A stretch of DNA of 41,106 bases, from positions 1 to 41,106 of the forward strand of contig CAMVLL010000010.1 in assembly GCA_947168315.1 (NCBI GenBank), written 5' to 3'. The DNA comes from an uncultured Bacteroidota bacterium. Lineage in GTDB: Bacteria > Bacteroidota > Bacteroidia > Bacteroidales > Bacteroidaceae. The number at the start of each line of letters is the position of its first letter. Positions within the stretch are counted from its first letter, which is position 1. Below are positions 1 through 41,106 of this stretch, one piece after another. Made by a program: the position numbers and the translations under genes. The notes beneath the pieces were generated by a model, which saw nothing but the letters and a program-made list of their open reading frames with translations, did no database searches and had not been told where the DNA came from.

Positions 1-41
1 GGTAGGCTTCGGGAACCATTCCGACTTCGCCGGAAAGGGAC

Positions 42-725
42 TCAAAGCCCTTGGTCCAAGTATTGGTTCATCACTTTTTGTCGGTGAATGATTCCGGGCT
101 CACCCTTTAGTATAGAATCGTAAGCCAGTTCTAAACCATTTTTTGCACCCAGTTCGATATCTGAGTACATATCACCCAAGGTACGCATAGCCAATGAACC
201 AAACGGTTTCTTTCGTTGGTTATAGGTCTCCTCGTGAAGTCCACTTCTGTTTTTCCCTTGATTAAATAACGGTAGTTTTTTGACTTCCTTATACTGAGTG
301 TATGAGATTCTTTTGGGGTAAATCAAAAAATGGCGTGCCATCTTCTGATGTCCTTGGATAAATTGTTGTCTGAATTGCGCTTTGGTCCTATCTGGAAATA
401 TCTTATGCAAACCTTCACAGATGGAATCCAAGTAAACTTTCATCAGAAGTGAATCTTTATCAGGCCCTCCTGCTTTGAAGTCCATGTAAATACGGTACTC
501 GGGCAAACTGCTGGCCATTAATTGTCCGTCGGAAGAGATAATATTTCCTCGCATCGCGGGAACGCTGACGTTCTCTTTGACAAATCGGTCGGCCACATCA
601 TTCCAGTATTGTCTTTCAGCGAACATAATGACGCCTGCTTTGATAATAATGCATAGTCCAAGTAGAACTAATGCTAGCATTATTACCAAATAACGATTCT
701 TTATGTCCTTCTTCTCTGGAGCCAT
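42..725 (-). CDS. ftsI: Penicillin-binding protein, FtsI/PBP2x type (N-terminal part, interrupted)
   Basis: This is the N-terminal part of the division transpeptidase that cross-links septal peptidoglycan. Residues 10-35 form one membrane anchor. The pedestal/dimerisation region follows, with the typical VPAMRGNIISSDGQ segment (start of the PBP dimer domain) near residue 55 and NGLELAYDSILKGEPG near residue 195. The family is normally about 700 residues, but here the frame meets TGA after 227 residues, before the transpeptidase domain with its SxxK, SxN and KTG motifs. Homology-like sequence seems to stop at about position 55. The last 50-odd bases are visibly more GC-rich, so a chimeric contig end or a frameshift is more likely than a true short protein in an essential gene. 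It starts 3 bases after ftsL and belongs to the mraZ-rsmH-ftsL-ftsI operon. Confidence 0.85.
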   Translation of the reverse strand: MAPEKKDIKNRYLVIMLALVLLGLCIIIKAGVIMFAERQYWNDVADRFVKENVSVPAMRGNIISSDGQLMASSLPEYRIYMDFKAGGPDKDSLLMKVYLDSICEGLHKIFPDRTKAQFRQQFIQGHQKMARHFLIYPKRISYTQYKEVKKLPLFNQGKNRSGLHEETYNQRKKPFGSLAMRTLGDMYSDIELGAKNGLELAYDSILKGEPGIIHRQKVMNQYLDQGL

Positions 726-728
726 GGG

Positions 729-1094
729 CTATTTTTTTATTAAAAATGGGCGACTTGTCGCTGTTTGCAAATCACTTCCTCCATTTGATACAAATTCCTC
801 GATACGTGACTGTCGGCTTTTCTCCATTAATTCGGAAGAACGGGTCAATGCATCATATTTTATGTCGACTAACTCATTTTTCAATTTATCTATTTCTATC
901 AAATCCTGTTGAGCGCTATATCTGTTGTCAATATACAATACAGTTAGCACCATAATCAGGATTAACAGTTTCGTTTGTCTACGTAAAAAGTCATTGGCCA
1001 AGATGTCACCTCCGATAATACTTCGGAAGGACATATGTTTAGCGGAACTATCCTGCTCTTTTTTCTTCTTCTTGTTTGTATTCTCTTTCGTCAT
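729..1094 (-). CDS. ftsL: FtsL-like cell division protein
   Basis: This is a 121-residue bitopic membrane protein. It has a Lys-rich cytoplasmic tail (residues 1-40), one membrane segment around residues 42-57 (LLILIMVLTVLYI), and a periplasmic helix rich in charged residues that could form a coiled coil (about residues 62-100). That is the FtsL layout: a small divisome scaffold that in other bacteria works with FtsB/FtsQ to activate the FtsW-FtsI synthase. Sequence conservation in this family is very low, so the call rests mainly on size, topology and position between rsmH and ftsI. Its ATG overlaps the rsmH stop by 4 bases, which suggests coupled translation. Confidence 0.85.
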   Translation of the reverse strand: MTKENTNKKKKKEQDSSAKHMSFRSIIGGDILANDFLRRQTKLLILIMVLTVLYIDNRYSAQQDLIEIDKLKNELVDIKYDALTRSSELMEKSRQSRIEEFVSNGGSDLQTATSRPFLIKK

Positions 1095-2002
1095 TTCTTT
1101 TCCGCAATTCTTAGTTTTGCACTCCTTGAACGAGGATTATTTGCAATTTCCTCATCGCTGGCAGTGATGACTTTGTTATTAATTGTCGAGAATGGTGTAA
1201 TCAGATTCCCATAGAAATCTTTTTCCGCCTTCCCTTGGAAGTTTCCTGTTTTTATGATGTTCTTTACCAATCTATCTTCCAATGAATGGTAGGTAATCAC
1301 TACAAGTCGTCCTCCAGGTGTCAGTACATCGATACTTGCCTGAAGCATCTCCTTGAGTGCTTCCATCTCATCGTTTACCTCAATTCTCAATGCCTGAAAA
1401 ACTTTTGCCAATTCTTTTTTTTCTCTTTCCTTAGCAAAGAAAGGCTTAATGACTTCCAGAAACTCTGGAATCGTTTGAATTGAGCGTGTTACGCGTGCTT
1501 TAACTAAGGCTGACGCCAGCTTGCGACTGTTTTTCAGTTCGCCGTATAGATAAAACACATCAGCCAGTTGTTCTTCGTCGTATGTATTTATAATATCTGC
1601 AGCCGTTTTTCCTGCCCGTGTATTCATTCGCATATCCAATGCAGAGTTTGCATGGAAGGAAAATCCCCGTTCTTCTTCATCGAAGTGGTGTGAGGATACT
1701 CCTAAATCCGCCAAAATACCATCCACCTTCTCAACTTGATAATATTTCAAGAAGTTTTTCAAGTAACGAAAATTACTCCTGACAAAGGTGAACCGAGAAT
1801 CAGGTATAATATTCTTTTCAGCATCTGCATCTTGGTCGAAACTAAACAAGTGTCCATCACTATTAAGATGGCGAAGGATCTCCTTGGAATGACCGCCTCC
1901 TCCAAATGTTACGTCCACATAAGTACCATTCCCTTTAATGCTTAGTCCGTCAACGCTTTCATGGAGCAGAACAGGAATATGGTAAAACGTGTTTTCCTGC
2001 AT
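1091..2002 (-). CDS. rsmH: 16S rRNA (cytosine-1402-N4)-methyltransferase
   Basis: RsmH (formerly MraW) N4-methylates C1402 in the 16S rRNA decoding centre using S-adenosylmethionine. The protein has 303 residues, about the family length. The SAM-binding motif VDVTFGGGGHS lies near residue 30, followed by GILADLGVSSHHFD, RGFSF, DMRM and the C-terminal ITYHSLEDRLVK and NPRSRSAKLR signatures. I chose the ATG at 2000-2002 over a longer in-frame start inside mraZ. It begins the conserved MQENTFYHIPVLLHE and is preceded by a good ribosome binding site (AAGGAGG, about 7 bases upstream, in the end of mraZ). One base separates it from the mraZ stop, so it sits second in the dcw operon. Confidence 0.96.
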   Translation of the reverse strand: MQENTFYHIPVLLHESVDGLSIKGNGTYVDVTFGGGGHSKEILRHLNSDGHLFSFDQDADAEKNIIPDSRFTFVRSNFRYLKNFLKYYQVEKVDGILADLGVSSHHFDEEERGFSFHANSALDMRMNTRAGKTAADIINTYDEEQLADVFYLYGELKNSRKLASALVKARVTRSIQTIPEFLEVIKPFFAKEREKKELAKVFQALRIEVNDEMEALKEMLQASIDVLTPGGRLVVITYHSLEDRLVKNIIKTGNFQGKAEKDFYGNLITPFSTINNKVITASDEEIANNPRSRSAKLRIAEKK

Positions 2003-2003
2003 A

Positions 2004-2462
2004 TTAACCCTCCTTGTTCGTTTGTTCAACAATGCTTTCCAGCTCTTTCCCAAACTCATCTGGAGCGATGAAAGGTTGATCTGCTACCTCCTTCGACCAT
2101 ATTTCGATGGTGTCATCCATTCCGATAAAACGAACTTCTTGCGATATGTTAGCCAGTTTTAGGTATCTTTTGGGAATCAATAATCGACCGTTGCTATCCA
2201 ACGAAATGATTTCGACATCAGAAACGAATTGTCTGAAAATCATTTGGTGGTGTGCATTCCATCTATTCAGTCGACTCCTTAAATCCTGTAGTTGCTCATT
2301 CCATACGCTTTCCGGATAAATAACGAGGCAATCCTCAAAGATGTTTTTGCGCAAAATCAGGTTATCTCCCGCAAAATTCTGCAATTGTTTGCGGAAGGTG
2401 GAAGGAAGAAATACTCTTCCTTTCGTATCTAATTTTGCTTCTGAATTACCTAGAAATCGCAT
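2004..2462 (-). CDS. mraZ: MraZ transcriptional regulator / dcw cluster protein
   Basis: MraZ is a DNA-binding protein with two AbrB-like (SpoVT) domains that in other bacteria binds upstream of its own operon. The start at 2462 gives 152 residues and the family N-terminus MRFLGNSEAKLDTKGRVFLP. The DTKGRVFLPSTFR motif (residues 11-23) and its second copy DSNGRLLIPKRYL (about residues 90-102) are the two conserved DNA-contact loops. A longer frame starting at 2522 would read through the candidate operator and adds non-conserved residues, so it was rejected. It is the first gene of the mraZ-rsmH-ftsL-ftsI operon. A direct-repeat operator lies 37-60 bases upstream. Confidence 0.95.
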   Translation of the reverse strand: MRFLGNSEAKLDTKGRVFLPSTFRKQLQNFAGDNLILRKNIFEDCLVIYPESVWNEQLQDLRSRLNRWNAHHQMIFRQFVSDVEIISLDSNGRLLIPKRYLKLANISQEVRFIGMDDTIEIWSKEVADQPFIAPDEFGKELESIVEQTNKEG

Positions 2463-2498
2463 ATTATCGTCTTTTTTTATATTTGGTCGTAAAGTTAC

Positions 2499-2522
2499 AC
2501 AATTCCCCACAATTCCCCACAA
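2499..2522 (-). promoter_or_regulatory. Candidate MraZ box (tandem operator)
   Basis: On the minus strand the decamer TGTGGGGAAT occurs twice in perfect direct repeat with a 10-base period. It is followed by a third degenerate copy (TGTGTAAC). MraZ of other bacteria is known to bind TGGG-type direct repeats spaced one helical turn apart upstream of mraZ. Position and spacing fit autoregulation. No canonical TAnnTTTG promoter was found for this operon. Confidence 0.65.
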
Positions 2523-2705
2523 TATTTGAACTAATTTTTTTTAATTCCTAATAAAAAACTTTTAAGTCAATTTGAGGGAGTGTCTGTCGTTCGAAAAAGA
2601 AGTTTGTTTTCTCTTTTGTTTTTTAACAAAATGGAAGTATTTTTGTCAGATAAAAAGAAAAAATGGTTTATTTTTTTTGTTTTGCAAACTTTTTCCTTTT
2701 AGAAG

Positions 2706-2737
2706 TTGTTAATATCAAAAAAAGTGAGTTATTTTTG
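2706..2737 (+). promoter_or_regulatory. Bacteroidetes-type promoter of the glycine-lipid acyltransferase pair
   Basis: TTG at 2706-2708 and TATTTTTG at 2730-2737 match the Bacteroidetes sigma consensus (-33 TTG, -7 TAnnTTTG) with 21 bases between them. The predicted start site is near 2744, so the 5' leader before the ATG at 2756 would be only about a dozen bases. Confidence 0.6.
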
Positions 2738-2755
2738 CGATAAATTCTTTGGAAA

Positions 2756-3577
2756 ATGGGAGAAGATTCAATTTTTTTAGTTGATCTGGACAAAATACTT
2801 GACGGGAAGTTAGGGAAAAAGGCAAAGTATGTTCCACGCTTTGTTCGTTCTTATTTGAAGCGAATTGTTCATCAGGATGAGATAAACGATTGTATAAGGA
2901 TCAATGCTGATAAGGAGGGAGTACCCTTTTTGAAGGGTTGTATGGATTTTCTGGACAATGAAGTCATTGTTGAGGGCAAGGAAAACCTCCCTTCTGCAGA
3001 AGAGAGATACACATTTGTCAGCAATCATCCCCTTGGTGCGATGGATGGCATTTCTATTGGCTATATTTTGGGTAGTCATTACAATGGAAAGATTAAATAT
3101 CTGGTCAATGATATACTGATGAATTTGCGTGGAATGGCATCCTTGTGTATTCCGATAAATAAAGTCGGATCCCAGTCACGGAATTTGCCTCATATGGTGC
3201 AAGATGCATTTGATTCAACAAATCAAATGATAATGTTCCCTGCGGGAGTCTGTTCGCGTAAGATTGATGGCATTATACAGGACTTGCCATGGAAGAAAAC
3301 ATTTATCACAGAAAGTGTGAGGACGCATCGAGATGTTGTTCCTATGCATTTCTATGGCGAGAATTCAAAAGAGTTTTATCGAAAGGCAGATATCTTTAAG
3401 CATCTCAAACTTAAATTTAACTTGGCGATGATACTATTGCCTGATGAGATGATGAAGAATAGGCATAAAACCTTTAAGTTAGTTATTGGAAAACCAATCC
3501 CTTGGGAGACATTTGACAAGAGTAAATCCAAAGCAGAATGGGCTCAATATGTCAAAGATATGGTTTATTCATTGTAG
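2756..3577 (+). CDS. glsA: PlsC-like acyltransferase, probable glycine/ornithine-lipid O-acyltransferase
   Basis: This 273-residue protein has the lysophospholipid acyltransferase fold. The block SNHPLGAMDG (near residue 90) holds the catalytic His and Asp, MFPAGVCSRK (about residue 158) matches the second substrate-binding block, and PMHFYGENS follows. The gene lies 22 bases before a GNAT-type N-acyltransferase. In Bacteroides this pair (GlsB then GlsA) makes the N-acyl-O-acyl glycine lipids; here GlsA would add the second, ester-linked acyl chain. It is transcribed divergently from mraZ. The specific substrate is inferred from the pairing, because the fold alone would also fit phosphatidic acid synthesis. 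Confidence 0.82.
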   Translation: MGEDSIFLVDLDKILDGKLGKKAKYVPRFVRSYLKRIVHQDEINDCIRINADKEGVPFLKGCMDFLDNEVIVEGKENLPSAEERYTFVSNHPLGAMDGISIGYILGSHYNGKIKYLVNDILMNLRGMASLCIPINKVGSQSRNLPHMVQDAFDSTNQMIMFPAGVCSRKIDGIIQDLPWKKTFITESVRTHRDVVPMHFYGENSKEFYRKADIFKHLKLKFNLAMILLPDEMMKNRHKTFKLVIGKPIPWETFDKSKSKAEWAQYVKDMVYSL

Positions 3578-3599
3578 TGGAAGATAAGTATTAGTAGAT

Positions 3600-4577
3600 A
3601 TGGAAGAGATTATTGCTCCTATTAGTAAGGAAATCATTAAATCGGAATTAACGGAAGACAAACGTCTACGTTTTACGAATAAAAGTCATAATGAGATCTA
3701 TATTACGACGGCTCATGAGTCTCCAAATGTTATGCAGGAAATAGGCCGTTTGCGTGAAATCGCTTTCCGCGCCTCAGGTGGAGGTACGGGTATGTCGGTC
3801 GATATTGACGAATATGATGTGATGGAGCATCCTTACAAGCAGTTGATTGTTTGGAATCCTGAAGCAGAAGAAATATTAGGAGGATACCGATATCTCGTTG
3901 GCGAGGATGTCGAATTCGACGAAAAGGGAAAGCCTATTCTTGCGACAGCTCACATGTTCAATTTTTCCGAGAAATTTCTAAAGGAGTATCTGCCATATAC
4001 CGTTGAGTTAGGTCGTTCATTTGTAACTTTGGAATACCAATCCTCGCGTGCCGGATCAAAAGGCTTGTTTGCTTTGGATAATCTTTGGGATGGCTTGGGA
4101 GCTTTGACGGTTGTGAAACCAAACATGAAATATTTCTTTGGTAAGATGACCATGTATCCTAGTTTTAATCGTCGTGGACGGGATATGATTCTTTATTTTT
4201 TGAAGAAACATTTCTATGACAAGGATGCTTTGGTTGTTCCTGAGGAACCGCTGTTGTTGGAAACTGATGAGGCTGAATTAGAGAACCTATTCAATTGTGA
4301 CAATTTTAAAGATAATTATCGTATCCTGAATTCCGAGGTTCGTAAGCTTGGTTTCAACATTCCTCCATTGGTGAATGCTTATATGGGATTGTCGCCGACC
4401 ATGCGTGTTTTCGGTACGGCAATCAACTATGAATTTGGAGATGTTGAAGAAACGGGTATCTTGATTGCCGTTGACGAGATCCTGGAACAAAAGCGTGTTC
4501 GCCACATTGAGTCTTTTGTAAAAGAGCATCCAGAAGCGTTGAAGATTATCGCTCCGAGAAATATAAAGCTTAGATAA
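3600..4577 (+). CDS. glsB: GNAT-family N-acyltransferase (OlsB/GlsB-like)
   Basis: This 325-residue protein belongs to the OlsB/hemolysin-type GNAT acyltransferases, which transfer a 3-hydroxyacyl chain from acyl carrier protein to the amino group of ornithine or glycine. Visible signatures are the N-terminal REIAFRASGGGTG region, DEYDVMEHPYKQLIVWN, GGYRYLVGE, and YTVELGRSFV with EYQ just after, typical of the family core. OlsB proteins are often about 250-300 residues, so a C-terminal extension is present here. It probably acts first, before the neighbouring PlsC-like enzyme, and shares its promoter. A strong hairpin follows the stop. Confidence 0.82.
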   Translation: MEEIIAPISKEIIKSELTEDKRLRFTNKSHNEIYITTAHESPNVMQEIGRLREIAFRASGGGTGMSVDIDEYDVMEHPYKQLIVWNPEAEEILGGYRYLVGEDVEFDEKGKPILATAHMFNFSEKFLKEYLPYTVELGRSFVTLEYQSSRAGSKGLFALDNLWDGLGALTVVKPNMKYFFGKMTMYPSFNRRGRDMILYFLKKHFYDKDALVVPEEPLLLETDEAELENLFNCDNFKDNYRILNSEVRKLGFNIPPLVNAYMGLSPTMRVFGTAINYEFGDVEETGILIAVDEILEQKRVRHIESFVKEHPEALKIIAPRNIKLR

Positions 4578-4600
4578 TTAGTATATAACATAAAATTTAA

Positions 4601-4632
4601 AATGTCCGTGTGCATCACTGCATACGGACATT
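4601..4632 (+). terminator. Hairpin terminator after glsB
   Basis: A 14-bp stem with one G-T pair (AATGTCCGTGTGCA against TGCATACGGACATT) closes a TCAC loop. It starts 23 bases after the stop. There is no long T run, which is common for Bacteroidetes terminators. Confidence 0.7.
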
Positions 4633-4881
4633 CTGATATAAAGAAGTTAAAAAACAGCGGGATTGCGGTGTATCTCCGCTGTGAGTAAGAAATATACGTA
4701 GTTGTGTTTGTTATTACAAAGGTAGAGAGTCTCGAATGTCTTTGTTAGTGAAAAAAAAAGAAAATAAGGGATTATTCGTTCTTTTTTACTTTGTATAATT
4801 AGGATAAAACATTCATACTGCCTTTGTAAAACATTGATTTACAAAAGGGAATCTAGTACAATTTTTCTAGAGTTAGTGTAA
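4633..4881. other. Convergent intergenic region with two further hairpins
   Basis: This stretch lies between glsB and the oppositely oriented regulator, and no gene is visible in it. A stem ACAGCGG/CCGCTGT lies at 4654-4682. A second, CCTTTGTAAA pairing with TTTACAAAAGG, lies at 4821-4848 just beyond the regulator stop and may end that transcript. The rest is A/T-rich. Confidence 0.5.
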
Positions 4882-7680
4882 TTAAACTCGTTTTCGATAT
4901 TGACTTGGTGTCATCTGACACATTTGCTTGAAAACACGTGAGAAATAGGACACGTCCTCGAAACCACAAGCGTTGGCAATCTCTCCGATTGGGGTATTAA
5001 TGTCGGCATCGAGCATTCGTTTGGCCTTTGCTATACGCAACTGTAAACTGTAATTTGTGATATTTTGTCCGGCGATTGCCATCAATTTTCTATTCAGTTG
5101 ACTACGGCTCATACACATAATTGAAGCGATGTTCTCAGCATTCAAATCGCCAGTCTTCATTTGAGCATGAATGAGGTCATTCAGTTTGTTGATGAACTCT
5201 TGATCGCTTGGAGCAAGCTTTTCGTTTGATCTACTATTTTCGTCCAGACTTTGGGAATATTTCTTGCGTAACGTATTTTTTTGCTCCATGAGTTGGGCGG
5301 CCAGTGTCTTTAACTCGTCGGCATTAAACGGTTTATAAAGGTATGCGTTTGCTCCAGCCTTAATTCCTTTGATTCGTTCCTCTTCTGTAGTTCGGGCACT
5401 GATAATGATGATTGGAATATGGTTCAACAAATCAGATCTTCTGATTTCTTCGCATAGCTCATATCCATCTTTTTCCGGCATCATGATATCGGTAATGATG
5501 AGATCGGGCACCAGCTCATTGGCTTTGAGTAATCCATCTGCACCATTTCGTGCATAAAATACTTGGTAATTGTACTTAAACATAGAGCCAATGTAGTAAG
5601 CGATATCCGTATTGTCCTCAACGATTAGTATACGTGTGATGTTATCAGAATTAGTTATCTCTTTTTTATCTGATGAAAGTGATGCCCAATTCCCTTCGCC
5701 GTGTTTGGTAGGAAGTGTAATGGTAAAAATCGTTCCTTTTTGTAACTCACTTTCCACATTAATCGTACCCTCAAGAGCCTGTACAATCTGGTTAACTAAA
5801 GAAAGTCCTATGCCGGTACCGATATTGGCGGTGTCATCCTTTGATTGGAAGAACGGCTCAAAGATATGTCCAATCATATTCTTCGGGATACCTACTCCGG
5901 TATCTTCCACTTTCAATAAAAGTTGATCTTTCTGTATGGCTGTATAGACCATAATCTTGCCATATTGATTCGTGAATTTAATTGAATTGGCAACTAAGTT
6001 TTGAATAATCTTTTGAAGATAGTCTGGCACAAAGTCGATTAGAATAGAATTTTGCTCGGATTGATAGGTCAGCTCAATTCTTTTTTGTTGTGCCAGCTCA
6101 TGAAGATTTTCTATAATCATATGGATGAACGGAACGATATTGTCTGTTCGCCAGTTCGGTTCCCCTATCGCTGATTTAATTTTCGATATATCCAGCAGTT
6201 GGTTAATCAGATGTAGCAGATTATTTCCTTGCCGAACAATGATATTACCCGATGATTTTAATTGTTCAGTCTCTTGTACTTGTCCATTCTCGATTTGTTT
6301 GCCTATTCCTAGAATCAAGGTAAGTGGTGTTCGGAATTCATGAGTGATATTCGTGAAGAAAGCCTCTCGTGTTTTTTCCATTTCTCGCATGATTTTCTGT
6401 GAGCGAGATTTCAATCGTACGGAATAAGCCAATAGAGCGATGATGATAATGGTCGTTAAAAGCGCAGAAATACTGGTATATAGGATAGCCTTTTTAGCTC
6501 TTTGCTCTTTTTCATAAGTCTGGCGAATAAAACTGATCTCTTTTTCTTTTTTCTCGCGTTCATATTTGATGCGTAGGCTCTGGATGTTTGCTTGTATTAA
6601 GCTATTGTTTGTACTATCAGCCAATGCGACGGACTGTTTGTAATCACTCAAAGCTTGGTTGATATTTCCTCTTTTTTCTTCATACTGAGATTTCAGTAAC
6701 AATAATGTCGATAGATGTTCTTTATCACCAATATTCGTAGCTGTTTCAATACCCGTTTTTAGATACTTTTGAGCTGTAGAAATGTTATTGATTTGAAGAT
6801 GAATGCGTGCCAAGTCGATGCATGATTCCAGCCAATGCCATCGATCTTTGTCCCCTTCCATAATCTCATAGGAACGTTCGAACGAGTTGATGGCTTTATC
6901 CCATTGTTTTTGCTTTTCAGCCACTTCTCCCAAATGATTATAACATAGGGCAATTCCCAAATCCGAATTCGCCTTCAGGTTATATTCCAAAGAAGTTCGA
7001 TAATATGTCATTGCTGAGTCCAGTTTGTTTTGCATTTCCTTGATGGCTCCGATGTTGGCATAGTTGATGGCCTGTCCCAAATCGCTGTTCAGCTCTTTCT
7101 CTCCTTGTAGAGCTTGTTTGAAAGCGCTTTCCGCCATCTCCAAATTGTTGAGAGAAAGGTATGAGTTACCTAAGCCGTTGAGCGAAACCACTTTGTTTTT
7201 CTTGGCCATATCCGATGATTGGTCGCTAAAAGTTTCGCAATAAGTAAGGGCTTGATAATGATATTCCGCACCGCGGTCGTTTGATCCGATACGTCTGAAG
7301 TTTGTTCCTAGTTGATTAGATATTTGAATAATCTCGACGGTGTCGTTTAGGTTCAATGCAATAGTTAATGCTGAATTATGATTGTCGATAGCTTCTTTGA
7401 ACATCGATGATTCGCGATATTGCTTTCCCAGTTCCACACGTGTAAGCATCTCAGCTTGAATGTTCTTCTCTTGAATATAAGATTGCAATAACGACTCCAG
7501 TTCTTGAATATCTTTACACTTCTTGATAGTCTGTTGGATTTCGTCTTTCTGATTGTTCAATGCATCCGAGTTTTGATGCTTTTGTGTACATGCAATGACA
7601 GCTAAACCTATCAGAAGAATCAATAAATTCCTGAAAAAACCGATTGAGGAAAGGTTATATTGGGACTTTGAATGTATCAT
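4882..7680 (-). CDS. Hybrid two-component system: TPR sensor, histidine kinase, receiver and AraC output in one protein
   Basis: This 932-residue protein joins an entire signalling pathway. Residues 1-31 are a hydrophobic N-terminus ending in VIAC, which resembles a lipoprotein signal. Residues of about 50-380 are TPR helices (for example GLGNSYLSLNNLEMAESAFKQ). One membrane segment lies at about 399-421. The kinase H-box has His447 in THEFRTPL. N-box NSIKF, VEDTGVGIP and GTGIGLSLV form the ATP site. A receiver domain follows with phospho-acceptor Asp731 (IITDIMMP) and the SAR/YKPF residues. The C-terminal 105 residues form an AraC helix-turn-helix (FEDVSYFSRVFK). The usual Bacteroides hybrid sensors carry a Reg_prop propeller and sit next to SusC/SusD genes; neither is seen here. 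Its target is unknown. The divergent ompA gene is an obvious candidate. Confidence 0.93.
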   Translation of the reverse strand: MIHSKSQYNLSSIGFFRNLLILLIGLAVIACTQKHQNSDALNNQKDEIQQTIKKCKDIQELESLLQSYIQEKNIQAEMLTRVELGKQYRESSMFKEAIDNHNSALTIALNLNDTVEIIQISNQLGTNFRRIGSNDRGAEYHYQALTYCETFSDQSSDMAKKNKVVSLNGLGNSYLSLNNLEMAESAFKQALQGEKELNSDLGQAINYANIGAIKEMQNKLDSAMTYYRTSLEYNLKANSDLGIALCYNHLGEVAEKQKQWDKAINSFERSYEIMEGDKDRWHWLESCIDLARIHLQINNISTAQKYLKTGIETATNIGDKEHLSTLLLLKSQYEEKRGNINQALSDYKQSVALADSTNNSLIQANIQSLRIKYEREKKEKEISFIRQTYEKEQRAKKAILYTSISALLTTIIIIALLAYSVRLKSRSQKIMREMEKTREAFFTNITHEFRTPLTLILGIGKQIENGQVQETEQLKSSGNIIVRQGNNLLHLINQLLDISKIKSAIGEPNWRTDNIVPFIHMIIENLHELAQQKRIELTYQSEQNSILIDFVPDYLQKIIQNLVANSIKFTNQYGKIMVYTAIQKDQLLLKVEDTGVGIPKNMIGHIFEPFFQSKDDTANIGTGIGLSLVNQIVQALEGTINVESELQKGTIFTITLPTKHGEGNWASLSSDKKEITNSDNITRILIVEDNTDIAYYIGSMFKYNYQVFYARNGADGLLKANELVPDLIITDIMMPEKDGYELCEEIRRSDLLNHIPIIIISARTTEEERIKGIKAGANAYLYKPFNADELKTLAAQLMEQKNTLRKKYSQSLDENSRSNEKLAPSDQEFINKLNDLIHAQMKTGDLNAENIASIMCMSRSQLNRKLMAIAGQNITNYSLQLRIAKAKRMLDADINTPIGEIANACGFEDVSYFSRVFKQMCQMTPSQYRKRV

Positions 7681-7804
7681 ATTATGAATGAAAGATTATG
7701 ATATGCAAATATGTGAATTTTTCTTTGGAGAACAAAGTCTTTTCTTCTTTGTTTTATAAAAGTTATTTTTTATGGAAATTTTGTAGACTTTCGTTAAATA
7801 AATC

Positions 7805-7835
7805 TTGATTATTTGAAAGATTAATTTTATATTTG
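7805..7835 (+). promoter_or_regulatory. Promoter of the OmpA-family gene
   Basis: TTG at 7805-7807 and TATATTTG at 7828-7835 are separated by 20 bases, an ideal Bacteroidetes promoter. The leader to the ATG at 7872 would be about 30 bases. Confidence 0.7.
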
Positions 7836-7871
7836 TAACTAGATTAAGTATCCTCTATTAAATTTAATGTT

Positions 7872-8966
7872 ATGAAGAAGCTGTTTTTGTCATTTATTGT
7901 GTTATTTGCAGGGTTGCAGGTAATGCAAGCACAAGACCTTAAAGTTAAGGAAGAGGGTAAGACGGAGTTTAACTCCCATTGGTTTATGCAACTTCAGGGT
8001 GGAGTTGGACATACGGTTGGTAGGCCAGGTTTTTCTGATTTGCTTACTCCCGCGGCAGCAGTCAATCTTGGTTATAAGTTCAATAAAGCTTTCGCATTAC
8101 GCTTTGGTGCAAGTGGTTTGCAAGCTAAAGGCGGTTGGCCGAATGATGTAATGTACAAGTATAACTACTTGCAAGGCAATGTTGATGCTATGTTTGATCT
8201 ATCTTCTATTTTGGCGGGTTGGAATCCAAGGCGTGGAATGAATGTTTATGGATTTATCGGTGCGGGTTTAAACTATGCATACGACAATGATGACGCTTTG
8301 GGCTTGAGATCTCGTGGATATAAATTGGATTATTTGTGGGATGATCATAAAGTCCTACCGGTAGGACGTGCAGGTTTGGGTATGAATTTGCGCTTGAGCG
8401 ACCGCGTCGGTTTGAATCTGGAGGCAAACGGTAATATGATGTCGGATAAATTCAACTCGAAGAGAGGTGGTAATCCTGATTTCCAGTTGAATGGCTTGAT
8501 CGGTTTGTCTATCGCATTGAGTAAAACCTACAAAAAAACTGAGCCCGTATATTATGATCCAGAGCCAGCACCTCGTCAAGAAGCGCCAAAACCAGTTGTT
8601 GTGAAGGAAGAACCGAAGCCAGCACCAGCTCCTGTGAAAGCTGAACCTTATCGGGTGAATGTTTTCTTCGATATTAATAAAGCAGATATCCGTGAAAGTG
8701 AAAAGCCTGCTTTGAATAATTTGATTTCATACATGAAAGAGAATCCGCAGAATTCTGTTTTGCTGACAGGTTATGCAGATAAGCATACGGGTAATGCGAA
8801 ACTTAATTCAGCACTTTCGAAGAAACGTTCTGCTGCTGTTGCTTCTTACCTGAAAAAGAATGGTATTGCTGCTGATCGTATTACAGTTGATGCCAAAGGT
8901 GACACTGTTCAGCTGTTCAGTGTTCCGGAACAAAACCGTGTTACGGTTTGTATCGTAGAAGAATAA
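7872..8966 (+). CDS. ompA: OmpA-family outer membrane protein
   Basis: This 364-residue outer membrane protein has a Sec signal peptide (about residues 1-20, ending VMQAQ). An N-terminal beta-barrel of amphipathic strands runs to about residue 215. A Pro/Glu/Lys hinge (residues 230-255, repeated EPKPAP-type words) leads to a C-terminal OmpA domain. That domain shows VNVFFDINKADI, then GYADKHTGNAKLN and LSKKRSAAVASYLKK; the Asp and Arg that bind diaminopimelate in peptidoglycan are present. Such proteins tie the outer membrane to the wall and are usually among the most abundant surface proteins. A strong promoter and a strong terminator flank it, so it is probably monocistronic. Confidence 0.93.
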   Translation: MKKLFLSFIVLFAGLQVMQAQDLKVKEEGKTEFNSHWFMQLQGGVGHTVGRPGFSDLLTPAAAVNLGYKFNKAFALRFGASGLQAKGGWPNDVMYKYNYLQGNVDAMFDLSSILAGWNPRRGMNVYGFIGAGLNYAYDNDDALGLRSRGYKLDYLWDDHKVLPVGRAGLGMNLRLSDRVGLNLEANGNMMSDKFNSKRGGNPDFQLNGLIGLSIALSKTYKKTEPVYYDPEPAPRQEAPKPVVVKEEPKPAPAPVKAEPYRVNVFFDINKADIRESEKPALNNLISYMKENPQNSVLLTGYADKHTGNAKLNSALSKKRSAAVASYLKKNGIAADRITVDAKGDTVQLFSVPEQNRVTVCIVEE

Positions 8967-8994
8967 TTTAAGAAAATCAAATTCATTTGCTAAG

Positions 8995-9039
8995 TTTGGG
9001 CAATATGAAGGAATCCCTTTCATAGTTGCCCAAATTTTT
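8995..9039 (+). terminator. Rho-independent terminator of ompA
   Basis: TTTGGGCAA pairs perfectly with TTGCCCAAA. An inner stem TATGAA/TTCATA extends the hairpin, and five T residues follow at 9035-9039. This is the clearest intrinsic terminator in the window. Confidence 0.9.
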
Positions 9040-9060
9040 ATTGCCGTAATCCTAGAAATT

Positions 9061-9174
9061 AGGCTTGTCACCTATGTGGAAAGCCTTTGTCACCTGTGTG
9101 GAAAGCCTTTGTCACCTGTGTGGAAAGCCTTTGTCACTAATGTGACAAGCCTTTTCCACCAATGTGACAAGGTT
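9061..9174. repeat. Tandem 22-bp repeat array between convergent genes
   Basis: Five head-to-tail units of about 22 bases fill the gap between the ompA terminator and the dgt stop (units begin near 9061, 9082, 9104, 9126 and 9148). Units 2 and 3 are identical and read AGCCTTTGTCACCTGTGTGG plus AA. Units 4 and 5 exchange the half-sites GTCAC/TCCAC on the left and GTGGA/GTGAC on the right. Each unit boundary is therefore an imperfect palindrome around AAGCCT. There is no spacer sequence, so it is not CRISPR. It could fold into alternative hairpins and end transcripts from either side, or bind a protein. Confidence 0.85.
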
Positions 9175-9177
9175 AGA

Positions 9178-10509
9178 TTATAGGTCTGGCAGACTATTTC
9201 CATTAATCTTACGATATAAATCCAAAGCAAAGATGTCGGTCATTCCAGAGATATAATCCAACACAGCCTGTATTTTACCGTATAGTGTTGGAGCATTCAT
9301 CTCATACTGGCTTGACGCACGCATCAAAAGTAAGGATGAATAAGCCTTTTCGGGTGAGAGTACTGCGTCGATCATCAAGTCGATCAGCGTATAGATCACT
9401 TTATAACCGGCTAATTCCACATCCAATACAAAGCTGGAACGGTAGATTTTCGAGAATGCAGTCTTTGAACAAAGTTCATAAGCCTCTTTTAGCGGGCTAC
9501 GCATGTGATCGATCAAGCAGCCTTCGAATGTTCCGTTTAGGATTTCCTCCTCATGCTCTATAAAAACACGAACACAATCCTCAACTAATAAGCCGATGGT
9601 CTTCGAGCGAAGATAAGCAACTCGTTCATTCGTATCGGTCACGATTTTATAGGTCTCTTCGATACGATTTTTGCCCTTTTCATCGAAGAAATGACTGAAT
9701 AACTCGCGTGTCTCATCATGTGTCAGAATCTTCAGCTTATGAGCGTCTTCAATATCCATGATTTGGTAACAGATGTCATCGGCTGCTTCAACGAGATAGA
9801 CTAATGGATGGCGAGCATATCTCAATGGTTCACCTTCTTTACTCAGTCGTTTAATACCCAAGGTACTTGTGATCTTACGATAATCCTCTTCCTCACTTAG
9901 GAAGAACCCGAATTTCGCCTTCTTTCCTGCCGATTGCGATGAAAACGGATACTTTACAATGGAAGCCAACGTAGAATAAGTCATGACGAAACCTCCCTCG
10001 CGCCGTCCTTTGAACTGGTGAGTGAGAATGCGAAAAGCGTTTGCATTGCCATCGAAATGAATAAGATCGTTCCACTCTTTCTCGGTGAGTCGACTCTTTA
10101 AGTTCAGTCCTTTGCCTTCGGAGAAGTAGGTAGAGATTGCTTTTTCACCAGAATGACCATACGGAGGATTACCTAAGTCGTGTGCAAGACAGGCTGCTGA
10201 AACGATGGAACCGATTTCTGTAAACAGTGTGTTCTTCAATTCAGGGTGCTTTTCCTGTAAGGCCAGTACGACTTCATTTCCTAACGAACGTCCAACACAC
10301 GATACTTCAAGACTATGAGTTAAACGGTTGTGAACGAAAATACTGCCAGGCAAAGGAAAAACCTGCGTCTTATTCTGCAGCCTACGGAACGGAGCAGAGA
10401 AGATCAGACGGTCATAATCACGTTGGAATTCGGAACGGTCATCCTTGCGGGCTTCATGAAGAGCCTCCATTCCGAAGCGTTTATTTGAAATTAATTGTTT
10501 CCAATTCAT
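9178..10509 (-). CDS. dgt: Deoxyguanosinetriphosphate triphosphohydrolase-like protein
   Basis: This is an HD-superfamily dNTP triphosphohydrolase of 443 residues that converts dGTP (or other dNTPs) to the nucleoside plus tripolyphosphate. The metal-binding residues are visible: NRLTHSLEVS (first His), AACLAHDLGNPPYGHSGE (HD pair), and a distal Asp in LVEAADDICYQIMDIEDAH. DYDRLIFSAPFRRLQNKTQV is the conserved N-terminal segment. I chose ATG at 10507-10509 (MNWKQLISNKRFG) because the longer frame would cross its promoter. It is divergent from dut, which hydrolyses dUTP, so two dNTP-pool enzymes share one control region. Confidence 0.92.
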   Translation of the reverse strand: MNWKQLISNKRFGMEALHEARKDDRSEFQRDYDRLIFSAPFRRLQNKTQVFPLPGSIFVHNRLTHSLEVSCVGRSLGNEVVLALQEKHPELKNTLFTEIGSIVSAACLAHDLGNPPYGHSGEKAISTYFSEGKGLNLKSRLTEKEWNDLIHFDGNANAFRILTHQFKGRREGGFVMTYSTLASIVKYPFSSQSAGKKAKFGFFLSEEEDYRKITSTLGIKRLSKEGEPLRYARHPLVYLVEAADDICYQIMDIEDAHKLKILTHDETRELFSHFFDEKGKNRIEETYKIVTDTNERVAYLRSKTIGLLVEDCVRVFIEHEEEILNGTFEGCLIDHMRSPLKEAYELCSKTAFSKIYRSSFVLDVELAGYKVIYTLIDLMIDAVLSPEKAYSSLLLMRASSQYEMNAPTLYGKIQAVLDYISGMTDIFALDLYRKINGNSLPDL

Positions 10510-10529
10510 AAAACTTGTTTTTTCGTTTA

Positions 10530-10556
10530 CAAATATACTGCAAATCACTATATTTG
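10530..10556. promoter_or_regulatory. Divergent promoter pair of dgt and dut
   Basis: TATATTTG at 10549-10556 is the -7 element for dut. CAAATATA at 10530-10537, the same word on the other strand, is the -7 element for dgt. The two form an inverted repeat 11 bases apart, so the two polymerases would compete for the same DNA. Neither has a convincing -33 element. Confidence 0.5.
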
Positions 10557-10583
10557 CATTGAAAAGATAAGTTTAATTTAGAA

Positions 10584-11018
10584 ATGAAGGTACAAATTAT
10601 CAATCAATCCAAACATCCGTTGCCTCAGTATGCCACAGAACAGTCTGCAGGCGTGGATCTGCGTGCGAACTTGGATGAGCCCGTTGTGTTGAAACCGTTG
10701 GAACGTTGCTTGATTCCTACAGGATTATTTATTTCTCTTCCGAAAGGATTCGAGGCACAGGTACGTCCACGTAGTGGATTGGCTATCAAACATGGTATCG
10801 GAGTGTTGAATTCTCCGGGTACTATTGATGCAGATTATCGTGGTGAAATCAGGGTTATCTTGGTTAATCTTTCGTCAGAAGCATTTACCATTCAAGATGG
10901 CGAACGAATAGCACAAATGGTCATTGCACGTCATGAACAAGTTGAATGGGAACAGGTTGAAATACTGGACGAGACGGAACGTGGCGCAGGAGGTTTCGGC
11001 CACACAGGAAAAGTATAA
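10584..11018 (+). CDS. dut: Deoxyuridine 5'-triphosphate nucleotidohydrolase (dUTPase)
   Basis: Trimeric dUTPase of 144 residues, which hydrolyses dUTP to dUMP and diphosphate and so keeps uracil out of DNA while feeding dTMP synthesis. All five family motifs are visible: [30 protein letters not shown] (catalytic Asp), GERIAQMVI and the C-terminal Gly-rich [10 protein letters not shown] lid. It starts the dut-TPR-DUF4292-EnvC operon, and its stop is 4 bases before the next ATG. Confidence 0.97.
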
Positions 11019-11022
11019 ACGG

Positions 11023-12825
11023 ATGAAACCACAATTCATAAGTTGGTGCTGTTGTGTTTTTGTTGTTTGCTTGTTCTTCCCTTCATGTGGGACAAAGAAA
11101 GTTTTGACTCAAAACGAGGAAGGTAAAAACACGCAAGCGACTGTACTTACCCCAGAACAACAGCGAAAATATGATTATTTCTTTTTAGAAGCGGCACGCT
11201 TGAAGGAGAAAGGCGATTTCGACGGTGCATTCGAAATGTATCAGCATTGCCTTTCCATCAATCCTACGGGAGCTGCTGCACTCTATGAGATTTCCCGATA
11301 CTATTCTTTCTTTGGACAAGAGAAAAAGGGTGAGGAAGCTTTGAAAGAGGCTGTAAAACAAAGCCCGGAAAACTTCTGGTATCATCAGACTTTGGCTGCA
11401 TACTATCAGGAAAAACGTGATCCAGCCAAGGCGATATATGTGTACGAGAACATGATGAATCAGTTCCCTTCTCGCCTTGAGCCATTGATGGCATTGGTAG
11501 AACTATACACTCAGACTAAACAATATCAAGAAGTGATCAATGTCCTCGATAAGATGGAGACCATCGACGGAAAATCGGAACAGATCAGTATGGAAAAGTT
11601 CCGAATGTACGTCGCCATGAACAATAAGGAAAAGGCATTTGAGGAGATTAAGGCCCTGGCTGACGAATATCCTTATGATATGCGTTACCTTACTTTGCTT
11701 GGTGATGTCTATTTGAACAATGGCAAACCGGAAGATGCCTTTACTACTTATCAGGAGGTACTACTGAAAGAGCCGGAATATGTGCCTGCTCACCTATCGT
11801 TGGCAAATTACTATCAGTCGCAAGGCAAAGACAGTTTATATCGTATTCAGTTGAACAAGGTTTTGCTCGATGAAGATGTTGCAAGTGAGACTAAAATGAA
11901 TATGATGCGGCAATTGATCCTTCGGTCTGAGAATACCGACAGGGATAGTACCAAAATTGTGGATTTGTTCCAACATATCCTGGAGAAAAAACAAGAGAAT
12001 GCGGATGTGGCAATGTTGGCTGCTCAATATATGGTAACGAAAAAGATGGAACCAGAGGCCACTGCTGCTTTGCATAAAGTGCTAGACTTGGACCCGGAAA
12101 ACACACCTGCTCGTCTGCAACTGTTGCAATATGCCATCAACCATCAGGATATGAACCGCATTGTAGAGATTTGTAAGCCCGCTTTGGTCTATACACCCGA
12201 TGTAATCGAGTTTTATTACTATATGGGACTGGCTTATCATGAGCAGAAAAAGAATAAAGAAGCGTTGGACACCCTCAAGAAGGGTACCTCGCAGATAAAG
12301 GATAAGACAGATAAGGAATTGGCTTCTGATTTATATGCTATTCTCGGAGATATGTACCATGAGAACAACAAGAACCAGTTGGCTTACGCGGCATACGACT
12401 CGGCTTTGGTTTACAAACCCGATAATATCGGAGCCTTGAACAACTATGCTTATTATCTTTCGGTCGAAAAGAAGCAGCTTGACAAGGCGGAAGAGATGAG
12501 TTATCGGACGGTTCAGGCTCAACCAACGAATAATACTTATCTGGATACGTACGCCTGGATCCTTTTTGAAAAAGGAAAGTATGTGGAGGCAAAGATTTAC
12601 ATGGACCAAGCCATGCAGAATGGAGGTGACAAAAGCTCGATTGAGACCGAACATTGTGGCGATATCTATTGGATGAATGGAGAAAAAGAAAAGGCGTTGG
12701 AATATTGGAAGAAGGCAGAGGAGCTATCGAAGCAAGAACCTGTTCCAGGTGAATCGCCTCGTGATAAAGCAGGATTAGTTGTACTAAGGAAAAAGATTGC
12801 GAATAAAAAATATTATGTGAGATGA
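11023..12825 (+). CDS. TPR-repeat lipoprotein
   Basis: This is a 600-residue exported protein. The start at 11023 gives a lipoprotein signal (hydrophobic residues 6-22, Cys in FFPSCGTKK). A longer frame from 10924 overlaps dut and lacks the signal. From about residue 45 to the end it is tetratricopeptide helices; clear units include AAALYEISRYYSFFGQEKKG, MRYLTLLGDVYLNNGKPEDA and IGALNNYAYYLSVEKKQLDK. It is probably anchored in the outer membrane facing the periplasm and works as a scaffold. Its neighbours (DUF4292 lipoprotein and EnvC-like protein) suggest a role in envelope assembly, but the precise function is unknown. It overlaps the next gene by 4 bases. Confidence 0.9.
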   Translation: MKPQFISWCCCVFVVCLFFPSCGTKKVLTQNEEGKNTQATVLTPEQQRKYDYFFLEAARLKEKGDFDGAFEMYQHCLSINPTGAAALYEISRYYSFFGQEKKGEEALKEAVKQSPENFWYHQTLAAYYQEKRDPAKAIYVYENMMNQFPSRLEPLMALVELYTQTKQYQEVINVLDKMETIDGKSEQISMEKFRMYVAMNNKEKAFEEIKALADEYPYDMRYLTLLGDVYLNNGKPEDAFTTYQEVLLKEPEYVPAHLSLANYYQSQGKDSLYRIQLNKVLLDEDVASETKMNMMRQLILRSENTDRDSTKIVDLFQHILEKKQENADVAMLAAQYMVTKKMEPEATAALHKVLDLDPENTPARLQLLQYAINHQDMNRIVEICKPALVYTPDVIEFYYYMGLAYHEQKKNKEALDTLKKGTSQIKDKTDKELASDLYAILGDMYHENNKNQLAYAAYDSALVYKPDNIGALNNYAYYLSVEKKQLDKAEEMSYRTVQAQPTNNTYLDTYAWILFEKGKYVEAKIYMDQAMQNGGDKSSIETEHCGDIYWMNGEKEKALEYWKKAEELSKQEPVPGESPRDKAGLVVLRKKIANKKYYVR

Positions 12826-13652
12826 AACGATACTTATCATATTGCTGGATACTTATGGCTGGACTTTTGGTGGCTTCTTGTTCTTCAACAAAGAGTTTGA
12901 GGAAGAACCAGATGACTATTGGAAACTTATCAGCAGAAGAATATGTCAAAGCAGTCATTGATCAAGCTCCCGATTGGAAAGCGGTGACGGCAAAGATGCA
13001 GTTGACGTTGGCAAGAAGTGCGCAGGAAGTTCAGGTCAGTGGGTCTTTGAAAATGAAACGTGATGAAGTAATCCAGTTATCGTTAGCTCCTGTCCTTGGA
13101 ATAGAGGTGGCTCGCGCTGAGATAACGCCCGATGGCGTGCTGGTAATCGATCGACTGCACAAGAAATATGTAAAAGTATCTTTTTCTGAATTAAAAGACC
13201 GCATGAATGCTGACTTGGATTATCATGCGTTCCAGTCTTTGTTCCTGAATGAGATATTTGTACCTGGAAAACAGAAGTTGACGGCACAGGATGTTAATGC
13301 TTTCGACACTCGTATCGAGGCCGAGAATGCAATCCTCGAAGTTAACAGTGCAAAACGCTTTGCTTATCAGTTTATGACGACTATTAACGAGGGTTTGCTC
13401 AAGCAAACACACGTGGGATTGGTGAACTCACCTTACGGATTGAAATGGCAATATGGTAATTTCAAGCCGTTGGATAATAAACAATTCCCTACTACTATGT
13501 TCGTGGCTGTGGAGGGTGCAAGAAGATCGATGACTGCTCAGTTTAACTTTACCCGTCTTTCAACAAATGAAGATTGGGAAGCCAATACGCAGTTATCCGA
13601 TCGATATGAGAAGATGGAGATTGATGATTTAATGAAAATATTATTTAAGTGA
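12822..13652 (+). CDS. DUF4292 family lipoprotein (LolB-like fold suspected)
   Basis: This 276-residue lipoprotein has the signal LMAGLLVASCSST. The rest alternates short strands and resembles DUF4292: VTAKMQLTLARSAQEVQVSGSLKMKRDEVIQLSLAP, here cited by region (about residues 45-80), is an opening antiparallel sheet like LolA/LolB carriers. The later LLKQTHVGLVNSPYGLKWQY region completes the barrel. A lipid- or lipoprotein-handling role is inference. It overlaps both neighbours by 4 bases (ATGA), which shows tight translational coupling with the TPR lipoprotein and the EnvC-like protein. Confidence 0.8.
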   Translation: MKRYLSYCWILMAGLLVASCSSTKSLRKNQMTIGNLSAEEYVKAVIDQAPDWKAVTAKMQLTLARSAQEVQVSGSLKMKRDEVIQLSLAPVLGIEVARAEITPDGVLVIDRLHKKYVKVSFSELKDRMNADLDYHAFQSLFLNEIFVPGKQKLTAQDVNAFDTRIEAENAILEVNSAKRFAYQFMTTINEGLLKQTHVGLVNSPYGLKWQYGNFKPLDNKQFPTTMFVAVEGARRSMTAQFNFTRLSTNEDWEANTQLSDRYEKMEIDDLMKILFK

Positions 13653-14971
13653 TGAAACGTTTTCTTTTGATCTGTCTAACGATTCTTTGCTTCGGTAGTG
13701 TGTTACAGGCACAGACTACGGCAAAGATTAAGGAGTTGGAGAAACGCCGGAATGAATTGCAACAACAAATCACGGAGTCGGAGACTATGTTGCGTTCAAC
13801 AAAGAAGGATGTGAAGAGTCAGTTGGACAACCTCGCTCTTATCACTGGACAGATCGAAAAAAGAAAACAATACTTGGATGTACTTCAAGCTGATGTGAAT
13901 GCCTTGAACAATGAAATCAAGGATTTAGGTGATCAATTGGCAGGTCTTGAGAAGGATTTGAACGAGAAAAAGGAGAACTATCAAGCCTCTGTACAGTATA
14001 TGTACAAGAATCGTTCCGTGCAGGAAAAACTGATGTTTATCTTTTCGGCAAAGAACTTTAATCAGATGTACCGAAGAATGCGTTATGTTCGTCAGTATGC
14101 CGATTTCCAACGTGTGCAAGCTAAGGAAATTGAAAGTAAACAGGTACAGGTAAATGCTAAAAAAGAAGAATTGGAAACGACGAAGTCGGCAAAAGAAAAG
14201 CTGTTGAAGCAAGGCGAGGCTGAAAGAGCCCGTCTTCAGATTCAGGAACGTGACCGACAGACCTTAGTGGCAAATCTTCAAAAGAAACAAAAAGGTATTC
14301 AGCAGGAGATTAATAAGAAACGTCAGACTGCTCAGCAATTGAACCGTCAGATTGATAAGTTAATCGAGGAAGAAGTGGCGAAGGCTCGGAAGCGCGCAGA
14401 GGAAGAAGCCAAGAGAAAAGCCGCCGAAGAAGCAAAAGCAAAGCAAGCTAATGCAAAGACTCCGACAAAGACTCAATCAAACGCCCCTACACAAACGAAG
14501 GAAGTTAAGCAAGCTGCTCCTGTTGAAAAGTATAATCTGAACACTGAGGACCGACGCTTGTCAGGAAACTTTGAGCGTAATCGCGGAATCTTGCCAATGC
14601 CTATTACTGGACCGTATGTTATCGTCAGTCATTACGGTGCATATACAGTCGACGGACTGAAATATGTGAAGCTCGACAATAAAGGTATCGACATTAAGGG
14701 GAAATCTGGAGCACAAGCCCGTGCCATCTTCGATGGAGAAGTGTCTGTCATCTTCAAATATAATGGTTTGAACAACGTGCTGATTCGTCATGGTGCTTAC
14801 ATCTCGGTTTACTGTAACCTAAGTACAGTGAATGTGCAGAAGGGAAGTAAGGTAAACACGCGCGATGTCATCGGAGCAATCGCAACCGATACCAATGGCA
14901 ATACAGTGCTTCACTTCCAGCTACGAAAGGAAACAGCCAAGTTGAATCCGGAACTCTGGTTAGGGAGATAA
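13649..14971 (+). CDS. envC: EnvC-like murein hydrolase activator (coiled coil plus LytM/M23 domain)
   Basis: This 440-residue periplasmic protein has a Sec signal (residues 1-21, VLQAQ). Two long coiled-coil stretches follow (about 25-110 and 155-270). A low-complexity Ala/Lys/Thr linker is next, and then a LytM (peptidase M23) domain from about residue 305. In the LytM domain the usual HxGxD reads NKGID, so the first zinc ligand His is replaced by Asn; the C-terminal motif reads HFQLR. That pattern is typical of EnvC-type activators, which bind and open amidases instead of cutting peptidoglycan themselves. It ends the dut operon. Its stop touches the stop of the oppositely oriented next gene. 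Confidence 0.9.
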   Translation: MMKRFLLICLTILCFGSVLQAQTTAKIKELEKRRNELQQQITESETMLRSTKKDVKSQLDNLALITGQIEKRKQYLDVLQADVNALNNEIKDLGDQLAGLEKDLNEKKENYQASVQYMYKNRSVQEKLMFIFSAKNFNQMYRRMRYVRQYADFQRVQAKEIESKQVQVNAKKEELETTKSAKEKLLKQGEAERARLQIQERDRQTLVANLQKKQKGIQQEINKKRQTAQQLNRQIDKLIEEEVAKARKRAEEEAKRKAAEEAKAKQANAKTPTKTQSNAPTQTKEVKQAAPVEKYNLNTEDRRLSGNFERNRGILPMPITGPYVIVSHYGAYTVDGLKYVKLDNKGIDIKGKSGAQARAIFDGEVSVIFKYNGLNNVLIRHGAYISVYCNLSTVNVQKGSKVNTRDVIGAIATDTNGNTVLHFQLRKETAKLNPELWLGR

Positions 14972-16450
14972 CTATTCTTTGTACGTCACGTCAAAACCGG
15001 CATCATCACGCATATGCTTTGCGATAGCATGGCGGTCGAATGTCACCTTGTCCTTGATAAACTCCGGAAGATTATAGGAGTATAACAAGTTGTCGTAGAA
15101 TTGTTGTGGATTCTTTTGCGGCAGCATGAATGGTTTGTGTGCTTTCCCATTCTCATCAATATACGTAAAGAACGGGCGCGTGTATAAACCGTCAATTCGA
15201 CGACTGCTAAATACCATCCACCGGTTATTGTCGCTCCATGAATGATAGCTTTCCGACTGATCTGTATTTATCTCATCCATCGGCTGAATCGTGTTGTCTG
15301 CCAGATTCAACATATAGAGGTCGGCATCTTTTTGCCAAATGGAGAAGTTACCGTATTGATGAAGGGTAAATACGAGATATTTGCCATCCGGAGAGATTCG
15401 TGGAAAGGATACACTCATCTTTGTGTCCCTTGCATTGTACAAAGTATCTACCTTATCACCGAAGGTTTCTGTTTCAGCATCAAAGTCGATACGGCATAAA
15501 CTATAGTGGGTATCTAAATAACTGCCAGGCATTGGAGCAACCGAGTCGGCCGAACAGAAATATAAACTCTTCCCATCAGGCGAGAATGTAGGGAATGTCT
15601 CAAAAGCTTTCTTAGAAGAAAGTAAAGGACTGGAGAAAATCTCCCTTTTCTCAAAGTTATAAAGCTCAATATCCGATTCAAAATCATATACCTCCATATA
15701 ATTCACGTTGTGGGTAAAGACAGCCAAACGTGTTTGATTGGTTGAGAAAGCAGCATATTTCTCTGAAGGATGCCAATACGGATAAACCAATGGCGTGATA
15801 GTATGATCTGTCTTTGTGTTCAGCTTCTCAATCTTATCATGATCCAGATAGACCATACCAGCATGTCTTGCTCGCATATGGAAAACCATTTTATCCGGAT
15901 TACGATTGGGGAAGGAGTGACAGTTTACACAGTTATAGGTGGTAAGCTTGTTCTCAAAAATGGGAGTCTGGTCAAAGTTCTCCAGATTACGTTGGTAGAT
16001 TCCCATCTTTTCCCAGAAAATGTATCCGGGAGCGACCAATCGGTAAGCTATATATTTATCTACTTTATCGGCAACGACAGAGATAGAGAATGGTTTCATA
16101 CCCTTCCATTCTCCGTTTACTTTCTTGCACACGGTAAGCTTGATGTCATGTCCTTGCTCCGCTTCCAGTAATCTCTTCCACGCTTTTTGTGGTATCTGAA
16201 AATAGCCATCGTTCCCTGTGACATTAATTTTCTGTTGTTGACCTTCGATGATTAGTCGCAAAGATATACCTTTGGCATCCTGAACAACAAAATTGAGAGG
16301 AGCGATGTTAACAGGAATGGTTACCTCTTTATAATCCGGGAAGATTGTAGGTTCCTCGTCAAGAGTACCGGTTATCTGGGTGTCATGGCTACAAGCGACC
16401 AGTGAGAGACCAATAATGAAGTAAACTATATAGTGTGTAAATGCTTTCAT
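14972..16450 (-). CDS. Beta-propeller (TolB-like PD40) lipoprotein with a CxxCH heme motif
   Basis: This 492-residue lipoprotein starts at 16450 (signal YFIIGLSLVACSHD). The start at 16507 would lack a signal and overlap the upstream gene. A beta-sandwich-like N-terminal domain is followed near residue 175 by YNCVNCHSFPNRNPDKMVFH, a single CxxCH c-type heme site. Then comes a series of PD40/TolB propeller blades (FPTFSPDGKSLYFCSAD, FPRISPDGKYLVFTLHQ, SWSDNNRWMVFSSRR). Proteins of this architecture occur widely in Bacteroidales but their role is not established; electron transfer or glycan binding are guesses. It lies 10 bases downstream of a large membrane protein in an apparent operon. Confidence 0.8.
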   Translation of the reverse strand: MKAFTHYIVYFIIGLSLVACSHDTQITGTLDEEPTIFPDYKEVTIPVNIAPLNFVVQDAKGISLRLIIEGQQQKINVTGNDGYFQIPQKAWKRLLEAEQGHDIKLTVCKKVNGEWKGMKPFSISVVADKVDKYIAYRLVAPGYIFWEKMGIYQRNLENFDQTPIFENKLTTYNCVNCHSFPNRNPDKMVFHMRARHAGMVYLDHDKIEKLNTKTDHTITPLVYPYWHPSEKYAAFSTNQTRLAVFTHNVNYMEVYDFESDIELYNFEKREIFSSPLLSSKKAFETFPTFSPDGKSLYFCSADSVAPMPGSYLDTHYSLCRIDFDAETETFGDKVDTLYNARDTKMSVSFPRISPDGKYLVFTLHQYGNFSIWQKDADLYMLNLADNTIQPMDEINTDQSESYHSWSDNNRWMVFSSRRIDGLYTRPFFTYIDENGKAHKPFMLPQKNPQQFYDNLLYSYNLPEFIKDKVTFDRHAIAKHMRDDAGFDVTYKE

Positions 16451-16460
16451 ACTACAATAA

Positions 16461-18239
16461 TTAGAATTTGCATAAAGAATAATACCAATAAGTCCGTCCA
16501 AACTCACGCTTAAGTGCAGCTTCCGGGTTTAAACCTTTCTGCTGTGTTTCCATAAACTTTTGTATGAATTGATTATGACGGTTAATCGTTTCCTCTGATA
16601 CGCCATGTTCATGACAGTAGCCGAGGTCGAACTCATTGTTTTCAACCAAGGCCTCTTGAAGTAAAACCGGAACTTCCTTCAATACTTTTGTCCCATAGTA
16701 TTTATCCATAAACTGACTTAAACTTTGGGCATCTTTTGTCACAAGAAGGAAAGCAATGGCATATTCTATGGTATTCTTATCAGGCGAATCTCCATCGAGG
16801 ATATTTAATAAGTCAACATACGCACCTCGTGTGAAGGGGTAAGTGCCTTCGGGTGGAAGATCTTTTCGCTTCTGTGACAGCTCAGGGTCGGCTTCGACAA
16901 GGTCATCACGGAATAAGAATTTACGATAGTCCTTTGCCCATTGTTTATATCTCCACGTTTTCTCCAAGATCTTGATATATTTTTCTGCGATAGGGTAGTC
17001 ACCATAAATGATATTTGTCTTGGCCATCATCTTAATAATCGAGGGATTTCCATAGCGGTCGGCCACAAAAGAGTCGAATGCGATATTACGTGCTGAGGCG
17101 ATATTTCCCATCTGATAAAGGATGTGGGCTGAGATTGCCCAAATCTCAGGCGTCGTCTCCGCAAAATTACCTTGAAGCATAATGGAATTGGCACCATCCT
17201 GTGGCAGATCAAATAGATGTGTCAAGAGCATACCTTTATGTGATAAGGCAAGATTGGCATAGTTGGTAATAAGGTAGTTGTTGATATTTAAATATCTGCT
17301 ATTTAAAATCTTATCCCATTGCTCATTTACGATATAATCTTGTAGTTCTATAATCGGATAGATAATGTTTCGACGGCTCTTGTTGGCATCATGGATAAAA
17401 TATGAGCCAACTCCAATAAGACATACAATAGTAATCACTATCTCAATGCTCGCCTTCATCTTTGGAATAAAGCGTAAGATAAGAGCGACAAGGAGTAAAA
17501 CGATAAGAGCAACCCACGAATATTGAATGGTTAGATGGGGTTCCATGGTCGGCTCATAATAGAAATCATTTAAATAGGCATAACGACTGCTTTGCAATTC
17601 CCCTGTTATGATTAAATAGAATCCAAGTAAAAGAATCAGAGCAACGGTTATAAGTTGTAGATAACTCTTTTCCTCCTTCTGAATTACATCGTATACCAAG
17701 ATGGCACATGAAAGTAATAAACCTATTGATCCGGCTATCAGGTAAAGACCTAAAGACAGTATACTTGCAAAAGCAATGCGATAGGGAACTTTCATGGAAT
17801 GTGCAAAACGAACATAAAGATACAGGAATACTGTAGTTAAAAAGAAAGAGATGAACCCCTCGTAATTGTAATTAAAATCGAATAGTATATTAACTTGGTA
17901 AAACAAAGGAAGGAAACATAGAGGTAGCAAATACAATGCCTGATGGATTCGTTTGACTACTAGCCAAATCAGATATGATAATACGACTCCGATTAGTGCA
18001 GTTACAATCGGCCCTACAAACTTAATAGAAAAGAATTGGACGATAAAATGTGAGATGAACAATGAAAAGCCACCGAGTGAGAGGTATCTTTCACAGATGG
18101 TATCGAAGTCATATAAGAACATTGACTGCTGTTCCCTGTATATGAAAAGGAAACGTTGTGTTATGTCTAGGTGATAGATTAAAAAAAGAAGTGCTAACGT
18201 ACATATTAGTACGGGAATATATTTTCCTTTGCTTTTCAT
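16461..18239 (-). CDS. Multi-spanning membrane protein with soluble helical C-terminus (DUF6057-like)
   Basis: This 592-residue protein is very hydrophobic over its first 310 residues, with about nine or ten membrane helices (for example SYLIWLVVKRI and LITVALILLLGFYLIITGEL). The last 280 residues are soluble and alpha-helical, with TPR-like pairs (MGNIASARNIAFDSFV, YGDYPIAEKYIKILEK). The family resembles the Bacteroidales DUF6057 proteins, which I recall next to heme-propeller lipoproteins like the downstream gene. I cannot assign a function. The coupling (10-base gap) suggests the pair acts as one membrane complex. Confidence 0.7.
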   Translation of the reverse strand: MKSKGKYIPVLICTLALLFLIYHLDITQRFLFIYREQQSMFLYDFDTICERYLSLGGFSLFISHFIVQFFSIKFVGPIVTALIGVVLSYLIWLVVKRIHQALYLLPLCFLPLFYQVNILFDFNYNYEGFISFFLTTVFLYLYVRFAHSMKVPYRIAFASILSLGLYLIAGSIGLLLSCAILVYDVIQKEEKSYLQLITVALILLLGFYLIITGELQSSRYAYLNDFYYEPTMEPHLTIQYSWVALIVLLLVALILRFIPKMKASIEIVITIVCLIGVGSYFIHDANKSRRNIIYPIIELQDYIVNEQWDKILNSRYLNINNYLITNYANLALSHKGMLLTHLFDLPQDGANSIMLQGNFAETTPEIWAISAHILYQMGNIASARNIAFDSFVADRYGNPSIIKMMAKTNIIYGDYPIAEKYIKILEKTWRYKQWAKDYRKFLFRDDLVEADPELSQKRKDLPPEGTYPFTRGAYVDLLNILDGDSPDKNTIEYAIAFLLVTKDAQSLSQFMDKYYGTKVLKEVPVLLQEALVENNEFDLGYCHEHGVSEETINRHNQFIQKFMETQQKGLNPEAALKREFGRTYWYYSLCKF

Positions 18240-18294
18240 GGTTGTTTGATTTTTTTCTTTTTTCTTGAGTTAAAACATAATGTTTGTTAGGTGT

Positions 18295-19359
18295 CTAAAT
18301 TTTTAAACCGTCCAATAACGTAATGTAAGTCTGGATCGCATTCTCAATCTCACTGATACAGATATATTCATCAGCCGAGTGAGATCGTGCGGAATGTCCT
18401 GGCCCCATTTTTAGTGACGGGAAGTTCATCAAAGCTTGATCGGATAAAGTAGGAGATCCAAAAGGAACTTTCCCTAATTCAATCGCCCGTTGTACGAGTG
18501 GGTTTTGTAAATCAATATGAGAAGAATTCAGGCGGAAAGAATGTGCTTTTACCTCACTCTTGACATGCTTACAAATTTCTTGGAAGAGTTCTTCGTTTGA
18601 ATAGCACTCGTTGCTCCGTACATCAACAAGGAATGTACATTGATCAGGGATAACATTGTGTTGGGTCCCTGCTTGGATAACGGTGACAGTCATTTTTACC
18701 GGCCCTAAAAGTGGGGATTCTTTAGTAAAACGGTAATCACGGAACCAACAAAGATCGTCCATCGCTTGATAAATAGCGTTGATACCTTCGTTACGTGCTG
18801 CATGACCAGCCTTGCCATGAGCGATCACATCCAAAACCATTAAACCTTTCTCCGCGACAGCAGGTTGCATGTCGGTAGGCTCACCAACTAATGCCATTGC
18901 GATAGGAGGAAGTTGGGGTAAAACACTTTCAATGCCATTCTTTCCAGACACTTCTTCCTCACAAGAAGCCAAGATGATAAGGTTATATTCTTGTTCTGTC
19001 TTCGATAGATAGTTGTATACTTGAAGAAGAGAAACCAAGCTGGCTCCAGCATCGTTACTTCCTAAACCATAGAGACGGTCTTCCTCGATAGTGGGAGTAA
19101 ACGGCTCCCGGATCCATCCACTGACTGGCTTAACCGTGTCGATATGAGAGTTCAAAAGGATGGTAGGCTTCGAAGGTTGATATTGGGGATTAATGCACCA
19201 AATGTTATTGCCGGAACGTTGTGGCACAAGACCCATCTCTTCCATGCGTGTCTGAAGAAAATCAGCTGCTTTCTGTTCTTCACGACTTATGGAAGGAATG
19301 CTAATCAGTGATTTAAGCAGGGTGATAGCATCAAGTGTATAATCAGATATGTGCCCCAT
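18295..19359 (-). CDS. M20-family metallohydrolase (ArgE/DapE-type amino acid deacylase)
   Basis: This 354-residue zinc hydrolase carries the M20 residues in order: LLNSHIDTVKP (His and Asp), GSNDAGAS (bridging Asp), SCEEEVSG (general base Glu and metal Glu), VGEPTDM and GHSARSHSADE (last metal region). The M20 small domain lies around residues 175-290 (GKAGHAARNEGINAI). The likely role is removal of an N-acyl group in arginine biosynthesis (acetyl or succinyl ornithine/citrulline), as in other Bacteroidales. The other arginine genes are absent, so substrate is inferred from the family only. Confidence 0.85.
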   Translation of the reverse strand: MGHISDYTLDAITLLKSLISIPSISREEQKAADFLQTRMEEMGLVPQRSGNNIWCINPQYQPSKPTILLNSHIDTVKPVSGWIREPFTPTIEEDRLYGLGSNDAGASLVSLLQVYNYLSKTEQEYNLIILASCEEEVSGKNGIESVLPQLPPIAMALVGEPTDMQPAVAEKGLMVLDVIAHGKAGHAARNEGINAIYQAMDDLCWFRDYRFTKESPLLGPVKMTVTVIQAGTQHNVIPDQCTFLVDVRSNECYSNEELFQEICKHVKSEVKAHSFRLNSSHIDLQNPLVQRAIELGKVPFGSPTLSDQALMNFPSLKMGPGHSARSHSADEYICISEIENAIQTYITLLDGLKI

Positions 19360-19378
19360 AAAAATGAAATTTGTTTTG

Positions 19379-19438
19379 CAAATATACTATTTTGTTCCTA
19401 ATTAGGTATGGATATTTGCAAATTAAACAATATCTTTG
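19379..19438. promoter_or_regulatory. Divergent -7 elements of the M20 and acyl-CoA synthetase genes
   Basis: TATCTTTG at 19431-19438 reads plus. CAAATATA at 19379-19386 is the same element type reading minus. Clear -33 partners are missing. The plus element puts the start site near 19445, downstream of an in-frame ATG at 19408. This is why the synthetase is started at 19465. Confidence 0.5.
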
Positions 19439-19464
19439 TAACATATTACTTAAAAGAAGGATTC

Positions 19465-21270
19465 ATGAGTAACTCTCTTATGTCGAACCTGATACAAAAT
19501 CAGGCGAAGAAATTTGGAAACCGTGTAGCTTTAAAGTATAAGAATTATGAGACAGGTGTATGGGATACTGTCTCCTGGGATGAATTTGCTACAATCGTCA
19601 CATCAGTTTCTAATGCTCTTTTAGAGCTGGGTGTAGGCGTTCAAGAGAACATTGGCGTTTTTTCTCAAAACAAGCCAGAATGTTTGTATGTTGATTTCGG
19701 TGCGTATGGTATTCGTGCGGTGACGATTCCTTTCTATGCGACAAGTTCAGAGACACAAGTTCACTATATGTTGACGGATGCTTCCATTCGTTATATGTTC
19801 GTAGGTGAACAACTGCAATATGATGTGCTCTCGAAGGTTATGGCCTTAGGCACAAACATACAAAAAATTGTGGTTTTTGATCGCAATGTGAAATTGGATC
19901 CGCAAGATCGGGTCTCTATTTATTTTGATGAGTTCTTGAAGAAGGGTGAAGACCGTAAACATCAGGATGAAGTGGAAAAGAGGATTGCGGATTCACATAG
20001 CATGGATATTGCTAACATCTTGTATACCAGTGGAACGACAGGCGAGAGTAAAGGTGTAATGTTGCATCATATCTGTTACGAGTCAGCCTTGGCGGCTCAT
20101 CATAAGCGTTTTCCTGAACTTGGGCCGGATGATGTAGTCATGAATTTCTTACCTTACACACATGTCTTTGAAAGAGGGTGGACTTATTGGTGTATTTCTG
20201 AGGGCTGTACGTTAGCAGTCAACTTGAGACCTCAGGAAATTCAGCAGTCTTTGGTTGAGGTTCATCCAAGTTGTATGTGTAGTGTTCCTCGTTTCTGGGA
20301 AAAAGTCTATCATGGTGTTCAGGATTTGATCAACACTTCTTCTGGTGTTAAAAAAGAACTATTGTTACAAGCCATCGAGGTTGGTAAAAAACATAATTTA
20401 GGTTACCTCTGTCAAGGGAAGAAACCTCCATTGGCTTTGCATCTACGTTATAAATTCTTCGAGAAAACGGTATTTAGCCTATTGAGAAAGCGGCTTGGCC
20501 TAGAGTACGGACGGTTCTTCCCCACTGCGGGAGCAGCCATTCCACCAGCTGTCCAAGAGTTTATCCTCAGCGTCGGCATCAATATGGTAGCTGGATATGG
20601 ACTGACAGAATCATTGGCTACCGTCTCTTGCGAAGAGGAATATGACCATGTCATCGGCAGTGTCGGCAGAGTTATGCCACACATGCAAGTGCGTATTGGA
20701 GAAGATAATGAGATTCAACTGAAAGGTGATAGTATTACTCGTGGATATTATAAGAAAGAGGCAATCACTAAGGCTTCCTTTACTGAAGATGGATGGTTCC
20801 GTACGGGAGATGCAGGTTATTTGAAAGACGGACATTTGTTCTTGACTGAACGTATCAAGGACTTGTTCAAGACATCGAATGGAAAATATATAGCACCGCA
20901 GTCAATTGAATCGAAGCTGGTAGTGGATCGCTATATCGATCAGATTACAATTATCGCCGACCAACGTAAGTTCGTCTCTGCATTGATTGTTCCAAGCTAT
21001 GGGCTTGTTGAACAATATGCTCAAAAAGAAGGAATAGAGTATTCTTCTATGGCTGAACTGTTGAAGGATGAACGTATTATTCAATTATATAAAAATCACA
21101 TTGATACGTTGCAGCAGCAATTTGCTCACTATGAACAGATTAAACGCTTCACACTTCTACCTGAACCATTTAGCTTGGAGCGTGGAGAACTGACAAATAC
21201 GCTCAAGATTAAACGAAACGTGGTAGCAAAGAACTATGCTACTGAAATAGCTGCTATGTATCAGGAATAA
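19465..21270 (+). CDS. fadD: Long-chain fatty acid-CoA ligase (AMP-forming)
   Basis: This 601-residue adenylate-forming enzyme activates fatty acids to acyl-AMP and then acyl-CoA. The P-loop ILYTSGTTGESKGVML is near residue 185. NFLPYTHVFER, GYGLTES (about residue 380), GWFRTGDAGYL and RIKDLFKTSNGKYIAP are the remaining A3-A10 motifs of the family. The C-terminal Lys sits in TNTLKIKRN. No signal peptide or membrane segment is seen, so it should be a cytoplasmic or peripheral protein. The gene precedes prfB by 10 bases and probably shares its transcript. Confidence 0.93.
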   Translation: MSNSLMSNLIQNQAKKFGNRVALKYKNYETGVWDTVSWDEFATIVTSVSNALLELGVGVQENIGVFSQNKPECLYVDFGAYGIRAVTIPFYATSSETQVHYMLTDASIRYMFVGEQLQYDVLSKVMALGTNIQKIVVFDRNVKLDPQDRVSIYFDEFLKKGEDRKHQDEVEKRIADSHSMDIANILYTSGTTGESKGVMLHHICYESALAAHHKRFPELGPDDVVMNFLPYTHVFERGWTYWCISEGCTLAVNLRPQEIQQSLVEVHPSCMCSVPRFWEKVYHGVQDLINTSSGVKKELLLQAIEVGKKHNLGYLCQGKKPPLALHLRYKFFEKTVFSLLRKRLGLEYGRFFPTAGAAIPPAVQEFILSVGINMVAGYGLTESLATVSCEEEYDHVIGSVGRVMPHMQVRIGEDNEIQLKGDSITRGYYKKEAITKASFTEDGWFRTGDAGYLKDGHLFLTERIKDLFKTSNGKYIAPQSIESKLVVDRYIDQITIIADQRKFVSALIVPSYGLVEQYAQKEGIEYSSMAELLKDERIIQLYKNHIDTLQQQFAHYEQIKRFTLLPEPFSLERGELTNTLKIKRNVVAKNYATEIAAMYQE

Positions 21271-21280
21271 ATGAACTTAA

Positions 21281-22396
21281 ATGATAACATTAGATCAACT
21301 TAAAAACGTTATAGATCGTACTACTGCGCTGAATCACTATCTGGATATAGATAATAAGATGGTGCAGCTGGAGGAAGAACAGCTTCGTACACAAGCACCC
21401 GACTTCTGGGAAGATCCGAAGCGGGCAGAGGCTCAGATGAAGAAAGTGAAAGAGATTCAGAGATGGATCGAGGGATATAAAGAAGTGAAAACACTTAGTG
21501 ACGAGCTGGAATTGGCTGTCGACTTCTTTAAGGATGAGCTGGTCTCCGAGGCAGATGTAGATGAAGCTTATCAAAAAGCCATTACTGCAGTGGAGGCTTT
21601 GGAATTGAAGAATATGCTACGTCAAGAAGCTGATCAGATGGATTGTGTTCTGAAGATCAACTCTGGAGCAGGTGGTACGGAAAGTCAAGACTGGGCTTCC
21701 ATGTTGATGCGTATGTATATGCGTTGGGGCGAGGCTCACGACTATAAAGTTACTATAACCGACCTTCAGGAAGGTGATGAGGCTGGAATCAAATCAGTTA
21801 CCATGAACGTGGAGGGTAGCTTTGCTTATGGCTATCTGAAAGGGGAAAACGGTGTTCATCGTTTGGTACGCGTTTCTCCATATAACGCTCAAGGAAAACG
21901 AATGACGTCATTCGCTTCTGTCTTCGCTACCCCTTTGGTTGATGATAGTATTGAGGTAAATATTGAACCAGCTCGAATTAGTTGGGATACATTCCGTAGC
22001 GGTGGCGCTGGTGGACAGAACGTAAATAAAGTTGAGTCGGGTGTTCGCTTACGCTATCAATATAAAGATCCATATACTGGTGAAGAAGAAGAAATCCTGA
22101 TCGAGAATACTGAGACCCGTGACCAACCTCACAACCGAGAAAACGCTTTGCGTCATCTTCGTTCTATCTTATATAATAAGGAGTTGCAACACCGTATGGA
22201 GGAACAAGCAAAGGTTGAGGCTGGCAAGAAGAAGATTGAATGGGGTTCTCAAATACGAAGCTACGTCTTTGATGACAGAAGAGTGAAGGACCATCGGACA
22301 AATTACCAGACATCCGACGTGAATGGTGTGATGGATGGAAAGATTGATGAGTTTATCAAAGCTTATCTGATGGAATTCTCGGGCTCTGAGAATTAA
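21281..22396 (+). CDS. prfB: Peptide chain release factor 2
   Basis: RF2 terminates translation at UGA and UAA. The 371-residue protein is full length and read in a single frame, so the programmed +1 frameshift found near codon 25 of many bacterial prfB genes is absent. The GGQ motif that triggers peptide release is present (SGGAGGQNVNKVESG). The stop-codon recognition tripeptide reads SPY (RVSPYNAQGKR) where many RF2 proteins have SPF, as I recall for other Bacteroidales. A coiled-coil N-terminal domain covers residues 1-110. Confidence 0.96.
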   Translation: MITLDQLKNVIDRTTALNHYLDIDNKMVQLEEEQLRTQAPDFWEDPKRAEAQMKKVKEIQRWIEGYKEVKTLSDELELAVDFFKDELVSEADVDEAYQKAITAVEALELKNMLRQEADQMDCVLKINSGAGGTESQDWASMLMRMYMRWGEAHDYKVTITDLQEGDEAGIKSVTMNVEGSFAYGYLKGENGVHRLVRVSPYNAQGKRMTSFASVFATPLVDDSIEVNIEPARISWDTFRSGGAGGQNVNKVESGVRLRYQYKDPYTGEEEEILIENTETRDQPHNRENALRHLRSILYNKELQHRMEEQAKVEAGKKKIEWGSQIRSYVFDDRRVKDHRTNYQTSDVNGVMDGKIDEFIKAYLMEFSGSEN

Positions 22397-22408
22397 AAGG
22401 GAAAACAT

Positions 22409-22440
22409 TTTGGTTTTTCTGGAAAAACTAATTACTTTTG
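22409..22440 (+). promoter_or_regulatory. Promoter of the 43-residue membrane peptide
   Basis: TTTG at 22409-22412, 20 bases, then TACTTTTG at 22433-22440: a near-ideal Bacteroidetes promoter just after prfB. It gives a leader of about 22 bases to the ATG at 22469. Confidence 0.75.
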
Positions 22441-22468
22441 GGGAAGAAATCAATTAAAATAATATACC

Positions 22469-22600
22469 ATGGCAAAGAAAAGCAAGAAAAACAAGGTCAC
22501 AAAACGTGATGAAGAACAAGCAAGAAAGGTGATTAAAGGAATATGTTTCGGCTTAATCATTTTGATGCTGATTATCTTGTTTGTGATCGTGTTACAATAA
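22469..22600 (+). CDS. Small single-pass membrane protein (43 residues)
   Basis: This short protein starts MAKKSKKNKVTKRDEEQARK: a strongly basic cytoplasmic tail, followed by one hydrophobic helix (about residues 22-42, rich in Ile/Leu/Val) that ends at VLQ. Topology should be N-in. It has its own strong promoter and an immediate intrinsic terminator, which supports it as a real independently expressed gene. No family is recognised. Small basic-tail membrane proteins often modulate larger membrane complexes, but that is only a suggestion. Confidence 0.75.
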   Translation: MAKKSKKNKVTKRDEEQARKVIKGICFGLIILMLIILFVIVLQ

Positions 22601-22607
22601 AAATGGT

Positions 22608-22635
22608 AGTCTCGCAAGTTCTTGCGAGACTTTTT
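22608..22635 (+). terminator. Intrinsic terminator after the small membrane protein
   Basis: AGTCTCGCAAG and CTTGCGAGACT are perfect complements around a TT centre, followed by TTTT. It lies only 7 bases before the start of the CYTH gene, so read-through or an attenuator-like role is possible. Confidence 0.85.
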
Positions 22636-22642
22636 AAACTAT

Positions 22643-23131
22643 ATGCCACAGGAAATAGAACGTAAATTTTTGGTCTTGGATGATTCGTTTAAAGATATGG
22701 CTTATGCATGCAGTCATATCACCCAAGGCTACCTGACCCATGGTAAAGGTCGGTCTGTTCGTGTTCGCATTCGTGATGATAAAGCTTATCTTACCATCAA
22801 AGGTTCCTCTATTCATGGTGGATTAAGCAGATATGAATGGGAGAAGGAGATTTCATTGACGGATGCTCAGGATTTGATGAAGTTGACTGAGCCAGGTAGA
22901 ATAGATAAGCATCGTTATCTAGTGAAAAGTGGTGAGCACGTCTTCGAAGTGGACGTTTTTCACGGTGAAAACGAGGGTTTGGTTATGGCTGAGGTGGAAC
23001 TGAAAAGCGAGGATGAATCTTTTATCAAGCCTCCATTCATTGGCAAGGAAGTGACAGGCGACCGAAGATATTACAATTCTTTTCTTACCCAAGTACCGTA
23101 TTCAGTATGGGGAAAGGCTCAAGGCGAATAA
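22643..23131 (+). CDS. CYTH domain protein (probable inorganic triphosphatase)
   Basis: This 162-residue single-domain protein opens with the signature EIERKFLV (ExExK motif, residues 4-11) and continues with the tunnel-fold pattern SVRVRIRDDKAYLTIKG, SRYEWEKEI, KHRYLVKSG, FEVDVFHGENEGLVMAEVEL: alternating basic and acidic residues that line the triphosphate tunnel. Stand-alone short CYTH proteins of this kind are usually tripolyphosphatases; thiamine-triphosphatase or adenylate cyclase activity is less likely. I chose ATG at 22643 because an in-frame TTG start at 22622 would lie inside the upstream terminator. Confidence 0.88.
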   Translation: MPQEIERKFLVLDDSFKDMAYACSHITQGYLTHGKGRSVRVRIRDDKAYLTIKGSSIHGGLSRYEWEKEISLTDAQDLMKLTEPGRIDKHRYLVKSGEHVFEVDVFHGENEGLVMAEVELKSEDESFIKPPFIGKEVTGDRRYYNSFLTQVPYSVWGKAQGE

Positions 23132-23148
23132 TACTATTCGCCTTTTCT
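23121..23148 (+). terminator. Terminator overlapping the CYTH stop codon
   Basis: AAGGCGAATA pairs perfectly with TATTCGCCTT around ATAC, followed by a T-rich run. The stop codon TAA (23129-23131) lies inside the left arm and loop. Confidence 0.85.
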
Positions 23149-23245
23149 TTTATATTGGGGGATGCTTTTCGATAAATGGATGATATATTAAGAAAGATTA
23201 TTGTAGTCTAAACACAATCAGATAATTTAGTGAAGCTGATGGAAA

Positions 23246-23267
23246 GGGATTTTCAAGTAAAAATCCC
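23246..23267. other. Small hairpin in the leader region of the transporter gene
   Basis: GGGATTTT and AAAATCCC form an 8-bp stem with a 6-base loop. The surrounding 23150-23400 is non-coding. A -7-like TACTTTTG at 23363-23370 probably starts the transporter transcript, with no good -33 element at the normal spacing. Confidence 0.4.
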
Positions 23268-23402
23268 AAACAAATGTGTGAACGAGTAATAACAAATTGA
23301 TATTTGTAGGCCAGTATTTATATTTTTATGAAAAATAATCATGTCTTTTGTGAATAAATTTCTACTTTTGTGGGATAATTGCTGAAAAAGTCGAAAAGAG
23401 GT

Positions 23403-24767
23403 ATGAGTTCACACGAAAGAGTTAAGTTTGCAAGTAAGATAGGTGCTGTTTTGGCAGCGGCTGGTTCCGCTGTTGGATTGGGTAATATTTGGCGTTTCCC
23501 TTATGAGACAGGAGCACATGGCGGTGCTGCTTTTATCCTTATTTATTTAGCATGTATTCTTTTGTTGGGCTTGCCTGTGATGATTGCGGAATTTACGATC
23601 GGTCGCCGTTCAAAAGCGAGTACAGGTAGTGCCTTTAAGGCTTTATCTCCAGGGACGGCGTGGAAATGGGTCGGTTATCTGGGCGTGTTGACAGGTTTCT
23701 TGATCCTTGGTTATTATGCTGTTGTAGCTGGCTGGACGTTAGAATATGTCTTGGAGGCAGGAACAAATGGTTTTGCAGGGAAGAGTTCTGCCGATTTCAT
23801 CGCTGCTTTCGGCTCTTTCTCGCAGGATCCGATTCGTCCATTGTTTTGGCTTCTTGTTTTTATGTTGCTGACTCATTTTGTTATTGTGTTGGGTGTAGAG
23901 AAAGGTATTGAACGTTCGGCCAAAATCCTTATGCCGATTCTTTTCATTCTCTTGATTGTGATGGCGATATGTTCGATGTTATTGCCCAATGCTTCCAAGG
24001 GACTGGAGTTTTTGTTCAAACCTGATTTTAGTAAGATAGACCATTCAACTTTCCTTTCTGCGATGGGGCAGACTTTCTATTCGTTAAGTCTTGGAATGGG
24101 GTGTTTGTCAACATATGCTTCTTATTTCTCGAAAGATACAAAACTAGTGAAGACAGCTTTCAGTGTTGGTTTGATTGATACCATTGTGGCAATCTTGGCA
24201 GGTATCATCATATTCCCTGCTGCTTTCTCCGTAGGTATTCAACCCGATGCGGGCCCTTCGCTAATCTTTATAACCTTGCCGAATGTCTTCCAACAGGCTT
24301 TTGGAAATATTCCAATCTTGGCGTACATCTTCTCGGTGATGTTCTATGTACTTTTGGCTTTAGCAGCTCTTACTTCTACGATTTCGATGCATGAGGTGAC
24401 AACTTCTTTCTTACATGAACAGCTTGGTTTGTCACGCTCCCGTGCTGCTTCTGTTATCACTGTTTGTTGTTTCATCATTGGAATTTTTGCTTCCTTGTCG
24501 TTCGGTTTGCTTCGGGAGTATACGATTGCAGGAAAAGGTTTCTTTGATTTCTTGGATTACCTTACGGCAAAAATTATGCTTCCGTTTGGCGGCTTGCTCA
24601 TTTCCTTGTATGTTGGCTGGCATCTGGATAAACAGATCTCGTTCGAGGAGGTTACAAATGGTGGAAAGATAGGTGCTGGATTTTTCAAGGTGTACCTCTT
24701 CATTCTACGTTACGTTGCTCCGTTGGGAATCCTCTTTGTCTTCGCAAATGGATTAGGTTTGATTTAA
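23403..24767 (+). CDS. Sodium-dependent transporter, NSS/SNF family
   Basis: This 454-residue integral membrane protein has about 11-12 helices, close to the LeuT-type bacterial neurotransmitter:sodium symporters. The helix 1 signature GSAVGLGNIWRFPY (around residue 25), which carries sodium and substrate contacts, is intact. GGAAFILIYL and YSLSLGMGCLSTYASYF (helix 6-7 region) also match. These transporters take up amino acids with sodium ions. The actual substrate cannot be read from sequence. I start at MSSHERVKFASK; an in-frame TTG at 23379 is less likely. Confidence 0.93.
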   Translation: MSSHERVKFASKIGAVLAAAGSAVGLGNIWRFPYETGAHGGAAFILIYLACILLLGLPVMIAEFTIGRRSKASTGSAFKALSPGTAWKWVGYLGVLTGFLILGYYAVVAGWTLEYVLEAGTNGFAGKSSADFIAAFGSFSQDPIRPLFWLLVFMLLTHFVIVLGVEKGIERSAKILMPILFILLIVMAICSMLLPNASKGLEFLFKPDFSKIDHSTFLSAMGQTFYSLSLGMGCLSTYASYFSKDTKLVKTAFSVGLIDTIVAILAGIIIFPAAFSVGIQPDAGPSLIFITLPNVFQQAFGNIPILAYIFSVMFYVLLALAALTSTISMHEVTTSFLHEQLGLSRSRAASVITVCCFIIGIFASLSFGLLREYTIAGKGFFDFLDYLTAKIMLPFGGLLISLYVGWHLDKQISFEEVTNGGKIGAGFFKVYLFILRYVAPLGILFVFANGLGLI

Positions 24768-24852
24768 TGTAGTTTTGGCTATAATCTTTTGTTTATATTC
24801 GGCAAACTTCCTAATTTCGCCGGATAGATAAACCTTTTGATTTAGCTGAACT

Positions 24853-25764
24853 ATGTGGAAAGACTTCTTTTATTATTCAAAGGCTGAACGATATGCTATT
24901 ATTGTTCTATTGTTTTTCATCGTTTTGAATCTAACTTTGTGTTTAATAATCACTTCCTCTAAGCAACAAACTATTTCCGACGAGAAGTTGTCGGATGAGG
25001 AGCAAATCTTACATGATATGGATAGTCTGTCGCAGCGGGATTATTCTAACCATACTTCCAATTACCTTAATGAAACATCTATGTGTCTTATTAACTTTAA
25101 TCCGAACACGATAGATTCATTGTCATTGGTTCGGATGGGATTTCCTGTTCGGGTGGTACGGAATCTTTTAAAGTATCGTAGAGCTGGCGGATCTTTCAAA
25201 AAGGTTGATGATTTAGCAAAGATTTATGGACTAACCGAGAAACAGTTCGAAACAGTGGCTCCTTTTGTTCAACTGCCTACTGAACTTCGTAGAGAGAAAC
25301 CGATAGTTGAGGACGATTCAACAATGGCGATTAAACCACAACGGTACATTGAGCATATCGTAAAGTTTGATGAGGGGACACAAGTCGATTTGAATATGGT
25401 GGACACGTCAGAATTGAAACGGATTCCAGGAATTGGGAGTGGAATTGCTCGACAAATCGTTCAATATCGTCAACGTCTGGGTGGTTTCTATGAGGTAAAT
25501 CAACTAAAGGACTTACCATATGTGACTGATGATATGTTACCTTGGTTCAGACTTGAAGAAGTTCATCTGGAGAAGATTGAGATTAATAAAGCAGGGCTGG
25601 AGCAACTTCGTAATCATCCATATATGAACTTCTACAAAGCAAAGGTAATTCTGGAACATCGTCGTAAGCGTGGAAAGATTAATGACATCTCTCAACTGTC
25701 GCTTTATGAGGAGTTCTCTGACGAAGACATAAAACGTTTGTCTCCTTACTTCTCGTTTGATTGA
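24853..25764 (+). CDS. Membrane-anchored helix-hairpin-helix protein (ComEA-like)
   Basis: This 303-residue protein has one membrane segment (about residues 15-36). Three HhH regions follow. The first contains NPNTIDSLSLVRMGFPVRV. The second contains VDLNMVDTSELKRIPGIGSG, the standard hairpin with a GIGxG turn. The third contains IEINKAGLEQLRNHPYMNF. Such proteins bind DNA without sequence specificity; ComEA-like members can act in DNA uptake, but no other competence gene is nearby. The second repeat is best conserved, and the others are degenerate. Confidence 0.85.
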   Translation: MWKDFFYYSKAERYAIIVLLFFIVLNLTLCLIITSSKQQTISDEKLSDEEQILHDMDSLSQRDYSNHTSNYLNETSMCLINFNPNTIDSLSLVRMGFPVRVVRNLLKYRRAGGSFKKVDDLAKIYGLTEKQFETVAPFVQLPTELRREKPIVEDDSTMAIKPQRYIEHIVKFDEGTQVDLNMVDTSELKRIPGIGSGIARQIVQYRQRLGGFYEVNQLKDLPYVTDDMLPWFRLEEVHLEKIEINKAGLEQLRNHPYMNFYKAKVILEHRRKRGKINDISQLSLYEEFSDEDIKRLSPYFSFD

Positions 25765-25783
25765 GGAAGATTATATATCTTTG
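25756..25783 (+). promoter_or_regulatory. Possible promoter of the phosphatase gene
   Basis: TATCTTTG at 25776-25783 is a good -7 element. The nearest TTTG (25756-25759) is 16 bases away, shorter than usual. It overlaps the end of the HhH gene. Confidence 0.4.
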
Positions 25784-25806
25784 TAATTCTAATAAAAGCA
25801 GATAGT

Positions 25807-26292
25807 ATGTCACACGAAAAACAGTTGTCGTTGTTGTTCATTTGCCTCGGGAATATCTGTCGTTCACCTGCTGCAGAGGGTATTATGAAGCAGTTGGTCG
25901 AAAAACGAGGATTGTCTCATCGCTTTTATATTGATTCGGCGGGTATTGGGCGATGGCATATTGGTCAATTACCGGATGCACGCATGAGAAAACATGGTGC
26001 ACGTCGTGGCTATCTTTTCGACAGTAGGGCCAGAGTTTTCACTCCTGCTGATTTTGATACATTCGACCTCATCATCGTGATGGATGATGAAAATTATGAG
26101 GATATAATATATAAGGTGAGAAATGATGAGGATAAGGCGAAAGTACATCGGATGACGGAATATTTGCAAAAATACAAACATTACGATAGCGTTCCCGATC
26201 CCTATTATGAAGGACCAGATGGTTTTGAGCTGGTACTCGACTTATTGGAGGATGGTTGTCAAGGTTTGTTGGATGCTTGCTTGCAGATATAA
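25807..26292 (+). CDS. Low-molecular-weight protein tyrosine phosphatase
   Basis: This 161-residue cytoplasmic phosphatase has the P-loop CLGNICRSP (C-x5-R-S, nucleophile Cys near residue 14) at its N-terminus. The general acid loop VPDPYYEG (Asp-Pro) is near residue 135. Both are intact, so the enzyme should be active on phosphotyrosine, for example on capsule-assembly tyrosine kinases; no such kinase is in the window. Arsenate reductase is an alternative use of the fold but lacks support here. A perfect terminator follows. Confidence 0.94.
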   Translation: MSHEKQLSLLFICLGNICRSPAAEGIMKQLVEKRGLSHRFYIDSAGIGRWHIGQLPDARMRKHGARRGYLFDSRARVFTPADFDTFDLIIVMDDENYEDIIYKVRNDEDKAKVHRMTEYLQKYKHYDSVPDPYYEGPDGFELVLDLLEDGCQGLLDACLQI

Positions 26293-26293
26293 T

Positions 26294-26330
26294 AAAAAGG
26301 TTCACATCGTATTAAGATGTGAACCTTTTT
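26294..26330. terminator. Bidirectional terminator between phosphatase genes
   Basis: A 15-bp perfect stem, AAAAAGGTTCACATC with GATGTGAACCTTTTT around a 7-base loop, has A and T runs on its two sides. It can therefore end both the plus-strand tyrosine phosphatase and the minus-strand alkaline phosphatase transcripts. Confidence 0.9.
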
Positions 26331-26342
26331 TATTTCAAATGA

Positions 26343-27752
26343 TTAGTGCTTGTAACCAGCAGCTTCGGCGATTTTTAAAGGAAGTTGAGCGTTGTCAGTA
26401 CGAGCAGCGAAACGTTCTGCACCAGCACCTACGGCATATACCGGAACATATCCTGCAGAGTGAGCTCCAGTTGCCCAATGTACTCGCGCGATCTCACTCA
26501 TAATGTTCTTGCAAATACCCGTCATTGGCTCAGATTGTCTGTATTCTCCTTGTTTGTTCATATCCCGAGTCTGGCCTTTCAACGTCTTTTCGTATGCATC
26601 TTTGATTTGTTTGTCTTGTTTCTCGCTCAGCTTTAAGCCATCGTAGAATCCCCAACATTTGGAAATGGCCTTTTGAACTTCTTCCCAAGGAACATTATCT
26701 TTATATTTCTTACGTAAGTCGCCTAAAACTCTTCCAAAGCCATCTTCACTGGTCTTTTGGTATTTCAGATCGCCTACATTCAGCAAATAACCGCCAGTTG
26801 TCAAAACCAGTCCTCCTGTCTCGTGATCTGCAGAGATAACGATTAATGTCTCATCTGGATGTTGTTGGTAGAATTCGTATGCCACTTTGATCGCTTCATC
26901 AAAGTCGATGACTTCATTTACCCAATATCCAGGGTCGTTGTTATGACATGCCCAGTCAATCTGTCCACCTTCAACCATATAGAAGAAACCTTTATCAGGT
27001 TCTTTCATCAAGAAGTTGATGCCGGCACGTGTGATATCGGCCAAGGTCAGGTCATCTTTCTGACGATCAATAGCAGGAGGAATAGATCCAGTGTCCTTAC
27101 CTTCCTTTTGGAAAAGGATCATCTTATCTGCTTTCTTAGCTTTTTTCTGATAGTCCTTATAGCCTCTGGCAATGGTATATCCAGCTTTGGATACTAGATC
27201 AAATACCTTTGGAGCATTCGGATCATCCTTCTTCTCAGGATTCAGGAAGCCAGAACCACCGAAGAAATCGAAGTTTGATTCAGGAAGTTGACAACCAATC
27301 TCGTAATACATGCCACGTTGTGGAACGTGTGCGTAGAAAGAGGCAGGAGTAGCGTGGTCGATGCTGACACTGGTAGCAATACCTACCCGTTTGCCACTCT
27401 CTTTTGCCCAGACAGCTACACTGTTTACACTGGTTGTGTGGTCTTTCAGCATACCTATTGTTCCGTTCGATGTTTTCTCACCGCAAGCCAATGCTGTACC
27501 GGAAGCGGCAGAGTCGGTAACATCACTGCTTGCTGACCAAGTGGAAGCCACGGTAGCATACGGTAGTGAAGCATAGAGCAAAGGAGTTAAACCAAGTTCA
27601 CCTTTAGATGCTGAGAGATAATACTCTGTACCTAATACTTGGTTGACACCCATTCCATCACCAATGAAATAGAAAACGTATTTCGCTTCTTGTCCTTGAA
27701 TGGAAACAAGAGAGAGCAATAATAATGCAAAACTGAAGAATAATTTTTTCAT
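26343..27752 (-). CDS. phoA: Alkaline phosphatase, PhoA type, exported
   Basis: This 469-residue periplasmic phosphomonoesterase has a Sec signal peptide (residues 1-20, SLVSIQGQ). Metal-site motif FIGDGMGVN opens the mature protein. TDSAASGTALACG (Ser nucleophile in DSAAS) is near residue 82. The C-terminal metal His residues lie in VEGGQIDWACHNND and VISADHETGGL. All zinc and magnesium ligand regions are present, so it should be active. It is probably phosphate-regulated in analogy to other bacteria, but no Pho box is identified. Confidence 0.95.
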   Translation of the reverse strand: MKKLFFSFALLLLSLVSIQGQEAKYVFYFIGDGMGVNQVLGTEYYLSASKGELGLTPLLYASLPYATVASTWSASSDVTDSAASGTALACGEKTSNGTIGMLKDHTTSVNSVAVWAKESGKRVGIATSVSIDHATPASFYAHVPQRGMYYEIGCQLPESNFDFFGGSGFLNPEKKDDPNAPKVFDLVSKAGYTIARGYKDYQKKAKKADKMILFQKEGKDTGSIPPAIDRQKDDLTLADITRAGINFLMKEPDKGFFYMVEGGQIDWACHNNDPGYWVNEVIDFDEAIKVAYEFYQQHPDETLIVISADHETGGLVLTTGGYLLNVGDLKYQKTSEDGFGRVLGDLRKKYKDNVPWEEVQKAISKCWGFYDGLKLSEKQDKQIKDAYEKTLKGQTRDMNKQGEYRQSEPMTGICKNIMSEIARVHWATGAHSAGYVPVYAVGAGAERFAARTDNAQLPLKIAEAAGYKH

Positions 27753-27787
27753 GCTTCTATTTTTTATTTGTGAATACTACTTGAATA

Positions 27788-27795
27788 CAAATATA
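27788..27795 (-). promoter_or_regulatory. Candidate -7 element of the alkaline phosphatase gene
   Basis: CAAATATA on the plus strand reads TATATTTG on the minus strand, 36 bases upstream of the ATG. No clear -33 element at the normal distance was found. Confidence 0.45.
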
Positions 27796-27916
27796 GCACT
27801 TTTTTTGTAATAAACGATGATTGGTCCTAAAATCGATGTCCATAAGTATATTATTTGCTTATTGTAGATTCTCTTTTTTGAAATGTTTTATATGAATCTT
27901 TAACGGACTTAAATAA

Positions 27917-27945
27917 TTGTACTTAAAAAAGAAGACGTATATTTG
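27917..27945 (+). promoter_or_regulatory. Promoter of the glycine-zipper lipoprotein gene
   Basis: TTG at 27917-27919 and TATATTTG at 27938-27945 are spaced by 18 bases. The leader to ATG 27973 is about 20 bases. Confidence 0.6.
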
Positions 27946-27972
27946 TCGTGAACTAATAAAACGGGATAAAAA

Positions 27973-28629
27973 ATGAAGAAATCTGTTATTGTTTTGGTTT
28001 TGTTGGTCGGAATGACCTCATCTTGTACTTATCAAAGTATGACGGGTAGTCCAGCTGCTGTTTCCGCTGGTGCTTCCATCGGCGGTCTGGTTGGTTCTAT
28101 TGTTGGTGATAATGCGGATGGGTGGAGAGGCTCTCAGTTTGGTGCCTTGATTGGTACGATTGCCGGAGCGGCGATTGGTAATGCTGTTACGACACCCAGA
28201 AATAATGGCCGAGTAAATAGGGATGAAGATTATATCTATAATGAGGAAGGTTATAATCGTAGAGAATATACGGAAGCACGTTCAGATATCAGCATCCAGA
28301 ACATACGTTTTATTGACGAGAATCGTGATCATGTAATTGAGGCTGGGGAAAACTCGAAACTGGTATTCGACTTGGTGAATGAGGGTAGCGGACCTGCCTA
28401 TAACATCGTTCCTGTCGTTGAGGAGCTGAGTGGCATCAAACATCTGACCATGTCGCCAATGCGAGAGATTTCGTATATGCCGCAAGGGAATCAGATACGC
28501 TACACCATTACCATTTATGCAGACAAGAGACTCAAGTCGGGCTTGGCTCGTTTCCGTCTTTATACGATGGAAAGTAGTGGAGCCATGAGTGAGCCACATG
28601 AGTTCTCTTTGCCTACACGACGTAGATAA
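27973..28629 (+). CDS. Glycine-zipper lipoprotein
   Basis: This 218-residue lipoprotein (signal VLLVGMTSSC) has a hydrophobic glycine-zipper block at about residues 30-75: SAGASIGGLVGSIVGDN, then GALIGTIAGAAIGNAV. Such blocks resemble SlyB/Rcn-type outer membrane proteins. The C-terminal 125 residues are a soluble beta domain (IRFIDENRDHVIEAGENSKL onward), similar to exported CARDB-like folds. The role is unknown, but membrane insertion of the zipper is likely. Its stop is 2 bases from the stop of the convergent DUF4252 gene. Confidence 0.75.
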   Translation: MKKSVIVLVLLVGMTSSCTYQSMTGSPAAVSAGASIGGLVGSIVGDNADGWRGSQFGALIGTIAGAAIGNAVTTPRNNGRVNRDEDYIYNEEGYNRREYTEARSDISIQNIRFIDENRDHVIEAGENSKLVFDLVNEGSGPAYNIVPVVEELSGIKHLTMSPMREISYMPQGNQIRYTITIYADKRLKSGLARFRLYTMESSGAMSEPHEFSLPTRRR

Positions 28630-28631
28630 AT

Positions 28632-29084
28632 CTAGTCGTTTACAATCTTTTGTATATCGTTAAGGGTGAGCGTACCGGTAATAATAATGACGGTTAGCTC
28701 ATCCTTATCGTCATTAAAGAGGATGAATTCGCTTTTCTTTTCTCCCAGGTCTTTCATATAAATAAAGACATTTTCATCATCTTCTTTTACACGCATCAGT
28801 TCTTCTACTTTTCCTTTGTTGACGAGTGTCTTGACTTCTTTTGACATCTTTTCACGGATATCCGACTTTTCTGTTGAAAGGATCTGGATGTTATCTAGTT
28901 TTGTTGCAGTGCTGCCAATATCTACGCCCTGAACTTCAAGGCCTGGCATAAGGCTCAGCATAGCTTTGGAGATATATACAGACTTCACCCCATCCATATC
29001 CGCAAATTTCTCCAAACTGCTTTCCTGTCCGAATGAATAGACGGAACACAATGTGACGATGAAGAGTAACACGATTTTTTTCAT
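28632..29084 (-). CDS. DUF4252 exported protein (downstream copy)
   Basis: This 150-residue exported protein has a signal peptide ending VYSFGQ. The remainder is DUF4252-like: an N-terminal helical part, then IQILSTEKSDI and EELMRVKEDDENVFIYMK, ending LNDIQKIVND. A paralogue with the same closing pattern (DDIMNIIKEE) starts the operon at 30599. It lies 4 bases after the anti-sigma gene. The function of DUF4252 is not known. Proteins of this family are repeatedly found beside ECF sigma factors in Bacteroidales, so an envelope-stress output is a reasonable guess. Confidence 0.8.
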   Translation of the reverse strand: MKKIVLLFIVTLCSVYSFGQESSLEKFADMDGVKSVYISKAMLSLMPGLEVQGVDIGSTATKLDNIQILSTEKSDIREKMSKEVKTLVNKGKVEELMRVKEDDENVFIYMKDLGEKKSEFILFNDDKDELTVIIITGTLTLNDIQKIVND

Positions 29085-29088
29085 AATG

Positions 29089-29607
29089 CTATTTCTTAAC
29101 TTGTTGTAACTGCTTGTCTAATAACTTCAATTGTTTATCTACATGGTGCATGGTTTTCGTCGTTTTCTCTCCAGCAACCTCTACTTGGTCAAGTCCTTTG
29201 TTAACGCTGGATGAAAACATAATCAATGCTTTTTGTGCCTCGGCGTAAGCTTCCTCGACAGTTGCACAAGTGTCCTTCCGTGTCGGGCCTCCCCATGGCG
29301 TGAGAAGTGAACCTACCGTCAGCAGTACGATGACGCTGGCAGCAATACCTCTGATCCATCGAAGTTGGAACGTACGAGGACGACTTGCACGATCCCATTC
29401 GTCAATCTTTTGACTGAGTCGTTCCTCTAGGTCGGAAGGGACAGCGACCTCATGAGCGGTGAGTTGGAGGAAGAGTTCCTTTTCTTTCAACATAGAATCA
29501 GGTACATCATTCCCTTGGAAGAACTCCTTCAGTACTCGTTCTTCTTGTTCGGTGGTCTGTCCATCGTAAAACTTTTCCAAAAGTTGTTTCATTCTATCTT
29601 TCTCCAT
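29089..29607 (-). CDS. Probable anti-sigma factor
   Basis: This 172-residue single-pass membrane protein has a cytoplasmic N-terminus of about 80 residues (MKQLLEKFYDGQTTEQEE, a helical start typical of anti-sigma domains in this phylum). One membrane helix is at about 87-105 (GIAASVIVLLTVGSL). A periplasmic coiled-coil-like tail of about 65 residues is rich in Lys/Gln. There is no zinc HxxxCxxC motif. The first 14 bases overlap the sigma gene, which is the expected arrangement for a sigma/anti-sigma pair. What it senses is unknown. Confidence 0.78.
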   Translation of the reverse strand: MEKDRMKQLLEKFYDGQTTEQEERVLKEFFQGNDVPDSMLKEKELFLQLTAHEVAVPSDLEERLSQKIDEWDRASRPRTFQLRWIRGIAASVIVLLTVGSLLTPWGGPTRKDTCATVEEAYAEAQKALIMFSSSVNKGLDQVEVAGEKTTKTMHHVDKQLKLLDKQLQQVKK

Positions 29608-30103
29608 ATTTCCTGATTTGCATGAATTGTTCTCTAATTTTCTTTCTTGCTCTGCTGAGTGTCACTCGTATGTTGACCATTGTCAGTCCGGTTCTCTGCT
29701 CAATCTCTTCAAACGAGTAGTCCTCAATGTCTTTCATCTGAATGATTTGTCGTTGCAACTCTGGTAACATCCCGATTAAATGCTTTACGGTATTCACATC
29801 GTCGCGTTGTTCTACAATATCACTCGTCAGTCGTTCTTCCGCTATGTTTAACTCTTCAGGCGGATTATCTACATCGGGGCGTCGGGCTCGTATCGCATCA
29901 AAACAGGTATTCTTCAGCAGTGTAGTGCAATACGCTTCGACATTTTCCAGTTCAGGCAGTTCGTCACGTTTCTTCCATAGTTTCAAGAAGGTGTCCTGTA
30001 CCATATCCTCGGCATCCTGTTCGTTGCCCATGATTCGGAAAGCTAATCGGTACAACTTCTTGGAGTAGGGAAGAAACCTTTGCTTGAATTCTGCCGCAGT
30101 CAT
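29594..30103 (-). CDS. ECF-type RNA polymerase sigma factor
   Basis: This 169-residue sigma-70 family factor has two domains. Region 2 contains YSKKLYRLAFRIMGNEQDAE and MVQDTFLKLWKKRDE (about residues 13-50). Region 4 contains LPELQRQIIQMKDIEDYSFE and VNIRVTLSRARKKI (about residues 110-155). Region 3 is absent, as expected for the ECF group. It sits one base after the upstream DUF4252 gene and overlaps the anti-sigma gene, so the four genes form one unit. Its own promoter may be self-regulated. Confidence 0.93.
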   Translation of the reverse strand: MTAAEFKQRFLPYSKKLYRLAFRIMGNEQDAEDMVQDTFLKLWKKRDELPELENVEAYCTTLLKNTCFDAIRARRPDVDNPPEELNIAEERLTSDIVEQRDDVNTVKHLIGMLPELQRQIIQMKDIEDYSFEEIEQRTGLTMVNIRVTLSRARKKIREQFMQIRKYGER

Positions 30104-30104
30104 A

Positions 30105-30599
30105 TTAATCTTTGTTTTCTTCCTTGATAATGTTCATAATATCGTCGAGTAAGAACTTACCATCAAGCTGAATCAATGAGCAGTCATCGTCGCCCGAAAC
30201 GGCAATAATCACATCTCTGATGAATTTTTTATCCATCTTAGTCAGGATGCGTACATCTTCACCGTCATCCTTGGCTCTGACCAACTCCTCATAGCCTTTG
30301 GCGTTCATCTTTTTGACCGATTGCTGGAAGCGGTTCTTCACTTCTGTGGAGCAGTCGCCCAAGTCGAGTACCTTTATGGCTTTTGTTCCTTTGATGAAGG
30401 TTTTGGCAACAATGTCATCTGGGTCGTTGTCTTGATCCATCTGTATAAACCATTTTCCAATTGTCATCAAGAAGGGTGAAACTGATAGATAATCAGCGTT
30501 CTTCTCATGTTTAAACTCATCAAATAATCCGTTAAAGTTTTGGCCAAAACCAGTCTGACAGGCCATTGCACATACCAATATAAATAAAAGTTTTTTCAT
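30105..30599 (-). CDS. DUF4252 exported protein (first gene of the sigma operon)
   Basis: This 164-residue protein has a signal peptide (residues 1-19, CQTGFGQ). The body is acidic and DUF4252-like, with LRILTK-type strands (EDVRILTKMD) and the C-terminal LDGKFLLDDIMNIIKEE that its paralogue at 28632-29084 also shows. It has the first position in the operon, directly in front of the sigma factor with a 1-base gap. The two copies bracket the regulators. No enzymatic motif is seen. Confidence 0.8.
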   Translation of the reverse strand: MKKLLFILVCAMACQTGFGQNFNGLFDEFKHEKNADYLSVSPFLMTIGKWFIQMDQDNDPDDIVAKTFIKGTKAIKVLDLGDCSTEVKNRFQQSVKKMNAKGYEELVRAKDDGEDVRILTKMDKKFIRDVIIAVSGDDDCSLIQLDGKFLLDDIMNIIKEENKD

Positions 30600-30611
30600 A
30601 ATGTTCTTTTT

Positions 30612-30635
30612 ATCGTTAACGTTATCGTTCTCGTT
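30612..30635 (-). repeat. Hexamer repeat in front of the sigma operon
   Basis: On the minus strand four in-phase hexamers read AACGAG, AACGAT, AACGTT, AACGAT, ending about a dozen bases before the start codon. GAAAC, a common ECF -35 type word, overlaps their upstream edge. The array may be an ECF promoter or operator, or simple sequence whose copy number could vary. Confidence 0.5.
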
Positions 30636-30702
30636 TCAAAAGCGCTTTCATTTAACATGACGTATATGGCATCAACTTTGTTACAAGGAATAGTTGTTTT
30701 TT

Positions 30703-30742
30703 ATAAAAAAAGTCTTTGAGCGAGGGTTGTCGCCCAAAGACT
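30703..30742 (-). terminator. Terminator downstream of the M48 gene
   Basis: AGTCTTTG (30711-30718) pairs with CAAAGACT, with GCGA/TCGC inside. On the minus strand TTTTTTTATAA follows the hairpin. Confidence 0.8.
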
Positions 30743-30761
30743 CTCCTTAAAGGGTCAATAT

Positions 30762-31559
30762 TTATTTGTTTTTGTATTTCTGAAGCACTTCAGGAAGATG
30801 CTTCTTAAGATTTGAAATACGTGTAGCGTCACTTGGGTGTGAACTCATAAACTCGGGCACACTGGCTTGTCCATTTGCCGACATCTTCTGCCAGAAGGTG
30901 ATAGCATTGTTTGGATTGTATCCTGCCATTGTCATCAGAATCAAGCCCATGTAATCGGCTTCTGACTCGTGTTTGCGAGAGAAAGGTAGCATCACACCAT
31001 ATTGTGCGCCTAATCCGTAAACGGTGCTACCGAGTTGTTGTAAGGCTGCAGACTGGCCAGCCAACACACCGCCTAAGATTTGTGAACCATATTGCGCCAT
31101 CACTTGTTGGCTCATACGTTCATTGCTATGCTTTGCGACAGCATGTGCTACTTCATGACCTAAGACAACTGCTAAGTCATCATCCGAGCTGACCAGTTTC
31201 AGTAAGCCATCGTAAACAACAATCTTACCACCAGGCATACAGAACGCATTGACTTCTGCGCTGTTTACCAGGTTGAATTCCCATGCGAAGTTGGCAATTT
31301 CACTGCTTAATCCGTTATTCTTCAAGTATTGCTCTGTTGCAGCGGCAATTTTTTTGCCTACGCGAGTTACCATAGCAGCTCCATTCTTATTGGTGGAGGC
31401 TTTTGCTGTCTTCATGTAATTGGAATACTCCGTCAAACTTGACGAAAGCACATCTTGATCAGATACCAAAAGAATCTGTTTTCTTCCGGTAATTGGCACA
31501 CTACTACAACTGCTCAAGAAAATGAGAGCTGTTACCACTAATCCAATAATCTGTTTCAT
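30762..31559 (-). CDS. M48-family metalloprotease lipoprotein
   Basis: This 265-residue lipoprotein (signal FLSSCSSVPITGRKQ) has the zinc motif HEVAHAVAKH (HExxH) near residue 138 and the distal Glu in ESEADYMGL. These are the active residues of the BepA/YfgC-LoiP group of outer membrane proteases, which degrade misfolded outer membrane proteins. The length is a bare catalytic domain without the TPR tail of BepA. It probably sits on the periplasmic face of the outer membrane. It follows metY by 23 bases and may share its transcript, but its functions look unrelated. Confidence 0.92.
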   Translation of the reverse strand: MKQIIGLVVTALIFLSSCSSVPITGRKQILLVSDQDVLSSSLTEYSNYMKTAKASTNKNGAAMVTRVGKKIAAATEQYLKNNGLSSEIANFAWEFNLVNSAEVNAFCMPGGKIVVYDGLLKLVSSDDDLAVVLGHEVAHAVAKHSNERMSQQVMAQYGSQILGGVLAGQSAALQQLGSTVYGLGAQYGVMLPFSRKHESEADYMGLILMTMAGYNPNNAITFWQKMSANGQASVPEFMSSHPSDATRISNLKKHLPEVLQKYKNK

Positions 31560-31582
31560 ACATGTATAAATTTAGAATTGTT

Positions 31583-32869
31583 TTATTTCACTTGTTTCAA
31601 TGCTTGATCTAAGTCATCGATGATATCTTCGACATCCTCAATACCAACCGACAAACGGATAAGGTCGGGTGCTACGCCTGCCTCCAATAATTGTTCATCA
31701 CTTAGTTGGCGGTGTGTATGGCTGGCTGGGTGCAGCACACATGTGCGGGCGTCGGCCACATGAGTTACGATGCAAACGAACTGCAAAGCATCCATGAACT
31801 TGATGGCTTCCTCACGACTGCCCTTCAAACCAAAGGCGATGACTCCGCAACTACCGTTAGGCATGTACTTCTGAGCCAAATCATAATACTTGTCACCTTT
31901 CAATCCTGGGTAATGGATCCATTTTACCATCGGATGAGCTTGCAACCATTCAGCTACTTTCTGTGCATTCTCACAGTGACGTGGCATACGCAAATGCAAA
32001 GTCTCTAAACCAAGGTTCAGATAGAATGCGTTTTGCGGGGATTGAATAGAGCCGAGGTCGCGCATTAGCTGAGCGGTAGCCTTGGTCATATAAGCCGTCT
32101 TGCCGAATGCTTTGGTATACGTCAAACCGTGATAGGATGGATCAGGTTGTGTCAGACCAGGAAACTTATCAGCGTGTGCATCCCAGTCGAAATTTCCGCT
32201 ATCGACGAGTACACCACCTACTGTAGAGGCGTGTCCTTCCATATATTTCGTCGTGGAATGTGTGATAATGTCGGCTCCCCATTCGAAAGGACGACAGTTG
32301 ATAGGTGTCGCAAATGTATTATCAACGATGAGTGGCACACCATGCTTATGTGCGATGCGGGCAAATTTCTCGATGTCGAGTACATCCATGCTCGGGTTCG
32401 AGATCGTCTCGCCGAACAAAGCCTTAGTGTTAGGGCGGAAAGCTTTGTCAATTTCTTCTTCCGGTGCGTTCCCGTCAATAAAAGTACAATCGATACCCAA
32501 TTTTTTCAAGGTCACTCCAAAGAGGTTGAAGGTTCCTCCATAGATGGTTGACGAACAAACGAAATGATCGCCAGCCTCGCAAATATTAAAGATTGCATAG
32601 AAGTTGGCTGCCTGACCAGATGACGTCAGCATGGCCCCAACTCCTCCCTCCAATGCAGCTATCTTAGCTGCAACAGCATCGTTTGTCGGGTTCTGCAAAC
32701 GGGTGTAGAAATACCCGGAGTCCTTTAGGTCGAAAAGACGAGCCATCTGCTCGCTATTGTCATATTTGAATGTTGTACTTTGATATATTGGGAGTACGCG
32801 TGGTTCTCCTTTGGTAGGCTTCCATCCTTCTTGCACACAGATGGTTGCTGGCTTTAATTGTTTCTTCAT
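31583..32869 (-). CDS. metY: O-acetylhomoserine aminocarboxypropyltransferase (sulfhydrylase)
   Basis: This 428-residue PLP enzyme of the Cys/Met metabolism family makes homocysteine from O-acetylhomoserine and sulfide. The PLP lysine lies in ITHSTTKYMEGHAS (near residue 210). The cofactor-binding Asp lies in LIVDNTFATP. TSSGQAANFYAI and YFYTRLQNPTNDAV are active-site segments. The length and the long loop near YHGLTYTKAFGKTAY fit MetY instead of MetB/MetC. With the nearby cysK it forms a sulfur-assimilation neighbourhood. Only about 70 bases separate it from the divergent thioesterase start region. Confidence 0.93.
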   Translation of the reverse strand: MKKQLKPATICVQEGWKPTKGEPRVLPIYQSTTFKYDNSEQMARLFDLKDSGYFYTRLQNPTNDAVAAKIAALEGGVGAMLTSSGQAANFYAIFNICEAGDHFVCSSTIYGGTFNLFGVTLKKLGIDCTFIDGNAPEEEIDKAFRPNTKALFGETISNPSMDVLDIEKFARIAHKHGVPLIVDNTFATPINCRPFEWGADIITHSTTKYMEGHASTVGGVLVDSGNFDWDAHADKFPGLTQPDPSYHGLTYTKAFGKTAYMTKATAQLMRDLGSIQSPQNAFYLNLGLETLHLRMPRHCENAQKVAEWLQAHPMVKWIHYPGLKGDKYYDLAQKYMPNGSCGVIAFGLKGSREEAIKFMDALQFVCIVTHVADARTCVLHPASHTHRQLSDEQLLEAGVAPDLIRLSVGIEDVEDIIDDLDQALKQVK

Positions 32870-32894
32870 CTTTTACCCTTTTTATAAAACTCCC

Positions 32895-32952
32895 CAAATT
32901 TAAGAATAATCTTTCATTTTGCCACTGTTTTGAAGAAAAGTATTTATCTTTG
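32895..32952. promoter_or_regulatory. Divergent -7 elements of metY and the thioesterase gene
   Basis: TATCTTTG (32945-32952) reads plus, 20 bases ahead of the ATG at 32972. CAAATTTA (32895-32902) reads TAAATTTG minus, ahead of metY. The -33 partners are weak. No SAM riboswitch or other aptamer fits in this 100-base gap. Confidence 0.45.
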
Positions 32953-32971
32953 TGTAAAATAATAGATTATC

Positions 32972-33418
32972 ATGAGTGAGATTCGTTTTAACCATAGTAT
33001 GCCGGCTCAAATCCGGTTTAGTGATGTTGATCAGTTAGGTCATGTGAATAATTCCGTATACTTTTCGTTGTACGATTTGGCTAAAACGACTTACATTCGC
33101 CGTGTGTTAGGCACAATTGACCTTTCTGAACTGGCAATTGTTGTGGCTAATATCAATGCGAACTTCTTGGCTCCTGTCTATTTTACGGATAATCTTGAGA
33201 TTCGTACGGCTGTCGTTCATTTAGGACATAAGAGTTTCACCTTGCTTCAGCAAGCAGTATCGACGGATACGAACGAAGTGAAATGTGAATGTCGGACAGT
33301 TATGGTAGGATTTAGTGTTCGTGAGCAAGCTCCGGCTGAGATTCCATTAGAATACAAGAAGGCTATCTGTGCTTTCGAAGGTCGTTCGTTGGAAGAACTG
33401 TCTAAAGGCTTGGGCTGA
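32972..33418 (+). CDS. Acyl-CoA thioesterase (hotdog fold, 4HBT type)
   Basis: This 148-residue single-domain hotdog protein has the 4HBT signature FSDVDQLGHVNNSVYFSLY. The Asp and the GHxNN stretch form the active site. The long helix and strands follow in the usual order. Members hydrolyse acyl-CoA or acyl-ACP thioesters; the chain specificity cannot be read. Its TGA stop is immediately next to the stop of the convergent regulator gene, sharing the palindrome TGATCA. Confidence 0.88.
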   Translation: MSEIRFNHSMPAQIRFSDVDQLGHVNNSVYFSLYDLAKTTYIRRVLGTIDLSELAIVVANINANFLAPVYFTDNLEIRTAVVHLGHKSFTLLQQAVSTDTNEVKCECRTVMVGFSVREQAPAEIPLEYKKAICAFEGRSLEELSKGLG

Positions 33419-34066
33419 TCAGATATAATACTCAATCAAGTCGACTAATCCAGCGCGAATAGCGTATTTCGTGGCTTCATATACGTTATTGACTTGCAAT
33501 TTCCGAAAGAGGTTTTTCTTGTGAGTGATGATGGTGTGGATACTGGAGTGACGTAATACCGCAATCTCCTTCACACTTTTTCCATGTGCTATAAGTTTCA
33601 GTATTTCTTTCTCGCTCGATGTTAGCGGAATAATCTCATCTGTTGTTGGCATTCCTGTTTGGTGACCGATGATTTCCTGACAGATATATTGTCCTCCTTG
33701 AACAACTGTCTGAAGTGCTTCTTTGATCTCTTCTTCTGTCGCTTCCTTATCAAGTAAGCTGATGGTATCGTTGCCCCGAACTTGTCGGATAATTGGCTCG
33801 CTTAAGTCGTTGAAAAAAAGGATCCAATGTATTTGTGGAAAACGTTTCCCCATGATTAGCAGGTCGTTTATTCCTTTAAAGTCGAAGAGGGCGTAGTCGA
33901 TAATAACAATGCCGGCACAGCAATTGTTTAGGATAGCTGATAGCTCGTTTTTGCAGGAAGCAAAGAGTTGTTGGCTGCCTTTATAAAAGGTGGCGATGAA
34001 GTGCTGCAAGCCTGCTCGTGTGATGGGCTGGTTGTCGGCTATGATAAATGTTGTGCCGGTATCCAT
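33419..34066 (-). CDS. LuxR/NarL-type response regulator
   Basis: This 215-residue regulator has a receiver domain (residues 1-125): acidic pocket in FIIADNQPITR, phospho-acceptor Asp in IVIIDYALFD, and Lys in LLDKEATEEE. A LuxR helix-turn-helix follows (about 145-210): LTSSEKEILKLIAHGKSVKE, then SIHTIITHKKNLFRKLQV. No histidine kinase is near, so it is an orphan. It begins 8 bases after the cysK stop and should be cotranscribed with it, which suggests a link to sulfur or cysteine status. That link is inference. Confidence 0.88.
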   Translation of the reverse strand: MDTGTTFIIADNQPITRAGLQHFIATFYKGSQQLFASCKNELSAILNNCCAGIVIIDYALFDFKGINDLLIMGKRFPQIHWILFFNDLSEPIIRQVRGNDTISLLDKEATEEEIKEALQTVVQGGQYICQEIIGHQTGMPTTDEIIPLTSSEKEILKLIAHGKSVKEIAVLRHSSIHTIITHKKNLFRKLQVNNVYEATKYAIRAGLVDLIEYYI

Positions 34067-34074
34067 ATCATGAT

Positions 34075-35022
34075 TTATAACGGATAGTCCTCAAATGCAT
34101 ATAGTACGGTCGACAGATAGCGCTCGCCTGTATCGGGGAGCAGAGCAACGATGGTTTTTCCTTCGTTTTCTTTTCTCTTAGCTACCTGAATGGCAGCATA
34201 GAGTGCGGCTCCCGAGGAGATACCTACGAGCAAACCTTCCTTGCGTGCTAACTGACGTGATGTACGTATTGCATCATTGTCGGTTACCCGAACCACTTCA
34301 TCTACAAATTGGGCATGGTAGTTTGTAGGAACGAATCCGGCTCCAATGCCTTGTATTTTGTGCGGTCCTGGTTTCCCGCCAGAAAGAACGGGAGATGCGT
34401 CCGGCTCAACGGCAATCGCTTTAATGGCAGGCTTGTAGGCTTTCAGTTGCTCGGCGGTACCTGTAAGGGTGCCTCCTGTTCCAACGCTTGCAACAAAGAT
34501 ATCTAATTGTCCGTCCGTGTCTCTCCAAACCTCTTCGGCTGTCGTCCGTTTATGAGCCTCGGGGTTCGCCGGGTTGTTGAACTGTTGAAGGATAATGGCA
34601 CCCGGTGTCTGGTCTCGCAGCTCGTTAGCTTGACGGATAGCACCCTTCATGCCTTCGCTACCAGGAGTCAGCACGATAGTGGCTCCCAAAGCTTTTAATA
34701 AGTTCTGTCGTTCAATGCTCATGGTTTCTGGCATTGTTAGAATCAGTTTATATCCTTTTACAGAAGAAACCCACGCAAGCCCAACACCTGTGTTACCACT
34801 TGTCGGCTCGATAATAGTTGCACCAGGTTTCAGTGTTCCATCTTTCTCAGCGGCTTCAATCATTGCTAAAGCCACACGGTCCTTGACACTTCCGCCTGGA
34901 TTAAAGAACTCTACTTTGGCAATCAACTTCGCTTTCAAACCCTCTTCTTGCTCAATCTGATGCAGTTCAACGAGGGGCGTATTGCCAATCAATTTTGTTA
35001 GATCATGATAAATTCTCGCCAT
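34075..35022 (-). CDS. cysK: Cysteine synthase A (O-acetylserine sulfhydrylase)
   Basis: This 315-residue PLP enzyme makes cysteine from O-acetylserine and sulfide. The cofactor Lys is in NPGGSVKDRVAL (about residue 44). The substrate loop is TSGNTGVGLAW. The phosphate-binding loop is SVGTGGTLTGT. KIQGIGAGFVP is the C-terminal signature of the CysK group. It has a clear Bacteroidetes promoter and is cotranscribed with the response regulator downstream. Confidence 0.97.
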   Translation of the reverse strand: MARIYHDLTKLIGNTPLVELHQIEQEEGLKAKLIAKVEFFNPGGSVKDRVALAMIEAAEKDGTLKPGATIIEPTSGNTGVGLAWVSSVKGYKLILTMPETMSIERQNLLKALGATIVLTPGSEGMKGAIRQANELRDQTPGAIILQQFNNPANPEAHKRTTAEEVWRDTDGQLDIFVASVGTGGTLTGTAEQLKAYKPAIKAIAVEPDASPVLSGGKPGPHKIQGIGAGFVPTNYHAQFVDEVVRVTDNDAIRTSRQLARKEGLLVGISSGAALYAAIQVAKRKENEGKTIVALLPDTGERYLSTVLYAFEDYPL

Positions 35023-35060
35023 TGTACTTGTATTATTTGTTTGTTACACTTAACTCATTG

Positions 35061-35091
35061 CAAAGTTAGACGGGTTCTTTAACTCTGCCAA
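35061..35091 (-). promoter_or_regulatory. Promoter of cysK
   Basis: On the minus strand TTG (complement of CAA at 35089-35091), 20 bases, then TAACTTTG (complement of 35061-35068). Spacing and both elements match the Bacteroidetes consensus. Confidence 0.7.
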
Positions 35092-35110
35092 TACCATTGA
35101 TGTGGTATTT

Positions 35111-36397
35111 TTAGCAATGAAAGTGCATGACGCTCTTAACGGTCATCGATTCGTCTTGGGCGGTAAGGTATGAAACAGTGTAGTTCTTTCCGCCTTTCTC
35201 GACATTCACCACCACGTGTCCTCCTTCGTAGGATGCCTTTGCGACATCGTTCATCCAGGCCTTTCCCGCGTCTTCGGCTCTACGCTCTGCCGGCATAATG
35301 GTTGGACAAATGATGCGTTCTCCCGGATAAATCGAGCGGTCGGCTACAATGTCCATCACGTGAGTAAGGTTATGCAGTTGGTCCCATACGCAACTGACGT
35401 AAACTTGCGACTGGAGTGCAGCCAGAAGTTTCGGACTCATGGAGTTATGTCCGTGATGGTTGATTTTTGTCACATTAGCTCTTCCACATACATCAGCGAT
35501 ATCATCTTCGATGTAGCGGGTGGTACCGTCAGGCATCTTGAACTTGTCGGAGAAGTCGCCTGCTGTATAGAACTTGAAATCGCCATAACTGATAATCATA
35601 CCCAGACTCATGCCGTTCTCGTTGAGTTTCTTGGGGTGATTAGCTTCGATATAGTCTTTATAGAGGTCGATAATGCGACCGTCGGGCGTAGCAATTCTTC
35701 CGTTACCACAGATATTTCGGATGGAGAAGTTCGGATATTTTTCAGGATGTCTCAGCAGTGCGACCTGGTTGATGGCTCCGACGTTGAACTTCTCAATTAT
35801 CAACCCTCGGTGTTGATGCATATAACGGTAAAAACGTTTCATATGCTCTTCGTTATCACCATATTTCTCTGTATCTGGAATCGGATCATTATAGTCTGGC
35901 CAGCTGCGGTCAAAGGCTTTCTTGAAGTTCAAGGTCTCGGCAGCCTGAGAGAATCCGCTTAGACAGTATTCCTCTCCGTCACGCGTCACCTTGTCGGCAT
36001 AGAAAGTGTCACTTCCTCCATGATCGTTGTGATAATGAGAAAGCATCATGTAGTCAACATCCTTTTTGTTTGGGTTTACACGTTCTACATATCTTGCAAT
36101 CCATTCTCCGGAATGACGGTTAGGGTTAGGAAGAACGGGAACGGCCAACTTCCCTCTGCCGATGGCGTTATGGTCACCGCAATCGAGCAACATGGTGGTA
36201 CCGTCAGGGAAGATAAGGAAGATGGATTCGCCTACTCCAGTATAGATAAAGTGGATTTGGAACTCGCCTTTCTTCCAGCCTTCCCAAACTTTTCCGACCT
36301 GAGGATCTTTCATACCCATAGAGAAAGCAGTCTCCCAATCTGTCATACAGGTGATACCTGCAACAACAGATGCCTTGATAAAATCTCGTCTGTCCAT
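35111..36397 (-). CDS. Exported metallo-beta-lactamase-fold hydrolase (ComEC/Rec2-like)
   Basis: This 428-residue protein begins MDRRDFIKASVVAG, a twin-arginine-like export signal. The metallo-beta-lactamase fold follows: MLLDCGDHN, then MLSHYHNDHGGSD (HxHxDH metal motif, about residue 125), later MIISYGDFKFYTAGDFSDK (metal Asp) and TKINHHGHNSM (last His). The arrangement matches hydrolases related to the ComEC nuclease domain. Substrate is unknown. It is probably periplasmic. It lies downstream of the PqqD-type cluster on the same strand but beyond a terminator hairpin, so a shared role is doubtful. A possible -7 element (CAAATATA, plus strand 36540-36547) lies upstream of that hairpin. Confidence 0.85.
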   Translation of the reverse strand: MDRRDFIKASVVAGITCMTDWETAFSMGMKDPQVGKVWEGWKKGEFQIHFIYTGVGESIFLIFPDGTTMLLDCGDHNAIGRGKLAVPVLPNPNRHSGEWIARYVERVNPNKKDVDYMMLSHYHNDHGGSDTFYADKVTRDGEEYCLSGFSQAAETLNFKKAFDRSWPDYNDPIPDTEKYGDNEEHMKRFYRYMHQHRGLIIEKFNVGAINQVALLRHPEKYPNFSIRNICGNGRIATPDGRIIDLYKDYIEANHPKKLNENGMSLGMIISYGDFKFYTAGDFSDKFKMPDGTTRYIEDDIADVCGRANVTKINHHGHNSMSPKLLAALQSQVYVSCVWDQLHNLTHVMDIVADRSIYPGERIICPTIMPAERRAEDAGKAWMNDVAKASYEGGHVVVNVEKGGKNYTVSYLTAQDESMTVKSVMHFHC

Positions 36398-36445
36398 TGT
36401 CGTTTGATTTGAAATTTGTGCTAAGATAACGAATTCTTCAGATGT

Positions 36446-36489
36446 AGCAAAAAAAGAGTGCTAAATGATAGGGGGTCATTTTAGCACTC
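36446..36489 (-). terminator. Terminator of the PqqD-type operon
   Basis: GAGTGCTAAA/TTTTAGCACTC forms an 11-bp-class stem at 36456-36489, with TGA/TCA extending it. On the minus strand it is followed by a T run (complement of AAAAAAA at 36449-36455). Confidence 0.75.
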
Positions 36490-36544
36490 AATCTCCTTAC
36501 GGAATCAAACCTCGCAAATTTGATAATCGTAATTCAAATCAAAT

Positions 36545-36593
36545 ATAGGCTTTGTGGAAGCCTATCACACAGATAGTCTCACGACTGCTGTGT
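36545..36593 (-). other. Two hairpins at the end of the PqqD-type operon
   Basis: ATAGGCTT/AAGCCTAT with a 5-base loop lies at 36545-36565. ACACAG/CTGTGT with an inner AGTC/GACT lies at 36567-36593, starting at the stop codon of the last gene. With the terminator at 36446-36489 the transcript would end in three successive stems. Confidence 0.6.
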
Positions 36594-37156
36594 CAGGGGT
36601 AAATGTATTTATATGCGTTATTTCTTTTGGCTTTATAATCACGTACGATTTTATATAGATATACTGTATTGCTGATAGCGTACGGCTCAAGGTGTTTTCT
36701 CACTTCGTCCGTTGAACTACTTTCAAAGACTGCCACAAATGTCTTCCAAAGTGGAGCAATATCGGTAGTTAGATCACATTCGGTACAGTTAATATCTATT
36801 TTCAAATCATCTTTTTGTATGAAACAATGGCGGACTGGTGATCGTTTCCCTCCTGTTACGGGTTCATCGAACCACATTTTCCATCCATTTATTTCCAACT
36901 TATTGGTTGCCCGTCCTTTATTGTCAATAAACAATACAAAGAAATTCGAGTAAAAGCCTCGATGGAACGGATATTCGAAGTCGCAAATCACAATGGCATA
37001 CTTCGCATCCTCCAGATTATAGGGCATAGCCGAAATTTCTACCTCCTGCTGCTCCGTAATCGATACGAAACGAATGGAGGTAATATTGATCTCGGGATAT
37101 TGTTTCCTAATCTCGTTCGAGAACTCCTTCGCTATCTCAATATATTGCTTGTCCAA
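36593..37156 (-). CDS. Unrecognised protein, last gene of the PqqD-type operon
   Basis: I do not recognise this 187-residue protein. It has no signal peptide or membrane segment. It begins with an amphipathic helix (MDKQYIEIAKEFSNEIRKQY), then a mixed alpha/beta region with VICDFEYPFHRGFYSNFFVLF. The middle holds GWKMWFDEPVTGGKRSPVRH. Near residue 121 a short CTEC pair follows KIDIN. The last 50 residues are helical (RKHLEPYAISNTVYLYKIV). It starts 12 bases after the second leader-type protein and is likely cotranslated with it. A modification, immunity or chaperone role for the two leader proteins is only a position-based guess. Confidence 0.7.
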   Translation of the reverse strand: MDKQYIEIAKEFSNEIRKQYPEINITSIRFVSITEQQEVEISAMPYNLEDAKYAIVICDFEYPFHRGFYSNFFVLFIDNKGRATNKLEINGWKMWFDEPVTGGKRSPVRHCFIQKDDLKIDINCTECDLTTDIAPLWKTFVAVFESSSTDEVRKHLEPYAISNTVYLYKIVRDYKAKRNNAYKYIYP

Positions 37157-37168
37157 AAGAGAAAAACA

Positions 37169-37615
37169 TTAGGAATGGTTTGGCCTGTCTTGGTACCTGC
37201 TAAATGTTGGGTCATAAGTAAAATGTACATTTCCACCAACTAACCATCCCCAGCCATCATATTGTTCATGACCACTTGTACTTCTTCCATGAGCAACATC
37301 TATGTCACCAGAAGTAGCAGCGTATTGTGGATCATAAACACCTATAATGTATGGTTCCAATGTTACCATATCATGTTCTCTTGGATCGATGCCATCAGGC
37401 ACAGATAAATAATATGTTACAGGATGGTTGGTATGCCCATTCCAATGCAGGTCATATTCATGCGTATCAGGCGGGAAAGTGATATATCTTATATAATGAC
37501 CTTGTGAAGCTGATTCACCTAAACATTGTACCGTTGCTATCCAGCAAGAATTACAAAACTCTTGCGGTGTAAATACCTGTACGTCCAAATTCGGACAAAT
37601 CCATTTTTCTTTCAT
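37169..37615 (-). CDS. Leader-core type protein 2 (candidate RiPP precursor, His- and Tyr-rich core)
   Basis: This 148-residue protein has residues 1-20 almost identical to the neighbouring 37641-38084 protein: WICPN, one variable residue, DVQVFTPQEF. Cys7 and Cys24 are shared, and an extra Cys sits at 21 (FCNSC). After residue 24 there is no similarity to the sister. The remainder contains about ten His and eleven Tyr, several Asp-Gly turns, and GWGWLVGGNVHF near the C-terminus. There is no signal peptide. A constant N-terminus with variable remainder is the usual look of a leader and core. The first-domain conservation also holds at DNA level. Ordinary exported beta-proteins with a shared targeting tag are an alternative. 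Confidence 0.75.
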   Translation of the reverse strand: MKEKWICPNLDVQVFTPQEFCNSCWIATVQCLGESASQGHYIRYITFPPDTHEYDLHWNGHTNHPVTYYLSVPDGIDPREHDMVTLEPYIIGVYDPQYAATSGDIDVAHGRSTSGHEQYDGWGWLVGGNVHFTYDPTFSRYQDRPNHS

Positions 37616-37640
37616 TGTATTTATATTTTATGATTATTAT

Positions 37641-38084
37641 TTACGATTGGTTTTTTATGCTATGTTCAACAATTGTTCCAGAAATAACTTGATTACCACT
37701 ACCGTTTTTTGAATAACCTACAACTTTTCCTGCTTGAGGAGGTAATAATGTTGAGTAATAATTATATCTTGAAGTGCTTCCATTTTGAAGATCAGTATGT
37801 ATTTCAGAAGCGATGCTATTATCCGCTGCCCAATAGTATCCTATTAATATTGACAAATCAGGAATTGTAGTTATATCTCCATAATTAAATGTTTGACATG
37901 CGTGACCATAATCTTGTGCATCAAGAGATCCAATAATGCCAACATCCTCATAAAATTTGGTGTTAGAAGCAAATCTATGAGTTCCATCATAAGTGTATGT
38001 TATTTCAGCTTCGCATGCCGCTACGAATTCTTGCGGTGTGAATACTTGTACGTCCATGTTTGGACAAATCCATTTCTCTTTCAT
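37641..38084 (-). CDS. Leader-core type protein 1 (candidate RiPP precursor, Tyr/Ser/Asn-rich core)
   Basis: This 147-residue protein starts at MKEKWICPNMDVQVFTPQEF, then VAAC (Cys24). The same leader opens the next gene. An ATG three codons upstream (38093) is possible, but MKEKW is the start shared by both copies. Beyond residue 24 the sequence is unrelated to the sister: about eleven Tyr, many Ser and Asn, one further Cys (GHACQTF), a hydrophobic patch LSILIGYYW and a Pro-rich LLPPQAGK. It has no signal peptide. The gene is 20 bases after the PqqD-type gene and 25 bases before the second copy. By eye it is more A/T-rich than the flanking core genes. Confidence 0.75.
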   Translation of the reverse strand: MKEKWICPNMDVQVFTPQEFVAACEAEITYTYDGTHRFASNTKFYEDVGIIGSLDAQDYGHACQTFNYGDITTIPDLSILIGYYWAADNSIASEIHTDLQNGSTSRYNYYSTLLPPQAGKVVGYSKNGSGNQVISGTIVEHSIKNQS

Positions 38085-38104
38085 AGTGTTCATGATTTTA
38101 TGTT

Positions 38105-38527
38105 TTAATTGTTAGTACATTCTTGAATTAGCTTTAGAAAGCGGAAGCGGTTGACATACTCGCGGAATTGCAATTCAAGCTCTCCACTCTCGTCATTGAA
38201 TCGTTCTTTGGCGGAGTGAAGTGCTTCCCTAACTGACTTAGGTTGAGTAAATTGTTCCCAAATAAAGTAACCGGTCTTGTTCAATGAAATCATACCGTTG
38301 AATTCCTGTGCAAGGTCGCCTGTCGGTACAGCAAGGAACTCGTCGGAAACGGGTGTGATGACATAGTCTGGATTTACCAGAAAGACTATGGCATCCTCCT
38401 GTTCCTTGCATTGCCGTACCACATCTTGGAATTCTTGGTCGGGGAGTGAAGCAATCATGTCTCCTCTCATTCCTTTAGGAAAAGGAATGAAATGGAACAT
38501 GGGTCGGTTGAATACTTTTTTCATCAT
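38105..38527 (-). CDS. PqqD-family (RiPP recognition element) protein
   Basis: This 140-residue protein has a PqqD-type winged-helix domain in its C-terminal two-thirds: FLAVPTGDLAQEFNGM, then the hallmark LNKTGYFIWEQFTQPKSVRE and the long final helices (LELQFREYVNRFRFLKLIQE). PqqD domains bind the leader of peptide precursors and present them to a maturase. A 50-residue N-terminal extension (KVFNRPMFHFIPFPKGMRGD, EDAIVFLVNPD) is unusual for plain PqqD. No PQQ genes are nearby, so a PQQ role is excluded by context. It starts at an ATG at 38527, with a GTG two codons upstream as a weaker choice. It is the first gene of the operon. Confidence 0.85.
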   Translation of the reverse strand: MMKKVFNRPMFHFIPFPKGMRGDMIASLPDQEFQDVVRQCKEQEDAIVFLVNPDYVITPVSDEFLAVPTGDLAQEFNGMISLNKTGYFIWEQFTQPKSVREALHSAKERFNDESGELELQFREYVNRFRFLKLIQECTNN

Positions 38528-38838
38528 CTGCACTTTATCTTCTGCCTGTCCCCTAAGGCAGTAAAAATAAATGCGGTGTGGGAACTATTTTATGTTAATC
38601 CGATAGTCCTAGGCTTGGCTCCCAATAGTACGACGAAAAAACAATAGCCCACACCAAGATGATTCAGTACAAAAACCACACAAGTTATAGTAAAGAAATC
38701 AAATGATGCGGTGCTATTGCAATTACCTCCGTACTAAATTAAAACCGCCAAGTTTGAACTATGAAGATAATTTCAATAACACCTCATTATTAATATGTCC
38801 TTCCACAAACAGACCCCTGTCTGTCGATGAAATTAGTG
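38528..38838 (-). other. Long 5' leader of the PqqD-type operon
   Basis: About 300 bases lie between the predicted start site (near 38832) and the PqqD-type ATG. No gene of useful length is seen. Hairpins include ACAGAC/GTCTGT around AGGG (near the 5' end) and CTGCCT/AGGCAG (near 38540-38560, just before the gene). I recognise no known riboswitch class. Such length suggests RNA-level control. Confidence 0.5.
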
Positions 38839-38869
38839 CAAATATAAAGCATGTTGTTCAAATAGACAA
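38839..38869 (-). promoter_or_regulatory. Promoter of the PqqD-type operon
   Basis: On the minus strand TTG (complement of CAA 38867-38869), exactly 20 bases, then TATATTTG (complement of CAAATATA 38839-38846). It is an ideal Bacteroidetes promoter lying downstream of the beta-helix lipoprotein gene stop. Confidence 0.7.
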
Positions 38870-38902
38870 TATTTTCACTGTTTTTTTGTAAAAAAAGTTT
38901 GT

Positions 38903-40702
38903 TTACCAGTGCCCACCACCGCCCATCGAGCCACTGATTGTATTACTTGCTGTTACATCAACCGACTGACTACCGTTGCCAATCGTACATCCCGTTTGTA
39001 AATTGTAAAACTTACTTCCACCTGAGAGCATGCTTCCCGCACGTAACGTGTATGTACTTCCGCTCTTCAGCGAAGGCGATGAGATTAGCAGCGAATTTCC
39101 GGTATTCGAACTCGGAGTGGTGTAGGCTAGAATGGCTGTTGAACCACTGATTAATCCGATAGTCAAGCCTGTAGACGCGCTGACTGCAATACTTGCTTGT
39201 TTCGATTGTGAAGAAATTCCTTGCATTCCACCACCGACGGCAATGACTGTTCCACCATTAATGAATGCTGAATATCGTTCGGCCGCATCAATACCACATT
39301 CCGCGCCACCGCCACCTTCAGCGATGACTACACCACCATTGATATAGAGGTTCATGTTGGCATCGATACCATCATTGTTGGTTGAGCGTGCGTAGAGATA
39401 TCCATTATTGATATTCAAGTTGCCTGCACAGTTAATAGCATCGTCGTAGCAATACGATTCAATCGTACCTCCGTCAATGGTCAGTTCACCTTTACTCTCG
39501 ATACCTTCAGTGCCATCGCCAGTTCCCGAGCAACGAACTTGAATATATCCGCCCTTTATCGTGATGTCACCATCTGCCTTGATTCCTTTTGGCGATACAC
39601 TTCCGCTGTTGTCTTTCTGTCGCTTCCCTGTGGTAATGATATGGATTTCTCCTCCATTGATATTGATCTTGTCATCACAGTTCAGTCCTTTACCCCCAGT
39701 TCCGGTGCTCTTGATGTTCAGAATGCCGTTGTTGATGGTGATAAGGCTGTCGGCTTTGACACCGGCACAAGCCGTATAATCTGCATCATCCTCATCGTAT
39801 TCGTACCCACCGCTTGTCAGGATGGTCGTTCTTCCTCCATCTACTTGGAAATAGCCGTCGGTGGAAATACCTTTGTCGGCAGTACCCGTCACATTGATGT
39901 TGATGACACCACCAGTGATGATGACGGCATCATTGCCTCGGATACCGTTGCCCGAGGAAGAATCAACAAAAATATTGGTTTGAGGAAGGATACGTACATA
40001 ATCATCACTACGGATGCCTGCTTTACAATTGCCGTCCACCTCCAGATAACCTTTTCCACTGAAGATCAGCTGACCTTCACTGAAGAAACAAGCTTTCATA
40101 TCCTCATCATCGACGGCATCTGTGTACTTTGTGCCGTCGGCGAGGTAGTTGTTCGTACCCTCTTCCAGCACGATGAATGTACGTTTCTTACTTTGATTGT
40201 TGATAGCTGCTCCGTCGGGATTCGTTATCTTCACTCCGTTGAGGACAATAGCCTGTTTTTTCGTACTGTACAGTTTGAAAAAACCGTCATTCGTCGTACC
40301 GGTCAGCACATACTTGATAACTTTTCCTGTCTCATTTGTGGCAATGACATCATTACCGTTAATCTTTATGATACCACTATCGTCTCCCTCTACGGTGGCT
40401 GCTCCGGACGTGCTGAAAGTGACGGTGATAGTGCTGGCGAAAGAAGTGTTTTCAATATAGTCATCATCATTTTCGTCAATGGTCAGAGCCTCTGAAAGTG
40501 AAGCTTTATTGATATCTATATTAAACGTAGTGATGTCTCCATTGCTGGTGACCTTACTGAGCACATCTTCTGCAGTTGATGTGGTCGCTGCATTATTATC
40601 ATTCGAAGATGAACTGTCATCGATGGAGGCGTCGTCGCTCGAACATGCTGTCATTGCTGCAATGACCAGCATTGAAATCATCCAAAAAAATCTTTTGTTC
40701 AT
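38903..40702 (-). CDS. Carbohydrate-binding beta-helix lipoprotein (Cthe_2159-like)
   Basis: This 599-residue lipoprotein (signal LVIAAMTACSSDD) has an Asp/Ser-rich stalk (residues 22-45). A right-handed beta-helix of many turns follows, with repeats of the form GG-x-I-x-I-x-x-x-G-x-G-x-K-G-I-x-x-D. Examples are GDITIKGGYIQVRCSGTGDG, NINNGYLYARSTNNDGIDAN and LYINGGVVIAEGGGGAECG. This is the pattern of the Cthe_2159 family, in which such solenoids bind calcium and acidic polysaccharides. It is probably surface-exposed. It has its own strong promoter, so it is not part of the PqqD-type operon although adjacent on the same strand. Binding target is unknown. Confidence 0.85.
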   Translation of the reverse strand: MNKRFFWMISMLVIAAMTACSSDDASIDDSSSSNDNNAATTSTAEDVLSKVTSNGDITTFNIDINKASLSEALTIDENDDDYIENTSFASTITVTFSTSGAATVEGDDSGIIKINGNDVIATNETGKVIKYVLTGTTNDGFFKLYSTKKQAIVLNGVKITNPDGAAINNQSKKRTFIVLEEGTNNYLADGTKYTDAVDDEDMKACFFSEGQLIFSGKGYLEVDGNCKAGIRSDDYVRILPQTNIFVDSSSGNGIRGNDAVIITGGVININVTGTADKGISTDGYFQVDGGRTTILTSGGYEYDEDDADYTACAGVKADSLITINNGILNIKSTGTGGKGLNCDDKININGGEIHIITTGKRQKDNSGSVSPKGIKADGDITIKGGYIQVRCSGTGDGTEGIESKGELTIDGGTIESYCYDDAINCAGNLNINNGYLYARSTNNDGIDANMNLYINGGVVIAEGGGGAECGIDAAERYSAFINGGTVIAVGGGMQGISSQSKQASIAVSASTGLTIGLISGSTAILAYTTPSSNTGNSLLISSPSLKSGSTYTLRAGSMLSGGSKFYNLQTGCTIGNGSQSVDVTASNTISGSMGGGGHW

Positions 40703-40741
40703 AATACCTCTTTTTATTGTTTATACTCCAAATACCTGAGG

Positions 40742-40773
40742 CAAAGGTAATTTTGGTAAAAAATCGGAGCAAA
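40742..40773 (-). promoter_or_regulatory. Promoter of the beta-helix lipoprotein gene
   Basis: On the minus strand TTTG (complement of CAAA 40770-40773), 20 bases, then TACCTTTG (complement of CAAAGGTA 40742-40749). Confidence 0.75.
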
Positions 40774-40810
40774 AATAATCTATAAACGGCACTATTTTTT
40801 CAGCGAACGG

Positions 40811-40846
40811 CAAAGAAAAAGGGCAGTTACGTTTATGTAACCGCCC
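40811..40846 (-). terminator. Terminator of tRNA-Phe
   Basis: GGGC-A-GTTAC and GTAAC-C-GCCC form a stem with one mismatch around GTTTAT. On the minus strand a TTTTTCTTTG tail follows. Confidence 0.8.
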
Positions 40847-40852
40847 TCTCTG

Positions 40853-40925
40853 TGGTGCCACCAGGAATCGAACCGGGGACACAAGGATTTTCAGTCCTTT
40901 GCTCTACCATCTGAGCTATGGCACC
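40853..40925 (-). tRNA. tRNA-Phe (anticodon GAA)
   Basis: A full 73-base cloverleaf on the minus strand. The acceptor stem GGTGCCA pairs with TGGCACC. D arm is GCTCAGATGGTAGAGC, anticodon loop CTGAAAA with GAA, and T arm GGTTCGATTCC. The CCA end is not encoded (A then CAG follows). Confidence 0.97.
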
Positions 40926-40946
40926 ATGTCATTTGTAAAGTGCTTG

Positions 40947-40977
40947 CAAAGGTAGGTATTATTTTTTAATCTACAAA
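40947..40977 (-). promoter_or_regulatory. Promoter of tRNA-Phe
   Basis: On the minus strand TTTG (complement of 40974-40977), 19 bases, then TACCTTTG (complement of CAAAGGTA 40947-40954). Confidence 0.7.
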
Positions 40978-41005
40978 TTTTTGGGATTTTTTCTTCCTAA
41001 TTCTT

Positions 41006-41034
41006 TTTGTATTCAGAAAAATGGATTACCTTTG
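41006..41034 (+). promoter_or_regulatory. Promoter of tRNA-Pro
   Basis: TTTG at 41006-41009, 17 bases, then TACCTTTG at 41027-41034. The same -7 word drives the divergent tRNA-Phe. Confidence 0.6.
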
Positions 41035-41051
41035 CAACCGCTTATTAAGGA

Positions 41052-41106
41052 CGGAATGTAGCGCAGTTGGTAGCGCACTACGTTCGGGACGTAGGGGTCG
41101 GGCGTT
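41052..41106 (+). tRNA. tRNA-Pro (anticodon CGG), cut by the window end
   Basis: The first 55 bases of a tRNA: acceptor CGGAATG, D arm GCGCAGTTGGTAGCGC, and anticodon stem CTACG/CGTAG with loop TTCGGGA (CGG at 34-36, G37). The sequence ends in the T arm. The initial C1 and the G37 fit tRNA-Pro. Confidence 0.9.

Follow-up and report, generated by a model that had tools for sequence, protein, structure and literature searches.

Genes and RNA elements of the cassette

The window, i.e., the whole 41,106-nucleotide stretch of DNA analysed here, contains four genes, all on the minus strand and spaced by 11, 25 and 12 bases. This arrangement is real and confirms an earlier note on this DNA, which gave the spacing as 12-25 bases. 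The genes and the accompanying RNA elements are as follows:

38575..38784, minus strand: structured 5' RNA, a long rod-like hairpin upstream of the PqqD gene (fold z-score -5.2)
38105..38527, minus strand: long-form PqqD-fold protein, ~140 aa, the proposed leader-binding adaptor (PF05402 match, alignment with short PqqD proteins, leader adjacency)
37641..38093, minus strand: V1, precursor-like protein, 150 aa, C-terminal -KNQS; leader at 38013-38093, last residue Cys
37169..37615, minus strand: V2, precursor-like protein, 148 aa, C-terminal -RPNHS; leader at 37544-37615, last residue Cys
36593..37156, minus strand: orphan protein U, 187 aa, TTG start
36564..36596, minus strand: 3' hairpin with a GUGA tetraloop at the cassette end (same motif at 6 loci)
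36545..36565, minus strand: terminator-like hairpin 3' of U (pattern scan)

The first gene, taken here from the ATG (the ORF listing begins at a GTG, position 38533), indeed encodes a PqqD domain (Pfam PF05402, 34.3 bits versus a cut-off of 23.4). It is preceded by an N-terminal extension of ~50 aa, which starts with MKKVFNRP and resembles the precursor leaders; the pattern used to test for this N-terminal box was derived from the very PqqD proteins counted.

V1 and V2 share the near-identical N-terminus MKEKWICPN[M/L]DVQVFTPQEF and an equally placed Cys. Their first 20 codons differ by seven synonymous changes and one non-synonymous change, followed by five non-synonymous changes in codons 21-26. 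As stated previously, the bodies are unlike: with the last six residues removed, the score of their local alignment is reached by 432 of 500 shuffles, i.e., it is no better than chance. Neither protein matches a Pfam, NCBIfam, PHROG or PADLOC family over cut-off or at 0.1, the Pfam matches all being below the cut-off, and the single-sequence structure model of V2 is uninformative (pLDDT 44).

The fourth protein, U, likewise remained unrecognised. Pfam and NCBIfam gave nothing over their cut-offs, PHROG and PADLOC nothing at 0.1, and PDB nothing better than 0.23; the single-sequence structure model of U is uninformative (pLDDT 46). Its place as a constant component of the cassette could not be upheld, given that at E<=0.001 it is found in only one of 151 genomes of the family, the window's own, and that a different ORF occupies its position at the orthologous locus L134 of a relative. 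Possibly, U has an accessory or immunity role that is confined to this copy.

In the 5' RNA, the GGUGUGGGCUAUUG arm of the rod has an alternative partner, AUAGUUCCCACACC. Five more copies of the element are present in the window's genome and its relative. Two-sided changes keep the pairing at 9 of the 42 rod pairs, and the covariation term of the alignment is 0.01, i.e., nil. Searches against Rfam yielded nothing above the gathering score, the weak matches being judged to be due to chance, and the stem was not listed by the terminator scan. Judging from the predicted fold, the element may be attenuator-like. The GUGA-tetraloop hairpin recurs, with differing outer stems, at six loci of the window's genome and its relative, from which the scanned motif itself was derived. 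The terminator-like hairpin is weak because the region contains two such patterns versus 1.7 expected from shuffles. The earlier note did not mention the structured RNA, nor three further features described below: the C-terminal Ser, the paralogous cassettes and candidate enzymes encoded at a distance in the same genome.

A leader family paired with a long-form PqqD-fold protein

A leader profile built from 17 sequences, V1 and V2 included, hit 9 of the 151 family genomes at E<1e-5, indicating that the shared N-terminus is not due to chance. Weaker matches (E 1e-3 to 1e-2) were left uncounted; most span 13-17 of the 26 positions, and one spans 21. The window's genome itself contains several such small cassettes, with a constant tag of ~24 residues that is often accompanied by a matching adaptor. 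For a broader view, 35 leader genes were collected by a motif search of the fetched loci, with redundant loci omitted, so that this set over-represents genomes in which leader genes had already been found. The bodies are 95-149 residues long (~120 in the window), rich in W, T, H, G, N and Y and poor in L, K, R and I. Among the alignable body pairs, a value was obtained for six of seven, with dN<dS in all six. By-eye inspection of the leaders revealed no ordinary signal peptide.

The members of this wider family share a C-terminal Ser, which is present in all 33 complete proteins (of 35 scored; L024_1 and L025_1 are cut at contig ends and were omitted) versus 18 of 415 other ORFs, with kinship uncorrected. 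In 24 of the 33, Asn occupies position -3, so that the tail is mostly N-x-S. Two further proteins missed by the motif search, and hence outside the 35-gene count, end in Ser (L082:7268) and Asn (L087:5637).

The idea that the shared N-terminus behaves as a leader is supported, and this N-terminus is linked to a dedicated long-form PqqD protein. A PqqD search of the 151 genomes gave 17 matches, nine of which were judged by inspection to be long forms. For all long-form genes found without using the leader, these nine and one extra, the nearest leader gene is at most 450 bases away (10/10); the pairs come from two genera of the sample and one named relative. The adjacency thus holds from the PqqD side, and the picture is mixed from the leader side. 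Of the 35 leader genes, 13 have a long PqqD gene within 650 bases and one has a short PqqD gene within 300 bases. Nine others have a radical SAM gene within 2 kb, and the remaining 12, some of them on short contigs, are near neither. Among 392 genomes of the order, a clean long form was found in no other; besides the window's own genome, 18 of them have a PqqD match, mostly to the PqqD core only, and, from the matches alone, probably represent other systems. The longer match in one order genome (G367) contains four stops. Searches with the PqqD protein gave no match among plasmids, no relative among viral contigs and a single phage record (24% identity over residues 55-136).

Dissimilar bodies at orthologous loci

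Four loci are common to the window's genome and a relative, G538, with ~80% DNA identity in the surroundings. At all four, the leader is kept and the bodies lack clear similarity; the cores therefore look swapped. The flanking proteins at orthologous loci are 85-87% identical, and the PqqD proteins 83% and 79%. In local alignments of the orthologous bodies with the last six residues removed, similarity does not rise above shuffles at three of the four loci and is marginal at one. Global alignments, which include the shared tail, give z-scores of -1.4 to 4.7 versus shuffles; for the two highest, L024_1497/L133 (4.7) and L025_1/L135 (4.1), the local score is reached by 63 and 11 of 500 shuffles, respectively. 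A boundary is seen between C47 and L092, in which identity is 76.7% in most of PqqD, 99.3% in the intergenic region and 100% in leader codons 1-18 (18 residues only), and is then lost. Between the window and L134, the leader differs by six synonymous and three non-synonymous changes in 24 codons, and PqqD by 40 and 24 in 140; on these counts, the leader codons are no more constrained than those of PqqD. A diversity-generating retroelement was set aside, the bodies not being alignable.

Pilin cassettes and hsdS shufflons produce antigenic or specificity variation through cassette exchange. The loci described here resemble them in combining a constant 5' part with a replaced 3' part at one locus and in retaining flanking homology, but the exchange is seen between two genomes rather than within one culture.

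Candidate enzymes in trans and possible functions

The reported lack of a maturase stands for the window, where no maturase, peptidase or exporter was recognised beside the four genes. Elsewhere in the genome, a candidate set, comprising radical SAM, HprK-like, short PqqD and nucleotidyltransferase (PF14907) genes, lies on contig C37 in a polysaccharide cluster; the 20.5 kb of this contig contain no leader gene. Close relatives of its radical SAM protein (E<=1e-35) are found in 7 of the 9 leader genomes and in none of the 142 others (Fisher p=1.2e-10, with kinship among three genera uncorrected). The closest HprK relatives (E<=2.3e-27; next best, 8.8e-20) are in the same seven genomes; at looser limits, HprK-like proteins occur in 121 and the nucleotidyltransferase in 63 of the 151 family genomes. 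In the related genus g2, only 6 to 139 bases separate five leader genes from a radical SAM gene (four radical SAM genes), and the kinase of genus g17 has an ABC transporter and an S24-type peptidase as neighbours.

There are exceptions to this association. G097, a 99% complete genome of the same genus, has two PqqD/precursor pairs, the products of which carry a C-terminal Ser. It lacks a radical SAM protein like that of C37 at 1e-35, HprK at 1e-5 and the nucleotidyltransferase at 1e-20, although 16 other radical SAM matches are present. In G538, the radical SAM match is partial only (1.5e-13), and G044 (87% complete) lacks the radical SAM and HprK matches and has a close nucleotidyltransferase (2.4e-78). 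The C37 kinase carries an NGDR motif in place of the two adjacent Asp of HPr kinases. An alignment, which includes no lasso kinase, shows the His, the Walker-A Lys and one Asp in its true HprK-like rows, and the fourth residue was not located; alignment A5 includes a wrong antisense ORF (L034:5508-6374), which lowers its conservation. Comparison of the kinase (L036) with PDB sequences gave nothing useful.

The cassettes share with RRE (PqqD-fold)-dependent RiPP pathways, such as PqqA/PqqD/PqqE and lasso peptide B1, a separate small PqqD-fold protein encoded beside the precursor, a constant leader followed by a variable core and, in genus g2, radical SAM genes beside leader genes. They differ in their 95-149-residue bodies, the ~140-aa adaptor, the lack of a maturase alongside and the absence of clear similarity between bodies at orthologous loci. 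Given that the window's four genes include no modifying enzyme and that G097 has no close copy of the candidate set, the system can be said to work like an RRE-dependent RiPP pathway but not to be a member of this class. Phosphorylated and glycosylated lasso peptides (paeninodin, pseudomycoidin) likewise combine a C-terminal Ser, here found in all complete members, with a PqqD-type adaptor and with an HPr-kinase-like protein and a nucleotidyltransferase in the genome; by contrast, the precursors here are ~150 aa long, the kinase and nucleotidyltransferase are encoded away from the cassette, and neither a lasso cyclase nor a B2 protease was recognised in the loci read. C37 also resembles SynChlorMet-type cassettes in bringing together radical SAM, PqqD and HprK/ScmC-like proteins, but no C37 protein reaches an NCBIfam cut-off, the matches being far below the curated values (ScmC, 35.1 of 125 bits; ScmE, 75.0 of 400; ScmF, 75.5 of 400).

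The explanation we favour, with about an even chance of being correct, is a RiPP-like leader/adaptor system in which the cores are exchangeable and as large as proteins and the enzymes act in trans. The window would then contain one of several cassettes that operate in the manner of a RiPP pathway, albeit on unusually large cores. From its fold and the gene pairing, the PqqD-fold adaptor is predicted to bind the constant leader of V1 and V2, the ~120-residue bodies being the product part, and to pass the precursor to trans-encoded enzymes, most likely the radical SAM protein, short PqqD, HprK/ScmC-like kinase and PF14907 nucleotidyltransferase of C37. The pattern at the four shared loci suggests that bodies are exchanged between genomes via recombination in the conserved leader/5' region and the 3' region. 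PMC9266682 reports a lasso-peptide kinase that phosphorylates the C-terminal Ser and a nucleotidyltransferase homologue that adds a hexose. By analogy with paeninodin and pseudomycoidin, the conserved Ser is likely to be the residue that the kinase and nucleotidyltransferase would phosphorylate or glycosylate. Export might proceed via an ABC transporter and an S24/S26-type peptidase, as beside the kinase of genus g17. The structured RNA, putatively attenuator-like, precedes several units, including that of the window.

Alternatively, the cassettes could constitute a secretion or folding system without chemical modification, in which the leader directs sorting, with the PqqD-fold protein as its chaperone, and the N-x-S tail is a tag read by an exporter, the bodies being displayed on the surface or released. 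The two pairs of G097, a genome without close copies of the C37 radical SAM protein, kinase or nucleotidyltransferase, the apparent lack of ordinary signal peptides, the transporter and peptidase of genus g17, and a body composition suited to extracellular beta-rich proteins all speak for this scenario. Nevertheless, it appears somewhat unlikely in view of the radical SAM genes beside the leader genes of genus g2 and the co-occurrence in seven of nine leader genomes. Furthermore, PMC7470986 describes discrete PqqD-like proteins as leader binders that recruit modifying enzymes.

Conflict systems typically show hypervariable cores, and the bodies could be diversifying antibacterial proteins of polymorphic toxin or bacteriocin cassettes, with U, or the relative's ORF at the same place, as the cognate immunity protein. 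Both the body and the downstream ORF differ between the window and L134, although the flanks are ~80% identical. This possibility is nonetheless quite improbable: toxin-immunity pairs would be expected to include a conserved downstream partner, but U has no match in the 150 other genomes, L092 and L135 lack a close same-strand downstream partner (the L133 contig ends 268 bases on), and V1 and V2 match none of the families searched at the thresholds given above. Finally, with no maturase, peptidase or exporter recognised nearby, the four could be unconnected small genes, the PqqD-fold protein acting in another pathway and the shared N-terminus reflecting local duplication; this is strongly disfavoured, to the point of being hardly credible, because the pairing of leader and long-form PqqD recurs at all 10 loci.

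Extending the RiPP-like leader/adaptor reading, we would consider, as a speculative and rather unlikely proposal, a display or effector platform in which one trans enzyme set and cassette-specific PqqD adaptors process ~120-residue domains marked by the leader and the N-x-S tail. The bodies would be replaced as modules by recombination at the leader and the 3' region, several units would share the attenuator-like RNA, and the C-terminal Ser would be joined to a phosphate or sugar, perhaps linking the product to cell-surface polysaccharide.

Overall, the cassettes may represent an undescribed system that makes or displays interchangeable proteins; among open-access papers, none was recognised as describing the leader/PqqD family. 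The presence of a C-terminal Ser on unrelated bodies poses a sharp chemical question. If the proposed leader/adaptor mechanism is correct, leader recognition of the RiPP type would apply not only to short peptides but also to whole protein domains, and the natural swapping of modules would show which part is constant and which is cargo. The ~24-residue leader and the N-x-S tail would then form a testable delivery or modification tag, and Bacteroidales would offer, in these cassettes, a new source of genome-specific proteins.

A PqqD-led cassette and its leader family

The cassette comprises four minus-strand genes separated by gaps of 11, 25 and 12 bases, the first of which has a Pfam PqqD match above the cut-off, bearing out the arrangement described in the earlier note:

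38105-38527, minus strand: PqqD-fold protein
37641-38093, minus strand: V1, precursor-like protein
37169-37615, minus strand: V2, precursor-like protein
36593-37156, minus strand: U, orphan protein

The same note had claimed that V1 and V2 share a near-identical N-terminus (hereafter leader, ~24 residues) and then diverge completely, which is indeed the case: the first 20 codons differ by seven synonymous and one non-synonymous changes, suggesting that the leader peptide is under selection, whereas sequence comparison detects no likeness in the remainder (body). The cassette neighbours, a metallo-hydrolase and a Cthe_2159-type protein (87% identity to the copies of a relative, G538), are taken to be unconnected with it.

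A leader profile (17 sequences, 26 columns) matched 9 of the 151 sampled genomes of the family, from three genera, at E<1e-5, and 2 of the 393 genomes of the order sample, including the window's own genome, which contains eight matches. The leader is conserved, with a consensus of roughly K-x-x-[WY]-x-x-P-x6-F-x-P-x-E-[YF]-x-x-x-C, in which P, F and C are invariant across the profile sequences. Among 35 leader genes scored by motif in the fetched loci, all 33 complete ones encode a C-terminal serine (24 with Asn at -3), compared to 18 of 415 other ORFs from the same loci (non-overlapping, 120 aa or longer); of two further leader genes missed by the motif, one ends in Ser and the other in Asn. 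The bodies of complete members span 95 to 149 residues and form some related groups, but most groups, including those of V1 and V2, are singletons. In 6 of the 7 alignable body pairs, those giving a value, dN is below dS (dS being near saturation in most), which indicates that alignable bodies are maintained proteins.

The leader genes are paired with a long-form PqqD (~140 aa), the proposed adaptor. A PqqD search of the 151 genomes yielded 17 matches, of which we classify 9 as long forms, and one more long form came from the named metagenome genome RUG12482. All ten lie within 450 bases of a leader gene; an eleventh, in the G538 locus L134, is not independent because it was reached via its leader gene. 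The adjacency check suggested in the earlier note succeeds from the PqqD side but gives a mixed result from the leader side, where 12 of the 35 genes are close to neither PqqD nor a radical SAM gene. When the order sample was searched with a long-form profile, clean long forms were confined to the window's own genome; matches in 18 other genomes mostly cover the PqqD core, and one longer match contains four stops. Seven of the 11 long forms open with M-[KHN]-x-x-[YF]-x-[KR]-[PS], as leaders do, the exceptions being four from the genus g17; among 677 other ORFs scanned, two carry this box, a leader gene and an ORF unrelated to the system.

Window 38501-38527, and the PqqD starts of loci L024, L026, L028, L029, L092 and L134: leader-like opening box of long-form PqqD

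RNA elements flanking the cassette

The region 5' of the PqqD gene has a stable RNA fold. The ~210-base element folds better than shuffles (z -5.2), as do copies on contigs C90 (-7.6) and C47 (-7.4) and a region of C133 (-2.9), all of the same genome.

Window 38575-38784, minus strand; L026:7881-8034 and 8733-8948; L024:764-1002; L092:354-591; L134:4545-4753: 5' RNA copies
Window 36564-36596; L024 ~1451; L025 ~1006; L133 ~210; L134 ~2525; L135 ~9340: GUGA-loop hairpin
L027:9782-10306, contig C37: NusG-like protein (PF02357), near polysaccharide genes flanking candidate maturation genes

Six copies, four from the window's genome and two from G538, were aligned. Two folds compete: an extended rod, and a stem with a T-rich stretch after it. 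Two-sided pair-keeping changes occur at 9 of 42 consensus pairs, but the alignment also contains broken cells, and with a covariation term of 0.01 it lends no net covariation support. The alternative stem shows two-sided changes at four pairs with a few broken cells, and is absent from the terminator-scan output. No Rfam family scored over its gathering threshold. The covariance model recovers the six seed copies and, weakly, L135 (1.8e-5) and one C133 region (4e-4); it also matches L080 (1.4e-5) and L081 (0.13), with no match in the loci of g17 or of G097, another leader genome. The element might act by attenuation, perhaps with the NusG-like protein.

Six loci of the window's genome and G538 share a hairpin with a GUGA loop 3' of the cassette, with differing outer stems; scanning C90, L092 and the remaining loci did not reveal it. 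It is possibly a 3' boundary or RNA element.

Precursor bodies at orthologous loci

Four G538 loci are orthologous to cassettes of the window's genome, with flanks of ~80% DNA identity, three flanking proteins at 85-87% and PqqD proteins at 83% and 79%. At all four, the leader is kept (63-85% of residues) and DNA similarity ends at the body, returning past the cassette in three; at the fourth, C47/L092, our contig terminates inside the body. The bodies lack clear similarity: by local alignment with the last 6 residues dropped, they do not exceed shuffles at three of the four loci, one pair being marginal (11 of 500 shuffles), and the C47/L092 test covers 18 residues only. The C47 fragment falls in a group with bodies from C133 and from the genus g2; the L092 body shows a weak grouping with those of g17. 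The ORF following the precursors also differs between the window and L134.

Bodies may thus be exchanged between genomes. Between C47 and L092, part of the 5' RNA is 95% identical; identity is 76.7% over most of PqqD, then rises to 98.1% in the final 54 bases of that gene, 99.3% in the intergenic stretch and 100% over leader codons 1-18, before dropping to 63% for codons 19-27 and to 43% past them. This peak around the gene junction and leader fits an exchange that took place recently and used the leader region as a homology arm. At the two loci whose bodies reach z above 4 against shuffles in global alignments, very fast divergence rather than exchange may be responsible.

Past the cassette of the relative lies an additional leader copy, degenerate and interrupted by an in-frame stop (L134:2850-2918). 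At position 1 of both L024 and L025, the contig breaks off within a precursor gene or at its end, a pattern that core variation in the sampled population might produce.

Candidate enzymes and interpretation

On contig C37 of the window's genome, adjacent genes encode a radical SAM protein, an HprK/ScmC-like protein, a short PqqD and a PF14907 nucleotidyltransferase; the contig also carries polysaccharide genes (DegT aminotransferase, Polysacc_synt_2). Leader genes are associated at the genome level with these radical SAM and kinase genes: C37-like radical SAM proteins (E<=1e-35) occur in 7 of the 151 genomes, each a leader genome, and the closest HprK relatives are confined to the same seven, looser HprK matches being widespread (121 of 151). 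In g2, a radical SAM gene lies 6 to 139 bases from five leader genes. In g17 (L076-L078), an S24-type peptidase is encoded beside the kinase; an ABC transporter and a sugar transferase there were assigned from gene position plus a single Pfam check (L076). In G097 (99% complete), no C37-type radical SAM, kinase or nucleotidyltransferase was found at the limits used, despite two adaptor/precursor pairs and 16 further radical SAM matches; G538 gives no more than a weak radical SAM match; and in G044 (87% complete) a close nucleotidyltransferase is present, whereas radical SAM and kinase were not found. Given these exceptions and the 12 leader genes near neither PqqD nor radical SAM, the C37-type enzymes may serve certain lineages only or have substitutes elsewhere. 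A second small protein family, GEGDVY..YEPECYNAIM ... NSHQG[S/T]AG (L026:10103-10474, L043:4250-4612), is perhaps another peptide system; its L043 member precedes a weakly HprK-like gene.

We give even chances to a RiPP-like reading, in which the PqqD adaptor would bind the leader, the precursor would be modified in trans, probably at its terminal serine, and the product would be exported. Secretion with a chaperone appears rather unlikely, and a toxin/immunity function considerably less probable still. The closest chemical precedent for the C-terminal serine is in lasso peptides, for which a review (PMC9266682) describes phosphorylation of a conserved C-terminal Ser by kinases, and hexose addition by a nucleotidyltransferase homologue. 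That G097 lacks the three enzymes argues that lasso-type chemistry is not the whole story. The cassette appears to work like known combinations of a leader and an RRE adaptor, but differs from RRE-dependent RiPP pathways in that no maturase was recognised in its cluster. We recognised no description of such a leader/adaptor cassette in the open-access literature; what sets it apart are the protein-sized cores, the replaced bodies and the two-ended tag.
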